Source: a virus. From it: DNA of 47,244 bases. A program made the position numbers and the translations under genes. The stretch's first letter is position 1. Each line of letters opens with the position of its first letter. The stretch spans positions 1 through 47,244 of the IMG/VR virus record IMGVR_UViG_3300033149_005825; one strand, written 5' to 3'. The notes beneath the pieces were generated by a model. The model saw nothing but the letters and a program-made list of their open reading frames with translations, had not been told where the DNA came from and searched no databases. Below are positions 1 through 47,244 of the stretch, piece by piece.

Positions 1-108
1 GGCGAGCCAACCAGCTTCTTAATTGTGGCTCTTCGCTTCTATCTGGGTCTAATCCAACAATACCGCTTGTTATTCTACAATTTCTGTTTAGCATTTCATA
101 AGTAAAGT
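1..108. repeat. 108-bp direct terminal repeat (left copy)
   Basis: These 108 bases are identical to the last 108 bases of the window (47137-47244). One open gene reads continuously through the join, so the simplest reading is a circular or circularly permuted genome of about 47,136 bp whose assembly overlaps itself. A true short terminal repeat of the packaged DNA would look the same, but such repeats rarely fall inside a coding sequence. Confidence 0.95.
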
Positions 109-287
109 ATTTATCATTGTCTTTAGTCTTTTTAGCAATTTTCCTTTGAGCTTTGACCCACGCAGGAGCGTTTCTCTTTCTACATATTTCCTCGTCCGGA
201 TTACCAGATACCATTTTCCAAACTATCTTTATCCAATGGACATAGGGGAGCAGAACAGGTGTTAAAGGACTTACAATCTTCTCTCAT
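1..287 (-). pseudogene. Conserved phage protein crossing the join, 5' part, frameshifted
   Basis: The gene starts at the ATG at 285-287 behind an AAAGGAG ribosome site and runs leftward through base 1 into 47244. The N-terminal part has a cysteine-containing segment (CSAPLCPLDKDSLENGIW) and should continue as YPDEEICRKRNAPAW. The frame is broken near 200-203: the DNA reads TGG TAA TCC where TGG TAT CCG would keep the frame, so one extra base creates an early stop. After the shift the reading frame stays open for about 100 codons. This is either a sequencing indel or a recently inactivated gene. I recognise the sequence as a conserved phage protein of unknown function. Its start overlaps the end of the upstream 96-residue gene. 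Confidence 0.7.
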
Positions 288-561
288 TTATTTTCTCCTT
301 TCGGTCCCCAATTCTCACCGGATATCCCATTACTCGAATTATCCTCCCCTCTCTTTCCCTGGGTTTTTTCTCTATAGCTGGAGCCATAGGAACCTTCATC
401 TGGCATTTCTCCCATCCATTATTTTTGTGTTGCATCTTCCGGCGATGGAAAAATGCTTTAGCTCTAAGACAATTTTTGAATTTCCTTATCTCAATTACTA
501 TGTTATCGTCCAGAATAAGACCATATGATTGGTCTTGTCTTTTGGCTTGAAATTCAATCAT
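271..561 (-). CDS. Hypothetical protein, 96 aa
   Basis: ATG at 561 follows a strong GGAGGAG ribosome site and the stop overlaps the start of the next gene. The protein is basic, with no membrane segment, signal peptide or cysteine motif that I can see. It is part of the early operon between the 77-residue protein and the frameshifted conserved protein. No family recognised. Confidence 0.75.
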   Translation of the reverse strand: MIEFQAKRQDQSYGLILDDNIVIEIRKFKNCLRAKAFFHRRKMQHKNNGWEKCQMKVPMAPAIEKKPREREGRIIRVMGYPVRIGDRKEKINERRL

Positions 562-581
562 TTTCTCCTCCTTTCAATCTT

Positions 582-815
582 CTACAATCGCTTAATTTTT
601 TCTTTAAGTTGTTCCATATTTATTTCCACTTCCTTTTCTTGAGGTTTCTCCTCATACCAGATAGTTATCACTACACATCCTATCTCATCTACTGTCCCTG
701 CATCCTGAGTCTGACGAATAAACCAGATATGAATTCTGGGATGCTCTGCTAACCAAGCATTAATAGTTTCCTCCAACTCAAGCCGATTGTTACCTGAAAA
801 AACCTTCACATGCAT
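582..815 (-). CDS. Hypothetical protein, 77 aa
   Basis: ATG at 815 follows AAAGGAGGAG. The sequence has an alternating strand-helix pattern (MHVKVFSGN, INAWLAEH, IHIWFIRQTQDAG, CVVITIWYEE) typical of a small alpha/beta fold, then an acidic-basic helical tail. It lies directly downstream of the 14-bp inverted-repeat element at 833-917, whose 3' arm sits just ahead of its ribosome site. It may therefore be translationally controlled by that structure. Function not recognised. Confidence 0.8.
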   Translation of the reverse strand: MHVKVFSGNNRLELEETINAWLAEHPRIHIWFIRQTQDAGTVDEIGCVVITIWYEEKPQEKEVEINMEQLKEKIKRL

Positions 816-832
816 TTTCTCCTCCTTTCATC

Positions 833-917
833 CTCTCCCCGCTCTGAATTGGACTTATGCCTCCCATTTTCGGCAGCCTATTGCTATCCCATCTTCAAGC
901 TCACAGAGCGGGGAGAG
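833..917 (-). ncRNA. Structured RNA leader candidate with 14-bp closing stem
   Basis: Between the bet stop and the ribosome site of the 77-residue gene, bases 833-846 and 904-917 form a perfect 14-bp inverted repeat (CTCTCCCCGCTCTG / CAGAGCGGGGAGAG) around about 57 bases. An inner imperfect hairpin (GCTGCC...GGGAGGC) is also possible. No U-tract follows, so it is not a simple terminator. The arm core CCCGCTCTG recurs as an inverted repeat at 44256-44384, also just ahead of a ribosome site. Confidence 0.5.
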
Positions 918-925
918 AATTCATT

Positions 926-2017
926 TCATTTTTCTTTATTTTTCACATTTCTTGTTTTTTCCCACTCTACTCTCTGCTTTTTTGAGAGCCTCTTCAACAG
1001 TTTTTCCCGAATCTCCTTTAGTTTTGAATAATCACATCCTTTGAGTTGGTCTTCGAGGGATATCCCAGTATCAAACCCCATTTCCTCCAGTTCTTTGTTT
1101 GTAGGAATGGTTATGATGACCAACTCCAGAACCTCTTCCCTCAATTTTTCTGCCTGAGCCTTTGTGTGCTCTTCTACTTCCTTCTCGGCAAGCTTTTTCT
1201 TCGCCCAATCAATCATTGCCTTGAGCTTTTTATCACTTGCCTTCTCCACTACAACATCAATTGGTTCTTTTTGCCATCTCGATAGATTCAACTGTTTCCA
1301 AAGATTTAATACTTCTTTTTGTTGAGGAGAAAGTTTTTCAGAGGACTTTTTCTCAGGAAGGGGTTGAGCTTCCTCTTTCGGTGTTACTTCTTTCTTTTCT
1401 AACCCAGGTATAATTACTTCTGCTTTAGGTAATTCGTCCATATCCACTCCCGCTTGGGCCATTTCCTCTGGGGAATAGAGGTCACCAAATTCGATTGGGA
1501 ATGCTTCCCGTAGCCCTTGGACAAGAGCAACCTTCCTAACCATAGTGCCTGGCATTCTTCTCCACTGTCTGTTTGGTGTTCCATCTCTTTTCTTTCCCTC
1601 ATATTCCCTGTAACTTACCTCTATCCGCACTGGATGACTCCAGTTTTTCCTATATACTTCAGCCCATCCACCTACGAGTTCTTCATCTTTCAATACCAGC
1701 GAGCCAGGGCGATATACTATTTTCCCATTCTTCAGCACAACTACCCCCGCAATCCATCCATCGCAGTCCGGGATTGAGGCAGCACGTTTCGTAAAGGTTT
1801 CTTTGCCAGTTACTATCGTTGCTGGCTCGTCCCCATACTTAATCAAATAACATTCACGAAGGAAAGGGTTGAGCTTTTGATATTTACAAAGCTGTAAAAA
1901 CATCATAACTTCTTGATCGGTGACTTTTCCGTTTCCATTGACCAAATATCTACGAATAATCTCAGGAGATAATTCCACCTTGCCCTGAGGCGTTTCATAA
2001 ATAACAATGTTAGACAT
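926..2017 (-). CDS. bet: Bet/RecT-family single-strand annealing recombinase
   Basis: 363 residues. The N-terminal two thirds match the phage recombination protein Bet family: a core around QLCKYQKLNPFLRECYLIKYG, then PATIVTGKETFTKRA and a C-terminal MVRKVALVQGLREAFP. The family anneals complementary single strands during phage replication and repair. The last about 150 residues are a lysine/glutamate-rich extension with predicted helices, longer than in lambda Bet. The start at 2017 follows AAAGGAGGAG and overlaps the previous stop by one base (TAATG). I see no lambda-exo-type nuclease beside it, so its partner is either the DUF559-like protein at 42.4 kb, an unrecognised small gene or a host enzyme. 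Confidence 0.9.
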   Translation of the reverse strand: MSNIVIYETPQGKVELSPEIIRRYLVNGNGKVTDQEVMMFLQLCKYQKLNPFLRECYLIKYGDEPATIVTGKETFTKRAASIPDCDGWIAGVVVLKNGKIVYRPGSLVLKDEELVGGWAEVYRKNWSHPVRIEVSYREYEGKKRDGTPNRQWRRMPGTMVRKVALVQGLREAFPIEFGDLYSPEEMAQAGVDMDELPKAEVIIPGLEKKEVTPKEEAQPLPEKKSSEKLSPQQKEVLNLWKQLNLSRWQKEPIDVVVEKASDKKLKAMIDWAKKKLAEKEVEEHTKAQAEKLREEVLELVIITIPTNKELEEMGFDTGISLEDQLKGCDYSKLKEIREKLLKRLSKKQRVEWEKTRNVKNKEK

Positions 2018-2220
2018 TACTCTCCTCCTTTTTTGTTTAGTCTTTCTATCAAACTATCCACTATTTCCCCAGCCATGTCTTTTACTACCTCATGGTCGAT
2101 TAGTAGACCATGAGCTTCAGAGTTAGTGGTATCACAGTCGTATTCTTGGGCCCAATCACGGATCACCCTTAACACTTCATCCACTAACTCCTCATGCTTT
2201 ACCTTACTTTTTGTTAGCAT
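2017..2220 (-). CDS. Hypothetical protein upstream of bet, 67 aa
   Basis: ATG at 2220 follows GGAGGAAAAGA. The protein is small and acidic, with one or two amphipathic helices (HEELVDEVLRVIRDWAQEY, VKDMAGEIVDSLIERL). It overlaps the upstream gene by 17 bases and bet by one, which points to translational coupling. It might be an accessory factor for the recombinase, but that rests on position only. Confidence 0.75.
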   Translation of the reverse strand: MLTKSKVKHEELVDEVLRVIRDWAQEYDCDTTNSEAHGLLIDHEVVKDMAGEIVDSLIERLNKKGGE

Positions 2221-2587
2221 TCTTTTCCTCCTTTTTGATAATAATCGCCTTTGTTCTTTTTAGTTCCCTTCTACAAGTTTTTCCTATTTCTTCCGAGATA
2301 AATCCACCCTTAATCAGTCCTTCAAACTTCTTTTTGTTAATAGTTATCTCTTTCACCACTTCATAAAGATGCAAAGGTTTCAAATACTGTTGAACATAGT
2401 AAGGGTCGTAGTCGTAACTAATCCTCTCCTGAAGCTCCAGCATGTAGCCGTCTCCCACATCCAGATACCACTCATTTTTCTCCAACACGGGAATTAGTTC
2501 TTTTCTCAAGGCTGACAGCTTCTTGTTTAGCCGAGTAGCCTCATCCTTTAGCTTTATATACTCCTTTGCTTTTGCTATTACATCCAT
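2204..2587 (-). CDS. Hypothetical coiled-coil protein, 127 aa
   Basis: Starts at the ATG at 2587 behind GGGGAGGT. The first 35 residues are strongly helical (KAKEYIKLKDEATRLNKKL), the middle is tyrosine-rich (YDYDPYYVQQYLKPLHLYE) and the C-terminus is very basic (KKEEKNANKK). The helix followed by a short beta region and a Lys tail resembles small phage proteins found next to recombination genes, but I cannot name a family. It is co-transcribed with bet. Confidence 0.75.
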   Translation of the reverse strand: MDVIAKAKEYIKLKDEATRLNKKLSALRKELIPVLEKNEWYLDVGDGYMLELQERISYDYDPYYVQQYLKPLHLYEVVKEITINKKKFEGLIKGGFISEEIGKTCRRELKRTKAIIIKKEEKNANKK

Positions 2588-2602
2588 CTGTCTTTACCTC
2601 CC

Positions 2603-2806
2603 CTAATTAATTTTGTAGTAATCAAAATGTTGTTCGAGATAATTCCTGAGATACTCGTATGTTTCCCCCAAAACTTCTTTGGAGAAGTAACAGGTTTCAT
2701 CCTTAAAAAAGAAAGTGATTTCCTTCTCGGTAATCCGAATAGATTCCACTGTATCCAGATTAATAAACTCCTGCCCATTTGGTCCTTTAAAACTTATCCA
2801 CTGCAT
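2603..2806 (-). CDS. Hypothetical protein, 67 aa
   Basis: ATG at 2806 follows AAAGGAGGAAATAAA. The first half has a beta-rich pattern (QWISFKGPNGQEFINLDTVESIRI, EITFFFKD), the second a helix with several tyrosines. The size and strand pattern resemble a small PH-like or SH3-like fold, but no family is recognised. It sits in the early operon between a zinc-ribbon gene and the coiled-coil gene. Another frame across this span (2578-2778) has no ribosome site and is a shadow. Confidence 0.75.
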   Translation of the reverse strand: MQWISFKGPNGQEFINLDTVESIRITEKEITFFFKDETCYFSKEVLGETYEYLRNYLEQHFDYYKIN

Positions 2807-2807
2807 T

Positions 2808-3104
2808 TTATTTCCTCCTTTGTTTATTTTCTCCCATCAAATCCATATAACAGTCCTCGCACAATGGTCTTTCTCCATCCTCTGTGGAGATTGAACGTAG
2901 ACAGAGAACCCTTCTTCCGCATTCATAACAGATTTTTCTCTTCACAATAGTAATTTCATTTTTCTTGGGTTCAGCGTCAATAACTACCCAATCCTTCCCG
3001 AATTTTTCCCTTACTTTCTCTTCAATCTCCTTAAATGGAGCAAAGAACGGAACTTTGAGCTCCATATCACTACAAGTGCCATCGTTGATTATTCTTGGTC
3101 TCAT
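2808..3104 (-). CDS. Small zinc-binding protein, 98 aa
   Basis: Start at 3104 behind GAGGAGGT. The N-terminal half is an alpha/beta segment (MELKVPFFAPFKEIEEKVREKF). The C-terminal half has two CxxC pairs, CYECGRRVLC and CEDCYMDLM, spaced as in a treble-clef or zinc-ribbon site. Zinc binding is the likely property; the molecular role is unknown. It is one of about ten small cysteine-rich proteins in this genome. Confidence 0.75.
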   Translation of the reverse strand: MRPRIINDGTCSDMELKVPFFAPFKEIEEKVREKFGKDWVVIDAEPKKNEITIVKRKICYECGRRVLCLRSISTEDGERPLCEDCYMDLMGENKQRRK

Positions 3105-3107
3105 CTC

Positions 3108-3374
3108 TTACCTCCTCAATAAAAATATTGCATTTAATTTTTTGAGTATAAGCGTTCCCAATTCTACCGAGAGATTTTTCTCCTCAAGTATATCCAAAAC
3201 TTTCAAAAGGGCTCTAGCTTCGTTATCATCTCTCATTGCAAATACTCGTGCAGCACCATAACCATGTCTGCTGAATACACTTCCCACATCATTAAGGAAT
3301 TCATCATTAAATCTGGCACGTTTAATCTCTGGGTTGTTTCTTATTTTTTCGATGACTTTTTCTACTATATCCAT
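3108..3374 (-). CDS. Hypothetical protein, 88 aa
   Basis: I place the start at 3374 (MDIVEKVIEKI) because GGAGG lies eight bases upstream and the previous gene ends at 3377. The open frame extends to 3440 but without a ribosome site. The product is mostly helical (EVIEKIRNNPEIKRARF, NEARALLKVLDILEEKN). Function unknown; early-operon position. Confidence 0.7.
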   Translation of the reverse strand: MDIVEKVIEKIRNNPEIKRARFNDEFLNDVGSVFSRHGYGAARVFAMRDDNEARALLKVLDILEEKNLSVELGTLILKKLNAIFLLRR

Positions 3375-3376
3375 AA

Positions 3377-3760
3377 CTAACACCTCCTTAGAGCCAGTCT
3401 TCTTCGAGCAGATAATTCCGTTGCTTGGATAGGGACCCAAATATAAAAAGGGTCACTAATCCAAAACTCCCCAGCACACCAGTGAACCTTCTTGGGTTTT
3501 TCTCCAAACCCAAGAAAATCATACTCGTCCTCAGGTCCATAATATGGACCTTTCTTTTGGACAAACCAAGCCTTCTTCATCTTCATTCTTTTTTTGCTAT
3601 CACAATTCTTTTTTCTTTCTTCCCGCTCCTTTAAGGGTTCACAAAGAAAACAACGAGAAAATCTATTTTTCCCAAAATATTTGGAAGCGAGTTTCTCCCA
3701 AGGAATTCCTCTACCATCATTCTGGGATTTATTTGGGGTAGGTTGGCTTATTTTCTTCAT
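3377..3760 (-). CDS. First gene of the early operon, hypothetical, 127 aa
   Basis: ATG at 3760 follows AAAGGAGGAAAAG and is the first start downstream of the near-perfect promoter at 3793-3821. The N-terminus is basic and polar, a middle stretch has a CFLC pair, and the C-terminal half is aromatic (WFVQKKGPYYGPEDEYDFLGF, VHWCAGEFWISDPFYIW). No family recognised. As the promoter-proximal gene it is likely expressed soon after infection. Confidence 0.65.
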   Translation of the reverse strand: MKKISQPTPNKSQNDGRGIPWEKLASKYFGKNRFSRCFLCEPLKEREERKKNCDSKKRMKMKKAWFVQKKGPYYGPEDEYDFLGFGEKPKKVHWCAGEFWISDPFYIWVPIQATELSARRRLALRRC

Positions 3761-3792
3761 CTTTTCCTCCTTTTATTTTATTATCTACATAT

Positions 3793-3821
3793 ATTATACA
3801 CAAATTTCCAAAAAGTGTCAA
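3793..3821 (-). promoter_or_regulatory. Sigma70-type early promoter P1
   Basis: On the minus strand a consensus TTGACA (3816-3821) is followed after exactly 17 bases by a consensus TATAAT (3793-3798). The -35 box contains the TGA stop of the upstream HTH gene (ACT TGA CA). The first downstream start is at 3760. Flanking bases ACTTGACACTT and TTGTGTATAAT are shared with the promoter at 31609-31637. Confidence 0.85.
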
Positions 3822-3985
3822 GTCCCCTTGTCCTCACTTTGGATTATCTGATTAACCCGCTGGCGAGATAGATTTAACAGTCTCGCCACATCTGCCTGCC
3901 TCCAACCCTCAATATAAATAAGATATTTAACCAACTTAACTCTAAAGTCATTTAACCTTTTGTCTCTTTCTTCTTTCTTTCCCAT
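3818..3985 (-). CDS. Possible separately translated 55-aa HTH protein
   Basis: In the same frame as the HNH gene, an internal ATG at 3983-3985 follows AAAGGAGG with ideal spacing. Translation from here gives a 55-residue protein with a compact HTH (GWRQADVARLLNLSRQRVNQI), the size of a small phage repressor or activator. It lies between promoters P2 and P1. Whether this internal start is used cannot be decided from sequence alone. One reading is that an HNH gene became fused upstream of an older small regulator. Confidence 0.4.
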   Translation of the reverse strand: MGKKEERDKRLNDFRVKLVKYLIYIEGWRQADVARLLNLSRQRVNQIIQSEDKGT

Positions 3986-4519
3986 CTCAATGCCTCCTTT
4001 TATTTTGTTAAATCTTGGTCGTCTTTTAATATTCCACTTTTTTAGAATGCGATATACCGTTCCAGGAGTAATACCATATTCTTTAGCTAATTCAATTCCA
4101 TTTTCTCCCTTGGTATATCTATTACACATCTCAAGCTGAATTTTTACTCCATTACCTTTTTTATGTTTAACCAGATGACAAGAAGCACAAAGTATTTGAA
4201 CATCGTCCAAAGATGTAGCGGGATATTTTATATGATGAATATGAAGATTTTTAGTGCTTCCACATTCTTCACATTGTTTTTTAAAAGGTAGGAGAAATTT
4301 CGCCAAAGTAGGCTTAGATTCTTTTCCTGTCTTCTTTACATAGTCAAAATACTCATCAAGTGATTTCCACTTTAACCTTCTTCTTCTTGCGTATCTTGGC
4401 AAATGATATTTCTCCATTACCTGTCGAACACGTTCCCTTGTAACCCCAAACATATCGCCTATTTCTTGTAAAGTCTTTCCTTCCTCATAATAAAGCTTTG
4501 CAAGCATCTTTCTATCCAT
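3818..4519 (-). CDS. HNH endonuclease with flanking helix-turn-helix domains, 233 aa
   Basis: Residues 1-40 form a sigma-region-4-like HTH (KTLQEIGDMFGVTRERVRQVME). Residues about 80-118 form a zinc-bound HNH nuclease (CEECG, HIHHIKYP, CASCH). A second HTH follows at about 140-165 (IELAKEYGITPGTVYRILKKW), and a third at the C-terminus (RQADVARLLNLSRQRVNQII). This is a typical free-standing, homing-type HNH layout with DNA-recognition repeats. It is expressed from P2 and its stop lies in P1. The last 55 codons carry their own strong ribosome site and may form a separate protein (see 3818-3985). Targets are unknown; it could also act as a regulator of the two flanking promoters. Confidence 0.8.
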   Translation of the reverse strand: MDRKMLAKLYYEEGKTLQEIGDMFGVTRERVRQVMEKYHLPRYARRRRLKWKSLDEYFDYVKKTGKESKPTLAKFLLPFKKQCEECGSTKNLHIHHIKYPATSLDDVQILCASCHLVKHKKGNGVKIQLEMCNRYTKGENGIELAKEYGITPGTVYRILKKWNIKRRPRFNKIKGGIEMGKKEERDKRLNDFRVKLVKYLIYIEGWRQADVARLLNLSRQRVNQIIQSEDKGT

Positions 4520-4536
4520 TTTTAATCTCCATTTTT

Positions 4537-4564
4537 ACTATACACATTTTCATAAGTTTGTCAA
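4537..4564 (-). promoter_or_regulatory. Sigma70-type promoter P2
   Basis: TTGACA (4559-4564), a 16-base spacer and TATAGT (4537-4542) stand ahead of the HNH/HTH gene start at 4519. The context GGACTTGACA and the bases TGTG directly before the -10 resemble P1 and P3, suggesting a family of related phage promoters. Confidence 0.75.
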
Positions 4565-4603
4565 GTCCTTCTCATAAATAACAGAAATAGATTAACTTAG
4601 GAA

Positions 4604-5635
4604 TCAAAACCTCTGGAGCAATTCATTTAAGGAAGGATAAACAAAAACAAAATGTTTATCTGGATGGAATACTACGGTAGGAACTCCAATAATACCAGGC
4701 GTCCACCATCTTTTTGCGTATCCATCGTCAGTTTGAAAAGTGCCCACTTGGATAAGGCACTTAGGCTTTCCATATTCGTAAAACCATTGGACGGCAGGCT
4801 GATGTCGGTGGGCACCCACAATTACATCTGCAAATGGGGCATTCCACTTCAGCTCTCTGTTCATAGGGTGATTGGGATTATAAATTGAATGCCCCTTAAA
4901 TTCGTGAGAGAGCCTGATTATGTATTTTTCTTTCCCAACGATGAGATTGAGAGTTCCTTTCCCATTAAAATAAATTAAATGCTCTGATAGTAAGTTCTTA
5001 ATGGTACTCTCTCCGTAGAGACGCTCATCTCTTTCTATATCATGATTGCCCCAGCAAGCAGCGATCCACTTCTTTTTTTGTATAAATTCATTTAGGATAG
5101 AAGAGAGTATAATTCTTTGCTCTTTAGGCGAGGCAATTTGGGAAAGAATGGGTTGGAGAGAGCGGAAAGAGCGAAAGTTATCTATAAGGTCTCCTACAGT
5201 AATCATATATACTCTATCGGTATTTAGAATTGTATCTAAGTTATGCTGGAGTTCTTTGTAATCCACTGAGACAGAACCCATATGCCAATCCGCTGAGAAA
5301 ACCACTGCTATCTTTTTCTCTGTTTCAATTTTTACTGTAGCCTCGTCTTGAGAGGAGCTTGTTTTTTGATGGAGTTCCTGTCTTTTTTGAAGATTATCGA
5401 ACCACTCGCGCCAATTAATATTTTCTGCTCGTTTCTTATCTATAAAGACAGGTTCAGGTAAAGCGTTCTTAGGGGAAAGTTGTTTTCGGAAAAATAGAGG
5501 TTTAGTTAAGCCAAGTAAGCGTCTTTTCTTGCGGACACTGGCAGGAGTTGTTCCAATTTCTTCGGCAAGCTCTTTATCGGTGAGTTTAGAATAATTTTCT
5601 TTTAAGAATTCTATCTTTTCTTCGCTCCATTTCAA
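4604..5635 (-). CDS. Calcineurin-like metallophosphoesterase with N-terminal HTH, 343 aa
   Basis: Residues 1-45 form a SANT/HTH-like DNA-binding segment (WSEEKIEFLKENYSKLTDKE, then GTTPASVRKKRRLLG). From about residue 108 it has the full metallophosphoesterase signature: ADWHMG, GDLIDN, GNHD, a middle His in RLSHEFKGHS, and GAHRHQ. The family binds two metal ions and cleaves phosphoesters; phage members may act on nucleic acid or nucleotides. The start is TTG at 5633-5635, since no in-frame ATG is near. A TnpB element is inserted exactly at the bases that form this start and its ribosome site; the element's own end supplies the current AAAGGAG. Confidence 0.88.
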   Translation of the reverse strand: MKWSEEKIEFLKENYSKLTDKELAEEIGTTPASVRKKRRLLGLTKPLFFRKQLSPKNALPEPVFIDKKRAENINWREWFDNLQKRQELHQKTSSSQDEATVKIETEKKIAVVFSADWHMGSVSVDYKELQHNLDTILNTDRVYMITVGDLIDNFRSFRSLQPILSQIASPKEQRIILSSILNEFIQKKKWIAACWGNHDIERDERLYGESTIKNLLSEHLIYFNGKGTLNLIVGKEKYIIRLSHEFKGHSIYNPNHPMNRELKWNAPFADVIVGAHRHQPAVQWFYEYGKPKCLIQVGTFQTDDGYAKRWWTPGIIGVPTVVFHPDKHFVFVYPSLNELLQRF

Positions 5636-5720
5636 TTGGCTTCTCCTTTGATAAATATAATATATTTAATCGTCTCCTAAGCGGCTAAGATCCCCGTTCG
5701 TAAGAGCGGGATACAGCCAC

Positions 5721-5748
5721 TTGACTTTTTCTCCAGGTAGTATAAAAT
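5721..5748 (+). promoter_or_regulatory. tnpB: Possible tnpB promoter
   Basis: TTGACT (5721-5726) is followed after 14-16 bases by TATAAA/TAAAAT (5741-5748), ending just before the tnpB ATG at 5755. No ribosome site lies between, so the transcript would be almost leaderless. Spacing is short for the best -10 match, so confidence is moderate. Confidence 0.45.
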
Positions 5749-5754
5749 ATAACT

Positions 5755-6906
5755 ATGCTTACAATAAAACTTAAAATTAAAAGACCAACAAGAAATAAAC
5801 TTCATAGTCTTGAAGAATACTGTCAAGAATTCTCTTCTTGTGTTAACTGGTATCTTGAAAAACTGCAGAAAGAGAAAACCACCAGTAGGGTAAAAATTCA
5901 CAAACTTTACTACAAAGAAGCAAGGAATAAATTTAATCTTCCTTCAGCTAACCTACAAGTTGCTCGGGATAAGGCAATAGAGATACAGCGATCATATCTT
6001 CGCAAAAAAGGTAAAAAGTCAAAACCAAAACTCCACAGTTTAATAGGCTGTTTTCGCAAAGACACAATTAAAAGAGGAAATAACGCTATTAGATTAACCT
6101 TAAACCGCAAAAGAATTTGGCTTCCCTTAACAATTCCCGAACGATATAAGAATGAATTTAATCTACCAATAGCTCGTTCCGAAGTTAAAGAAGTCAGAGG
6201 TAAATGGTTTCTATATTTAACTGTCAAAGATATGCCAGAAGCTCAAAGGCAGCCTTCTAATATTTTAGGTGTTGATTTAGGTATAGCGAAGATAGCTACT
6301 GTATCCAATCCAGAAGGTTCAATAAATATGTTCTTTAGAGGAGAACTCATAAGATTTAAAAGAAATTATTTTCTCAAAAAACGAAAAGAATTACAAGAGA
6401 AAAAGGATAAAAAGATATGTAAAAACGCTTGGCGCACACTTAAAAGACTCTCTGGCAAAGAACATAGATGGATAACTGACTTAAATCATAAGATAAGCCG
6501 TGCTATTGTTAATAAAGCTAAAGAAACTAATTCTGCTATTGCCTTAGAAAATCTTTCGGGCATAAGACAAAGAATTAAAGCAATTAAGAAAGTTCGTAGA
6601 ATGCTTCATAATTGGCCTTTCAGACAATTAACAAATTTTATAGAATATAAGGCTCGCTTGGCTGGGATACCGATTGTATCGGTCGATCCTCGGAAAACCT
6701 CAAGAATTTGTCCTAAGTGTGGCAATGAGGAGAAGAGGAATCGGAAGTCCCAGTCCAAGTTTAAATGCTCAAATTGCGGGTATTCGCTCAACGCAGATCT
6801 CATAGGTGCTCGCAATATTGCATTAAGAGCCACTTCTCAGTTGGTATATCCTTCTGAGAATGCGGGGCTTGACACTCCGCTAATGAAGTCTACTTCAACC
6901 TCGTAA
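5755..6906 (+). CDS. tnpB: TnpB RNA-guided nuclease (IS605 OrfB family), 383 aa
   Basis: A full-length TnpB. An N-terminal beta/helical region (residues 1-165) is followed by the split RuvC nuclease: D174 in GVDLGIAKIATVS, E265 in ALENLSGIR and D348 in NADLIGARN. A CxxC...CxxC zinc finger (C319, C322, C338, C341) lies between the last two. All catalytic residues are present. TnpB proteins use an RNA made from the 3' end of their own element to cut target DNA beside a short motif, which favours retention of the element. The gene is on the strand opposite to the surrounding phage genes, has no ribosome site and has a promoter-like sequence ending nine bases upstream. Confidence 0.95.
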   Translation: MLTIKLKIKRPTRNKLHSLEEYCQEFSSCVNWYLEKLQKEKTTSRVKIHKLYYKEARNKFNLPSANLQVARDKAIEIQRSYLRKKGKKSKPKLHSLIGCFRKDTIKRGNNAIRLTLNRKRIWLPLTIPERYKNEFNLPIARSEVKEVRGKWFLYLTVKDMPEAQRQPSNILGVDLGIAKIATVSNPEGSINMFFRGELIRFKRNYFLKKRKELQEKKDKKICKNAWRTLKRLSGKEHRWITDLNHKISRAIVNKAKETNSAIALENLSGIRQRIKAIKKVRRMLHNWPFRQLTNFIEYKARLAGIPIVSVDPRKTSRICPKCGNEEKRNRKSQSKFKCSNCGYSLNADLIGARNIALRATSQLVYPSENAGLDTPLMKSTSTS

Positions 6907-6965
6907 GTTCCCTTAGGGAATTTCCTTCCGTAAGGAAGGGAGAGGATGTCAACCCACTTCAATTG
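6750..6965 (+). ncRNA. Likely omega RNA (guide RNA scaffold) of the TnpB element
   Basis: In this family the guide RNA covers the 3' end of tnpB and the element's right end and reads its guide from the flanking DNA. Here the right end has two stem-loops after the stop codon and then GGATGTCAA before the boundary. The guide would start at about 6966 and read the phage sequence AGCCTCCTTATACCC and beyond. The 5' limit is estimated. Confidence 0.5.
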
Positions 6966-6972
6966 AGCCTCC

Positions 6973-7170
6973 TTATACCCATTGGCCCAATGCTGTGATT
7001 TTTATTTTCCAGCTGAATCCCGCTCCTCCGTCAACAGCTATCTCGCTACTTTTGTTTAGAGCTTGCGCCATCTGTTTTAGACTCTGGAGAAATTGAGTGA
7101 TGGTCCGGATGCTCTCTTTATCAGGGAAATAATCGATTTCCAGCTCTGAATATATGGGTTTATTCTCCAT
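6973..7170 (-). CDS. Hypothetical protein, 65 aa
   Basis: I choose ATG 7170 (MENKPIYSELEIDYF) behind GAGGG. The open frame reaches 7191 with a TTG, which is less well placed. The product has a helix (SIRTITQFLQSLKQMAQALN) followed by strands. It overlaps the upstream gene by 11 bases. Its TAA is embedded in the TAAGGAGG that was the ancestral ribosome site of the phosphoesterase gene before the IS insertion. Function unknown. Confidence 0.7.
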   Translation of the reverse strand: MENKPIYSELEIDYFPDKESIRTITQFLQSLKQMAQALNKSSEIAVDGGAGFSWKIKITALGQWV

Positions 7171-7435
7171 TTTTCCCTCTTTTATCAACAAAATCGAGAT
7201 ACTTTATCGACTTCACACATCCTTTTGGGATGTAAAAGCTTACTTCTTTCATCCCTTCCCTATTCTCCATAAGAGGAAAGGCACAATCGATAATATAATA
7301 CCCCTTTACCTTGTGCACCAATCCATAAATTACATAGAGGGTGCACATCTCGCTGATTCCTTGTGGTTCGCCTACTATGCAAGTAGGGTCTTCGATGACA
7401 ATTTGCGCTATCCTGGACTTCTTAGACTTTCTCAT
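7160..7435 (-). CDS. Hypothetical protein, 91 aa
   Basis: ATG 7435 follows GAGGTTGAA. The protein is beta-rich (SRIAQIVIEDPTCIVGE, MCTLYVIYGLVHKVKG, EVSFYIPKG) with a basic C-terminus. Two cysteines stand alone, so zinc binding is not evident. It lies between the HNH gene and the 65-residue gene. No family recognised. Confidence 0.7.
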   Translation of the reverse strand: MRKSKKSRIAQIVIEDPTCIVGEPQGISEMCTLYVIYGLVHKVKGYYIIDCAFPLMENREGMKEVSFYIPKGCVKSIKYLDFVDKRGKNGE

Positions 7436-7454
7436 TTCAACCTCTATATAAATT

Positions 7455-8075
7455 TTAGTTTTGTTCTGGCTTCAAGTTTTCTCTTAACCTATACTGTCTA
7501 TTTAGGAATCGCTTTAATCTCAAATATTTTTGCAAATAAGCAAACTTACCATTTTCATATGCTGTGACCATCATATGACAAGAATTACATATCCATATTC
7601 CCTTTGATGGATTTTTATCATCCCAATGGTGATATGAAAGTTGCTTTATATTACTTCTTCCGCATAGTTCACAGTATCCAGTCCAATTCCTTTTATTTAA
7701 TTTTCTAAAATATCTACCACCCGATCCTATTACTCGTATTCTTTGTTTAGCTATTATTTCTTCTTTATGTTTCCTATAATACTCTCTCTGCCGTTGTTTT
7801 TCTCTTTCTCTATTTTTCTCATAATATTCTCTTCTATATCGTGATATTCTTTCTCTATTATTTTTTTTATAATTTTTAGCATAATTCAATTTTTCCTCTT
7901 TGTGTTTTTTATAATAATTTCTGTAATAATTTAATTTTTTTTCCTTATTTTTTTTATATAATTCTTTGCAACATTCTCTACACAAGCTGTTTAATCCATC
8001 CTTGTTCCGTTTATTTTTATAAAATGCAGTTAGTGGTTTTAATTTCCCGCACTTAGAACATCTTTTTTGAGCCAC
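7455..8075 (-). CDS. HNH endonuclease with zinc finger and Tyr/Lys repeat linker, 206 aa
   Basis: The GTG start at 8075 follows TTAGGAG. Residues 6-35 form a zinc finger (CSKCGKLKPLTAFYKN, CRECC). Residues 38-110 form a very basic, helical stretch of repeats on the theme YYRKNKE. The C-terminal part is an HNH-like nuclease (CELCG, LSYHHWDDKNP, CNSCHMMV). This is the usual look of a free-standing phage HNH homing nuclease. It follows the lysin gene and has no obvious role in lysis, so it is probably an insertion. Its A/T-rich composition exceeds that of its neighbours. Confidence 0.82.
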   Translation of the reverse strand: MAQKRCSKCGKLKPLTAFYKNKRNKDGLNSLCRECCKELYKKNKEKKLNYYRNYYKKHKEEKLNYAKNYKKNNRERISRYRREYYEKNREREKQRQREYYRKHKEEIIAKQRIRVIGSGGRYFRKLNKRNWTGYCELCGRSNIKQLSYHHWDDKNPSKGIWICNSCHMMVTAYENGKFAYLQKYLRLKRFLNRQYRLRENLKPEQN

Positions 8076-8093
8076 TTTTATACTCCTAATATT

Positions 8094-8552
8094 CTAAGAG
8101 CGATAGAACCGATGATGCCCAATTTGCTTAATAAATTGCATTTCCTCTGCCCATTTAGGAAGTTTGATATAATCAGCAAAATAGTGCGTTGCCCCGTGGG
8201 TAGGGTCTGGCACTTTGGACGCCAAAACAAGTTCTCCAGCAACAAAACATTCAAGCCAAGTCTCAAGGTCGGAATATTTTAAGGGATAGAGCATCTTTCT
8301 ACGATTCTTATCCCTTTTATTAAAAGATGAGAATTGGTATGGTTTCAGGATTACTTCTCTATGATTCTTGCCATACCAGGAATGTCTGTTAACTCTGTTT
8401 TGTATTACATTCGCCACAGCAAGCTTTCCTTCCCACGGTTCTCCCCGTGCCTCTCCCCATATACACATAGCCATAAGAACAGGCAGGTTTTGCTCTTCGA
8501 TTGGTTTATCTGGATTAGGCAGTATCTTTTGCAGAGGACAGTTTTGCCTCAC
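8094..8552 (-). CDS. SleB-type cell-wall hydrolase (endolysin), 152 aa
   Basis: The sequence matches the Hydrolase_2/SleB family: IWGEARGEPWEGKLAVANVI with the catalytic Glu, then VILKPYQFSSF, and a C-terminal block with HGATHYFADY, W and IGHHRFYRS. The family cleaves peptidoglycan and is common as a phage lysin. No signal peptide is seen, so export would need a holin. The start is GTG 8552, whose TGA-overlapping context (GTGA) couples it to the previous gene. The longer frame to 8612 lies inside that gene. It follows two candidate holin-like genes at 9.4-9.9 kb. Confidence 0.88.
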   Translation of the reverse strand: MRQNCPLQKILPNPDKPIEEQNLPVLMAMCIWGEARGEPWEGKLAVANVIQNRVNRHSWYGKNHREVILKPYQFSSFNKRDKNRRKMLYPLKYSDLETWLECFVAGELVLASKVPDPTHGATHYFADYIKLPKWAEEMQFIKQIGHHRFYRS

Positions 8553-8740
8553 TTTTGGCTCTCCTCCAGCTCTCTTACATCCGCATCCTCCATTGGGTCT
8601 TTCGGCCACCAATCAATCCTACTCAGCGCACATAATACCTCATCTAAGCTATTGTAAATCTTAAAATTCTCATAGTGTGTTGTAGTCCTGACAACAAACT
8701 TTCCTTCATAAAGAGGTGTAATTTCTACCTTAAATTCCAT
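8549..8740 (-). CDS. Hypothetical protein, 63 aa
   Basis: ATG 8740 follows GGGAGGAAAGAAA. The first half is made of strands (VEITPLYEGKFVVRTTT), then a helix and an acidic tail (MEDADVRELEESQ). Its stop overlaps the GTG of the lysin by four bases. Possibly an accessory of lysis by position only. Confidence 0.75.
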   Translation of the reverse strand: MEFKVEITPLYEGKFVVRTTTHYENFKIYNSLDEVLCALSRIDWWPKDPMEDADVRELEESQK

Positions 8741-8931
8741 TTTCTTTCCTCCCTTGCCCTTTTTATTTCCTTTTCTATTCTTTCAACCGGAACAAGACCA
8801 AGGGTTTCCTCGAATATATAATCCTTATCCGCTCTTATCACTTTAGGCAGAGCATGTCCATCTATTATGAACTTTTTCGGCATTATCTCTATGACATCAC
8901 CTTTCTCATAGTAAGCAAGAACTTTAAACAT
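8725..8931 (-). CDS. Hypothetical protein, 68 aa
   Basis: Start at ATG 8931 (MFKVLAYYEKGDVIEI) because GGAGGTGGCA precedes it; the frame extends four codons further. The protein is beta-rich at first, then has a charged helix (VERIEKEIKRAREERKW) that overlaps the next gene by 16 bases. No family recognised. Confidence 0.75.
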   Translation of the reverse strand: MFKVLAYYEKGDVIEIMPKKFIIDGHALPKVIRADKDYIFEETLGLVPVERIEKEIKRAREERKWNLR

Positions 8932-9019
8932 TGCCACCTCCAAATTCTAACGGAAACGCCTTAAATTTAAGACTTATTTTTTGAAGAGACTTATTTATGT
9001 CTTTCCTTCTCAACTTCAA
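8924..9019 (-). CDS. Possible tiny ORF, 31 aa
   Basis: A TTG at 9017-9019 lies a few bases after AAAGGGG. The frame reads a basic N-terminus (KLRRKDINKSLQKI) and KAFPLEFGGGNV, ending eight bases inside the next gene. The coding look is fair but the length is too short to be sure. Confidence 0.3.
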   Translation of the reverse strand: MKLRRKDINKSLQKISLKFKAFPLEFGGGNV

Positions 9020-9054
9020 AATTTAGCCCCTTTACGGCTCTCTTTTTTTTGGAA

Positions 9055-9115
9055 GGCTGGGGAGAAAACCCCAGGGGTAAAGGAGGAGAAACCCCCCTGG
9101 AGAAAAGGCCCAGCC
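9055..9115 (-). other. Nested hairpin in intergenic space, copy A
   Basis: Directly after the stop of the zinc-finger gene at 9117, GGCTGGG/CCCAGCC (9055-9061, 9109-9115) encloses CCAGGGG/CCCCTGG (9071-9077, 9094-9100). The right half (9078-9115) resembles bases 9346-9383, which stand directly after the stop of the preceding gene. On the minus strand no U-tract follows, so it is more likely an RNA-stability or translation element than a terminator. Confidence 0.5.
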
Positions 9116-9116
9116 A

Positions 9117-9335
9117 TCACTTTATTTTCTCCCTCGAATGATAAACATCATAGGCTTTCTTAATGCATCCCTTACAGATGAGTTTATGATGAAAATCTTT
9201 TGTCGTCGCATCATGTCCGTCGTAGAATTCAACCATTTCCAAGTCAGAAAGTGGCAGGACTCTTTTGCAGACAAAACATACTCCAAATTGTTTGATTCTT
9301 TTTTGTCTTTTCGTTTTATTTCCCTTTGCCCTCAA
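9117..9335 (-). CDS. Small zinc-finger protein, about 72 aa
   Basis: A basic N-terminus (KGNKTKRQKR) leads into a CxxC...CxxC site: CFVCKRVLP then HHKLICKGC. This resembles a compact zinc ribbon or an HNH remnant. The only start is a TTG near 9335 with a weak ribosome site, so the true start may be nearer the CFVC motif. It is flanked by related 38-bp repeats. Confidence 0.6.
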   Translation of the reverse strand: MRAKGNKTKRQKRIKQFGVCFVCKRVLPLSDLEMVEFYDGHDATTKDFHHKLICKGCIKKAYDVYHSREKIK

Positions 9336-9345
9336 TCTTTTCTTT

Positions 9346-9383
9346 TAAAGGAAGGAGAAACCCCTCGAAGAAAAGACCCAGCC
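9346..9383 (-). repeat. 38-bp degenerate repeat, copy B
   Basis: Resembles 9078-9115 with only a few changes (shared blocks TAAAGGA, GGAGAAACCCC, AGAAAAG, CCCAGCC). Copies A and B flank the small zinc-finger gene at 9117-9335, as if that gene arrived by recombination between them. Confidence 0.5.
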
Positions 9384-9394
9384 TATTTATTTCT

Positions 9395-9613
9395 TTAAGT
9401 CTTTTTAACAAAGACTCTCACCACATCCAGAAACTCCTTCACTATCTCTTTTAGTTCCTCCTTAGTTATTTTATCATCCTGAAGGGCATCATCCAATTTA
9501 TCAAATGCTTCCCTAAGTTCCTTTATGAAAGTCTTTGCCTTCCCAAAATACACTCCTCCCACGAGAGCCATCACTATCCCAATCGCTAATACCACAATTT
9601 CGTAAACGTCCAT
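9395..9613 (-). CDS. Small single-TM protein, candidate holin, 72 aa
   Basis: ATG 9613 follows GGGAGGTGAAG. One N-terminal membrane segment (IVVLAIGIVMALVGGVYF) is followed by a charged helix-loop-helix with an EF-hand-like acidic stretch (LDDALQDDKITKEELKEI). Small proteins of this layout directly upstream of phage lysins are often holins. This is inference from topology and position; no holin family motif is certain. Confidence 0.6.
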   Translation of the reverse strand: MDVYEIVVLAIGIVMALVGGVYFGKAKTFIKELREAFDKLDDALQDDKITKEELKEIVKEFLDVVRVFVKKT

Positions 9614-9620
9614 CTCTGCT

Positions 9621-9914
9621 TCACCTCCCTAACTTTCCTCGTTCATAATTTTCTAACAAATCGAACAGTCTCTTGGCGAGCATTATGACTTCCAGTATCT
9701 CGAAGACCGTCCATTTTTTATCAAGTTGAGCTTTTCTTATCGCTTCCGACAGTTCCTCCCACGCCTTCTTTATCTCTCTATTTTTGCCCCATTCCTCAAC
9801 TTTGTCCTTGTTTTTCTCATACCACTTTTTAACTACCTTCAGTTTCCTCACAATTTCTCTTTGGAAGACGCTATATAAAATCCCTGCCAAAAATAGATAT
9901 ATCCACCACATCAT
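9621..9914 (-). CDS. Small single-TM protein, possible holin partner, about 97 aa
   Basis: One N-terminal membrane segment (WWIYLFLAGILYSVF) is followed by long charged helices (VVKKWYEKNKDKVEEW, AIRKAQLDKKWTVFEI). Several starts are clustered (GTG and two ATGs); ATG 9914 is the best spaced after GGAGG. Together with the next gene it forms a two-membrane-protein cassette ahead of the lysin, a common lysis layout. It could also be a tail-fibre-linked membrane protein. Confidence 0.6.
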   Translation of the reverse strand: MMWWIYLFLAGILYSVFQREIVRKLKVVKKWYEKNKDKVEEWGKNREIKKAWEELSEAIRKAQLDKKWTVFEILEVIMLAKRLFDLLENYERGKLGR

Positions 9915-9923
9915 TATCACCTC

Positions 9924-10865
9924 CTATACCTGCATTTCGTCTACATAAGAATAATTCTTTGTCTCAACCTCTTTCGCCTCTTCAATCGCTTCCTCTTTGG
10001 TAACTTCCACCTCTTCTATAACTTCTACAATCTTCTCTTCACCATTTATTACCTTCTTCACATTCCGCTTCACGGCTTTCTTGAACTTCCCCGTTTCAGG
10101 GTCTAAACTAACGCCTGCCTTAAGCTTATATCTTCTTGGACTTTTCTTCACCTCATAGCTTTCAATTTCTCCCGTTTCCTCATCAAAGTAATACCTTTTT
10201 TCTACCTCGGAAGTCTCAGTGACGGGGTCTGTCTTCTCTAACAGCTCTCCGCTCAAGCTTCTGAATTCTCCTCTCAATGGTATGAATAGCTCTAAGGCTT
10301 GTTTTTCTCCGTTGAAAAACAACACCGCACCGCTCAATTTGTTTGGTGGAACTTCTTTTTTTACCAGTTCAATAATGGATTTACGAGTTTGGTAATCGTA
10401 GAGGACGTAAGCTGGGTCGTTGCCTCCGTCGCTGGTAAGTTTTCCCGTGCAGTGAATATCTCCAGAGACGTCTAATGTATATGCTGGGTCTGTTGTCGCT
10501 ATACCAACTTTGCCAGCAGGGTCAATAGTCATTCTATCTGTATTTTGCGCTTCATCCCTAAATGTTAGATTATTACCTACAACCTTTAGCTGCCAATCGC
10601 CTGTGGCGTCTTTGATATCCACCTTAGCCTGGACATCAGAGCTCTCGAAAATAGCAACTCTGTCAGCTTCACCCGAGTTAACCTCCAATCTCACATCTGG
10701 TGATGACACCCCGATACCAACATCGCCATCCGGTGTGACTTTAAATTTACTTGGGTCAGCAATCGAGCCTATCACCTCTTCTATCGCTTGAAAATTTGCC
10801 CTGATGTAATCATCGCTATCCTTGATTAAATCTGTTCCTTTTGGCCGACTCGCGTCCCAAGCCAT
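9924..10865 (-). CDS. Tail fibre / appendage protein, 313 aa
   Basis: The N-terminus (ASRPKGTDLIKDSDDYIR, then NFQAIEEVI) is the helix common to phage tail-appendage proteins. Residues about 40-145 carry the beta-roll repeats typical of fibres: DGDVGIGVSSPDVRLEV, then VGIATTDPAYTLDVSGDI. The C-terminal third is glutamate/lysine-rich and may be a trimerising stalk or tail. It follows the tip protein at 11.7-16 kb and probably makes contact with the host surface. The start at 10865 has AGGAGGTAATAAAA. Confidence 0.8.
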   Translation of the reverse strand: MAWDASRPKGTDLIKDSDDYIRANFQAIEEVIGSIADPSKFKVTPDGDVGIGVSSPDVRLEVNSGEADRVAIFESSDVQAKVDIKDATGDWQLKVVGNNLTFRDEAQNTDRMTIDPAGKVGIATTDPAYTLDVSGDIHCTGKLTSDGGNDPAYVLYDYQTRKSIIELVKKEVPPNKLSGAVLFFNGEKQALELFIPLRGEFRSLSGELLEKTDPVTETSEVEKRYYFDEETGEIESYEVKKSPRRYKLKAGVSLDPETGKFKKAVKRNVKKVINGEEKIVEVIEEVEVTKEEAIEEAKEVETKNYSYVDEMQV

Positions 10866-10919
10866 TTTTATTACCTCCTATCTTTAATTTAGCTCAATTT
10901 AAGTTTGCCTCTTAGTTGC

Positions 10920-11075
10920 TCAAGACTTAGCTACCTTTTTATCCTGTTTTTTCTCAGCCTTATCTAACAGCTTCTCCAGTTCTGCAATTTGATATGCCAC
11001 ACCAATTATTTCCCGCTGTAGTTGTTCCTGATACCTCTTTAACCTCTCAATTTCTTTCTGGATTATGTCTTTCAA
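10920..11075 (-). CDS. Short coiled-coil protein, 51 aa
   Basis: The best start is the TTG at 11073-11075, five bases after AAGGAGG. The frame extends upstream to 11180 but there overlaps the divergent membrane-protein gene and lacks a ribosome site. The product is almost one helix with heptad spacing (QKEIERLKRYQEQLQREI, YQIAELEKLLDKAEKK). It may be a fibre chaperone or trimerisation factor, by position next to the fibre gene. Confidence 0.6.
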   Translation of the reverse strand: MKDIIQKEIERLKRYQEQLQREIIGVAYQIAELEKLLDKAEKKQDKKVAKS

Positions 11076-11085
11076 TTTCGCCTCC

Positions 11086-11115
11086 TTGACAAAATTTTTA
11101 ACTAAGTAATAATAT
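11086..11115 (+). promoter_or_regulatory. Promoter of the plus-strand HExxH gene
   Basis: TTGACA (11086-11091), an 18-base spacer and TAATAT (11110-11115) lie six bases before the ATG at 11122. No ribosome site is present, so translation would be leaderless. The promoter overlaps the opposite-strand ribosome site of the coiled-coil gene. Confidence 0.65.
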
Positions 11116-11121
11116 GAACAA

Positions 11122-11661
11122 ATGAGAAAAGTAATCTTAATTCTACTCTTAACTCTATCTTTAATTTTTACCTCTGCCATCCCCTTATATTCAAATCTTC
11201 TCGAATTTGTAGCGGGATGGGGAACAGGATTCTTACTGCACGAACTCGCTCACGGATTAGTAGGTTCTACTACAGGTGAAATCAGGTTCTATTGGGATTC
11301 ATCTGGTGAAATTCGATGGCTCTATAAAGGGAGCTCAAAAGGGTTATTCAAAACTGCTTCTGCTGGACTGCAAGCTAACTGGTGGCTACGAGAATATTAT
11401 TTAACTAAAAGACCCAAGAGTGATTTCTGGAACGGTGCTTTTTGCTGGAGCTTGTATTCCTCACTTTATTACTGTTTCGCAAATGATGGTGATATTCAAG
11501 CAATGAATCAAGCCTCAGGAATAAGTATAGACACTCTCCATATAGTTAATACTATTCTAACCCTTTTAGATGTTTATCGATATTTTTACCCCTCAAAGGA
11601 CTTAAAACTCATTTCCAGAGTTAGTAAAACCATAATTTTGGGCTATATTTTTCAATTTTAG
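11122..11661 (+). CDS. Membrane-associated HExxH (HELAH) protein, putative moron, 179 aa
   Basis: One of only two plus-strand genes. A hydrophobic N-terminus (residues 4-20, VILILLLTLSLIFTSAI) is a signal peptide or membrane anchor. Residues 36-46 read GFLLHELAHGL, which contains HExxH, the zinc site of many metallopeptidases, in a hydrophobic setting like that of site-2-type proteases. Further hydrophobic segments (WSLYSSLYYCF, LHIVNTILTLLDVY) follow. It has its own promoter, and its stop overlaps the end of the converging tip gene. This layout fits a moron: a cargo gene expressed outside the late programme, perhaps altering the host envelope or blocking superinfection. No family name is certain and a protease role is inferred from the motif. 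Confidence 0.75.
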   Translation: MRKVILILLLTLSLIFTSAIPLYSNLLEFVAGWGTGFLLHELAHGLVGSTTGEIRFYWDSSGEIRWLYKGSSKGLFKTASAGLQANWWLREYYLTKRPKSDFWNGAFCWSLYSSLYYCFANDGDIQAMNQASGISIDTLHIVNTILTLLDVYRYFYPSKDLKLISRVSKTIILGYIFQF

Positions 11662-14600
11662 CCAAGTTTATGCCAAGCGCCATCATAATACCCATAGAAA
11701 CCCTTTCCATCACCTGGATTCCAGTGAATGCCATCTGCATAGGCAATAACACCATCTCGCCAAAAGGATGGTATAGTAGGAGCAACATCATAAAGAGTAT
11801 CGAGTCGAAGAGCAGGTTCTACTGTAATCATATCTGCAATAAGACTTATTTTCCGAAAGGCACCAGTACTTCCTACTTTAGTTAAATCAAAACTCATATA
11901 ATCTGTGCTGTCAAGTATAGCCTGATAACCATAAATCTCATATCCAATATCTGAATTCTCTTCTTTAAATTTTAAACTCGCCCAGTTTCCAACACCAAAC
12001 GCCATTTTAATTCCAGCACCAAGACTTAATTGCACACCCTCACTTGCATCAATTTTGAATCCACCATCTCTATTACAATAAAATTCTGAATTATCCAAAT
12101 CGAAATATGTCTTCCCATCTGCACTCCGTATTTTCCCGGTGGTAATCGTACTTCCATCGATCTCAGTCCAACTTCCATATTTTCTAATAGCGTCAGCAAG
12201 AGTATAGGCATTTTGCCAGTTATCTTTTGAATACCCGTCAGAATCAACTATTTTTCCCAAAAGAATGTGTCCAGCAGAAATATCAGTCAGGGCAACCTTA
12301 CCATAAGTGCTACCATTAGGTATATCATCTAAGCTTCCAATGCAAGCAGACAATTTAATATGTCCAGCAGTTATATCTGTTGATAAGACTTTGCCGTAGG
12401 TGCCATCTACTATATTATCAAGATCTATCTGCCCGCTACTCTCTGCACCATAATCTTCCCAAGATTTATCAATAGAATCCCAAGTTGAAGATTCACCATC
12501 CCAATAGCGAAGTTTTCGTGAGTTATAGGCTATAGTGTAAGACAAATTGATATGATTAGCCGTGACTTCATTCAGCTTAGCGATATCGATTGTGGCGTCA
12601 GCTATCTTAGCATTCTCTATTACTCCATCCTTTATATTTGCTGAAGAGGTAATTATCTCATTCGTGCCTATCAAATCTGCTGTTATTGTAGATGCCTGAA
12701 GTAAACCAGCGTGCATAATTTTGTTCTGAAAGGCAGGATATACAGTGTCAGTCTCACTGTCATAATAAGCCATCAGCCATATATCAGCCCCAATAGAGGG
12801 TCTTGTATTAGAGTGATGGAAAGTTGTCGGGCTGTTATTCTTATCCCACCAGATATATTCGTCAGTAGTGTTACCGCCAGTAATGTTATAAACAGCTCCT
12901 TTGTATGTGAGAGTCCCTGACGTCCATATCACTTTGGAGTCAGTTGACCAGGTAATTCCAGAAGTGAGGGGAAGGTCGAGATTATAGTCTTTGAGTTGTA
13001 GAGAAAGTGTAGTCTCGCTCGCCTCACTCGACTTAGCTCCTTCTCCGAAAGCGTCAACTGCCGAGATTCTAACGTAATAAGTCTTGCCTGGCTCTGCCTC
13101 ATAGACAAAGTTATCATTTGCTACAAAGGCTACTTTAGTTGAGGCAGGCGAAGACTCATCAACATAAACATTGTAGCCTATGATGTCAGGTTCGTTTATT
13201 AACGTCCATTTTATCCAAAGCTTGGAGAAGAATGGAGTAAGCGATGGCATTGAAGGTGTAGAAGGAACAGCATTCGAACCTGAGCAGTTTTTGCTATCGC
13301 TTTGGCCTAAGCTATCATAGGCAGTTATCGTAAAATAGACATCTCTAATTGGAGTGCCATTATCAATTTTGTTTTTCTCAAATGTGTAAATGTAATGAGG
13401 CGATTGAGTCTCCTCTGTTCTTTTGAGAATCGTCCTGCCTGCATCAGAGTAAACTTTTATCTCGTATTTCTCAAAGTCGGGGTCAGTTACCGCAGTCCAA
13501 GTCACCACACAATCCCTTCCTGTAAAATCCACAGAAGGAGTTGGCATTGTAGGAGCAGTGTTCGTCACTGTTATGCTATCAGCAGTGGCAGAATAGTTAC
13601 CCGAATTGTCTCTTGCCTTTATGTAGAAAGTGTAAGAAGTAGAAGCTGGATTTAACAAAGTGAAATTTGTGTCTTTACCTTGGAAGACAAGATTCGTGGG
13701 ATTGCCCCAGTTAGTGTCCGTCCGCACCTCATAAAAGGCTAAATCTTTATCGGTAATTCTGTTCCATTCTAAATAGACATCTCTATAAAAATGACACTTG
13801 CCATCGATAAAGGTTACATTTGAGGGTGGAGATTCTTTCCCTGCTATCGTAATTGAGTCAGTGGGGGAGGATGAGAAAACAGAACGAATACCTGTCTGGA
13901 TATTTTCTGTTTGAACTCTCACATAGTAGAGGACTCCTCCGCCCTCTACATCAATAAGACATTCATTGTTAGAAGTAGTATTCGCCAAATAATACGAGCC
14001 TTCGGCTGTCTTCTTCACCCATATTAGAAATCGCAAGCCAAATATATAATCAGGCTTCGTGAACGTAACCTTAATTTGAGGGACATAAGTTCCATCGTCA
14101 AGAACTTTAGAGACCTCAGATAGCGTTAAATCAGTCACTACCGGTGGAACTTCATTCACATTTGGCAAAGTTGACTCTTCTGATGGCAGATAGGGAAGTC
14201 CTTCATCTTTGTAAAGTGAAGCGTTATATTCCTCGCAAACCAACTCCAGCTCGTCAACCGAGGATTCTCTTATCTCTATTATCCTAAAAGGTTTTTGAGA
14301 CCAGCCGGGAAGGGGATGGGTTACTTCTACTATATCTCCCACACAGAGATGGGATGCCTCAATCCCTACCTTAAAAGAGCAAGTATAGCGAATTAGCTTA
14401 CCTTTCCACAGATAGAAATTAGCCATCCTTGAAGCTTGGCTGTATCGGTTAATGGCATACAGAGGAATTTCCTCAACTACTTTACCTCTTTTTTCCTGGT
14501 CTATCTCATCTTTGGCTATGGCATAAGATTTGTTAAAATCTTTCGTGGCATCGGTGAATAGCACTCTTACCTCGTTAGGAATTTTTGCCTCTTCCACCTG

Positions 14601-15968
14601 TGAGTATGAAAAGCTCCCTTCAATAATGTTATCCTCTGTGAATGAGTAAATAGGGCTTCCCGCTGTCTCAACTCCAAGATGAATTTTCCCATCAACAAAG
14701 TAATAATACCCACCAAAACTTGCCAGAATATCGTTGATGGCATCTTGAGCACTTGTCTTCTCATCTATGACAATGTCGCTTATAAATCTTTTTTCCTTCT
14801 TCCCATCGGCATTAGTTATTTTCTCATCACAATAGGCAGCAACAGCTTTGAAGGACTCAAGGTCTATCAAGCTCTCTGGTATCCCCGCTCCATATCTATC
14901 GTTAATCATCAAATCAAGAATTTCCCAAGCAGGATTATTCGAAAAGGAAACTTGCCATTCTGTTCCGCTCCAGTTTTTAATCTTAAGCCCTTGAACAATG
15001 CAAGAAATGTCATTCTCTGAGACATTTTCGAGCTGGTCGGATGCAGTTAATTTGAGGGCAAGATAGGCAGTATTGCGGAAGGCAAACTCTCCTCCGCCTT
15101 CTGAATAAGTGTATTTAATCTCTAATACCGGATGAGAGGTTCCATGCTCTTTAGAGTGAAAACTTATGTAAGGGCAAAAACCATTGTGTTTATAATCTTT
15201 ACATATACCAAAACTAATGTATGTGCTTCCTAATTTACTTACGAGATAATCTTTGACATCGAATTCATACCATTTCTCTGTGCCTCCGGGGAAATAAAAA
15301 TAGGAGATGGTCTCTCCCATCGAAGGCTTGTTGTTCCAAGTTATTTCCTCCTCGTTCCAACTATCATCGTTGACTTTTTTTAGATATGCATGTCCATCGG
15401 GATAGTTTTGTGAGCCCGAATAACCATAAAGTTTTAACTTTGCTGAAGTAATCACCGCTGATGCTGGAAGACTTGAAATATCAAATTTTAGATATACTTG
15501 AAACTCACCATCACTTTCATGCATAACTGTTATATTTTCTGGAAAGGCTTCAGTTTCATTAGGAGAATAGGTATTTACATCAGCATCATCAGTAGGTTTT
15601 GATTTGAAAACAGTTTCATAAGTAGTTCCTGGATCTTTTTCTTGAGTTGGAGTTCCTAAATAGGGTTTAGTTTCACAACTCGCAAGAGAAGTTATATCTT
15701 TACCATCTATTCTAACATCACTGATACTTTCTATTTCTCCCTCACCTATGCCCAACGCACCATAGATAACGGATGATTCAGTTGGAGTTCTCCATATCCA
15801 GTTTCCAGTTACTTTATTATTTCCATAGATAATAGGTAAAGGATTCTCCCTTGAAGAGGTAGGCTTCCACTCTGGAAATGTATAGGTTGGTGACTCTCTT
15901 TTTTTCTTTGGAGGCTTACCCCTAAAAAGAAAGTATAAACCAAGTAATGCCCATGCCCACCAAGCCAT
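11658..15968 (-). CDS. Tail tip / host-specificity protein (J-like) with DNRLRE and FN3 domains, 1436 aa
   Basis: I start it at ATG 15968 (MAWWAWALLGLYFLFRG), after GGGAGGGAG. Residues 1-110 are a J-like hub start (NPLPIIYG, YGALGIGEGEIESI). Residues about 115-287 form a DNRLRE-type beta-sandwich (VYLKFDISSLPASA, SWNEEEITWNNKP) inserted into the hub domain, which resumes at FRNTAYLALKLTASDQ. Then come a phage-tail hub region (GFLRFRIIEIRE-like), four or so fibronectin-III-like repeats (about 620-1010, each with YYVRV- or YTFYIKARD-type strands), a predicted stalk with repeated DITAGHI motifs, and a C-terminal tip ending near FYGYYDGAWH. It forms the tail tip and probably binds the receptor. 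It converges on the HExxH gene. Confidence 0.85.
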   Translation of the reverse strand: MAWWAWALLGLYFLFRGKPPKKKRESPTYTFPEWKPTSSRENPLPIIYGNNKVTGNWIWRTPTESSVIYGALGIGEGEIESISDVRIDGKDITSLASCETKPYLGTPTQEKDPGTTYETVFKSKPTDDADVNTYSPNETEAFPENITVMHESDGEFQVYLKFDISSLPASAVITSAKLKLYGYSGSQNYPDGHAYLKKVNDDSWNEEEITWNNKPSMGETISYFYFPGGTEKWYEFDVKDYLVSKLGSTYISFGICKDYKHNGFCPYISFHSKEHGTSHPVLEIKYTYSEGGGEFAFRNTAYLALKLTASDQLENVSENDISCIVQGLKIKNWSGTEWQVSFSNNPAWEILDLMINDRYGAGIPESLIDLESFKAVAAYCDEKITNADGKKEKRFISDIVIDEKTSAQDAINDILASFGGYYYFVDGKIHLGVETAGSPIYSFTEDNIIEGSFSYSQVEEAKIPNEVRVLFTDATKDFNKSYAIAKDEIDQEKRGKVVEEIPLYAINRYSQASRMANFYLWKGKLIRYTCSFKVGIEASHLCVGDIVEVTHPLPGWSQKPFRIIEIRESSVDELELVCEEYNASLYKDEGLPYLPSEESTLPNVNEVPPVVTDLTLSEVSKVLDDGTYVPQIKVTFTKPDYIFGLRFLIWVKKTAEGSYYLANTTSNNECLIDVEGGGVLYYVRVQTENIQTGIRSVFSSSPTDSITIAGKESPPSNVTFIDGKCHFYRDVYLEWNRITDKDLAFYEVRTDTNWGNPTNLVFQGKDTNFTLLNPASTSYTFYIKARDNSGNYSATADSITVTNTAPTMPTPSVDFTGRDCVVTWTAVTDPDFEKYEIKVYSDAGRTILKRTEETQSPHYIYTFEKNKIDNGTPIRDVYFTITAYDSLGQSDSKNCSGSNAVPSTPSMPSLTPFFSKLWIKWTLINEPDIIGYNVYVDESSPASTKVAFVANDNFVYEAEPGKTYYVRISAVDAFGEGAKSSEASETTLSLQLKDYNLDLPLTSGITWSTDSKVIWTSGTLTYKGAVYNITGGNTTDEYIWWDKNNSPTTFHHSNTRPSIGADIWLMAYYDSETDTVYPAFQNKIMHAGLLQASTITADLIGTNEIITSSANIKDGVIENAKIADATIDIAKLNEVTANHINLSYTIAYNSRKLRYWDGESSTWDSIDKSWEDYGAESSGQIDLDNIVDGTYGKVLSTDITAGHIKLSACIGSLDDIPNGSTYGKVALTDISAGHILLGKIVDSDGYSKDNWQNAYTLADAIRKYGSWTEIDGSTITTGKIRSADGKTYFDLDNSEFYCNRDGGFKIDASEGVQLSLGAGIKMAFGVGNWASLKFKEENSDIGYEIYGYQAILDSTDYMSFDLTKVGSTGAFRKISLIADMITVEPALRLDTLYDVAPTIPSFWRDGVIAYADGIHWNPGDGKGFYGYYDGAWHKLG

Positions 15969-15972
15969 TTTT

Positions 15973-16806
15973 TTACTCCCTCCCTGGGACAGTGACAAAT
16001 CCACCAAAATTTATCTCATTATGGAATTTATCCCTACAGCTCTTAATAGTCTTATCACATCCTCTTCTGATTTTATAAGTATCGCCCCCAGCAATAGCAT
16101 GAGGAAAAGCGAATAACAGAGTAATTTCTCCTGAAGTAGAGCTAAGAATTTGCCTTACTTCTCCGCTATTTTCTCCGCTGGTCATCTCCAGTTGTCCATC
16201 CTTCCAGTAATTGTCAGCCTCAGTTCTGTCAGAATCCTTTAAAATTGTTGCAGTAGAACCCGCATCAGCAGTCCCTGTCTTCTCATTAGCTAAAGATGTT
16301 CCTCCACCTCTACACTCAGGGCTATCAAATGTCCACTGACAAAAGTTCTGGTATATTCTTCGGGGAACTTGCTTTTCTAAATTATACAAGGGTGAGACCA
16401 CTTCAACCTCAAGAGCTTCTTCGTCCACTTTTGGAGATGTCATTATCCCCGAAAAAACTGTCACAGCGTAATCAAGAGAAGATAATAAATTAGCAAATAC
16501 TCTTTTTATAGTAAGGACTTTGCCTTGAAAATTATCATTAGCTAAATACGCAGACATATTCAAGTTTGTGTTATCAAAGCGAACTACAACTCTATCTATT
16601 TCACCGGTTACTGAACTTTTAACTGGATCAAACTCTATGCCCCAAGCCAAGTATGTATGACCACCTGAAGAAGGAAATACTATATTCTCATTGTTATCAG
16701 TAAAATATAGCGTGCCTGAATCAAGTTCAAGCTCTACAAGGTATATCGGCTGATTCGCTTCTTTACCACTCTCAGTTAAAACAGCATTATCTATTTTTCT
16801 TGGCAT
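15973..16806 (-). CDS. Baseplate hub protein (DUF2163 / gp13-like), 277 aa
   Basis: The C-terminal signature CRDKF, NFGGFVTVPGRE and the early part (YLVELELDSGTLYFTD, SVTGEIDRVVVRF) fit the DUF2163 hub family known from gene-transfer agents and siphophages. CQWTFDSPECRG adds two cysteines near the centre. It assembles under the tail tube and anchors the tip protein. The start at 16806 overlaps the previous stop (TAATG), with GAGGTGG upstream. Confidence 0.8.
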   Translation of the reverse strand: MPRKIDNAVLTESGKEANQPIYLVELELDSGTLYFTDNNENIVFPSSGGHTYLAWGIEFDPVKSSVTGEIDRVVVRFDNTNLNMSAYLANDNFQGKVLTIKRVFANLLSSLDYAVTVFSGIMTSPKVDEEALEVEVVSPLYNLEKQVPRRIYQNFCQWTFDSPECRGGGTSLANEKTGTADAGSTATILKDSDRTEADNYWKDGQLEMTSGENSGEVRQILSSTSGEITLLFAFPHAIAGGDTYKIRRGCDKTIKSCRDKFHNEINFGGFVTVPGRE

Positions 16807-17144
16807 TATACCACCTCTATGAAATCACATTCTAATCGGCAGATAGCAGGAGCAATAAATTCCTGCACCAAGGAATCTTCAACAAAACGAACTGTGTAAT
16901 CAGTGTTATCTGGAATATTATGGTAGGTAAAGCTCTCATACGCCCCTTTTCTCGCCTCGAAAAAAGCTCGGATAGCGTCTGCATCACTTTTGCTGATGGC
17001 GTTCCAAACAAGATGAAACCTTCTTCTGGGAGCTGTCCACTTTTGCCGACGCTGTTCTTTTCCGCTCTCAAATGTAGAGATTAGAGTTCGATATCCAGGA
17101 CTATAACTGTAAACAAATTGTGGTGTCCAAGTAAATGTAGCCAT
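16806..17144 (-). CDS. Distal tail protein (DUF2460-like), 112 aa
   Basis: Directly downstream of the tape measure and followed by the DUF2163 hub, the same order as distal tail and hub in gene-transfer agents. A beta-rich core (RRFHLVWNAISKSDADAIRA) leads into GAYESFTYHNIPDNTDYTVR, as in the minor-tail-protein M/DUF2460 group. It is shorter than DUF2460 proper, so the family call is tentative, but a distal tail role fits. Confidence 0.7.
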   Translation of the reverse strand: MATFTWTPQFVYSYSPGYRTLISTFESGKEQRRQKWTAPRRRFHLVWNAISKSDADAIRAFFEARKGAYESFTYHNIPDNTDYTVRFVEDSLVQEFIAPAICRLECDFIEVV

Positions 17145-17147
17145 TCG

Positions 17148-20100
17148 CTACCTCCTTAGTACTCCTCTTCTTTGTATGTTCTCATTCACAATGGAGACTA
17201 TTGTATCAGGTGACTCTCTCAGTCTTCTCTCAAAACTCTTGGCATCAATAGCATTTATAGTTATGTAAGTGTTTCCCAAACGCCTTTGTTCATATTCTCT
17301 TGTCTCCTGTGGATTTAAGACTCGTTCGGGCCCACCTTCAGCTACCATTGCGAGGGTTGGCTTAGTAAAAAGCCTTCCAGCTTGAGCTGAAGGAATGGGA
17401 GCAATAGGTTCAAGATGACCTAAAACCATGCCTCCTTTAGCAAGAGGCATAGGGCCAAACAATGCAAGGAACATCTTTTGAGCTATCATCTGTGCCACCA
17501 TATCAAGAAAGGCGTTAAGGATATTCTGGAACATCCTGTCCATAAAGTCCCTAAAGGTTAAAGCTCCCTTTAACCATTTGCTTATTGTAGATGACCAGGC
17601 AGAAATAATAGATTGCATAAATCCTTGAATTCCATCCTGAAGAGAAGTAAACCCCGCTATGACATTTTCTTTAGCAACATTCCAAGTGTTGGCAAAATCA
17701 TCGCAGAATTTCTGCCAGCTACTTTTTGACTTTTCAGCCAAAATTTTCGCCCCCTCAGCAAGAGCTCTTTGTCCTTCATAATAATCTTCCCACATCTGAG
17801 CCATCCTATCAGTTGTTTCCCTATTCTTCTTCTCTTCATTTTCAAGTCTATCTGCTGCTGCCTTCGCATATCCCTCAGCCAAGGCTCTCTTTCCCGCATA
17901 ATAATCAATCCACATCTGATGAGTTCTATCAGCTGTCTCTTTGTTTTCTTCTCCCTCTTTTTTAAAATTTCTCGATGCTACCTTCCTATACTCTTCAGCT
18001 AATATTTTTTTCCCTTCATAGTAATCTTTCCACATTTGACGGGTTCTATCTGCTTCTTCTTTGTTCTTATTTTCTTCCTTCTCAAGGTTTTCCATTATTG
18101 CCTTTCTATACTTTTCATCTAACGCTTTCTGCCCTTCATAGTAGTCAACCCACATTTGAGTATTTCTATCAGCTACTTCTTTGTTTTTTTCTCTTTCTTT
18201 CTCAAATCTATCTGCTACCACTTTAGCATATCCCTCTTCCAAAGCTTTTTTTCCTGCATAGTAGTCAGCCCACATCTGAGCAAATCTACCTGTCATTTCT
18301 CTATTCTTATCTTCTTCTTTTCCAAGATTCTCTGCTACTGCCTTTCTATATCCCTCAGCCAAGGCTTTCTTTCCCTCATAGTAGTTTCTCCACATCTCAG
18401 TATTTCTGTCAGCTATTTTCCTATTTTCTTCTTCTTCCCTTTTAAATCTGTCTGTCATTACTTTAGCATATTCCTCTTCCAAGGTCTTTTTTCCCTTATA
18501 ATAATCAATCCACATCTGAATATTCTTGTTAACTACTTCTCTATTTTTATCCTCTTCATCTTTAAGCCTTCGCTCAGCTAAAATTCTTGCTCCTTCAGCG
18601 AGAGCCTTCTCTCCTTCATAATAGTCCCTCCACATCTGAGTATTTTTATCAGCTATCTCTCTATTCTTACCTTCTTCCTCTCCAAGACTCTTCGCTGCTG
18701 CCTTTCTATAACCTTCAACTAAAGCTTTCTTTCCTTCATAATAGTCAACCCACATTTTTTCTATTCTATTAGCCTCTTCCCTATTCTTTTTTTCTTCGCT
18801 CTCAAGTCTGTTCTCAGCCAGAATTCTTGCTCCCTCAGCCAAGGCTCTCTTTCCCGCATAATAATCAATCCACATCTGAGCATTTTTATCAGCTACTTCC
18901 TTATTCTTTTTCTCCTCATTCTTAAGTCCCTGTTCAGCTAAAATTCTTGTTCCCTCAATAAGAGCTTTCTCCCCTTCATAATAGTCCTTCCACATCTGAA
19001 TATTTCTATTAGCTATCTCTTTGTTTTCACCTTCTTCTTTCCCAAGATTTTCCGCTGCTGCTTTTCTATATCCTTCAATTAAAGCCTTCTTTCCCTCATA
19101 ATAATCAGCCCACATCTGAGTGTGTTTGTCAATTACTTCCTTATTCTTTTTCTCTTCGCTTTTAAGGTTGTTCTCGGCCAGAATTCTTGCTCCTTTAGCG
19201 AGAGCTTCCTTTCCCTCATAGTAGTCTTTCCACATCTGGGTATCTCTGTCAGCCACTTCCTTATTTTTTTTCTCTTCATTCTTAAGTCCTCGTTCGGCCA
19301 GAATTCTTGCTCCTTTAGCGAGAGCTTCCTTTCCCTCATAGTAGTCTTTCCACATCTGGGTATTTCTATCGGCTATTTCCTTGTTTTTTTCTTCCTCACT
19401 TGCAAGTTTTTTTATAGTCTCTTCTGTTTTCTCTAACTCCTTATTAAGATTTGCTAAATTTTTCTCAAACTCTTCGGTAGTTATAGCTCCCTCTTTTAAC
19501 TTTTCTACTAATTCTGAAATTCTTTTTGTATAGCTTTCCCAATCAACTGCAACTCCAAACTTACCTGCTGCTACAGTAATTTTATCCCACTCTGCTCTCA
19601 AATCTTCCACATATTTCTGTAAATCTTTAGGAATCTCAGCATATTGCTTTTTTATGATGTCCCAAGCTTCGCTCATTCTGGCAGTAAATTTGGCAGGCTC
19701 TTTTAGAGTAGAAGGAGGAATTTTAAAGGTAAGGGCATCTTCACTAATTTTTTTAATCTTTCCAAACTTAACTTCCCAGTCTGCTTCAAAGCTCGTCATC
19801 CAATCAGGAAGTTTTTTTCTCAAAATGTGTTCTGCAAACCAAGCTATTCCTTTCATCATAACATCCCAACCTGTTTTTAATTTACGAATACCAGTTAAAA
19901 AAAGGTTGGTGAAGTTTTCCGCACCACCAATCATCAGGTTAACAGCATCTATAAACAGGTTGGCAGTTTTTACAAAATAAGGGGTGATTTGATTTAGACC
20001 CCTGAGGAAAGCATCTCTTCCCCTTTCTATTCCAAGTTGGAAGTAATATCTCACTTCCTCAGACAGCCATTGAAGAGATTTGACCAAAGGAGCCCAAATA

Positions 20101-21095
20101 ATAGAAGCAGAACGAGCAATGATTTTCCCTGCTAATTCTAATGTATGCCCCCAGATTTTTATATAACTAATCTCAAATTGTTTAAGAAGATTTATCCCAG
20201 CCTCAAAGACTGAGCGATTAGTGAAGAATCCCCAGACCATCTTACCCAATTGAATAAAAGTCTCCTTTGTAAGTTTCCAAATAGTTTCACCGAGAATCCT
20301 CCAGTTATCCATAAGATAGTTTATTCCCTTAAGGAATTTATTCAGGAAGGGAATAATAGCTATTTTAACAATGTCTCCCAACTTTTCTTGAAAATCTCCC
20401 CAAGCATTGGCAAGCTGTTGAACCTTTCCAGCAGGAGTCTTTGCCATCTCCTCAGCAACACCAGCAAATCTTTCTTTCAAAATCTTTTGAACATTTGCCC
20501 AAGTCCTTTCCTCTTTGGCAAGATTCCTAATAGCAGGGACATAACGAGCCAGCATTTCGGGTTGCCCCTCCATAGCACGACCTACATACATAGCAGCAGC
20601 TCCTAAATCCATCCCTGCACCTGCCGCCAAATCCATAACAAGAGGCCAAGCCTTCATAGCTTGCTGGGTGTTTTTTGTAATTCCAAGCAGCTTTGACATG
20701 GCCTCCATCTGGACTTCGTCTCCATAAGTAGTCTTCCTTTGGTAAGCAGCTGTAACTTTCTCTATTAAAGGAGTAAGAGTCTGATAATCCTTTCCTTGCG
20801 CTTTTAGTAAAGCTCTTATTCTTTGAATTGCCTGTTCTTGGCGGTTAGATGCCTCAACCCATCTCTTAGCCATCATAATTGTAGCAGTTCCCCCAACTGC
20901 AATAAGAGCTCCTCTTAAGGAAAAAAGACTTTTAACGAGGCCTTTGTTTTTCTTTTCTACCTGGTCTAAAGCTCCCTGCATGCTCTTAGAAGCATTTCCG
21001 GTAGCTATCTTAGCTCGTTTAAGCTCCGCCTCAAATTTATCCATTTTAGCACGAAGCTCCAAGTATGCCTCGCCAATTTTACCCTTTTCTGCCAT
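17148..21095 (-). CDS. Tape measure protein with fourteen 40-residue repeats, 1315 aa
   Basis: The N-terminus is typical of tape measures: a coiled coil (residues 1-60), a hydrophobic patch (GALIAVGGTATIMM), then helical domains (AMEGQPEMLARYVPAIRNLA). Residues about 200-450 hold long helices and weakly hydrophobic stretches. Residues 580-1126 are a tandem array of 40-residue helical units of the form QMWxDYYEGKxAL...ILAE..L..EEKKNKEVADRNT. A C-terminal part returns to tape-measure-like sequence (AFLDMVAQMIAQKMFLALFG). Tape measure length sets tail length; 1315 residues of helix predict a tail of about 190-200 nm. The C-terminal segment is often cleaved in relatives. It lies downstream of the G/G-T chaperone pair. 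Confidence 0.93.
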   Translation of the reverse strand: MAEKGKIGEAYLELRAKMDKFEAELKRAKIATGNASKSMQGALDQVEKKNKGLVKSLFSLRGALIAVGGTATIMMAKRWVEASNRQEQAIQRIRALLKAQGKDYQTLTPLIEKVTAAYQRKTTYGDEVQMEAMSKLLGITKNTQQAMKAWPLVMDLAAGAGMDLGAAAMYVGRAMEGQPEMLARYVPAIRNLAKEERTWANVQKILKERFAGVAEEMAKTPAGKVQQLANAWGDFQEKLGDIVKIAIIPFLNKFLKGINYLMDNWRILGETIWKLTKETFIQLGKMVWGFFTNRSVFEAGINLLKQFEISYIKIWGHTLELAGKIIARSASIIWAPLVKSLQWLSEEVRYYFQLGIERGRDAFLRGLNQITPYFVKTANLFIDAVNLMIGGAENFTNLFLTGIRKLKTGWDVMMKGIAWFAEHILRKKLPDWMTSFEADWEVKFGKIKKISEDALTFKIPPSTLKEPAKFTARMSEAWDIIKKQYAEIPKDLQKYVEDLRAEWDKITVAAGKFGVAVDWESYTKRISELVEKLKEGAITTEEFEKNLANLNKELEKTEETIKKLASEEEKNKEIADRNTQMWKDYYEGKEALAKGARILAERGLKNEEKKNKEVADRDTQMWKDYYEGKEALAKGARILAENNLKSEEKKNKEVIDKHTQMWADYYEGKKALIEGYRKAAAENLGKEEGENKEIANRNIQMWKDYYEGEKALIEGTRILAEQGLKNEEKKNKEVADKNAQMWIDYYAGKRALAEGARILAENRLESEEKKNREEANRIEKMWVDYYEGKKALVEGYRKAAAKSLGEEEGKNREIADKNTQMWRDYYEGEKALAEGARILAERRLKDEEDKNREVVNKNIQMWIDYYKGKKTLEEEYAKVMTDRFKREEEENRKIADRNTEMWRNYYEGKKALAEGYRKAVAENLGKEEDKNREMTGRFAQMWADYYAGKKALEEGYAKVVADRFEKEREKNKEVADRNTQMWVDYYEGQKALDEKYRKAIMENLEKEENKNKEEADRTRQMWKDYYEGKKILAEEYRKVASRNFKKEGEENKETADRTHQMWIDYYAGKRALAEGYAKAAADRLENEEKKNRETTDRMAQMWEDYYEGQRALAEGAKILAEKSKSSWQKFCDDFANTWNVAKENVIAGFTSLQDGIQGFMQSIISAWSSTISKWLKGALTFRDFMDRMFQNILNAFLDMVAQMIAQKMFLALFGPMPLAKGGMVLGHLEPIAPIPSAQAGRLFTKPTLAMVAEGGPERVLNPQETREYEQRRLGNTYITINAIDAKSFERRLRESPDTIVSIVNENIQRRGVLRR
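17718..19397 (-). repeat. 120-bp tandem repeat array in the tape measure gene
   Basis: From the first QMW codon block (19358) to the last (17798) is 1560 bases, exactly 13 periods of 120, so 14 units with the last cut short. No unit is lengthened or shortened. Units fall into three sequence types by their middle: ARILAE, YRKAAAEN and YAKVVADR. Codons differ between units, so the array is old, though the neighbouring pair of ARILAE-type units nearest the N-terminus is almost identical. Confidence 0.95.
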
Positions 21096-21195
21096 GACTC
21101 ATCTCTCCTAAATATTTCCAACATTTATAGTCTAAGAGAACTCGCCCCGCACACCATACCAGTCTTCCAAATGCCTTACATAAATTCCATAACAT
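21079..21195 (-). CDS. Possible small ORF between chaperone and tape measure, 38 aa
   Basis: ATG 21195 overlaps the G-T stop, with AAAAGGGGATT upstream. The product would be rich in Trp, Cys and Leu (LWNLCKAFGRLVWCAGRVLL) and end inside the tape measure start. It fills a stretch that would otherwise be empty, but there is no independent support. Confidence 0.35.
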   Translation of the reverse strand: MLWNLCKAFGRLVWCAGRVLLDYKCWKYLGEMSHGRKG

Positions 21196-21196
21196 T

Positions 21197-21466
21197 CTAC
21201 AATCCCCTTTTGGGTAATTTTATTCCCCTTTGCTTAGCCATCTCTAAGATTCTTCTTTTTTCCTCTGCACTTAATATAGACTCTTTCTTTCCCTTCATTA
21301 TTTTTTCTCCATTCTCTAAAAGACGAAAAATCATATACAGCGTCATTTTCCTGAATTCTTCTTCAGTGCACCCATAAAATTTTTTCAACACGGCAAAAAC
21401 AAAGTCCCAATCAGTTGTAAATAAGGGGAAGAGAAAGCCTACCTCTTCCCCTGAGGAGGGTTTTTT
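21197..21466 (-). CDS. T extension of the tail assembly chaperone (made by -1 frameshift)
   Basis: This frame has no ribosome site of its own and is open from the slippery site to TAG 21197. It carries the motif TTDWDFVFAVLKKFYGCTEEEF, typical of the T part of G-T tail chaperones (split here: TTDWDFVFAV and LKKFYGCTEEEF). Read through the A-AAA-AAC slip, it fuses 148 residues of G with 87 residues of T to give about 235 residues. G-T helps load the tail tube protein onto the tape measure. Confidence 0.85.
   Translation of the reverse strand, partial: KKPSSGEEVGFLFPLFTTDWDFVFAVLKKFYGCTEEEFRKMTLYMIFRLLENGEKIMKGKKESILSAEEKRRILEMAKQRGIKLPKRGL
21424..21466 (-). promoter_or_regulatory. Programmed -1 ribosomal frameshift signal
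   Basis: On the minus strand the heptamer A-AAA-AAC (21460-21466) is aligned to the G reading frame. After a 7-base spacer comes a perfect 10-bp stem AGGGGAAGAG/CTCTTCCCCT with a 9-base loop (21424-21452), which also contains the G stop codon. Slip heptamer, spacer and stem-loop form the classical layout, and the -1 frame leads directly into the T region. Confidence 0.9.
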
Positions 21467-21903
21467 GACTTTCTAACTTCTCCACCCATAACATAAGTGA
21501 TTATGTCTTCCATTCTATCAGGATTACTGGCAATGATTTTTTTGGCGTCATCTAAGGTTACTTCTGGGTTTGCTTTTTTAAGTGATAGATATAAAATGTG
21601 GGAAATTGCTTCAGTTGATTCTAAAAGAGGTCGGATTTTTTCATTATAGTATTTTTCTCTTTCCTTTTGGCTGTTCCCCTTTACTCCCCATCTTTCAAAC
21701 TGAAGCTTTTGGACAGCTTCTATAATTTTATCTTCTGATATGCCCGCCATCCGCAGAGATTTTGCCACTTCTCCTATGTATAAAGTTCTCATCGTTCGTT
21801 CTACTTCAGCATAATCTTCTGCAGTAATTTGATGAAGTTTATACTTTTTACCATTAAACTCCAGCTCGATTGGGATGTCCATTACACGATCAGCGTTTGA
21901 CAT
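21439..21903 (-). CDS. Tail assembly chaperone G, 154 aa
   Basis: Between tail tube and tape measure genes, the standard position of lambda-G-like chaperones. It is a mostly helical protein with an N-terminal beta hairpin (IELEFNGKKYKLHQITAEDY) as in other small tail chaperones. It ends normally at TAG 21439, while a fraction of ribosomes should slip at 21460-21466 to make G-T. The start at 21903 has AAAAAGGAGGT. Not a virion protein in relatives. Confidence 0.85.
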   Translation of the reverse strand: MSNADRVMDIPIELEFNGKKYKLHQITAEDYAEVERTMRTLYIGEVAKSLRMAGISEDKIIEAVQKLQFERWGVKGNSQKEREKYYNEKIRPLLESTEAISHILYLSLKKANPEVTLDDAKKIIASNPDRMEDIITYVMGGEVRKSKNPPQGKR

Positions 21904-21924
21904 AACTACCTCCTTTTTTTATTT

Positions 21925-22527
21925 TTAACTTGATTCAAACGATAAAGTTCCAATCCCTTGAAAGTCCAGACTTTCATTCACTAAAGCATCTACTGGAGTA
22001 GTTGGATGAATTCCCGTCACTATCGCCCAGCCTTCATAGCGAACCGCTGATTGTGCATCAAGATAGAATTTGACTATTTTTTTAGACCCAACCCAGTCGC
22101 TAAGGTATTCTTCAGTAAGCCAGTGCCTTTCTGCTGAGGCCGTCCAACCTCTCTGTCCTGCAATGTATTCTCTTTTCCCACCACTGCCAAAGTCAGTAGC
22201 CTCTAAGGCTTCAAGTGTCTCATCGAGAGTCCAAGAGAAAAATCCTCCAATCTGAGAAACTGTATAGTAATCATAATCAACATGAATATCGTTTCCCGCC
22301 TCAGAAGAACAACTTATCTCACCTTTAACTGTGAAGCTCCATTCGCTTCGATCTATCTCTTCACCTTTCGCTCCGCCATCGTCTTTATAGATATGATTCA
22401 CCCAGACGTTTTCGTTGACCGTATTTCCTACTCCACTTACGTCAAGAGTTACTGTCTCATCGGGCACATTCGTTCCTGCACCTTCAGAGGCATAAATAGC
22501 TCCCAGGTATCCCGCCAACTTAGCCAA
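21925..22527 (-). CDS. Tail tube protein, long paralogue, 200 aa
   Basis: The start is TTG 22527 after GGAGGTGATAACAA. It shares with the next upstream gene the blocks FSWTLDETLEALEATDF, KREYIAGQRGWTAS, YEGWAIVTGIHP and SLDFQGIGTLSF. It has in addition an N-terminal part of about 70 residues with strands (TVTLDVSGVGNTV). This fits the two-layer fold of tail tube proteins. It may be the major tail protein, or the extra domain may decorate the tube. Confidence 0.8.
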   Translation of the reverse strand: MAKLAGYLGAIYASEGAGTNVPDETVTLDVSGVGNTVNENVWVNHIYKDDGGAKGEEIDRSEWSFTVKGEISCSSEAGNDIHVDYDYYTVSQIGGFFSWTLDETLEALEATDFGSGGKREYIAGQRGWTASAERHWLTEEYLSDWVGSKKIVKFYLDAQSAVRYEGWAIVTGIHPTTPVDALVNESLDFQGIGTLSFESS

Positions 22528-22544
22528 TTGTTATCACCTCCTAC

Positions 22545-22919
22545 TTAAGTTACTGTAGGCGTAGTCAGCTCTCCAGTACCCTGAAAGTCATAGCTGATTA
22601 CCGCCTTACCATCTACCGCAACCGAAGGATGCTGACCAGTGATGATGGCATCGCCTTCATATACTACACCACTTGTGACTTGAAGAACAAGATGTGTTGC
22701 CCCCAAGCTAAGAGGGGTGTCCTCAAAGTCACCCTCAAAGCTTCCGCTCCAACCAGTTAATCCTGCAATGTAAGCTCTCTTCCCATTATCTTCGAAATCG
22801 GTAGTCTCCAGAGCCTCAGCCGTGTAATCAAGAGTCCACGACCTTATTCCGCTCACAACCTCTTCGCTACCTTCAGTTCCTTGCTTTGCTAATCCTCCGT
22901 ACCCGGCAATTTTAGCCAC
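22545..22919 (-). CDS. Tail tube protein, short paralogue, 124 aa
   Basis: I start at GTG 22919 (MAKIAGYGG), well spaced from GGAGG; this also matches the start of its paralogue (MAKLAGYLG). It contains SWTLDYTAEALETTDF, GKRAYIAGLTGWSGS, YEGDAIITGQHP and SYDFQGTGELT. Two related tube-like genes in a row are unusual. One may form the tube and the other a tail-terminal or initiator ring, or arise from duplication. Confidence 0.8.
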   Translation of the reverse strand: MAKIAGYGGLAKQGTEGSEEVVSGIRSWTLDYTAEALETTDFEDNGKRAYIAGLTGWSGSFEGDFEDTPLSLGATHLVLQVTSGVVYEGDAIITGQHPSVAVDGKAVISYDFQGTGELTTPTVT

Positions 22920-22960
22920 TTCAAACACCTCCGTTTATTTTGACTTTGACTTAATTTACA

Positions 22961-23383
22961 CTATTTTGGTGTGCTTATTAATATCCGATATTCCAACACA
23001 GAATGATAGACATTAGCATCATCTTCAAATAAATCTCTCGGAGGTCCCAATCTTTGACAAAAGTATATCCCTTCCCCCAGCACAGCCTCGTCCATTACTT
23101 GAGTAACTGCTTTTGTGATAAGTCCACAGTGCTGAGCTCCTGATACTGGATTGCCGTTTTTATCCGTATTTTGACAGTAAATATCTATCTGAACCAATAC
23201 TGAATCGCCGAAATCAGTAAATGTGTCCAAGTTGCTTCCAGTTACAATCCAGTATAGGAGGAAGGGAAAATCTTGATTTTGGGGCGCTCTAATATGAAAA
23301 ACACCCGTGACTAAATCGGTTATACTTGAATCATTAAGCTTAGAGTAAATTGCTGTTTTTAGGGTATTTATATCGATGCTCAT
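22961..23383 (-). CDS. Tail terminator (DUF3168-like), 140 aa
   Basis: The alpha/beta pattern (LKTAIYSKLNDSSITDLV, GVFHIRAPQNQDFPFLLYW, VQIDIYCQN) and a length near 140 fit the DUF3168/gpU tail completion family, which caps the tail tube and joins it to the head. It stands between the HK97-gp10-like gene and the tube genes, the usual place. It overlaps the previous gene by four bases. Confidence 0.78.
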   Translation of the reverse strand: MSIDINTLKTAIYSKLNDSSITDLVTGVFHIRAPQNQDFPFLLYWIVTGSNLDTFTDFGDSVLVQIDIYCQNTDKNGNPVSGAQHCGLITKAVTQVMDEAVLGEGIYFCQRLGPPRDLFEDDANVYHSVLEYRILISTPK

Positions 23384-23736
23384 TTTTCTCCCATTAAAAT
23401 CTGAGCTATTTGTCTTCTATTCTTTGCCAAACCGGGTCTAAGAAATGGTCTTGCAGCCATTTTGGAAGTGCCCACCTCTAAAAATAGCGCATATTCTTCA
23501 TTACTCCCTACCCTTCCAATCACACCTTCACGACTTTTCTCGACCTCGTGTGTAATACTCCTACGAAGTGTTCCCCAAAGAACATGAGGAGGCTCACCTG
23601 GCTTTGAAGGAGGCTGTCCCTGGCTGATGTCTTTTTTAATCTGACCTTCCAAGAATAGGCAAGCTGTTTCCATATTCTGAAGACATTTAGTCTCAATTTC
23701 TTTTCTAAATTTATCTCCATACCACCTAACAGACAT
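23380..23736 (-). CDS. HK97 gp10-like neck/tail completion protein, 118 aa
   Basis: The C-terminal signature YALFLEVGTSKMAARPFLRP is diagnostic of HK97-gp10-like proteins. The N-terminal half is helical (ETKCLQNMETACLFLEGQI), with PPSKPGEPPHV in the middle, also typical. The protein is part of the neck between head and tail. ATG 23736 follows AGAGGGACTAAG. Confidence 0.88.
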   Translation of the reverse strand: MSVRWYGDKFRKEIETKCLQNMETACLFLEGQIKKDISQGQPPSKPGEPPHVLWGTLRRSITHEVEKSREGVIGRVGSNEEYALFLEVGTSKMAARPFLRPGLAKNRRQIAQILMGEK

Positions 23737-23800
23737 CTTAGTCCCTCTTAATTCTTGGAGTTTTTCGAATTCTGGCTTATTTTTTCAATTAACCTCCATC

Positions 23801-23959
23801 TCAATTTAATGTCCAGATTATCGCCCCTATAGAAAATATTAGTGGCATAATCTTCATGAGCAGAGCATAAATTGGCTCACGGAACCTAATTTCCATTATA
23901 GTTGAGAATATTATGCCTCCAGCTCCTAATGCCATTACTATAAATCCTGCCAGCTGCAT
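23801..23959 (-). CDS. Small membrane protein, two TM segments, 52 aa
   Basis: ATG 23959 follows GAGGTAGGTAAAAA. It has two hydrophobic helices (LAGFIVMALGAGGIIFSTI and LLMKIMPLIFSIGAIIW) separated by a short charged loop (EIRFREPIY), with an N-out or N-in hairpin topology. A membrane hairpin protein among neck genes is odd. Small phage membrane proteins of this size may act in lysis control or superinfection exclusion, but nothing specific shows this. Confidence 0.75.
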   Translation of the reverse strand: MQLAGFIVMALGAGGIIFSTIMEIRFREPIYALLMKIMPLIFSIGAIIWTLN

Positions 23960-23962
23960 TTT

Positions 23963-24130
23963 TTACCTACCTCGAAGTGCAAATTCCAAGTCCCTTTTTG
24001 TCATATAGCTATCGGGCTTGGAATGGATTGCGATTCCCTTTCGAATTAGTAGTTCTCCTTCCTTATCATTCACTTCAATTACACTCCCTCTCCAGTATCC
24101 TTTGTAGTCCTTCTTCAGTTTTACCCACAC
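23963..24130 (-). CDS. Small hypothetical protein in the neck module, 55 aa
   Basis: The GTG start at 24130 follows AAAAGGAG with seven bases of spacing. The protein reads as a small beta barrel (WVKLKKDYKGYWRGSVIEV, GELLIRKGIAI) with a short C-terminal helix (MTKRDLEFALRG). It fills the space between the head-closure gene and the membrane-protein gene and ends just before the next ribosome site. Function unknown. Confidence 0.75.
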   Translation of the reverse strand: MWVKLKKDYKGYWRGSVIEVNDKEGELLIRKGIAIHSKPDSYMTKRDLEFALRGR

Positions 24131-24156
24131 TTCTTTACTCCTTTTCCAATTAGCAT

Positions 24157-24483
24157 TTACTCTATTTCTTTGAGATCAAGTTTGATATATCTATCTGCCT
24201 CATCCCAGTTCACAATAGCAACTATATCAAAGATTCTATCCTTAAATTTGACCCTGTCCTTCTCAGTAATTTCCACAGTAGGGGCTTGCATAAACAGTCT
24301 GTGAGTTGAGAAAACTGTTTCCTTTCCTGCCACAAATCGTTCCCTTCCAGCTTTAGGCTGGATTCGGCAAGGAACATCGGTAAGCTCTGGTATATCATTC
24401 CAGACAGTAACTTGCCCACCCATTCCGTCATCTTCTTCCGTTGCCCGTTGAAAAGTTATCTTATTGTTGAATAAGTGTTGCAT
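24157..24483 (-). CDS. Head closure / head-tail adaptor protein, 108 aa
   Basis: The small beta-barrel pattern with KITFQRATEEDDGMGGQ near the start, W, then PCRIQPK and KDRIFDIVAI near the end is that of SPP1 gp16-type head-tail joining proteins. It lies immediately downstream of the connector gene. It closes the portal channel after packaging and accepts the tail. Confidence 0.82.
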   Translation of the reverse strand: MQHLFNNKITFQRATEEDDGMGGQVTVWNDIPELTDVPCRIQPKAGRERFVAGKETVFSTHRLFMQAPTVEITEKDRVKFKDRIFDIVAIVNWDEADRYIKLDLKEIE

Positions 24484-25370
24484 TAGACTGCACCTAAAAT
24501 TGGCTTCTTTCTTATATATGGTCTGATTAGAGAATCCGCTTCCAGAATTCCTGTTAAGAATTTTCTATCGCCTCTTGAATAGCTATAATCTCCTAACTTT
24601 TCGCTATCTACATCTGCATACCGGGTATATAAACTTTTATCGTTGCTTGCCCTGCAAAGTATGATACAAGCTTGCTTAATCGCTTCGGGACAGGTAGTCC
24701 AACCATATTTTCCTTCAATTGCTATATTTTGTATTCCAACCGGGAATAGTCCTTTTGTAGTTAGACCTTGATAATGAAATTCCGCTAAGGAAGCAAAGCA
24801 AGCTATGCCTGATTCAAATGTGCCAGTATAATTAGAGCTATCTGTTCCATTCAAGGTTAGGTTATCATTATCTATCACGGTAACAATATATGTGCCATCC
24901 AGACTGGGAGTAATGCCCTTCACACTAATCAATCTGATTTCTTCTCCCGATATGAATCCGTGTGCTGTTATTGTGAGTAATATGGGTTCTGTCCCTGATA
25001 AGGTTATATTCTCAATTTCTTTACACTGTCCCGTTGTAGTCGCCGTCCTAAAAATTGAATTTTTATCGTATGCGTAGAAACAAGGAGCAAGAATAACATC
25101 ATTAATTTTGACAGAACTGATGGACAAAATATCAGGAGTTAAGCCAAGTGACAGACGAGATTTACCATTACCATCTAAAGTGATAGAGAAGTCTTTTGGA
25201 TAGAAGTAATCGTGAGTTATCCTTTCAACCAGATTCTCAACTCTATCAATCAATGCTTTCTTTTCCGCATTGCTCATATCATCGGGAAAATTATCTATGT
25301 CCAGATTCGTTATGTAATTTCCTGAAACTTCGGGACTTATAGCTTTAGTTCCTGTTCCCTCGCCACCCAT
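24483..25370 (-). CDS. Head-tail connector with inserted FCCH-like domain, 295 aa
   Basis: The ends (residues 30-110 and 205-295) look like a gp6/gp15-type connector (ALIDRVENLVERITHDYF, then CPEAIKQACIILCRASND and a C-terminal SRGDRKF). Between them, about residues 120-190, sits a beta domain with the phage FCCH-like pattern: ITAHGFISGEEIRLISVKG, DGTYIVTVIDNDNLTL, DSSNYTGTF. The insertion almost triples the usual loop and may project from the neck. ATG 25370 follows GGAGGTGG. Confidence 0.78.
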   Translation of the reverse strand: MGGEGTGTKAISPEVSGNYITNLDIDNFPDDMSNAEKKALIDRVENLVERITHDYFYPKDFSITLDGNGKSRLSLGLTPDILSISSVKINDVILAPCFYAYDKNSIFRTATTTGQCKEIENITLSGTEPILLTITAHGFISGEEIRLISVKGITPSLDGTYIVTVIDNDNLTLNGTDSSNYTGTFESGIACFASLAEFHYQGLTTKGLFPVGIQNIAIEGKYGWTTCPEAIKQACIILCRASNDKSLYTRYADVDSEKLGDYSYSRGDRKFLTGILEADSLIRPYIRKKPILGAV

Positions 25371-25975
25371 TATGAAACCACCTCCTCATCAGGATTGACA
25401 AAATTCCAGCCAGACTTTTGTCGCCAGACATAAACTGTCCCTGCATCCAGAAAGAATGTAACCTTCCCGCTTTGATTCGTCCTACCTGACGCTATTACAT
25501 TTGATCCAGCCAAATCTGATGTTATCCATACATCTGCATCAGCGATTGGTTCCCCTGTATCAGCATCGGTCAAGGTGTAAGTCCAGGCTATTGCTCCTGC
25601 TCCCAAAGTTGCCCGTGAGGAAACCTTAACATCAAGATTACTTACATCTGCTTTATAACTATCTTTATCCTCAATCTGATATGGTGACGTATAAATAACT
25701 GTTAGAGTTGTCTTTGCATCAGGAGTTGAAGTTTTTGTTATTACAGCTACTACATCAGCATTCATTTCATCGGCAGTTAAGGTTAATTTATAAACTCCGC
25801 TTGTGCCTATCTCTACCGCTTCATTAGTGCAATCGATAAAATCTTCACCGTCTTTACTGATTTCAGAATCCAAATCTGTTGCACCCGAAACTAAATCCCC
25901 ATCACTATCATAAATGGGGAATACTAATAAAAACTCCGCATTCTTTTTAACGGGTTGACCGCCATTAAACGCCAT
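25370..25975 (-). CDS. Virion surface protein with Ig-like / CarboxypepD_reg-like domain, 201 aa
   Basis: The first half (LVFPIYDSDGDLVSG, EAVEIGTSGVYKLTLTADEM) is a common phage beta domain. The second half (YTLTDADTGEPIADADVWIT, GRTNQSGKVTFFLDAGTVYV) fits the carboxypeptidase-regulatory-like or Big-type fold often found on phage surfaces. It is coupled by one-base overlap to both neighbours. Probably decorates the head or neck. Confidence 0.72.
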   Translation of the reverse strand: MAFNGGQPVKKNAEFLLVFPIYDSDGDLVSGATDLDSEISKDGEDFIDCTNEAVEIGTSGVYKLTLTADEMNADVVAVITKTSTPDAKTTLTVIYTSPYQIEDKDSYKADVSNLDVKVSSRATLGAGAIAWTYTLTDADTGEPIADADVWITSDLAGSNVIASGRTNQSGKVTFFLDAGTVYVWRQKSGWNFVNPDEEVVS

Positions 25976-27051
25976 TATCTAATACCTCCAAAACTTAAAA
26001 TTCTCCCCCTTCTTCTTAAGTGTATAGGTTGACCAGACGCCTCCTCACTCCCCACAGAATAAAAAGTATCAGGATTCTTTAGGTTATTATATAAGGTGGA
26101 GATATATTCAGGGGAGCGAACTATGTTGGAGATGCGCACTTCATCGATGAGACCGTTGAAGAATTTCAATTCTTTTCTCTTACCGATAACTAAACTGTCC
26201 TCATGTAATGGTATCGCATTCGATGCAGTAGTATATGTCATATCTTGATTACCATTTTTATAAAATATTAATTGTTTTATTAAACCTTGCCATGTAATTA
26301 CCCAATACTGCCATTGACCGACCGTGATTGATCCCGCCGTTGAATACCTATCATCATCTGTACTCCAATTCTGATCAATCACGAATCGCATTCTACTATT
26401 GACTATGTCTATAAGCCAATCGTTTCCATATTGGTTTCGATTTATTAGTCCTATAAATCCTGTTACATCATCTGGTTTCACCCACGCCTCAATCGTAATC
26501 GCATCAGTAATATTCAAACTCGGTGAATTAGACACTTCCACATAATCATCCGCTCCATCAAACTCATCAGCCCCATTTATCTGTCCCTGTGCATCTTGAG
26601 TTACTCCGCCGTTAGGAATTCCATTGTTATGATATTGCGTAGAATCATAATGAGTTCCGCTCTTCTCGTGCAAGTGCTGAACTAAAACAAAATTATCATC
26701 CCAAACATTCTCTAATCCGTAAGTAGAGTCTCTTGCTGGCTCACTTGCCTCCGCATTGCCATAATAAATGTAAAGAATAGTATCGCTAATTGAGGATAAA
26801 TCACTCTTTACCCAAATTGCCATCTTATGATTGACTTTATCAAAGAGCTCAATCTCTCTTGGAAGCTCGGTTACACCATCTGATTGAGTTATGCGAATAT
26901 CAGCCCCCGCATCTTTTGCGTGGTCAAAGATTTTAGAATCAATATTCGCTTCAGTAATTAATACAGGGAAATCAGATAAATTTGCATCAACTTTAGTATG
27001 GTCAATCGTAATCTTTTGCCTATATCTCCAAGAAGAGTTATACCAAGTCAT
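25975..27051 (-). CDS. DUF2341 + LamG (concanavalin-like) surface protein, 358 aa
   Basis: Residues 1-110 fit DUF2341 (WYNSSWRYRQKITIDHTKV, AIWVKSDLSSISDTILYIYY, YGNAEASEP). Residues about 135-330 form a LamG lectin-like sandwich (FDGADDYVEVSNSPSLNITD, AITIEAWVKPDD, LVIGKRKELKFFNGLIDEVR). Such pairs bind polysaccharide and are typical of adhesins. Found here in a head/neck operon, it probably coats the virion and binds host or environmental glycans. ATG 27051 follows AAGGAG. Confidence 0.85.
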   Translation of the reverse strand: MTWYNSSWRYRQKITIDHTKVDANLSDFPVLITEANIDSKIFDHAKDAGADIRITQSDGVTELPREIELFDKVNHKMAIWVKSDLSSISDTILYIYYGNAEASEPARDSTYGLENVWDDNFVLVQHLHEKSGTHYDSTQYHNNGIPNGGVTQDAQGQINGADEFDGADDYVEVSNSPSLNITDAITIEAWVKPDDVTGFIGLINRNQYGNDWLIDIVNSRMRFVIDQNWSTDDDRYSTAGSITVGQWQYWVITWQGLIKQLIFYKNGNQDMTYTTASNAIPLHEDSLVIGKRKELKFFNGLIDEVRISNIVRSPEYISTLYNNLKNPDTFYSVGSEEASGQPIHLRRRGRILSFGGIR

Positions 27052-27062
27052 TATTTACTCCT

Positions 27063-27941
27063 TTATGCAACTTCATCCCAGCCTTTTAAGGTCAGGTAAG
27101 CATATTCAATATCTGCTGATGTCGCCTCTGCAAATTCAACCTTAAACTGTCTTGTTCCATTTCCAAGAAGATAAATCGGAGTTCTCCAGTCAATAAAGTT
27201 AACTTCAGTATCATATAAATCCCAAATCCTATAAATGTCATTATATACTCTTATCTTACCTGCCTGTGCTTTCTTATCGCTATCATATAAATGAATATGT
27301 ATACTTGTTAGGAAGCTCTTGCTTCCATTTTCTGGGGTATGCCAAGAACCACAGGCTTGCAATATCCATTTATCACCCACTTCATAGCCATTATCATCAT
27401 TAAAGTTTATCTGAACACCATCAGCTAAAGTTTTCGTAGGCCCTGCTGTTTGATTCTCTACATAATCTCCCCAAACTTGTCCAAGATAAGTTTGCTTCCT
27501 CCATTTATATTTAGCTGTCGTCTTGCTTCCTGCGGTGGTAATCTCTACTTCATATATTGTATTTGTCTTGCCAGTAAATCCTTTATTTGCTACTACAGCC
27601 AGCGTATGCGTTCCTGCAATTGTTACTGGATCATATATTTTATTCAGAGTAGTGAAAGTAGTTCCAATCTCAGCATCCCAATCATTTCCTTCTCCAGTTT
27701 GCACAAAGATTGACTCTATCCACGCTCTTTTTGTCTCAGCCATTGCCTCACGATATGTTTTCCCCTGTCCAAGCAATTCTATCCAAGTGGTTCCACTGTA
27801 TATAAATCTTTTGCCTGTATCTATTTCTGTGAAGATTGAACCTTTAACAATATTTTCTGTAGGTCTACTATCAGATGACAGACCATAATATAGTCCAGTA
27901 TTAATTCCCCACTCTACCTCTTTTCTTTGGAATACTGTCAA
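27063..27941 (-). CDS. Virion structural protein, beta-rich, 292 aa
   Basis: I take the TTG at 27941 as start because GGAGACGAGG precedes it and the previous gene ends at 27943; an upstream ATG (27974) has no ribosome site. The product has a repeated beta pattern (GSIFTEIDTGKRFIYSGTTW, found in phage surface proteins), a middle with TNTIYEVEITTAGSKTT, and a C-terminal galactose-binding-like sandwich (FLTSIHIHLYDSDKKA). No clear family. It is likely exposed on the head or neck. Confidence 0.72.
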   Translation of the reverse strand: MTVFQRKEVEWGINTGLYYGLSSDSRPTENIVKGSIFTEIDTGKRFIYSGTTWIELLGQGKTYREAMAETKRAWIESIFVQTGEGNDWDAEIGTTFTTLNKIYDPVTIAGTHTLAVVANKGFTGKTNTIYEVEITTAGSKTTAKYKWRKQTYLGQVWGDYVENQTAGPTKTLADGVQINFNDDNGYEVGDKWILQACGSWHTPENGSKSFLTSIHIHLYDSDKKAQAGKIRVYNDIYRIWDLYDTEVNFIDWRTPIYLLGNGTRQFKVEFAEATSADIEYAYLTLKGWDEVA

Positions 27942-27942
27942 T

Positions 27943-28263
27943 TTATATCGCCTCGTCTCCAACAAATTTTTCATAAAGTGTAAAATGCTCGTCTCTTAAC
28001 TTTTTCTGCTTGTTTAATTCTTCCAGCTTTTCTCTGATAATAGATTCAGCTTTTTTGCCTATTTTTATATCTTTATCCTTTGCCGCTTTTGCATTCCAAG
28101 TTATTCTTCCATCTTCAAACACTTCAAATTGTAAAGCTTTATGTTCTTCCTCAGTGAAACTCAAATCCTCCCTTAGCTGTCGGATAATTTTAAGAGTCGT
28201 AAAATCACCTTCTTTAGGAAGAATACTAAGAAGATTGATTCTCTCAAATACACTTAGCTTCAA
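27943..28263 (-). CDS. Hypothetical phage protein, 106 aa
   Basis: The TTG start at 28263 follows AAGGAGGAATTAG, with a stable hairpin just upstream. The protein is mostly helical (TTLKIIRQLREDLSFTEEEH, AAKDKDIKIGKKAESII). I recognise this as a common small phage protein type of unknown role. It lies in the structural region and may be a minor virion protein or a tail-completion regulator. Confidence 0.72.
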   Translation of the reverse strand: MKLSVFERINLLSILPKEGDFTTLKIIRQLREDLSFTEEEHKALQFEVFEDGRITWNAKAAKDKDIKIGKKAESIIREKLEELNKQKKLRDEHFTLYEKFVGDEAI

Positions 28264-28281
28264 CTAATTCCTCCTTCTTAT

Positions 28282-28305
28282 GGGGCTGGCCTGTTGGCCA
28301 ACCCC
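28282..28305 (-). other. GC-rich intercistronic hairpin
   Basis: On the minus strand GGGGTTGGCC-AACA-GGCCAGCCCC forms a 10-bp stem (one G-U pair) between the stop at 28327 and the ribosome site of the next gene. No U-tract follows. It could be a processing or stability element that separates capsid-side from tail-side messages. Confidence 0.6.
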
Positions 28306-28326
28306 AAAGCTTTTAAATCTTTAACT

Positions 28327-28938
28327 CTAACTTCTTGCATATATCTGGAGATAACCATCGTGAGATTCCCCTTCAGCATCTACTACCACAACTTTTACAA
28401 CAAAGGTCGGGTCATTACCTGTAGCATTTCCCGCCGAGACCATGTGGTTAGCATCACAAGCCTTAAAAGTTATGAAATTAGTTATCTTGTTATTTCCGTA
28501 GACATAGAATACATTTTTCAGAGTAGCTGATCCATTATGGGATAAGTATACTAACTCGCTATCCCCCGTTCCAACCTGAGAATCAGCTCCCAAATGCGAA
28601 TCAACCCAAAGTCCTGATATATGTGAGACCGCAGTATATGTTCCACCATCTTTTATATATGTATGTAATCCAGAAATCATTGCAAAACCACTATTGATAG
28701 TCCCAAGATTCTCTACTGAGGATTCAAGTCCAAATAAACTCGCATGAGGATTTGAGTCAGCTCCACCTACTTCGCTATCAGTTAATAATCTCGCCTCACT
28801 TCTCATACCTTGTATAGTCTCCCAGTCTCCGATTGAAGCAACTTCTCTTCTAATCCCATCTTGAAATGCTTCTTGGAGTATCCGCCCCAATGGTTGGCAA
28901 ATATCCCTATCGAGAGCACTTAAATCTCTAACACTCAT
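28327..28938 (-). CDS. Virion structural protein, 203 aa
   Basis: The N-terminal helix (LDRDICQPLGRILQEAFQDG) leads into ARLLTDSEVGGADSNPH and then a beta-rich body (TYTAVSHISGLWVDSHLG, NVFYVYGNNKITNFITF). The start at 28938 overlaps the previous stop by four bases. It lies next to the capsid genes and may be a head decoration or fibre base protein. No family name is certain. Confidence 0.7.
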   Translation of the reverse strand: MSVRDLSALDRDICQPLGRILQEAFQDGIRREVASIGDWETIQGMRSEARLLTDSEVGGADSNPHASLFGLESSVENLGTINSGFAMISGLHTYIKDGGTYTAVSHISGLWVDSHLGADSQVGTGDSELVYLSHNGSATLKNVFYVYGNNKITNFITFKACDANHMVSAGNATGNDPTFVVKVVVVDAEGESHDGYLQIYARS

Positions 28939-29207
28939 TTATTTTCACCTCGCAATTCTTTTATAAGTTCCTTCTTCTTCAAGCCCATCCAGTTTATACC
29001 CTTCTCACTGGCAATCTTCCTTAACTGCTGAATAGTCTTTCCCTCGAAATTCTCAATCTCCTTAACCTCAATATAGGGGAAGGCAGACATAGCCTCTGCC
29101 AGTCCCCTATCATTAGTCTCAAAACCCCCTCCCTTTTTAAGGAAATAATATCTTCCCTTATAAGGGAGTTTCCTTGTATTCCCGTGATTGATTATTTTGT
29201 ATCTCAT
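28935..29207 (-). CDS. Small head-region protein with SAP/HeH-like C-terminus, 90 aa
   Basis: Residues 1-50 form a small beta unit (PYKGRYYFLKKGGGFETND). Residues 55-88 (GKTIQQLRKIASEKGINWMG, LKKKELIKEL) look like a Rho-N/HeH/SAP helix-extension-helix, which often binds nucleic acid. It starts at the TGATG overlap with the capsid gene. A capsid-associated or head-fibre role is inferred. Confidence 0.72.
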   Translation of the reverse strand: MRYKIINHGNTRKLPYKGRYYFLKKGGGFETNDRGLAEAMSAFPYIEVKEIENFEGKTIQQLRKIASEKGINWMGLKKKELIKELRGENK

Positions 29208-30292
29208 CAGGCTGCCGCCTTAAAACCTAATCCTACCTTCAAGTTCTTGGTCAATACCACAGCATTGATATTCTCAATCGCCAAATCTACACGAAGACTG
29301 TAGAAGAAATATGTAGCCTCGTCCGCAGCTTCTCGCTGAGATTCCATCTTAATATCCCTGTGAATTCCTATTATAAGATTATCCTTATGAGTTAGGAGGA
29401 CATCGGTTCTATCTCCTTCCATTCCATCACGATAGTCTGCATAGTCCTCAGCAAGAGTCGTAGGCATAAGAGGACAACTAACAAGAGGAACAGTTCCATA
29501 CTGGGCTGGCCCTTTGCCCAGAATCGCATTGTCGCCCAGAACAGTAGACCTCGATGCCAGAGCTTCAATGTAATCCTGAACTACTTGGTCAGAACAGAAA
29601 AATCTCAAATTAGTTAATCCACCCTTCTTATACTTGGAAGGAAGCGTTCTGAGCATCTTACCAAACTTAAATTCCCAGTCATAATTTGCACCGCCCTGCT
29701 CCGCAATTGTCTTTTCGGTGTTAAATTCAAAATCGGAATTTGCATCTAAGATATGAGCACCTCCAGATACATCATTGTAATATTTATCCCCAGAATTAAC
29801 ACCATTCATAATTCTATATCTCCAGCCATCCCAAAGACCTCTGATGTCATCTGCACTAAAGCCTCCTGCTGTATCACCAATCCAGTAAGCTTCATCCAGT
29901 TCATTGGCTATCTTGGCAGCAATCATTCTCATCAGATGGTCAGTGAAAGCCTGTCCTTCGATATTGTCCTCCAGATCATCGTCATAGATTACTATGCAAC
30001 CTCTTACCTTTTTGGCCGTCAGAGTTATAAGATTATGCGATAACTCTTTTTTATAGTCAGAAGATGAAAAAGTTGCAGCTGGTTTCAGGAATCTTCCCGT
30101 TCCCAACCCTAAAGCTCTAATGTTCTTGGATTCTTTAGCCATCCTCACAATTCGAGCATTATTTTTCAGAACTGACTCATCAACCATGTAATCAATAAAT
30201 CTGTCTGCTTCCTCAGCTTCCAGAGTTATTGTGGGAAGAGAGACCATCTTTTGTATTCGTTTCTTGCTCAAAAGCTCTTTGTTAGTTAACAA
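29207..30292 (-). CDS. Major capsid protein, 361 aa
   Basis: The TTG start at 30292 follows GGAGGTG. HK97-fold features are an N-terminal helical arm (residues 1-40), a central region with SHNLITLTAKKVRGCIVIYDD and DLEDNIEGQAFTDHLMRMIA, a helix with AAKIANELDEAYWIGD and a C-terminal domain (AVVLTKNLKVGLGF). The order scaffold then capsid is as expected. This length is normal for HK97-type capsid proteins. The N-terminal arm would be cut or not depending on the XkdF-like protease upstream. Confidence 0.88.
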   Translation of the reverse strand: MLTNKELLSKKRIQKMVSLPTITLEAEEADRFIDYMVDESVLKNNARIVRMAKESKNIRALGLGTGRFLKPAATFSSSDYKKELSHNLITLTAKKVRGCIVIYDDDLEDNIEGQAFTDHLMRMIAAKIANELDEAYWIGDTAGGFSADDIRGLWDGWRYRIMNGVNSGDKYYNDVSGGAHILDANSDFEFNTEKTIAEQGGANYDWEFKFGKMLRTLPSKYKKGGLTNLRFFCSDQVVQDYIEALASRSTVLGDNAILGKGPAQYGTVPLVSCPLMPTTLAEDYADYRDGMEGDRTDVLLTHKDNLIIGIHRDIKMESQREAADEATYFFYSLRVDLAIENINAVVLTKNLKVGLGFKAAA

Positions 30293-30314
30293 TTTATTTC
30301 ACCTCCAATTAAAA

Positions 30315-31172
30315 CTACTCTTCGTCTCCATCTAAAAGTTTACCTAAAGTCCACTTGAACTCTTTTTTCTCGGTTCTTTCCTTTCCATCTCCATCTATGC
30401 TCTTCTTTATCCCCCTCGCCTTTTCTAACCTTTTTATTCGTTCCTCCAGCTCTCCAAGAACCTCAAGCTGTTCTAAATTCTTTTTGATTTTCTCAATTTC
30501 CTCCTTATAGTTCTCATCTTTAGTCATAGCCTCTTTTCTGACCTTCACCTGATTCTCTTCAGGTAGGAGATCATTAAGAGCTTTGATTACAGAGATGATC
30601 TTCTCAATAGTGGATTTTGAGAGCTTTGCTCCAACTTTCTCAATTCCTTCTTTCTTAGCAGGGTAACCATATCCATATCCGTATCCAGCATACTTAGCCA
30701 GAACTCCTATTGCTTTCTTGAGATCATCAGGAAAATCTTCCTTATACTTAGAGATAAGCTTAAGTGCTCCCTTGATAGCATTTAATGCCTTATCTGAGAG
30801 CTTCTCGGCTTTCTTGAAGTCTTTCTCATTGATCTCTTCACCCAAATATTCCTCAAGAAGTTTTTTGAGCTCTTCCATCTGCTTTTTCACCTCCAATTTT
30901 TTAGTCTCAGAGCCTATCATTTTCGCTCCACACTTGGGGCATTTGATCTCAGCGCAAGGGACTGATTTCCCTTCGCCTATTCTTTCATGCTCAACTGCAT
31001 ATCCACATTCTGGGCATACACAGTATCTTGCTCCTCCAATCCCCTGTCGTGGACCTCCAACTCCAGCTCCTCGCCCCAAATCCTTCTTTACAATTAAAAA
31101 TTTTCTTCGATTGGCCGGCGCGTCAACTAAGCTAACTTCATCAATTTCAATATCTTTAAGTTTTCTTGCCAC
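30315..31172 (-). CDS. Scaffold-like protein / detached C-terminal half of XkdF-like protease, 285 aa
   Basis: The GTG start at 31172 follows AAGGAG. The first 28 residues (LKDIEIDEVSLVDAPANRR, then KFLIVKK) are the segment that normally ends the XkdF-type prohead protease domain. A zinc ribbon follows (CVCPECG...CAEIKCPKCG, residues 51-84), then a lysine/glutamate-rich coiled-coil body that resembles a scaffold, a stretch of repeated Gly-Tyr (YAGYGYGYGYP) and a short C-terminus. The protease proper is at the C-terminus of the upstream 1423-residue protein, separated by a small transcription unit. It is unusual that a zinc ribbon interrupts such a protein. Confidence 0.75.
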   Translation of the reverse strand: MARKLKDIEIDEVSLVDAPANRRKFLIVKKDLGRGAGVGGPRQGIGGARYCVCPECGYAVEHERIGEGKSVPCAEIKCPKCGAKMIGSETKKLEVKKQMEELKKLLEEYLGEEINEKDFKKAEKLSDKALNAIKGALKLISKYKEDFPDDLKKAIGVLAKYAGYGYGYGYPAKKEGIEKVGAKLSKSTIEKIISVIKALNDLLPEENQVKVRKEAMTKDENYKEEIEKIKKNLEQLEVLGELEERIKRLEKARGIKKSIDGDGKERTEKKEFKWTLGKLLDGDEE

Positions 31173-31206
31173 GCCACATCAACTCCTTATTGATTTAGAC
31201 ATCCAT

Positions 31207-31258
31207 AAAAAGGCGGATGCCTAAACTTCTTGCAATTCTAAAAGCTTAAGCATCCGCC
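31207..31258 (-). terminator. Rho-independent terminator after the 66-aa gene
   Basis: On the minus strand GGCGGATGC (31250-31258) pairs with GCATCCGCC (31212-31220) around a 29-base loop that can fold further, and TTTTT (31207-31211) follows directly. It ends the unit that starts at P3 and lies 35 bases ahead of the scaffold-like gene. Confidence 0.85.
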
Positions 31259-31326
31259 CTCAGCTTCCTAAAAAAGGAACTTCGGCGAATCTTAACTTCC
31301 AAAACTTGTCTTTTTATCTTTATTGT

Positions 31327-31527
31327 CTATTCATAATTAATTACTAAATCTCCCATGCAGGGATCCTTAAAATATTCCACACTTTCTTTTATATCTAATC
31401 CAAATAAAACTTTGAAATAAATTTGATTCTTCCAAAAGGGATTATCAATTCGAATTTTATTTAAATTCTTTCTTATAATCTTCGGTAGATTTACATAATC
31501 CCAAGAAGTAAGCCTTTCTTCTTTCAT
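31327..31527 (-). CDS. Putative moron cargo protein, 66 aa
   Basis: ATG 31527 follows TTAGGAGGATAAA. The gene has its own promoter (31609-31637) and its own terminator (31207-31258), which is the textbook layout of a moron, a cargo gene dropped into a late operon. The protein reads MKEERLTSWDYVNLPKIIRK with a basic middle, aromatic residues (PFWKNQIYFKVLFGLD) and an acidic C-terminus. No family is recognised. It separates the protease half from the segment that normally follows it. A function during lysogeny or in host exclusion is possible but not shown. Confidence 0.75.
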   Translation of the reverse strand: MKEERLTSWDYVNLPKIIRKNLNKIRIDNPFWKNQIYFKVLFGLDIKESVEYFKDPCMGDLVINYE

Positions 31528-31608
31528 TTTATCCTCCTAAATTAAATTATTGTCTATCAAGTTAAATTTCAAATCTATCAGAAGTATAAAACTCGGTATC
31601 AATATTAA

Positions 31609-31637
31609 ATTATACACAACTAATTTTCAAGTGTCAA
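31609..31637 (-). promoter_or_regulatory. Sigma70-type promoter P3 of the moron unit
   Basis: TTGACA (31632-31637), a 17-base spacer and TATAAT (31609-31614), both perfect. The -35 overlaps the TGA stop of the 1423-residue gene. It shares ACTTGACACTT and TTGTGTATAAT with P1 at 3.8 kb. A leader of about 75 bases precedes the ATG. Confidence 0.85.
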
Positions 31638-34600
31638 GTGCTGGCTGCAGCTCTTCCAGCCATAGAATATCCCGTAATTTCTCCAGCCTTAATCCTCTTC
31701 CAAATGTCTTCATCAAGAATTCTTGCAGTCAAAATCCAACTCCCCTTTTTAACCTTCTGACCTCTAATCATTAAGTCTTGAGGGGCTACATAACTCTCTA
31801 ATACTTTTGCTGCTACATAATCACCCTTATGATTTATTTTAAACTTCTGAACTTCTTCCATAAATTGATATGCTGCTTTTCTTATCTCCTCTTCTGTGGT
31901 AAAATCTCCCTGGGAATCTACTTCATTAGGTTCATAAACGATTCCCATCACAATGTGCTCATCCTCTTTCTTAGATATATCAAAAATAGGGACAAACTTC
32001 TCAAACTTATTTTGATTAAGTAAATTTTCCGATTGGAGAACTTCCTTCACTTTCTGTTTCCAGTAGCCAATGTCAAAGCCTATTGGTAAAAACTCCTCAG
32101 CAATTTTTTCTATAATTTCTTCATCTGATAAATCTTCCAAACGATATTCTTGGTATGCTTGCAAAATTATATCTTTATCTGATTGCTTTATTATCTCCTC
32201 TCTCTTTTTATCCCACTCTTTAATCTTATCCTCATTAGGTGGCTTTGTCTTCATATATTTTCTCGCTCTTCTGTAACATTCCCAATAAGGAGTCTTATAC
32301 TCTTTATCTCCTATTTTAGGAGGAATAACTGGGAAGTAGATAGAGCGAAGGGCATCAACAATTCGAGCATAGTAATGAAGGATGTCATCCATAGTCCAAT
32401 CCTTCCAAGCTCCTTTCTTGCCATAGTTAGAATACGCCTGATTACCTAAATAACGGAGGTCCGCAAATAATTCTTTATAATGTTTAGCGGGATTTTTTAT
32501 GTCTTCATCAAAACCTTCTTGTCTAAATTCTTCGAGATGAAGCTTTTCCACTTTCTCCTTTAACTTACTAATCATCCAAACTCTTGGTCCTTTCTTTCCT
32601 GCTTCGGTAATCGGAACATAAGCTATAAGATAAGTCCCTTCTGGGATTAATTTGTTACCTTTAAATTCAAACTTCTTTGCGTGATCGTCTTGAGGTTCTA
32701 TTGCTTTCCAGGTAAATTCATCAAGAATAAGCATTGCACCGTATTTATTCTTGGTTGCTCCCACAGTTCCTGGAGCCATGATTTCTATCTTATTTTTTCC
32801 CACTTCCATCCACGACACTGGGCCCATAACTGTCTCAACCTCAGGCTCTTCCTTTCTTGGAACTTTCCAGCCAAATCTTAATTTGCCTCCTTCTGCCAAC
32901 TTCTTTAATTTATCAAGCCCCGTAAGATTTCCTATCATTATCTCTCCGCCTTCAAAATGGTCATCACCTTTCTTCACCATTCGCAGGTCAATGTGTGCAC
33001 CTTGTTCTCCAATTGCACCTTTCAATAGCATCTTTAATTTAGTAGGATTATATCTGGCAGCAACAGCTTCACGAGATACTTTCTTCAATGCCTCAATCTT
33101 CTCTTCTTCTATGCCCATTATGTGAAGCTGAAGAACCGACCTACCAACATCACCGACTTTGTAAGTTATATTTCCTTCTACTCTTTTTTGTAGGATGTTA
33201 GCTCGCTCTGCAATCCCAATTATCTGATTAGCAAAATAAGGCTGTTTTCTATCTTTATCTACATCGATGACTCGCGGGCCCAACCAATCCAAAATCTTTC
33301 CCTTGGGAATAATTTCCTCTACTCCTACTGTAAGAACATCGCCCTCTTCAGCTTTTATTTCAGTATTATAAGTCTTACCCAAATCAATGTATTTCTTCCC
33401 CCTAAATTCAGTTAAATTCTCAAAATCAGAATCTCCAGGTAACACTCCACATCGGTAATTGTAACCCCCAGCTTTGTTAGGAATTCTCTCTAAAACTATC
33501 ACCTTAATTTCAGCCTCCACTTTCAACTTTGCTACATCATCCCACCTACCATCTAATGGCCAAATGCCTTTTGGGTCTTTTATCATTATACCTTCTGATT
33601 GAGGAAGTTTGGCAAATTCTTTAAACCATTTTTCCAAATCACTACGATTCTTGACCTGAACTGTTTTAGTTATATCAAAATTCTTTGACCCTTTAAGGTA
33701 TTTACTAAAGAATTGCTCCAGTAATTTTCTTCTCTCGCTAAATGGCTTATTGTGAATGTCCTCTTTCCAGTAGGGTAAGTCAAATACTGTGCAAACTATC
33801 ACATCATTCTCCTGAAGCTCAGGCTTATCTGCCATTAAAGTCATAAGTTTTATTCTCGGCAGTGGTTTACCATCTCTTTCAATACCCAAACTACAATCCA
33901 AAATAAAATCATCGGGTATCTTTTCAATAGTATCTTTAAGAGAAGGATAATACTTTGTTCTATCTTTCATACCATCAGTAATAATTTTATACTTATCTCC
34001 TTGTTTCGATATGACCACTCGGAAACCATTTAGCTTTGGTTCTACAATTAATGGCAATCTACCTTTACACCAATCCCAAATTTGTTCTACGCTAAACGCT
34101 TCGGTAAGCCCTGCCATCGTAGGTTTTGGGAATTGGCTAAGATGTGTAAATGGAGTTAATTTTTTTGCTTTCTCAATTTTGCTCACATCAACAATTGCAA
34201 TAGCAGTGTTATCTCCATTTTCCACCTTCTTAACTTTCGCTTTATCAAACAGCTTCCTAAAATCATCAATTGTTTTATATGTTTGCTTATGAGTGATGTC
34301 CATTCGCTCACCCAACGGCACAATAAATATAACTCTCTCTTTGGCTACTCTCTTTGCTTCCTTGATTAACTTTTCAGGATTTTTTAGATGCTCCAAGATG
34401 TGCAAGCCAATAACCGTGTCAAATGAATCATTTTCATAAGGTAAAGCTTCCTTCTCTAAATCTACCTTCTTGACTTTCAACCTCTTCTTTTTTGCCATCG
34501 CTAAAGCAATATCGTTGTTATCTACTCCTTCAACTTCATAACCAGAACATTCAAGAGCTTTCTCCACTCGCCCAGTTCCACATCCTAATGAAAGTATTTT

Positions 34601-35905
34601 CTTACCTTTTATGTTCTTGCTCATCTCTAAATAGTCAGCCATAAAGTCTGCCTTCCACTCATCAAGTCCTTCGAAGTAATCTTTCTCACTTTTAGCAAGA
34701 TAAATGTTTTGTTTTTTAAGAGGGAAGTTAGAGATGAGAAGTTCAACACGAGTTAATTTAGGATTAAATTCATCTATTAGTTTTCCTGTTTTAACCCTTT
34801 TAATTTCAAAATCAGCAAATGTTTTTCTAATCTCTTCAGTATCCGGCAAAGATAAAATAAATCTTCCTTTAAGAGACTTAACAAATTGATTTAATTCTTC
34901 TACATCAATCTGCAAGTCTTCAAAATTCGCTGTATTAGGATAGGGAGGAGCAAGATAATAAAATGTATTTTTATCATCATAATCTTTAAGTTTTTTATAA
35001 TCCCTGTTATAAATAATGACTTTACTTAGCCGATTTTTTAGACTAATAAGCCTATTAACCCCATCCCACTTCTGGTTCAGTCTCAATGGATTTACCTTAT
35101 CACCTCTACTTGAAAACGAACCCCATTTTAGCATTATAAATCTATAAAATTTATCTATCTCGTTAATTGGTTTACTTTCTTTTAATCTTGCAAACTTGGA
35201 TTCCGTCAATGTCCAATCTTTTCTTCTTAGTTGACTTAGCTTTTCATCAGTTAAGTTTTTAATAAACCTGTAAGCAAATGCAATCTCTGGGTCTAAATCA
35301 TTTATTATCTCAACCTCGCTTGGCTCTTTAGCAAAAAATATTGCTCCTCCCCCAACAAAAGGCTCAACATAAACCTTATGTTCTGGAATATAACTTACAA
35401 TAGTTTTAGCTAAATAGCGTTTGCCACCAGGCGAGCCGAAGGCTGGTCGAATTCCTTTCTCTATCTCATCAACCTTCCCATAATCTTCCTTAACTTTTAC
35501 CCGCTTAGTCTCGTCCTTTGCTCTGAGCACCAAATCAAAGAGTGGTAGATAGTCAGAATGTGGACCTTTAGGAGCATATATAAAATGGCAATCTTTATGG
35601 ATATGTTTTTGTATTAACCGAGCAAGTTTTAATTCCATTCCCTCATCCCGATTATCCTCGTCTTCTCTTATAACTACGTCCACGTCCTTAGCAGTTTTGG
35701 GAGATTTTACTAATGAGCCTGCTATCGAAATATAGTCAGGAACAATAGCTATATCTCCCAAAGAACTTACATCTATCCCATACATAGCTTTTCGGAACAA
35801 TGCTCTGTCTAAATCCGTATCTGAGTTAATTCTTAAATTCCTCTTTTTCATCTCAGCTTTAAGTATCTTGTATTTTTCTAAAAGTTCTTCTTTCAATAAA
35901 TTCAT
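31634..35905 (-). CDS. Giant multi-enzyme protein ending in XkdF-like prohead protease, 1423 aa
   Basis: Domains in order: (1) residues 30-135, nucleotidyltransferase-like (SIAGSLVKSPKTAKDVDVVI with the GS...DxD pattern). (2) 140-395, Dam-type adenine methylase (FGSPGGKRYL; EPFVGGGAIFF; motif IV is APPY at 319-322, not DPPY). (3) 405-575, class I SAM methyltransferase (ILSLGCGTGRVEKAL, then DTVIGLHILEHL). (4) 600-890, ATP-dependent-ligase-like (K624 in VEPKLNGFR; ILDCSL at 668-673 where LDGE is usual; EGIMIKDP; KLKVE). (5) 910-1115, LigD-phosphoesterase-like (LQLHIMG, HIDLRMV, LRFGWKVP). (6) 1120-1245, an unrecognised conserved region (ELFADLRYLGNQAYS). (7) 1300-1423, XkdF-like protease (H1359 in INHKGD; S1414 in TGYSMAG). 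The gene lies between MuF-like and scaffold genes. It could be a polyprotein cut by its own protease, with the enzymes packaged for injection. Confidence 0.85.
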   Translation of the reverse strand: MNLLKEELLEKYKILKAEMKKRNLRINSDTDLDRALFRKAMYGIDVSSLGDIAIVPDYISIAGSLVKSPKTAKDVDVVIREDEDNRDEGMELKLARLIQKHIHKDCHFIYAPKGPHSDYLPLFDLVLRAKDETKRVKVKEDYGKVDEIEKGIRPAFGSPGGKRYLAKTIVSYIPEHKVYVEPFVGGGAIFFAKEPSEVEIINDLDPEIAFAYRFIKNLTDEKLSQLRRKDWTLTESKFARLKESKPINEIDKFYRFIMLKWGSFSSRGDKVNPLRLNQKWDGVNRLISLKNRLSKVIIYNRDYKKLKDYDDKNTFYYLAPPYPNTANFEDLQIDVEELNQFVKSLKGRFILSLPDTEEIRKTFADFEIKRVKTGKLIDEFNPKLTRVELLISNFPLKKQNIYLAKSEKDYFEGLDEWKADFMADYLEMSKNIKGKKILSLGCGTGRVEKALECSGYEVEGVDNNDIALAMAKKKRLKVKKVDLEKEALPYENDSFDTVIGLHILEHLKNPEKLIKEAKRVAKERVIFIVPLGERMDITHKQTYKTIDDFRKLFDKAKVKKVENGDNTAIAIVDVSKIEKAKKLTPFTHLSQFPKPTMAGLTEAFSVEQIWDWCKGRLPLIVEPKLNGFRVVISKQGDKYKIITDGMKDRTKYYPSLKDTIEKIPDDFILDCSLGIERDGKPLPRIKLMTLMADKPELQENDVIVCTVFDLPYWKEDIHNKPFSERRKLLEQFFSKYLKGSKNFDITKTVQVKNRSDLEKWFKEFAKLPQSEGIMIKDPKGIWPLDGRWDDVAKLKVEAEIKVIVLERIPNKAGGYNYRCGVLPGDSDFENLTEFRGKKYIDLGKTYNTEIKAEEGDVLTVGVEEIIPKGKILDWLGPRVIDVDKDRKQPYFANQIIGIAERANILQKRVEGNITYKVGDVGRSVLQLHIMGIEEEKIEALKKVSREAVAARYNPTKLKMLLKGAIGEQGAHIDLRMVKKGDDHFEGGEIMIGNLTGLDKLKKLAEGGKLRFGWKVPRKEEPEVETVMGPVSWMEVGKNKIEIMAPGTVGATKNKYGAMLILDEFTWKAIEPQDDHAKKFEFKGNKLIPEGTYLIAYVPITEAGKKGPRVWMISKLKEKVEKLHLEEFRQEGFDEDIKNPAKHYKELFADLRYLGNQAYSNYGKKGAWKDWTMDDILHYYARIVDALRSIYFPVIPPKIGDKEYKTPYWECYRRARKYMKTKPPNEDKIKEWDKKREEIIKQSDKDIILQAYQEYRLEDLSDEEIIEKIAEEFLPIGFDIGYWKQKVKEVLQSENLLNQNKFEKFVPIFDISKKEDEHIVMGIVYEPNEVDSQGDFTTEEEIRKAAYQFMEEVQKFKINHKGDYVAAKVLESYVAPQDLMIRGQKVKKGSWILTARILDEDIWKRIKAGEITGYSMAGRAAAST

Positions 35906-35911
35906 TTGTAA

Positions 35912-36214
35912 TCACCCAAATTTTAATTGATTATCTTTTAATACTTGATATAAACCATTCCCCAACCTCTTTACTGTATCCTCATCCAGTTTTTGATTGT
36001 TATACTCATAATCTATACAGTGCAAAATCTCGTGGCATAAAGTATTATTCAATTGTGCTTGCGGAATAGGATTGCCTGTAGTATCAACTCTCGCAAGCCT
36101 TATCTCTTTCTGGAAATAATCTGATTGTCCAAGAACTAATGTTTCCATAAATGTATAAGGATATATCACCCTATAAATATGTCCTGCTATTTTTATTTCT
36201 TTGGGTATTTTCAA
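35912..36214 (-). CDS. Minimal HExxH metallopeptidase-like protein, 100 aa
   Basis: The TTG start at 36214 follows AAGGAG. The core LNNTLCHEILHCIDYEYNN contains HExxH (HEILH) followed by an acidic helix, as in small phage-associated zinc peptidases related to SprT/ImmA types. The N-terminal half is a beta sheet (GHIYRVIYPYTF). At 100 residues it is close to the minimum for this fold. It lies immediately upstream of the giant protein and could process head proteins or a host regulator. Confidence 0.75.
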   Translation of the reverse strand: MKIPKEIKIAGHIYRVIYPYTFMETLVLGQSDYFQKEIRLARVDTTGNPIPQAQLNNTLCHEILHCIDYEYNNQKLDEDTVKRLGNGLYQVLKDNQLKFG

Positions 36215-36341
36215 ATTTATTCTCCTTTTGCTTTTTTCTGTTTAGTTTTTCCCAAATTTGAAGCATTCTAAGCTTCAGTGAATATAGCTCACTATTCTTA
36301 GCCTTCTTTATATTTTTTTCGTTAATGTCTTCAATTCTCAT
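36171..36341 (-). CDS. Small helical protein, 56 aa
   Basis: ATG 36341 follows GATGGAGTAAA. It overlaps the peptidase start by 44 bases in another frame. It reads MRIEDINEKNIKKAKNSELY, then LKLRMLQIWEKLNRKKQKEN, a pattern of a short conserved phage helix seen near nucleotidyltransferase and MuF genes. Role unknown. Confidence 0.65.
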   Translation of the reverse strand: MRIEDINEKNIKKAKNSELYSLKLRMLQIWEKLNRKKQKENKFENTQRNKNSRTYL

Positions 36342-36380
36342 TTTACTCCATCGCCACTCTAATTTATTATCTTAATCTTC

Positions 36381-37289
36381 TTATGCTGCAGCTACACAAC
36401 ACCTGCATAAGGGGTGATATAACGGAAGCTTGTCCCTGTTGGAAATAAGATGGACCTCACCATCATGCTCCATACAGATAGGACAGGTCTTCTCGTCCCG
36501 AGTTACTATAACTTCCACCTTTTTTACCCCTGCGTCTTCATATCCCTGAAGGCTGCCCTCTATAAGAGCATTTCCAGACTCAGTTCTTGCTATCATATCA
36601 GCCCGTCTTCTATGCATTCTTCTTGCATACACATCTACTCGTCTGTCAATCTCTCTTTGGGAAAGCTCTGGTCGATTAACTATCAACCACTCCTCATAAT
36701 TTACCACTGCCATCATTTGACGAGAGTTCAATCCTATCAGCGGTCTTATCTCTTTTGCAATTTGCCTCACAGATTTACCTTTCTTAATTCCATCTCTTAT
36801 AATTAGTTTTATCCCTTTTCTCGTCTCATCGGTTATCTCTTTAACCATTTTAGCACAATGTTTTTCTGCCCAAGCCACACTCTTAGAATTAAGCACATCG
36901 AAGCTTCCCTCTATTCCCGCTATCAAATAAGCTTCGTTGGCTCCGTCTCCCAGAATCTTCAGCATTGCAGGCTTTAGAATTTCCTTCCCATTTTCTTGAA
37001 TCCATTCCCAATCAGTCAGCTTGGTAGCTATATCCAGAGCTCTATCTTTTCTTATAAAAGTATTGAATCCTAACTTCGCTCTTTTCTCAATATACTTTTT
37101 AGTTAAGTCCCCAATAATCTTCCGCCTCATATTCTCAAGCCACTCATTCACTTTAGGACGGAGATACTTTGCAGCTTTATCCATAGCTCTTAGCATTCGC
37201 TGAGCTATCCGACCTCGGCGGTCTACCTTTTCAAAAAATACATTAATCGCCTCATCAATCTTCTTAATCTGCTCTACTGTCAACTTCAT
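36381..37289 (-). CDS. MuF-like head morphogenesis protein, 302 aa
   Basis: The C-terminal signature of the Mu F / SPP1 gp7 family is clear: RADMIARTESGNALIEGSLQ, then VTRDEKTCPICMEHDGEVHL and YHPLCRC, with three cysteines. The N-terminal 200 residues are helical. The family is a minor capsid protein that binds the portal and is ejected or needed at the vertex. It follows the portal gene, as usual. The start overlaps the previous gene by 26 bases. Confidence 0.88.
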   Translation of the reverse strand: MKLTVEQIKKIDEAINVFFEKVDRRGRIAQRMLRAMDKAAKYLRPKVNEWLENMRRKIIGDLTKKYIEKRAKLGFNTFIRKDRALDIATKLTDWEWIQENGKEILKPAMLKILGDGANEAYLIAGIEGSFDVLNSKSVAWAEKHCAKMVKEITDETRKGIKLIIRDGIKKGKSVRQIAKEIRPLIGLNSRQMMAVVNYEEWLIVNRPELSQREIDRRVDVYARRMHRRRADMIARTESGNALIEGSLQGYEDAGVKKVEVIVTRDEKTCPICMEHDGEVHLISNRDKLPLYHPLCRCCVAAA

Positions 37290-37689
37290 CTTTTAATTCC
37301 CCCGATATCTCCTGATAACTCTCCTCGAATATCTCTTTATCACAAGTATATAATTCTCCCTTTATTCCTTCTACTAAATAATCTCCCGCTTTAGCAGTAA
37401 AAGTTCCCTCTAAGGTTTTTACTTGAAAAGGCTCGTTTATCTGAATAGCTTTGATTGGAATGGGTTTTTTAACATAAAATTTATATCCTTCCCTTGGCAT
37501 CTCTCTGATTGTCTTCATTTTTATAGCCTCCTCAATCTCTCCAACCTCAAACATCTCATCACATTCATCGCAATCATACCATACATCCTGAAACGGATTT
37601 TCAGCTCTATCATAGGCCTTAGCAGTGCATCGATATAGATAGGTCTTCTTACACTTAGGACATAATATATCTGTTTTTACTCTTCTCAT
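37264..37689 (-). CDS. Phage protein with zinc ribbon and PGDYLV-like domain, 141 aa
   Basis: An N-terminal zinc ribbon has CPKCKK at 10-15 and CDECDEMF at 40-47. Residues 70-130 carry the small beta domain PIPIKAIQINEPFQVKTLEG and KAGDYLVEGIKGELYTCDKE, which occurs in many phages as a separate small protein next to the portal. Start at 37689 behind AAGGAGG. Probably a head-associated accessory; function unknown. Confidence 0.78.
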   Translation of the reverse strand: MRRVKTDILCPKCKKTYLYRCTAKAYDRAENPFQDVWYDCDECDEMFEVGEIEEAIKMKTIREMPREGYKFYVKKPIPIKAIQINEPFQVKTLEGTFTAKAGDYLVEGIKGELYTCDKEIFEESYQEISGELKDEVDSRAD

Positions 37690-39278
37690 TATAAACCTCC
37701 TTCCTTTTTTCTTTTCTCTTCTTCCAGTGCTTCTTCTAATAAGTCTTTTTCCTCTTTAGATAATTCTTCGCCTCTAATTTTTTTCCCTATAATTATTTTT
37801 AACATCTGCTTTTTAATCAGCTCTTCTTTATCTTTGTCTTCCATTTCAGCTTCCCTTATTTTCTTAATCTCCTTACTTAACCTTTCCTGCTCCGCCATAA
37901 ACCTTAACTGCTCCCTATCCCTTTTCTCCAGTTCAGCTTCGCCTATTTCAGTTAAACTACCACTAATATAGAACGAATCGCCCCCCGGATAAGGCTCTCC
38001 TATTCCCAATAGACTCCTTGCCTCATTCGGGGTCATAACTCCTCGCTCAATTAAGGAATTGTATCTACTCACCTCAGCATCAATATCCCTTATGTCTATG
38101 TCATTAAATTTGAATTCATACGAATTGCAATCCAATCCTTTTTCAAATATCATATTCATAATATCCTCTAAGTCCTGTTGGAGAGGCTCCACTACTGACT
38201 GAATGTATGTTCTTGTGGCTTCCTGTGCTACATTCCCTGACAGCTTCCCGACCACCGCTATCCCCAATCGATAGGGCGGCATCGAATAAGCAGCAAGGAT
38301 GTCTTCTCGTAATATTTGCTGATATAATCTAAAGCTTCCCTCCTTTACCTCTACAGAAAGGGGCTCAAACTTGGCCGTTCCTCCTTCCGGGGTCTGAAGA
38401 ACCAAAGTCTTGTGAGCGTTTTCAGTCCCCTTTATCTCTGTATTCAAAAAATTCTGTATTATCTTTGCAGAATCCTCTTCCCATTCTCCCTCTAAAGTTA
38501 CAAAATAATCGGGCACGCCATAATTCTGGAAGAAGGATAAGTTATAGTCCCGAATACCTATAAGACTTAACACAGAACCTACAGCAGGAAGTATATTAGG
38601 AACTCCATAGTATTCATTTTTGGGATAGTGAGTCTTATAAAAAATTATCTCATTTGCCCTTGTTTCCAAATCAAACTGTCCTTCTTTCCCAGTCTCGCTG
38701 CTAAAATTCCTCTCTTCCCCAAATTTTTTAAACCAGACCTTCTTTAATCCTCTCTTCTGGCAAAACCTTATCTTATCCGAATGAGCCCAGAGTGAGTAAG
38801 CGGGAATATGATAAAGCCCATCTACTTCTCCCTTACCATTTCTGGTCACTTCAATCCCGAAATAGCCAATTACTCCCCAATCTATCAAAACAGACTTAAA
38901 TAATCTACGAAGGGGTTCCTCAAGATTAGAAATGAACTCATCAATCTTATTCTTTTCATTCTCATTCTCTTTGCCCTCTTTCGGAACCAATTTCCACCCA
39001 AGACCTGCAACGTCCACTGCTATCTGGTTAACTGTCGCAAAAAATATCGGATTGGATTCATACAGGGTGAGAAATGAATCTGGATCATAGGGTCTGGATA
39101 CCAAGCCTTCCGCCTCGGCCCACTGCCTTTCTTTTTTGAGTTGCTTACTTCTTTTCTCGATACTGTATTTCTCCAGGGTGGGGTAGGGGAGAATCGCCCC
39201 TTCCTTAGTCGTTATGAAAACTTTGCCCTTTTTCTTCGGCCCCACTATCATTTGCTCTCTTTTTTTAAATAGTCTCAT
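37689..39278 (-). CDS. Portal protein, 529 aa
   Basis: A PBSX-type phage portal: N-terminal helical part, the wing and stem with SNPIFFATVNQIAVDVAGLG, TNEIIFYKTHYPKNEYYGVP (written here as EIIFYKTHYPKNEYYGVP), YLPVVGSVLSLIG-like AVGSVLSLIGIRDY, and a C-terminal acidic-basic coiled coil (about 440-529). The dodecameric portal sits at one vertex and guides DNA. Order large terminase, portal, MuF-like is standard. The ATG overlaps the terminase stop (ATGA). Confidence 0.92.
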   Translation of the reverse strand: MRLFKKREQMIVGPKKKGKVFITTKEGAILPYPTLEKYSIEKRSKQLKKERQWAEAEGLVSRPYDPDSFLTLYESNPIFFATVNQIAVDVAGLGWKLVPKEGKENENEKNKIDEFISNLEEPLRRLFKSVLIDWGVIGYFGIEVTRNGKGEVDGLYHIPAYSLWAHSDKIRFCQKRGLKKVWFKKFGEERNFSSETGKEGQFDLETRANEIIFYKTHYPKNEYYGVPNILPAVGSVLSLIGIRDYNLSFFQNYGVPDYFVTLEGEWEEDSAKIIQNFLNTEIKGTENAHKTLVLQTPEGGTAKFEPLSVEVKEGSFRLYQQILREDILAAYSMPPYRLGIAVVGKLSGNVAQEATRTYIQSVVEPLQQDLEDIMNMIFEKGLDCNSYEFKFNDIDIRDIDAEVSRYNSLIERGVMTPNEARSLLGIGEPYPGGDSFYISGSLTEIGEAELEKRDREQLRFMAEQERLSKEIKKIREAEMEDKDKEELIKKQMLKIIIGKKIRGEELSKEEKDLLEEALEEEKRKKEGGL

Positions 39279-40465
39279 CCCACAAACACCTTCCCCTTTC
39301 TTCTTTTTGCTTTCTTACCGAGATGCGTATAGATTGCCATCCGCATTGCATCCATCAGGTGATCTCGAAATTTCACGGGCTCTTCAAGGACATTCCCGTC
39401 TTTATCTTCCTTGTATTTATAACCGTTTATCTCTTTAATGAGGTTCACGTTACTTTTTAGAATATGCAATTTTTGTCTTTTCACAAAATCAATGCCATCT
39501 CTCACGTTTTTTTCAGCAGGATGAACATTAAATCCCGCTCTTGCTATTTCCTCTATCCTCGCTGGCTCCGCAGAGTCAGCGTAAACATACCTATTTTTAT
39601 TGGAAATAAGCTCCTTCAACTGCTCTATCAGGTCTTCATTGGTAAGGTGCGTCTGATATAGAAGTTCTCTTAGATATATTTCTTTATCCTTTATCCCTAC
39701 TTCCAAAAGAGCCGAAGGGTTGTTGTATCCAAAGTCAAGTCCGTAGATGACCTCTTCAAAATTGTCAGGCCATCCATCTATAAGGTCGTAATTCGTATAG
39801 ATGATGTTTTTCAGAACACCCCATTCGCCAAGTGCATAGACCTGATAATAAGTCTCGTCCTGGTCTTTAAGGGCTTCAAGCTCTTTTATATAATCCTCGC
39901 TTAAGTATCTGAGATTGTCTCTATAATTAGTTTTTAATATCGCCACATCGCTATTTTGACTCTCAAAAAACCTTTTATAAATCCAAGATAGCTTGCTGAC
40001 AGGATTAAAAGTAAGGTAGATTTGATTTTTCCCTTCTGTATGCCGTCTGAGTCTCAAGTTAAGTTGGGTAAAATCTTCTTCTGTAAACTCAGTAGCCTCT
40101 TCCATCCAGATATAATTCGGTTCAAAGCTCTTCACCTTCTCGGGGTCATCTAATCCTCTAAAAATCATTTCATTGGTATTCACGCTCAAGCGCAACTCTG
40201 ACTTGTTTAACTCAAAAGGTAGCTCATATTTTTTCAACAACTCCAAAATTAACTTATACGCTGTAATTCGGAGTGATGGCAAAGTCTTTCTGATTACAAG
40301 AAATTCCTTATCCTTCTCCGTATAGAGCTTCTTAATTAGATACTGAGCAGTGCTATGCGATTTTCCACCTCCCGCGCCTCCCGCTAATACGATAAATCTT
40401 TTATCCGTGTTTTTCTCAAAGAACTCCCAATATTTTTTATTAAACTCTGCCTTTATCACCTTCAC
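39275..40465 (-). CDS. Terminase large subunit, 396 aa
   Basis: ATPase motifs: Walker A GGAGGGKS at residues 29-36 and Walker B YIWMEEATEF. The C-terminal RuvC-like nuclease has YGLDFGYNNPSALLEV, YADSAEPARIEEIA and a final acidic part (FRDHLMDAMRMAIY). It cuts and pumps genome DNA into the procapsid with the small subunit. The start is GTG 40465, overlapping the small subunit gene by 26 bases. The family type is Terminase_3/6. Confidence 0.95.
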   Translation of the reverse strand: MKVIKAEFNKKYWEFFEKNTDKRFIVLAGGAGGGKSHSTAQYLIKKLYTEKDKEFLVIRKTLPSLRITAYKLILELLKKYELPFELNKSELRLSVNTNEMIFRGLDDPEKVKSFEPNYIWMEEATEFTEEDFTQLNLRLRRHTEGKNQIYLTFNPVSKLSWIYKRFFESQNSDVAILKTNYRDNLRYLSEDYIKELEALKDQDETYYQVYALGEWGVLKNIIYTNYDLIDGWPDNFEEVIYGLDFGYNNPSALLEVGIKDKEIYLRELLYQTHLTNEDLIEQLKELISNKNRYVYADSAEPARIEEIARAGFNVHPAEKNVRDGIDFVKRQKLHILKSNVNLIKEINGYKYKEDKDGNVLEEPVKFRDHLMDAMRMAIYTHLGKKAKRRKGKVFVG

Positions 40466-40901
40466 CTTTTATCTCTTCCTCACTGAAATCTTTAATTTCC
40501 CAAATAATTTTGTGCTCCTCTCTTCCAGTGGGTTCGCCTCTAATTAATCGCCTTGTTTTTGTGGTAAAATCAAAAGTAGCTATAACATCTTTCCAGATTC
40601 TTGGTCTCAAACCTTTTTCATTAATTTGCTTTATGGCAATTTCTTCTAATCGCTTCAATATTTTAAGTTCATCGATATCAGAAGATACAGTTTCAATAAG
40701 GCCTTCCTCTTTTAGCTCATTTCTAATTCCTTTTCTAATTGCTTCTAATTTCTCTTCCCAATGGTCTTCCTTAGACCAATTTATCAGTGTCTGAACGGTA
40801 GGCATCCCTTTTTCTTTCGATACAGCATAAAAGCTCCCCAATTTATGAAAAAGTTCAAATGCTTTTTTTCGTGTCTTAGCAGTATAATTAACCCTCGCCA
40901 T
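40440..40901 (-). CDS. Terminase small subunit, 153 aa
   Basis: The N-terminal HTH (TRKKAFELFHKLGSFYAVSK, then TVQTLINWSKED) is followed by a long helix (KLEAIRKGIRNELKEEGL) and a C-terminal tail (IIWEIKDFSEEEIKG), the layout of TerS proteins that bind the packaging site. It lies immediately upstream of TerL and overlaps it. ATG 40901 follows GTGGAGGT. Confidence 0.88.
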   Translation of the reverse strand: MARVNYTAKTRKKAFELFHKLGSFYAVSKEKGMPTVQTLINWSKEDHWEEKLEAIRKGIRNELKEEGLIETVSSDIDELKILKRLEEIAIKQINEKGLRPRIWKDVIATFDFTTKTRRLIRGEPTGREEHKIIWEIKDFSEEEIKGEGDKGRV

Positions 40902-41067
40902 CTGATATTTTTACCTCCACTAATTCATCTGGTTTATGCAATTTATTTAACTTATCTAAAATCTCATCAGAGGGTTGAAACTGAAGGATAAGCCTTGCTT
41001 CTTTATCTAAGCTCACGAGAGATTTAACCGTTAATTGTTTTATCAAAGCCTCAAACTCGACTTCCAT
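40888..41067 (-). CDS. Small conserved phage protein upstream of TerS, 59 aa
   Basis: ATG 41067 follows TAAGGTG. It reads MEVEFEALIKQLTVKSLVSL and DKEARLILQFQPSDEILDKL, a short strand-helix protein type that I have seen in other phages next to terminase genes. It overlaps TerS by 14 bases. Role unknown. Confidence 0.75.
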   Translation of the reverse strand: MEVEFEALIKQLTVKSLVSLDKEARLILQFQPSDEILDKLNKLHKPDELVEVKISDGEG

Positions 41068-41132
41068 CTTTTTTAATCACCTTAGAAAATTAACCTTTTT
41101 TGCGCGCATTGTCCTCCCCACATCTTATTTAT

Positions 41133-41160
41133 AGTCTATCAAAAAAAAATTAGTTGTCAA
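41133..41160 (-). promoter_or_regulatory. Possible promoter P4 ahead of the packaging genes
   Basis: A perfect TTGACA (41155-41160) overlaps the end of the 72-residue gene. The -10 is weaker: TAGACT (41133-41138) with a 16-base spacer. Genes from the TerS accessory downward follow. The T-tract between the boxes is notable. Could be the late promoter. Confidence 0.55.
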
Positions 41161-41368
41161 GGACTGTCCATCTACCATCTATTTTTACATAAGGATACGA
41201 ACATTTAACTTCCTTCTTCCCTTTTTTCTCTATCGTCCCAAGATAATAGGGACAGCTCTTTATTCCCATGTTAAACTTGCAGACAGCAAGTGTAGCTATC
41301 CTATCTATCCTGGGACAGTAAATCGCATCAATGATGTCAAGATATGCTATATGCTGTTTACCCTTCAT
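41150..41368 (-). CDS. Small cysteine-containing protein, 72 aa
   Basis: It contains four cysteines (YCPRID, VCKFN, SCPYYLG, VKCSYPY) spread as in a small metal or Fe-S site, without a CxxC pair. ATG 41368 lies after GGGGGCTCTACT. It is located between the replication gene and the packaging operon. It is not recognised. Confidence 0.65.
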   Translation of the reverse strand: MKGKQHIAYLDIIDAIYCPRIDRIATLAVCKFNMGIKSCPYYLGTIEKKGKKEVKCSYPYVKIDGRWTVLDN

Positions 41369-41379
41369 AGTAGAGCCCC

Positions 41380-42414
41380 CTATCTTCTCTCTTCATCATA
41401 CCTTCTCTTTGCTCTATTATAATTCCCGCTATTATCTTTAGGATAAATTCTTCGGAGATGTAACGCTATCTGTGAATGCATCTCTGGAGGAAGTCTACAT
41501 AGCCATTTATAGATTTTGTCTTCATTCGCAAACCTTTCTAAATCCATTTTGGCCTGTCTTAATAGCTCCCAATCTCCTCTTGTGAATTTTTTTTCTAAAT
41601 TAACCTCCTTCTCTCTTTGTATTCTTTCAAGTTCCATGTCAATAAAAGACTTTTTCTTTTTCTTAGTTCCACCTCTCTCCTGTGAGCGAGAAAGCCAATT
41701 AGTGATGAACCTTCGGTAATTTTTTTTCTTTGCTTTTTTAGGGTTGGCTATACACCACTCACGCATTTGGGCAAGCTCAACTTTAACATCACAAGCAGGA
41801 TAGGCCTCTTCCCATCCTGCTATGTCTTTAAGGGTGATGTTCTCCCATTCCCCTTTGTCAAAGTTAAAATTTATTTTCTCTTCCTCCTTCTTCTTTAGGT
41901 AAGGAATATTTTTTTTACTCTGAACAGTAGTATTATTTTCTTTTGTAATAGTTTCTTTTGATATAGTTTCTTTAGGCGCTCGCTTTTCTTTATCTGATTT
42001 AAGTTTCAGCCACTCATTATTACCAATTTTGGTAATGCGATTACCGATTTTGGTAAAGGCATTACCATTTTTGGTAATAAAATAAACATTACCATTTTTG
42101 GTAATGATTTCCTTAATAGGCGCTTTCCATCGGTCATAATCCTTTTGGAAACCATAAACATTACCATTTTTGGTAATGATTTCTCGTAAACACAATCTTC
42201 TAATAGTTCTGGCTATATGTGGTTTTAGTAACTCCGTTGCTTCTTTGAATTGTTTCAAAGTAATAACATCTTTTTTCTTATGCCAACCCCAAGTTTTTCT
42301 CCATATAACCCACAATATTTTACTTTCTGATGCAGATAAATCTGTTTTCGCCAGATGCTCTGCTATTTCATTCGCTATATCGATATGTCCGTTTTCTTTT
42401 TGAGGATTAGCCAT
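41380..42414 (-). CDS. Lambda-O-like replication initiator, 344 aa
   Basis: The N-terminal domain (residues 1-85) matches phage replication protein O: NGHIDIANEIAEHLAKTDLS, then SESKILWVIWRKTWGWHKKK, a winged helix. A middle with the repeated motif (I/F)TK(N/I)GN is followed by a lysine-rich linker and a C-terminal helical part (RGDWELLRQAKMDLERF). It binds iterons and recruits the replisome; the iterons lie within this gene (42019-42177). No helicase or loader gene is visible nearby, so host DnaB must be recruited in another way. ATG 42414 follows AAGGGAAAAT. Confidence 0.85.
   Translation of the reverse strand: MANPQKENGHIDIANEIAEHLAKTDLSASESKILWVIWRKTWGWHKKKDVITLKQFKEATELLKPHIARTIRRLCLREIITKNGNVYGFQKDYDRWKAPIKEIITKNGNVYFITKNGNAFTKIGNRITKIGNNEWLKLKSDKEKRAPKETISKETITKENNTTVQSKKNIPYLKKKEEEKINFNFDKGEWENITLKDIAGWEEAYPACDVKVELAQMREWCIANPKKAKKKNYRRFITNWLSRSQERGGTKKKKKSFIDMELERIQREKEVNLEKKFTRGDWELLRQAKMDLERFANEDKIYKWLCRLPPEMHSQIALHLRRIYPKDNSGNYNRAKRRYDEERR
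42019..42177. other. Candidate replication origin: five palindromic iterons
   Basis: Five 18-bp units of ATTACC-N6-GGTAAT (A/T-rich core ATTTTT) begin at 42019, 42040, 42061, 42088 and 42160. The first three are spaced 21 bp apart, two helical turns. Units 3-5 are identical (ATTACCATTTTTGGTAAT); 1 has one changed base, 2 two or three. They encode ITKNGN-type repeats in the initiator. Iterons within the O-type gene are how lambda's origin is arranged. Confidence 0.85.
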
Positions 42415-42430
42415 AATTATTTTCCCTTAA

Positions 42431-42925
42431 TTAAATTTTACCTGCTCTAAGCTCTGAGAGAAATATCAATACTTTTTCTACGCATTTCCCAATATCTCTT
42501 ATAATTTCCCTTCCTGAAAATCTCAGTATTCTATATCCTGTTTTAGCCAGCTCTCTTTCTCTTTCCTTTTCTCTTGCAAATTGTTCTGGTGTGCTTCCGT
42601 GCCAGGTATAACTGTCTAATTCCACGATTACACTTTCGTTTTTTCTCTTCAACCAGGGCTCTTTTGAATATATTGCCAAAAAATCTACCTTAAACTTTTT
42701 ATCTTCTACTTGAATCTCCGCTTGGGGCAGAATGTAATAATCTAAAGATTCAGAAGGCAAAATATGAGTCTCTACTTGGAAATACCATTCAATCAGAAAT
42801 AACTGTTCTATAGGACTCTTTGCCTCGCTATTCACAACTTGCATCCAAGTTTCATCCTGCCACATCTCCTTTAATTCATTACCCCTTTGCTCTAATAATT
42901 CTTCAGCTTTTTTACATAGCTCCAT
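42431..42925 (-). CDS. DUF559 / Vsr-like PD-(D/E)XK endonuclease, 164 aa
   Basis: The motifs SPIEQLFLIEWY, KFKVDFLAIY, VIVELDSYTWHG and REKERERELAKTGYRILRFS fit the DUF559 nuclease family: E in the first helix, D in KVDFL, ExD in VELD, and the REREL helix. Such nucleases nick or cleave DNA. A role in processing replication or recombination products beside Bet and RusA is possible. The start at 42925 has GGAGGTAAATT. Confidence 0.82.
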   Translation of the reverse strand: MELCKKAEELLEQRGNELKEMWQDETWMQVVNSEAKSPIEQLFLIEWYFQVETHILPSESLDYYILPQAEIQVEDKKFKVDFLAIYSKEPWLKRKNESVIVELDSYTWHGSTPEQFAREKERERELAKTGYRILRFSGREIIRDIGKCVEKVLIFLSELRAGKI

Positions 42926-42937
42926 AATTTACCTCCT

Positions 42938-43090
42938 TCAATTTTGTTTTTTACCTATATTTTTCCCTCTCTTCTTTTTTCTATCCCAGTAAGGACTATG
43001 ACATCGTGGACATACCCTAACTTCTTCTGCACGAGGCACCCACGAATATCCGCAGCGTTTGCATCTTAACTTTTGTAATTTTACTTTCAT
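42938..43090 (-). CDS. Zinc-ribbon microprotein, 50 aa
   Basis: ATG 43090 follows AAGGAGGTAATAG. It is a rubredoxin-like zinc ribbon: CKRCGYSW at 10-17 and CPRCHSPYW at 28-36, then a very basic tail. I recognise this as a recurrent small phage protein. It follows promoter P5, so it opens the unit that includes the nuclease and initiator. Confidence 0.8.
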   Translation of the reverse strand: MKVKLQKLRCKRCGYSWVPRAEEVRVCPRCHSPYWDRKKKRGKNIGKKQN

Positions 43091-43114
43091 CTATTACCTC
43101 CTTGTTATATTATA

Positions 43115-43142
43115 ATTATACATAAAATTTCCCGAAAGTCAA
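43115..43142 (-). promoter_or_regulatory. Sigma70-type promoter P5
   Basis: TTGACT (43137-43142), a 16-base spacer and TATAAT (43115-43120) stand before the zinc-ribbon gene at 43090. The ATG directly before TATAAT and the GAAATTTT spacer resemble the phage's other promoters. Confidence 0.75.
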
Positions 43143-43176
43143 TCCTTAGTTCAACCTCCTTTAATTCAGGCGCTCT

Positions 43177-43401
43177 TCAATTTTTGTCTCTCCTTAATTG
43201 CCTATGTGTATACATCCAAGTTTTATTCCACCATCTATGTCCACATTTCCTACACTGATACAAAGTCCATTCTACTCCCTCACCGGGGGCACTTACCGGC
43301 CCAAATATCTTAACAGGATCATGTTCTTCCACAAAAATGCATCTAAAATATTGGGCTATTCTGGGAAACAAACCTATCTTGTTCTCTTTAGCAATCTTCA
43401 T
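43177..43401 (-). CDS. Small zinc-site protein, 74 aa
   Basis: ATG 43401 follows GGAGGAAACT and overlaps the previous stop. One CxxC knuckle (YQCRKCGHRWWNKTW) lies near the C-terminus, with another Cys in FRCIFVEE. Aromatic residues surround the knuckle. Function not known. Confidence 0.7.
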   Translation of the reverse strand: MKIAKENKIGLFPRIAQYFRCIFVEEHDPVKIFGPVSAPGEGVEWTLYQCRKCGHRWWNKTWMYTHRQLRRDKN

Positions 43402-43670
43402 AGTTTCCTCCTCGCATTAGAAATAAATAAATCCCGATGATAACCCTTTAATATCCTCTTACAAATCCTTATAACTTCATCATCAAGCATTCCAACTGCT
43501 ATTGCCTTTGCTAATTCAAACTTCGTTAGCTCAATAATATACTGTCCTTTATTAGATGCATCCAATTTTAACCATATCTTTTCTTCTTTATTTGGAGTAA
43601 AATCTATTCTCATTATTCCTCTTTTCATAGAAAATTCTGGAATTCCTTTCCCCCTCGTTATAATTTTCAT
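43398..43670 (-). CDS. Hypothetical protein, 90 aa
   Basis: ATG 43670 follows GAGGAGGTGAGATA. It is a basic alpha/beta protein (MRIDFTPNKEEKIWLKLDAS, ELTKFELAKAIAVGMLDD) with a C-terminal basic helix. I do not recognise the family. It belongs to the run of small early genes. Confidence 0.75.
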   Translation of the reverse strand: MKIITRGKGIPEFSMKRGIMRIDFTPNKEEKIWLKLDASNKGQYIIELTKFELAKAIAVGMLDDEVIRICKRILKGYHRDLFISNARRKL

Positions 43671-43682
43671 TATCTCACCTCC

Positions 43683-43820
43683 TCACATCAAAAATAAATA
43701 AACTCCAATGATAATCCTAACAATCCTCCCTAAATCATACAGGAACTTGTGTTCCTGCCTCTTGTTCAAGAGACTCACTCCGCCATCCAAGATGAGCCAT
43801 AGACCTATGTATTTAAGCAT
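43683..43820 (-). CDS. Small two-TM membrane protein, 45 aa
   Basis: ATG 43820 follows GGAGGCTAATA and overlaps the stop of the previous gene (ATGCTTAA). It has two hydrophobic helices (YIGLWLILDGGVSLL and IVRIIIGVYLFLM) around a charged loop with HKFLYDLGR. Tiny early phage proteins of this type may affect the host membrane. Confidence 0.72.
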   Translation of the reverse strand: MLKYIGLWLILDGGVSLLNKRQEHKFLYDLGRIVRIIIGVYLFLM

Positions 43821-44241
43821 TATTAGCCTCCTTTCTTTCAAAACTTAAATATCCATTCTTCGCTAACCAAATCAACATTTTGGCATAAGTATTAGGTAGT
43901 CTTTTCCCTCTCTCAGAACATATACAGTAAGCAAATTTTGATAAATCAACATACCAACAGTCTCCCCATTTTTCTATTCGTAGAAACCAGTTACTTTCAT
44001 CTCCAAGAGCATCTATTTTTGCAGACAAGACTTCTCCCATCTCTCCCAGTGTAGGGGCTTTGATAAAGTCAACTGTGGTCAAAAATAACTGCCTACCCTC
44101 TTCTTCAACAAAACCCACGTCCCAGTTTTCTTTATCTTTCCACTTTTTCCAATATAAGCCGCCACCGGTTTGCGGATACCCAAGCTCTTTCAATTTTCTG
44201 CACAGCTCTAAAGAAGGCACTTCTTTTTCTATATCAAACAT
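43813..44241 (-). CDS. Conserved phage protein, 142 aa
   Basis: Starts with SLELCRKLKELGYPQTGGGL, YW, which is the typical opening of a recurrent phage protein family of unknown role. Aromatic strands follow (WFLRIEKWGDCWYVDLSKF), then a C-terminal helix (TYAKMLIWLAKNGYL). The start at 44241 has GGAAAGGAGG, adjacent to the 3' arm of the inverted-repeat element at 44254-44386. Confidence 0.78.
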   Translation of the reverse strand: MFDIEKEVPSLELCRKLKELGYPQTGGGLYWKKWKDKENWDVGFVEEEGRQLFLTTVDFIKAPTLGEMGEVLSAKIDALGDESNWFLRIEKWGDCWYVDLSKFAYCICSERGKRLPNTYAKMLIWLAKNGYLSFERKEANNA

Positions 44242-44253
44242 CTTAGCCTCCTT

Positions 44254-44386
44254 TCCCCGCTCTGCCTACCTTCGATGTAGCAAGGACAATAAGCAGATAG
44301 GCAAGAGAATGAGTATTTAGCTAATTAATTTTACCCTACCTTTGAGTCTTAAGCCTATTTTGTGGAGCGTTGCCACAGAGCGGGAA
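44254..44386 (-). ncRNA. Structured RNA leader candidate, second element
   Basis: Arms CCCGCTCTG (44256-44264) and CAGAGCGGG (44376-44384), extended with TTT/AAA around one bulge, close a loop of about 110 bases. Inside are TGTGG-agcgttg-CCACA and GCCTA...TAGGC stems, giving a possible three-way junction. It has no open reading frame of note. The 3' arm on the minus strand abuts the ribosome site of the gene at 44241. The arm core is shared with 833-917. Confidence 0.5.
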
Positions 44387-44402
44387 ATGTTTCTCAAAAA
44401 TA

Positions 44403-44702
44403 TTAAACTTGTAGTCTTTTCAATAAATTCTCAGTCTTCTGCTTCATTCTTTCAAGTTTGTTAGTGCAACCAACCAACTCGTCCAGAAGTGTTGTTGGAC
44501 ACTGCATTTCCATTATTTCAGGACAGTCATTATTCGTCGTTACTAAATTCTCAGGTTTCTCCAAATTCATACTTAACGAAAGCTCTGGAAACAATACCCA
44601 TTGTAACCTACTCTCTAAAGTTTCAATATTCATTTCAAGATCTTTTATTTTTTCCTGTATTTGAGTAACTGCTGCTCTAGTTGGCGTACTTTCATCTGCC
44701 AT
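44403..44702 (-). CDS. Hypothetical coiled-coil protein, 99 aa
   Basis: I choose ATG 44702 (MADESTPTRAAV) because AGGAGGT is seven bases upstream; the earlier ATG is too close and the longer frame lies inside another gene. It has a helix-rich start (QIQEKIKDLEMNIETLESRL) and end (NKLERMKQKTENLLKRL), so it is likely a coiled-coil dimer, with an EIMEMQCPTTLLDE linker. Role unknown. Confidence 0.75.
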   Translation of the reverse strand: MADESTPTRAAVTQIQEKIKDLEMNIETLESRLQWVLFPELSLSMNLEKPENLVTTNNDCPEIMEMQCPTTLLDELVGCTNKLERMKQKTENLLKRLQV

Positions 44703-44868
44703 CTTCATCACCTCCTTTTTCGCCAATATCTTCAAATAGTCTTAAATAACACTTGTAACATAGTGGATAGATTCCAGAAAAAGAATATATTACAGGTTCT
44801 GATATTTCTAAACCGCAAATGACACAAATAACTCTGTTAGTATTGTCTGTTTGCATCCATACTTCCAT
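44692..44868 (-). CDS. Zinc-ribbon microprotein, 58 aa
   Basis: ATG 44868 lies after GGGGTGAAATAA. It has CVICGLEIS and CYKCYLRLF, two CxxC pairs 22 residues apart, as in a zinc ribbon. The C-terminus overlaps the next start. It is shorter than 60 residues, so easily missed. Confidence 0.75.
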   Translation of the reverse strand: MEVWMQTDNTNRVICVICGLEISEPVIYSFSGIYPLCYKCYLRLFEDIGEKGGDEDGR

Positions 44869-44887
44869 TTATTTCACCCCCTCTTTT

Positions 44888-45103
44888 CTATCTATATAAT
44901 TCCCTTCTATACGCTTCTATTCCTTTCCTTATCAGATGTTGCCTGTAATCTATAATCTGCTCCTCTAAAGACTGTCCCATATCCTCCTCATAAATAAAGC
45001 CACAATTCAGACACAATCCTGGAGTTATCTCATATCTGTTTTTTTCCTTCCTTCTCTCTTGAAACGATAAACATCCACATACAGGACATCTTTTCTTAGC
45101 CAT
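44888..45103 (-). CDS. Zinc-ribbon protein, 71 aa
   Basis: Start ATG 45103 (MAKKRCPVCGC) sits seven bases after AAGGAG; the frame extends to 45214 but without a ribosome site. CPVCGCLSF and CLNCGFIYEED form the ribbon, followed by a charged helix (SLEEQIIDYRQHLIRKGI). Unknown function. Confidence 0.75.
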   Translation of the reverse strand: MAKKRCPVCGCLSFQERRKEKNRYEITPGLCLNCGFIYEEDMGQSLEEQIIDYRQHLIRKGIEAYRRELYR

Positions 45104-45107
45104 TTTT

Positions 45108-45197
45108 TTACTCCTTATATCCCCAGTATCTTGGATTAATATCTTCATACCTGAAAAACTTATCCTTATAAAAAATTCCTCCAAAATCGAAATCCAT
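45108..45197 (-). CDS. Tiny aromatic protein, 29 aa
   Basis: ATG 45197 follows GGGGGGA. The product MDFDFGGIFYKDKFFRYEDI, then NPRYWGYKE, is rich in Phe, Tyr and Asp, with no stop-prone codons. Its stop lies inside the next ribosome site (AAGGAGTAA). The frame is open further upstream, to just after a TAA near 45252, without an ATG. Confidence 0.55.
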   Translation of the reverse strand: MDFDFGGIFYKDKFFRYEDINPRYWGYKE

Positions 45198-45251
45198 TTG
45201 TCCCCCCACTTCAAATCTCTGATTGTTTAGAGCTTTGATAACCTTTTTCTC

Positions 45252-45452
45252 TTAGCTTCTTTTCTCTTCTCTTTGTCCATTTCTTAGTCTTGGCCATCCT
45301 CTACCTCTTTTTTCTATTTCAAAATTATCCTCGCATCCTTCACAATAATATATACAAAAAACTCTGCCATCTGCTTGTTGCGAAGTGCCTACTAACTCAG
45401 CTCTTTTCCCGCATTTCGGACAATGCATTTCTCTATCACACTTGTTCTGCAT
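45252..45452 (-). CDS. Zinc-ribbon protein, 66 aa
   Basis: ATG 45452 (MQNKCDREMHCPKCG) follows AAAGGAG. CPKCGKRAELV and CEGCEDNFEIEK make a zinc ribbon; the C-terminus is Arg/Lys-rich. It overlaps the end of the upstream zinc-ribbon gene by about 60 bases, a large overlap that may reflect a frameshift that lengthened that gene. Confidence 0.72.
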   Translation of the reverse strand: MQNKCDREMHCPKCGKRAELVGTSQQADGRVFCIYYCEGCEDNFEIEKRGRGWPRLRNGQREEKRS

Positions 45453-45646
45453 TTCTCTTTTTCTCCTTTCAATCCCCCCCATAATTCCATCGTTCTTACT
45501 AATGGATTAAGCTCTATACTTATCCAACCCTCCTTATTACAACGAGGACAATAAGCATAATATTGACGTTCACCATTGGTGGGTTTTCTGGACATATAAG
45601 CAATAACTTCTCTACCACACATTTTGCATATTATTTCTTCGGACAT
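45392..45646 (-). CDS. Zinc-ribbon protein, 84 aa
   Basis: ATG 45646 follows AAAAGGAGAAAAGG. CKMCGREVIAYMS and CPRCNKEGWISIEL form a ribbon within the first 50 residues. The rest runs into the next gene in another frame (CRTSVIEKCIVRNAG), which looks less protein-like. The true protein may end earlier. Confidence 0.68.
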   Translation of the reverse strand: MSEEIICKMCGREVIAYMSRKPTNGERQYYAYCPRCNKEGWISIELNPLVRTMELWGGLKGEKEKCRTSVIEKCIVRNAGKELS

Positions 45647-45659
45647 CCTTTTCTCCTTT

Positions 45660-45863
45660 TTATTCCAAAAGCTTAGCTATCTTTCTCAGAGTCTCTTTAA
45701 TCTCCCTCGCACATATAGGACAAAAGTCCAACTGTATCAAGTTATAATCCATCTCAACTCCATCCCAAAATTTATCTGTTTTTAAGCACAACTTATAGCA
45801 TTCTGATGTTTTTTCTATAATTTTCCCACAGCCATCACATTTAATTACTGTTTCGGTAGACAT
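45660..45863 (-). CDS. Zinc-site protein, 67 aa
   Basis: I start at ATG 45863 (MSTETVIKCDGCG), seven bases after GGAGG; six extra codons upstream are possible. CDGCGKIIE at the N-terminus and CPICAREIKETL near the end give a four-Cys zinc site, with a LIQLDF strand between. It overlaps the previous gene by 23 bases. Confidence 0.74.
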   Translation of the reverse strand: MSTETVIKCDGCGKIIEKTSECYKLCLKTDKFWDGVEMDYNLIQLDFCPICAREIKETLRKIAKLLE

Positions 45864-46332
45864 ATTTACTCCTCCTTTCATCTTCTCTCTTTATCCATTC
45901 TTCCTTCCCGTCATCCCAAACCTTCCCGTGCCTCTTATCCATAACAAAAGCAATCCATAACTGCTCTATAGAATTGTATTTAACGCCCACATCATATTTA
46001 GGTAGCCATTTCCAGAATTCCATAAGAAGAATATCCAAAGGTGGCTCACACATCTTTTGCAGTTGATCCTGTCTGGGAAGCCAAACCAACTTTTCTTTAT
46101 TCCACCATTCAAAATCTATTTCCTTGCATTCGTCCCATAAATCTGCTACTGCCACATCAACTAACCCAAATCGCTCATAAGCAGAATAGTTAACGCTCAA
46201 ACAAACAGAAACTGTTGGCTCACCATCACTGTAAGGAATTCCCCAAACAAAATCTCCTAATTTTGGCCCCCATAACTTCTGTATCTCCTCAGCCTTCTCG
46301 CACATTTTTATATATTTTGATGATGTATCCAT
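45841..46332 (-). CDS. Conserved phage protein with WLPRQDQLQ motif, 163 aa
   Basis: Starts with a helix ending KAEEIQKLWGPKLGDFVWG. The centre has EKLVWLPRQDQLQKMCEPPL, a recurrent phage motif. The C-terminal part (FWKWLPKYDVGVKYNSIEQL, WIAFVMDKRHGKVWDDG) is also conserved across phages in my memory. Function unknown. ATG 46332 follows AAAGGAGGTTAAAA. Confidence 0.78.
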   Translation of the reverse strand: MDTSSKYIKMCEKAEEIQKLWGPKLGDFVWGIPYSDGEPTVSVCLSVNYSAYERFGLVDVAVADLWDECKEIDFEWWNKEKLVWLPRQDQLQKMCEPPLDILLMEFWKWLPKYDVGVKYNSIEQLWIAFVMDKRHGKVWDDGKEEWIKREDERRSKYVYRNSN

Positions 46333-46344
46333 TTTTAACCTCCT

Positions 46345-46740
46345 TTAATTTATCTTCTCGATTATAATCTCCGTTCTCGGATTTTTGGGGTCATATCGCT
46401 GATAATACTGGTCTTCAATCCTGCCCCAATTATCATCTACAAGGATGCCAATCCGACACAGATAATCTAAGACAGGCTTGAGTCCTTGAGCATAGTTTGC
46501 TTTGTCCCTTCTGTGTTTGGTAGGAAAATAGATATAAAAATCAATTTTGGCCTTCTTAAAGGGATGAGAGATACACTGAATATTTCGCCCCAGAGCTTTC
46601 CTAACAAGGTAAAACCAATCTTGATTATATCTTTGTCTCTTAGTCCAATGCCATCTCAAGATAATATTATATGATTTAGGAACTTCGGGGATCACCAGTT
46701 TAATCGTCCTCGTATTGAGATGTTTCTCTTGCCTTTCCAT
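46345..46740 (-). CDS. rusA: RusA-family Holliday junction resolvase, 131 aa
   Basis: Typical RusA core: VPKSYNIILRWHWTKR near the start, strands with KAKIDFYIYFPTKHRRDK, then NYAQGLKPVLDYLCRIGILV and DDNWGRIEDQY. The aspartates in RRDK, LDYL and DDNW are the metal-binding set. It cleaves Holliday junctions and helps resolve recombination intermediates before packaging. ATG 46740 is preferred, after GAGGTGG; the frame extends three codons upstream. Confidence 0.88.
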   Translation of the reverse strand: MERQEKHLNTRTIKLVIPEVPKSYNIILRWHWTKRQRYNQDWFYLVRKALGRNIQCISHPFKKAKIDFYIYFPTKHRRDKANYAQGLKPVLDYLCRIGILVDDNWGRIEDQYYQRYDPKNPRTEIIIEKIN

Positions 46741-46940
46741 CTTAGCCACCTCTTATGCTTTTCTATTTTTTGTTTCCACCAGAGCCTGCCACGCTGTCCA
46801 ATTAACACTCCATCCTTCATCACCAACAGACGCTCTCCATTCTTGCCGGGAACAGTTACCGTGCTCCCGGCAAACCTTTTCTTTAGAGCCTGGTCAATTA
46901 GATAGTCAATTAGATGATTTGTTTTTTCCATTTCTTTCAT
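46692..46940 (-). CDS. Hypothetical basic protein, 82 aa
   Basis: ATG at 46940 or the ATG nine bases later starts this gene; no strong ribosome site is present. A helix (IDYLIDQALKKRFAG), a beta hairpin (STVTVPGKNGERLLVMKDGV) and a very basic tail (RLWWKQKIEKHKRWLRWKGK) follow. It overlaps RusA by 49 bases. The last 25 residues may be a by-product of that overlap. Function unknown. Confidence 0.6.
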   Translation of the reverse strand: MKEMEKTNHLIDYLIDQALKKRFAGSTVTVPGKNGERLLVMKDGVLIGQRGRLWWKQKIEKHKRWLRWKGKRNISIRGRLNW

Positions 46941-46966
46941 TGTTTATTGTTAGGTATATATTTTCC

Positions 46967-46987
46967 TTAGACGAAATTATCGTCTAA
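46967..46987. promoter_or_regulatory. Candidate operator palindrome
   Basis: TTAGACGA-AATTA-TCGTCTAA is a perfect inverted repeat with 8-bp arms and a 5-bp centre, 27 bases upstream of the start at 46940 and in the only non-coding gap near the join (46941-47056). It overlaps a possible -10 (GATAAT) spaced 18 bases from TTGGAT on the minus strand. Its size and site suit a dimeric repressor. Confidence 0.55.
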
Positions 46988-47056
46988 ATGACATAAGGTA
47001 TCCAAAGCCCTTGTTCCAGCATATTTTTTTACTTAAATCCCTTGCACGGAGGCATT

Positions 47057-47244
47057 TTATTTTTTAGCTCTACCCCGTTTTAACCTTTCTCGTATTTCTT
47101 GTTTTTCCTCCGGAGTAAGCTCTTTTTTTAGCTTATGGCGAGCCAACCAGCTTCTTAATTGTGGCTCTTCGCTTCTATCTGGGTCTAATCCAACAATACC
47201 GCTTGTTATTCTACAATTTCTGTTTAGCATTTCATAAGTAAAGT
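47057..47244 (-). pseudogene. Same join-spanning gene, 3' part
   Basis: Continuation of the gene that starts at 287. The frame ends at TAA 47057-47059 with a lysine/arginine-rich tail (LTPEEKQEIRERLKRG). The sequence from the shift point to this stop is free of stops and looks like real protein, with the segments ITSGIVGLDPD and QLRSWLARHK, so the coding capacity was preserved until the frameshift. Function unknown. Confidence 0.7.
47137..47244. repeat. 108-bp direct terminal repeat (right copy)
   Basis: Exact copy of bases 1-108. The base before it (t at 47136) continues the reading frame of the gene that crosses the join, which supports circular closure rather than a linear end. Confidence 0.95.

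What the first reader, a model, noticed from the sequence alone, without database searches (positions are those of the whole stretch)
5631..6973. TnpB element inserted on a ribosome site and start codon, and replacing it
Removing 5639-6965 joins the stop codon of the 65-aa gene to TAAGGAGG, CTCAA and the TTG start of the phosphoesterase, a perfect phage junction. The element's left end provides a new AAAGGAG read from the minus strand, seven bases before the same TTG, so the host gene stays translatable. This is a neat example of near-neutral insertion by end-sequence mimicry of a ribosome site, and TTCAATTG is the likely target motif.
Basis: seen in the sequence. Interest (0 to 1): 0.7.

Follow-up and report, generated by a model that had tools for sequence, protein, structure and literature searches.

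The report
TnpB jumping element beside phage gene
A phage carries an ordinary RNA-guided TnpB jumping element just upstream of one of its genes, and the gene's ribosome-binding site most likely belongs to the phage rather than being copied by the element; related elements elsewhere, however, often sit exactly on a neighbour's start codon.

Summary
A TnpB gene without a TnpA partner (IS1341-type, 5755-6906) sits between two minus-strand phage genes. About 90 relatives show how such ends are built: a subterminal hairpin, a 4-nt guide at its foot and a paired 4-nt cleavage site, as in IS608. In relatives this pairing holds far beyond controls. Applied here, the right end is TCAA 6949-6952 (guide GAAT) and the left end lies at about 5671 (+/-1), not 5639. 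So both TTCAATTG copies and the AAAGGAG before the phosphoesterase TTG lie outside the element; the ribosome site is most likely the phage's own. No empty site was found in IMG/VR, so this rests on homology of ends. The flanking similarity (11 of 12 nt) stays unexplained (10 of 400 random zone pairs match as well). Their left cleavage site, TCAT/TCAC, is the complement of ATGA/GTGA: at 17 of 39 sites it looks like the divergent neighbour's start codon, against 18 of 251 nearby control sites. In close relatives L149 and L159 the left tip supplies AAAGGAG.

The parts
5755..6906 (+). tnpB, 383 aa RNA-guided endonuclease of IS200/IS605 (IS1341-type: no tnpA in the record)
   Evidence: PF07282 E 1.1e-22, PF01385 E 5.4e-13; RuvC D174, E265, D348 and Cys4 319/322/338/341 present; no PF01797 in the record
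5671..5754 (+). left end of the element (first base 5671, +/-1)
   Evidence: hairpin and guide spacing as in relatives and IS608; the pairing is not perfect, so inferred
5667..5670 (+). left cleavage site / TAM, TAAT (alternative TTAA 5666-5669)
   Evidence: 15 nt before guide TAAG 5686-5689; first two pairs and A fit, last is a G-T wobble
5686..5689 (+). left guide TAAG at the foot of the hairpin
5690..5712 (+). left-end hairpin ATCCCCGTTCGTAAGAGCGGGAT, inside a further stem 5679-5686 / 5715-5722
   Evidence: fold
5721..5748 (+). promoter-like site for tnpB (TTGACT-16-TAAAAT) inside the left end
   Evidence: the region has 5 such sites against 3.4 in shuffles, so weak
6907..6952 (+). right end: guide GAAT 6918-6921, hairpin 6922-6941, cleavage site TCAA 6949-6952
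   Evidence: exact IS608 GR/CR pair; relatives end at the corresponding place
6953..6972 (+). predicted reRNA guide segment (first 16-20 nt of the right flank)
   Evidence: inferred from the ISDra2 reRNA layout (PMC8612924 passages); sequence
4604..5635 (-). phosphoesterase / DNA repair exonuclease-like gene, TTG start at 5635-5633
   Evidence: phrog_7339 E 3.7e-42
5643..5649 (-). AAAGGAG ribosome site of the phosphoesterase, most likely native phage DNA
   Evidence: outside the inferred left end; phage-like
5631..5638 (.). left TTCAATTG, outside the element
6958..6965 (.). right TTCAATTG, outside the element
6973..7170 (-). 65-aa phage gene upstream; its stop TAA overlaps AAGGAGG (6968-6974)
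   Evidence: no PHROG family for the 72-aa reading of the frame, no relative in IMG/VR

Best explanation
A TnpB-only element of the IS200/IS605 family was pasted, probably by a TnpA supplied in trans, into the roughly 55-nt gap between the 65-aa gene and the phosphoesterase gene. It spans about 5671 to 6952. Its target and TAM is TAAT or TTAA in an AT-rich stretch; it ends in TCAA. The phosphoesterase keeps its own AAAGGAG-7-TTG, so the insertion is harmless because it stopped short of the ribosome site, not because the element imitates one. The reRNA would run from the 3' part of tnpB through the right end into the flank, and would let TnpB cut copies of the phage that lack the element. Shown: TnpB with catalytic residues, end hairpins, the exact GAAT/TCAA pair, no TnpA in the record. 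Inferred: left end to the base, transposition in trans, nuclease activity, nativeness of AAAGGAG.
For: Right ends of relatives stop 4-6 nt after the last hairpin at TGAC, TTAC or TCAG; here GAAT 6918-6921 predicts TCAA and TCAA stands 7 nt after the hairpin, the IS608 pair (PMC5934647 passages). Guide/cleavage pairing in relatives: left 36 of 54 anchored hairpins (guides swapped between loci: mean 13.1, maximum 21 in 1000; offset windows 0-1); right 32 of 85 (swap mean 9.3, maximum 17; offset 1-2); second set left 11 of 15. In matched relatives the left cleavage site ends 13-18 nt (mostly 14-16) before the guide; here that interval holds TAAT/TTAA. Copies with different flanks show the same ends directly. 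L256/L257 give TCAA with guide GAAT on a left end. The right flank starts with C, which IS608 prefers after its target. The phage uses such ribosome sites: 50 of 64 crudely called genes.
Against: No empty site and no close copy of this element was found (the eight TnpBs aligned with it are 31-37% identical). The left guide pairing is imperfect (a G-T wobble), and equally good partial matches occur by chance elsewhere in 5640-5692 when the hairpin position is ignored. The right spacing is 7 nt where matched relatives have 4-6, and the window hairpin lacks the GGAA/GAGGAA frame of relatives.
Confidence: 0.76

Rival explanations
1. One reading: the insert is 5639-6965 (or 5636-6962), cut at TTCAA on both sides; the phage junction was TAAGGAGG-CTCAA-TTG and the insert brought AAAGGAG.
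For: 8-bp exact and 12-nt near repeat at the two sides; the join is a textbook phage junction; a second TCAA (6959-6962) also fits guide GAAT; close relatives L149/L159 do carry CTCCTTT inside the left tip.
Against: Needs about 35 extra nt between left cleavage site and hairpin and 10 extra nt at the right; TCAA at 5632-5635 has no exact guide at 13-18 nt and no stable hairpin behind it (5636-5680 folds at -1.9 kcal/mol); the 8-mer occurs in the window at chance frequency.
Confidence: 0.12
2. The element moved together with flanking DNA from another site, by recombination across the 8-12 nt of similarity, so that both the canonical ends (5671-6952) and the outer repeat boundaries are real.
For: Reconciles canonical ends with the flanking near repeat.
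Against: Needs two events and a donor not found; no match to the junction in IMG/VR.
Confidence: 0.08
3. A fixed element in which TnpB is retained for another role, for example as an RNA-guided repressor of the TldR kind (name from PMC13418256).
For: No TnpA in the record; single copy.
Against: RuvC residues D174, E265, D348 are intact, unlike an inactivated homologue; both ends are present.
Confidence: 0.04

Closest known systems
IS608 (Helicobacter pylori, IS200/IS605 family)
   Same: subterminal hairpins with 4-nt guides 5' of the hairpin foot; right guide GAAT and right cleavage site TCAA identical (PMC5934647 passages); left guide about 15 nt inside the end
   Different: no tnpA here; left site TAAT/TTAA instead of TTAC
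IS1341-type TnpB elements; ISDra2 TnpB for the reRNA mechanism
   Same: tnpB with left and right ends; right end flowing into the flank as a guide (PMC8612924 passages)
   Different: TnpB 31-37% identical to the eight relatives aligned; TAM differs from ISDra2 TTGAT; activity untested
L149 (Meiothermus taiwanensis plasmid) and L159 (IMG/VR) TnpB elements
   Same: among the five best-scoring relatives together with L157, L158, L160; right end GGATGTCA-
   Different: left site TCAC equals the GTG start of the neighbour and CTCCTTT lies inside the left tip; in the window the site is no start codon

Membership tests
TnpB / OrfB_IS605 | RuvC-like D/E/D triad and Cys4 finger | tested here: met
   D174, E265, D348, C319/C322/C338/C341; PF07282 and PF01385 above cut-off
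IS200/IS605 family | subterminal hairpins with guide/cleavage-site pairing at both ends | tested here: inconclusive
   right end exact (GAAT/TCAA), left end approximate (TAAG/TAAT with wobble)
IS200/IS605 family | no target-site duplication; insertion 3' of a short target | tested here: inconclusive
   no empty site found to compare
IS1341 group | tnpB without tnpA | tested here: met
   no PF01797 match in the 47244-base record; the same search rings in 5 of 14 control genomes
RNA-guided TnpB nuclease | reRNA and TAM-dependent cleavage | not testable with these tools
   needs biochemistry; no Rfam family matched the region (one match, far below its gathering score)
   CTCCTTT 5643-5649 lies outside the inferred left end 5671; the inferred tip itself has AGGAG but no start codon at its cleavage site

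The most novel reading that the evidence does not exclude
In a broad branch of TnpB elements of phages and plasmids the 4-nt DNA target, which is also the TAM, is TCAT or TCAC, the complement of a start codon plus A (ATGA, GTGA). Such elements preferentially insert or survive exactly on the start codon of a divergent gene, leave that codon intact and replace what lay before it with their left tip, which in some elements carries AAAGGAG or GGAGG. Target tetranucleotide plus left tip would act as a portable translation start. The window itself is not an example of the start-codon rule.
Probability: 0.35. Interest if true: 0.7.

Novelty: new member of a known kind. Interest (0 to 1): 0.4.

Why it matters
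The element itself is ordinary. The useful results are a way to estimate the ends of orphan TnpB elements from one copy, by the guide/cleavage pairing known from IS608, and the observation that in many relatives the transposase target coincides with a neighbour's start codon. If the latter holds in a larger sample, it helps explain how TnpB elements persist in gene-dense phage genomes and predicts which TAMs are tolerated there.

Tried and rejected
Phosphoesterase, 65-aa protein and an 18-mer of the right-hand junction as queries in IMG/VR: no relative, no match. TnpB as single query in IMG/VR and genome contigs: one and 40 distant hits, the latter too far to use. A right-end 17-mer in IMG/VR: six hits, by the look of them chance, in other coding sequence. 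Phage relatives found by terminase (best colinear one G002) showed no match to the phosphoesterase or to the TnpB in 0 of 20 records each and none to PF07282 in 0 of 10; window ORFs compared. A 15-aa reading frame appears if the left end is 5669, but not if it is 5670; I dropped it as too dependent on one base. The first automatic choice of left hairpins, without an anchor, gave 23 of 83 code matches (swap mean 4.8, maximum 12) because it often took the wrong hairpin; the anchored version is reported, and the anchor was chosen after seeing these ends.

Against the tip idea: a Shine-Dalgarno core stands in 11 of 34 distinct left tips (shuffles 1.8, 0 of 2000 as high) and in 11 of 40 after merging families and adding the second set (shuffles 2.2, 0 of 5000), but a control stretch 50-65 nt inside the element has it in 9 of 41, against 3 of 41 at 70-85 and 1 of 41 in the flank, so it is not specific to the tip. 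The second set alone gave 3 of 9 (133 of 5000 shuffles as high). Of the 17 start-like sites 6 have such a tip and 11 have none. Some right ends used in the start-codon test look doubtful (L157, L158, L213). Five near-identical loci were dropped before counts (L160, L171, L203, L181, L183); five loci on contigs already used (L238, L242, L247, L248, L250); also L254 and, for tips, the sister copies L159, L168, L172, L173, L174. The thresholds of the start-codon test (60 codons open, stop within 30 upstream) are one of nine combinations tried, all with P of 0.0008 or lower. The simplest cause of the start-codon excess is selection for harmless sites; nothing here separates this from target preference.

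Papers: passages of PMC5934647, PMC7290912, PMC9956272, PMC8612924, PMC13418256 and PMC11870625; only search listings for the rest. That I did not see the start-codon coincidence in print rests on the searches in the held open-access library only. The exact form of the pairing rule used in the scripts is partly from those passages and partly recalled.

Full report
What is there. The window is one 47244-base virus record with phage genes: terminase, portal, RecT, replication O-like and cell-wall hydrolase. On the plus strand, 5755-6906, lies a 383-aa TnpB between two minus-strand genes: a 343-aa phosphoesterase-like protein starting with TTG at 5635 (phrog_7339) and a 65-aa protein (6973-7170). 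No Y1 transposase is in the record.

Where the element ends. I collected TnpB relatives: ten loci from named plasmids and phages, 80 from IMG/VR and a later second set. The right ends shown (its output was cut, so not all 90 were seen) mostly follow one plan: a last hairpin, a few bases, then TGAC, TTAC or TCAG, after which sequences part. The left ends follow another: TCAT or TCAC, about 15 nt, four bases such as GAAG or GAGA, and a hairpin. Copies with different surroundings show the limits directly: L161/L172/L168/L174/L173 share TCAC and the element behind it, L153/L154 TCAT, L162/L175/L222 TCAT, L149/L159 TCAC.

These pairs obey the IS608 rule, in which a 4-nt guide at the hairpin foot pairs with the cleavage site (CL TTAC/GL AAAG, CR TCAA/GR GAAT; PMC5934647 passages). 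With the rule c1c2 = complement of g2g1, c3 = A, c4 = complement of g4, the left site is predicted exactly in 36 of 54 anchored hairpins, found among 85 loci after dropping five near-identical copies; swapping guides between loci gives 13.1 on average and at most 21 in 1000 trials; windows further upstream give 0 or 1. At the right it holds in 32 of 85 (swap 9.3, at most 17; offset 1-2); many misses look like a wrongly chosen hairpin. In the second set it holds in 11 of 15 left ends. Rare guides follow too: AAAG with TTAC in L157, GGGA with CCAT in L201, GAAT with TCAA in L256/L257.

In the window the right end has GAAT at 6918-6921, a hairpin 6922-6941 and TCAA at 6949-6952, so the element ends at 6952. 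At the left the hairpin is 5690-5712. Guide TAAG (5686-5689) stands 15 nt after TAAT (5667-5670), with one G-T wobble; AAGA with TTAA is a weaker alternative. The first base of the element is therefore 5670 or 5671. Ignoring the hairpin, partial matches as good as this occur at several other places in 5640-5692, so the left end rests on the hairpin and the spacing as much as on the pairing.

Consequence. AAAGGAG (5643-5649) and both TTCAATTG copies lie outside the element. AAAGGAG-7-TTG looks like the phage's other starts: 50 of 64 minus-strand genes, by a crude call that also counts a few false ones, have a Shine-Dalgarno core at spacing. The gap between the two genes before insertion would have been about 55 nt; gaps of 57 and 84 nt occur next door. 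The insertion is thus near-neutral because it landed between genes.

The wider pattern. Read on the other strand, TCAT and TCAC are ATGA and GTGA. In the first set, 14 of 32 code-verified sites of this kind have an open frame of at least 60 codons from that codon and an in-frame stop within 30 codons upstream in the rejoined flank, against 11.7% of 1923 control TCAY sites (3.7 expected). With the second set it is 17 of 39 against 18 of 251 TCAY sites within 200 nt (Fisher one-sided 4e-8). Several are convincing starts by protein families: L204 matches a phage tail tube family from residue 5 to profile position 4, L192 matches phrog_20383 from residue 7 to profile position 8, L149 has a complete DUF1016_N. 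In L149 the GTG lies inside the annotated gene, whose annotated start reaches into the element. L149 and L159 carry AAAGGAG inside the tip, 4 nt before that GTG. But Shine-Dalgarno cores are also common in a control stretch inside the elements (9 of 41), so I do not claim that tips evolved for this. Selection for harmless sites may explain the start-codon excess. The sample is one protein-similarity neighbourhood, not all TnpB.

Verdict. The element is a new, distant member of a known kind.

Noticed in passing
L149:1363, L162:2303, L172:2372, L177:2317, L204:2393, L209:2375, L227:2391: The left cleavage site of the TnpB element looks like the start codon (ATG/GTG) of the divergent neighbour gene; 17 of 39 sites against 18 of 251 local controls.
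   Followed up: partly
L149 326-1390: The annotated start of the PDDEXK nuclease gene (1390) lies inside the TnpB element's left end; the GTG at 1363 fits the family start.
   Followed up: partly
L159/L160 upstream of tnpB: Two nearly identical contigs (99.9%) differ in the left tip: AGAACTCC against AAAAAACC, which breaks the AAAGGAG in one.
   Followed up: no
window 5721-5748: TTGACT-16-TAAAAT in the left end ends 6 nt before the tnpB ATG; tnpB may be leaderless.
   Followed up: no
window 3818-4519 and 7455-8075: Two further endonuclease-like genes (HNH with sigma-70 region 4 and HTH domains; endonuclease VII-like) lie close to the TnpB element.
   Followed up: no
G002 (IMGVR_UViG_3300033145_001371): Relative of this phage with up to 86% protein identity in colinear genes, in which no match to the phosphoesterase was found.
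   Followed up: partly

Follow-up and report, generated by a model that had tools for sequence, protein, structure and literature searches.

The window analysed here, a 47,244-nucleotide stretch of DNA from a tailed virus, encodes a polyprotein (P0001) in which several unrelated enzymatic domains share one polypeptide, the property by which polyvalent proteins are recognised, and which ends in a head-maturation protease. We give a probability of about one half to the reading of P0001 as a virion polyvalent protein, in the form "cargo plus C-terminal capsid protease", that is packed, cut, and injected with the DNA. Its reading frame of 1423 residues runs on the minus strand from position 35905 down to 31634, begins with ATG, and has no internal stop; the plus strand across the same interval is crowded with stops. 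An earlier note on this DNA had given the same uninterrupted frame with exact coordinates but without a strand, and each of the regions that it named found support in Pfam, PHROG, or family profiles. The combination of predicted domains is far beyond chance (Table 1). An Rfam scan gave no match.

Table 1. Positions in the window of P0001, its domains, and the neighbouring genes
Feature	Residues	Position	Strand	Evidence
Terminase large subunit (TerL)		39275..40465	-	phrog_3717 1e-58
Portal protein		37689..39278	-	phrog_12 4.6e-54
MuF-like minor head protein		36381..37289	-	Phage_Mu_F 2.7e-13
Detached leader, ORF	56 aa	36171..36341	-	leader HMM 57 bits
Small SprT-like ORF	100 aa	35912..36214	-	SprT-like 0.0025 (below Pfam cut-off); phrog_1233 3e-17
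Polyvalent cargo-protease polyprotein P0001	1423 aa	31634..35905	-	single open frame; domain matches; 68 distinct relatives
Minimal Pol-beta-type nucleotidyltransferase (NTase)	49-132	35510..35761	-	family HMM; GS...DxD motif
D12-class N6-adenine methylase domain	156-395	34721..35440	-	Pfam 1.8e-19
Class I SAM-dependent methyltransferase (Methyltransf_11)	405-554	34244..34693	-	Pfam 8.8e-16
ATP-dependent ligase adenylation domain + OB	606-899	33209..34090	-	Pfam 4.1e-23; PDB DNA ligases
LigD-type 3'-phosphoesterase (PE)	about 903-1125	32531..33199	-	HxDxR; profile match to archaeal PE
Helical domain X	1117-1244	32174..32557	-	phmmer vs relatives
XkdF / Peptidase_S78_2 head-maturation protease	1310-1420	31646..31978	-	Pfam 6.1e-35; phrog_3017 4e-46
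Scaffold-like protein		30315..31172	-	phrog_3017 positions 1-30
Major capsid protein (MCP)		29207..30292	-	phrog_1623 2.8e-65; tblastn to annotated major capsid proteins

The placement of the frame among head genes, also proposed earlier, was matched by the neighbours found: TerS, TerL, portal, and MuF genes upstream, and the genes for the scaffold-like protein and the major capsid protein downstream. The scaffold-like protein begins with the motif EVSLVDAPANRRKFL, which precedes the protease in ordinary XkdF proteins. Among the relatives, scaffold-like homologues are located directly 3' of the polyprotein. The detached leader is homologous to an N-terminal helical leader ahead of the NTase, which in relatives is in frame with the polyprotein. 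The SprT-like ORF sits between this leader and P0001.

In the NTase, the G..D.D motif is nearly invariant across the family, and the Asp residues of DxD are kept in 63/64 and 65/65 members. The best fold matches of its AlphaFold model (pLDDT 88.8) are MntA/MNT-type nucleotidyltransferases, at weak scores below significance. The MethyltransfD12 match covers residues 159-373. Motif I is found as FVGGG at position 183, and motif IV as LAPPY at 318-322, where Ala-319 replaces the usual Asp. This Asp is present in 14 of 15 relatives, P0001 being the exception and thus departing from DPPY; the predicted domain therefore retains the fold, but its catalysis is probably impaired. The APPY reading concerns one codon in one sequence, where a sequencing error is possible. 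The D12 domain is missing from the closest relatives of P0001 (L034-L037, L043, and L045). The second methyltransferase, with a Methyltransf_11 match at residues 438-528, is kept in the P0001 subclade.

The ligase region matches DNA_ligase_A_M at residues 618-795; family ligase domains reach Pfam values of 4e-23 to 5e-29 and match PDB DNA ligases down to 4e-28. P0001 has the nucleophile Lys-624 (kept in 81/82 family members), motif I as KLNGFR, motif IV as SEG, and motif V as KLK. In motif I an Asn replaces Asp, and in motif III Ser-672 stands in place of Glu. The subclade as a whole is without these two acidic residues, and sequencing error was therefore rejected as the cause of the changes.

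For residues 903-1125, Pfam gives P0001 no match of its own in the PE region; LigD_N is matched by 10 of the 27 members of the viral PE family to which this segment belongs. Cellular PE domains of archaea are matched by the viral PE profile (98.3%, 9e-14, against no more than 0.3% for controls), and the P0001-subclade profile aligns to the viral PE at 99.6%. Compared directly with cellular PE, the subclade profile alone was not significant. The catalytic-type motif is H971-x-D973-x-R975, and HxDxR is kept in 65-67 of 67 family members. An AlphaFold model of the PE has a pLDDT of 85.6, and a Foldseek search with the model of PE plus domain X returned no significant match. Domain X is common to relatives L004/L050, L079, L084/L086, L098, L100, and L213/L214, with a phmmer score of 154 bits between P0001 and L004. 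The C-terminal capsid protease named in the earlier note is confirmed by the match to Peptidase_S78_2 (XkdF, PF14550), at 120 bits against a cut-off of 24. His-1359 and Ser-1414 are conserved (29/29 and 31/31 family members, respectively), and the protease is 46% identical to that of Lactococcus phage 28201.

The ligase and methyltransferase regions thus both match known families, and the DNA-modifying, end-sealing set described earlier is present as domains. Given the APPY motif and the losses in ligase motifs I and III, its activity cannot be assumed for the P0001 virus. With the active-site residues of both the ligase and the D12 domain altered, the PE, the NTase, and the second methyltransferase are most likely the parts of P0001 that are still active.

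A scan with the whole protein found no close relatives of P0001. The family was opened with a ligase/PE alignment as the query, and at least 68 distinct relatives (ORFs), nearly all viral, were recovered. Their core consists of NTase, ligase, and PE in shuffled order, with D12, MT, MBL, or ASCH domains as options, and long single ORFs of up to 2306 residues recur many times. The protease is the final domain in 26/26 distinct ORFs that have one, lying 2-29 residues before the end, and it is absent from the same ORF in 42 of the 68 distinct relatives, some of which are truncated by contig ends. Because most distinct relatives are without it in the same ORF, the enzyme set does not depend on being fused to the protease. 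Its C-terminal position could stem from gene order alone, if a cargo gene lay upstream of the protease gene and the two were then fused. L054 was rejected as a natural protease split, since it differs by a single base, possibly a sequencing error, from the 99.97% identical L056.

Same-strand head genes are found at 73/75 family loci as against 0/21 stand-alone ligases from the same searches, although the models for head genes derive from members of the family, and this control may miss unrelated head genes. TerL, portal, or MuF genes lie upstream at 56/61 loci, and scaffold or MCP genes lie downstream at 41/58, so the homologues are linked to head genes, and of the outcomes that would have refuted the earlier note, neither of the two examined was observed. 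Split forms (L037, L068, and L070) occupy the same genomic slot, as would be expected if the activities serve as a set. Between L035 and L037, dN/dS is about 0.09 for the ligase, 0.08 for the PE, 0.04 for the protease, and 0.18-0.19 for the NTase and methyltransferase, values indicating purifying selection on every core domain. The protease segment of close relatives diverges strongly (33% for L034 versus 69% for L035/L037). The 80 nearest XkdF homologues found were sampled separately; 75 have an N-terminal extension of at least 100 residues, and a long segment follows the protease in only two. GNAT and 2H phosphoesterase domains are among the other cargo on the XkdF protease. To call this "not a normal phage arrangement" was therefore too strong; by these comparisons, many environmental viruses have an XkdF protease at the C-terminal end of a cargo.

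The location and recurrence of the family suggest that the enzymes are packed in the particle and injected with the DNA. P0001 would be made late, together with the head proteins, and its protease end, occupying the slot of an ordinary head-maturation protease, would cause it to be pulled into the procapsid with the scaffold. At maturation, the protease would cleave the scaffold as well as the linkers of P0001 itself, and the released enzymes would remain in the head until they pass into the cell together with the DNA. In the cell, the PE would tidy 3' ends, the NTase would add nucleotides or AMP, the ligase would seal breaks, and the methyltransferases would mark DNA or another target. More tentatively, and with rather more doubt than belief, this may be extended to many tailed viruses, those of methane-oxidising and methanogenic archaea included, which would inject an NHEJ-like end-joining kit with exchangeable cargo, made as a polyprotein and self-cut in the capsid. 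Such a kit would contain an NTase, a ligase, and a 3'-phosphoesterase, often with methylases and a metallo-beta-lactamase nuclease, and would be cut by the C-terminal maturation protease.

A different and unlikely account is that the enzymes serve replication, repair, and methylation inside the infected cell, that their fusion arose from adjacency, and that the protease frees itself and alone enters the head. Some relatives do keep NTase, ligase, PE, and protease as separate adjacent ORFs, the order TerL-portal-MuF-cargo-protease-scaffold-MCP would ease fusion, and the divergence noted above indicates modular recombination of the protease end. Against this stand the location of cargo ORFs, split ones too, inside the head module at 73/75 loci, with stand-alone viral ligases outside it, and the repeated occurrence of long single ORFs; late head-gene timing would also suit early repair enzymes poorly.

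The remaining two explanations concern what the cargo acts on and whether it acts at all. It is improbable that the NTase, ligase, PE, and optional MBL, ASCH, and 2H domains serve RNA (tRNA) repair or counter-defence, their targets being nucleotide signals or the RNA ends that host anticodon nucleases leave, instead of viral DNA ends. The ligase domain is far closer to DNA ligases, at the values given above, its PE partner is a domain of DNA ligase D, and DNA is the target of D12 methylases. Pointing the other way are the MBL and ASCH domains of many relatives, the 2H phosphoesterase on the same protease, a weak RNA_ligase match in relative L008 (3e-5), the "RNA ligase" phrog_14859, which ends in the same protease, and the resemblance of the NTase model to MNT antitoxins of HEPN/MNT pairs. 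Very improbable is an internal scaffold or core, in which dead enzyme folds would build or fill the procapsid and then be degraded by the protease. The changes at catalytic positions of the P0001 D12 and ligase domains would fit such a role, but across the family the catalytic residues of PE, NTase, and ligase are nearly invariant, and a separate scaffold-like gene exists downstream.

The general concept of polyvalent cargo is already published. Where polyvalent proteins have an assemblin-like peptidase, it always lies at the C terminus, and packaging of these proteins and their processing during virion assembly have been proposed (Iyer, Burroughs, Anand, de Souza, Aravind 2017, PMC5512222). 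Like these, P0001 is a long multi-enzyme polypeptide that is encoded with portal-terminase head genes and has its peptidase at the C terminus. The published repertoire includes Pol-beta NTase, DNA adenine methyltransferase, GNAT, and 2H domains, and the ligases in the main text are RNA ligases only (PMC5512222). In contrast, the P0001 family has a core of NTase, ATP-dependent ligase, and LigD-type PE, with MBL, ASCH, and class I MT as options. A literature search, with most subscription papers outside its reach, found no description of a family with this core.

Polyvalent proteins are reported to be scarce in archaea, and those above 1000 residues to be almost all bacterial (PMC5512222), whereas members of the present family, of 570-930 residues, are found on contigs binned with archaea. 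Contigs that binning places with Methanophagales and Methanosarcinales contain core genes, and the best-scoring named relatives of the portal are the methanogen viruses Drs3, PhiF3, and psiM2/100. These signals conflict with the SleB-type cell wall hydrolase and the perfect sigma-70 promoter of the window, which point to a bacterial host. In the ANMV-1 virus, AJP62006 (KP703175) contains NTase, ligase, OB, and PE in one ORF as P0001 does, directly after the portal gene and ahead of a long protein whose C-terminal end is MuF-like. Unlike P0001, it has no methyltransferases and no protease in the ORF, and it is annotated solely as "ATP-dependent DNA ligase".

If the cargo is packed and cut, the C-terminal XkdF end would act as a natural tag for cargo and supply the protease that releases it. 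Enzymes for end repair would then reach the cell with dozens of uncultured viruses as soon as infection begins, which would hint at how linear viral genomes come to be protected or closed ahead of gene expression, and archaeal viruses would gain a class of polyvalent proteins deemed scarce there. Proteomics of a single gene family would then allow a direct test of the long-standing question of what is injected from phage heads.

A further parallel in content is bacterial NHEJ LigD (PE, POL, and LIG), in which a PE, an ATP-dependent ligase, and a nucleotidyl-adding domain are likewise combined in one chain. Phages that use NHEJ for infection are known, with the phage Ku of Omega and Corndog (PMC7719229). 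The NTase of P0001 is of the minimal Pol-beta type and not a POL domain, and P0001 differs further in its fusion to a capsid protease; Pfam gave no match to the LigD POL domain or Ku in P0001 or in those window genes that were scanned.

The protease itself and its place are shared with the XkdF/S78_2 proteases of Lactococcus phage 28201 (gp33), psiM100 (ORF12), and phrog_3017, which lie between portal/head morphogenesis genes and capsid genes. In the phrog_3017 profile, the EVSLVDxPAN motif, the protease, and a scaffold-like part form one protein, whereas in the window the protease ends the cargo, and the gene that follows encodes the motif and the scaffold-like part. The single-protein layout is not essential to the XkdF class, in which short versions exist. 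Rhizobium RHph_TM16 ("DNA methyltransferase/prohead protease") and Pseudomonas NoPa ("DNA methyltransferase") have an XkdF domain in the same gene position as P0001. Methyltransferase-protease fusions in isolated phages were rejected for the records opened, since the annotated proteins have 210 and 154 residues, respectively, leaving no room for a methyltransferase besides the protease. The methyltransferase label on these short XkdF proteases is therefore probably a carried-over misannotation.

The window encodes P0001, a polyprotein in which the earlier note had recognised several enzymes fused to a head-maturation protease in one frame. That observation is confirmed by the open frame and by Pfam and profile matches. 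A Pfam search of the P0001 sequence gave no match for the nucleotidyltransferase (NTase) or the LigD-type 3'-phosphoesterase (PE). The NTase segment is a minimal Pol-beta-type domain. Its AlphaFold model is confident (pLDDT 88.8), and the top fold matches are uniformly MNT-type proteins, but weak (E 0.13, probability 0.87); the G and DxD residues are practically invariant across the family. For the PE, Pfam LigD_N is matched by 10 of 27 family members, and the best matches to PDB sequences are weak (0.002-0.004), with the HxDxR motif aligned. In profile comparisons, viral PE matches archaeal cellular PE domains (98.3%, 9e-14), and the subclade that contains P0001 matches the viral PE outside it (99.6%, 1e-22), with seven unrelated domain profiles reaching at most 0.3%. 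The direct comparison between subclade and cellular PE was not significant, so the PE assignment of P0001 is transitive, through the viral PE.

Features of P0001 (residues) and of the window (nucleotides)
Feature	Position	Strand	Basis or description
P0001	31634-35905	minus	single open frame, 1423 residues
NTase	aa 49-132
D12 adenine methylase	aa 159-373		Pfam, far above cut-off
Class I methyltransferase (MT11)	aa 438-528		Pfam, far above cut-off
ATP-dependent DNA ligase (LIG)	aa 618-795		Pfam, far above cut-off
PE	aa about 903-1125
Helical domain X	aa 1117-1244
XkdF head protease (PROT)	aa 1310-1420		Pfam, far above cut-off
Leader helix ORF	36171-36341	minus	56 aa
SprT-like ORF	35912-36214	minus
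Moron-like cassette	31637-31207	minus
Cassette ORF	31327-31527	minus	66 aa
Cassette hairpin	about 31261-31209		-32.7 kcal/mol, z -6.5
SleB-type cell wall hydrolase	8094-8612	minus	PF07486, 2.9e-20
HNH protein	3818-4519	minus	233 aa
TnpB/IS605 OrfB-like gene	5755-6906	plus	Cas12f-like TNB domain, 1.1e-22

Viral contigs scanned with ligase alignments, plus genome contigs, yielded 68 distinct family ORFs, membership being defined as a ligase with at least one of NTase, PE and protease in the ORF. Among around thirty domain arrangements the commonest are NTase-LIG-PE and NTase-LIG-PE-PROT, with D12, MT11, ASCH, MBL and X at varying positions. The nearest relatives (L034, L035, L043, L045) are NTase-MT11-LIG-PE-PROT, compared with which the window copy has an extra D12 between NTase and MT11. 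Where a protease is present, it is the last domain (26/26). In ANMV-1, which infects uncultured archaea, an NTase-LIG-PE ORF labelled simply as a ligase follows immediately on the portal gene. In the L004/L050, L079, L082 and L084/L086 lineage, the protease opens the next ORF (806-846 aa), and in L084 a second region of that ORF matches a head maturation protease family. In the L050 ORF (6108-12833; same as L004), the PE is interrupted right at HxDxR (RGKSV / SHHLDLR) by an insert that resembles an intein and carries a LAGLIDADG match (aa about 1367-1707). Many family ORFs carry a second, partial PE-profile match C-terminal of the full PE (e.g. L002 aa 799-860, L057 aa 1430-1493).

Same-strand head genes accompany 73 of 75 family loci. 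TerL, portal or MuF lies upstream at 56 of the 61 loci having enough upstream sequence, and scaffold or capsid genes lie downstream at 41 of 58. None of 21 stand-alone ligases from the same searches has head genes, an imperfect control because the head-gene models were built from family members. The transcription order in the window, on one strand, is terminase small and large subunits, portal, a small gene, MuF, SprT-like ORF, polyprotein, 66-aa ORF, scaffold-like protein and major capsid protein. The scaffold-like protein starts with IDEVSLVDAPANRRKFL, a motif that precedes the protease in the phrog_3017 profile; a motif-protease-scaffold protein is therefore split here, the protease now ending the cargo and the motif and scaffold forming the next gene. 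Many relatives carry a leader (ELxxLHLRLHQLW-like) N-terminal to the NTase, which could be a docking signal; in the window it is a separate ORF, cut off by the SprT-like ORF. Between polyprotein and scaffold gene, the cassette carries a sigma-70 promoter that fits the consensus perfectly (TTGACA-17-TATAAT) and overlaps the stop codon of the polyprotein; its hairpin is very strong and resembles a terminator.

Among the 80 XkdF homologues closest to the family, found with the protease itself and not a random XkdF sample, 75 have at least 100 residues N-terminal of the protease and 28 at least 300. GNAT acetyltransferases also occur as cargo, in L170 and L177, as does a 2H phosphoesterase in L223. 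Database proteins of 154 and 210 residues bear misleading names such as 'DNA methyltransferase/prohead protease'. The L034 protease end (L034:9849-10190) is 33% identical to that of P0001 and its PE 79%, while the L035 and L037 proteases are 69% identical; the protease end therefore recombines as a module.

Catalytic residues are retained across the family in the PE (H 67/67, D 67/67, R 65/67), the ligase (Lys 81/82) and the protease (His 29/29, Ser 31/31). The D12 motif Asp is present in 14 of 15, the exception being P0001, with APPY. In P0001 and its nearest relatives the ligase motif is KLN(G/A/S)FR and the motif III Glu is missing. Both acidic residues altered here matter for catalysis in the ligase superfamily, and the activity of these ligases may therefore be reduced or changed. 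The domain nevertheless remains under selection, with a ligase dN/dS of about 0.09 (L035 vs L037). Beside these counts, dead enzyme folds serving as an internal core are a very improbable reading.

The earlier note's interpretation holds in part: architecture, recurrence, synteny and constraint are established, and the proposed packaging and self-cleavage are plausible. The polyprotein would enter the procapsid by its protease end and be cleaved during maturation; the enzymes would be ejected with the DNA and could repair or protect its incoming ends. The general idea is known from polyvalent proteins, for which packaging and processing, with C-terminal assemblin-like peptidases, have been proposed (PMC5512222). 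Phages are also known to rely on NHEJ for infection: the host's LigD serves the Ku-expressing phages Omega and Corndog (PMC7719229). In the literature searched, we found no account of such a system, in which dozens of viruses link an NTase-ligase-PE core to a head protease and freely exchange the other domains. The serious one among three rivals is operon collapse, with enzymes that act inside the cell; gene order alone could place the protease last, and we regard this account as unlikely. That the targets are RNA or nucleotide signals instead of DNA ends seems more doubtful still.

The SleB-type hydrolase suggests that the host has peptidoglycan; the contigs on which core relatives are found, in contrast, were binned with archaea. 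In the HNH protein, the match lies amid several helix-turn-helix (sigma-70 region 4-like) stretches. The TnpB/IS605 OrfB-like gene is the longest plus-strand ORF of the window.
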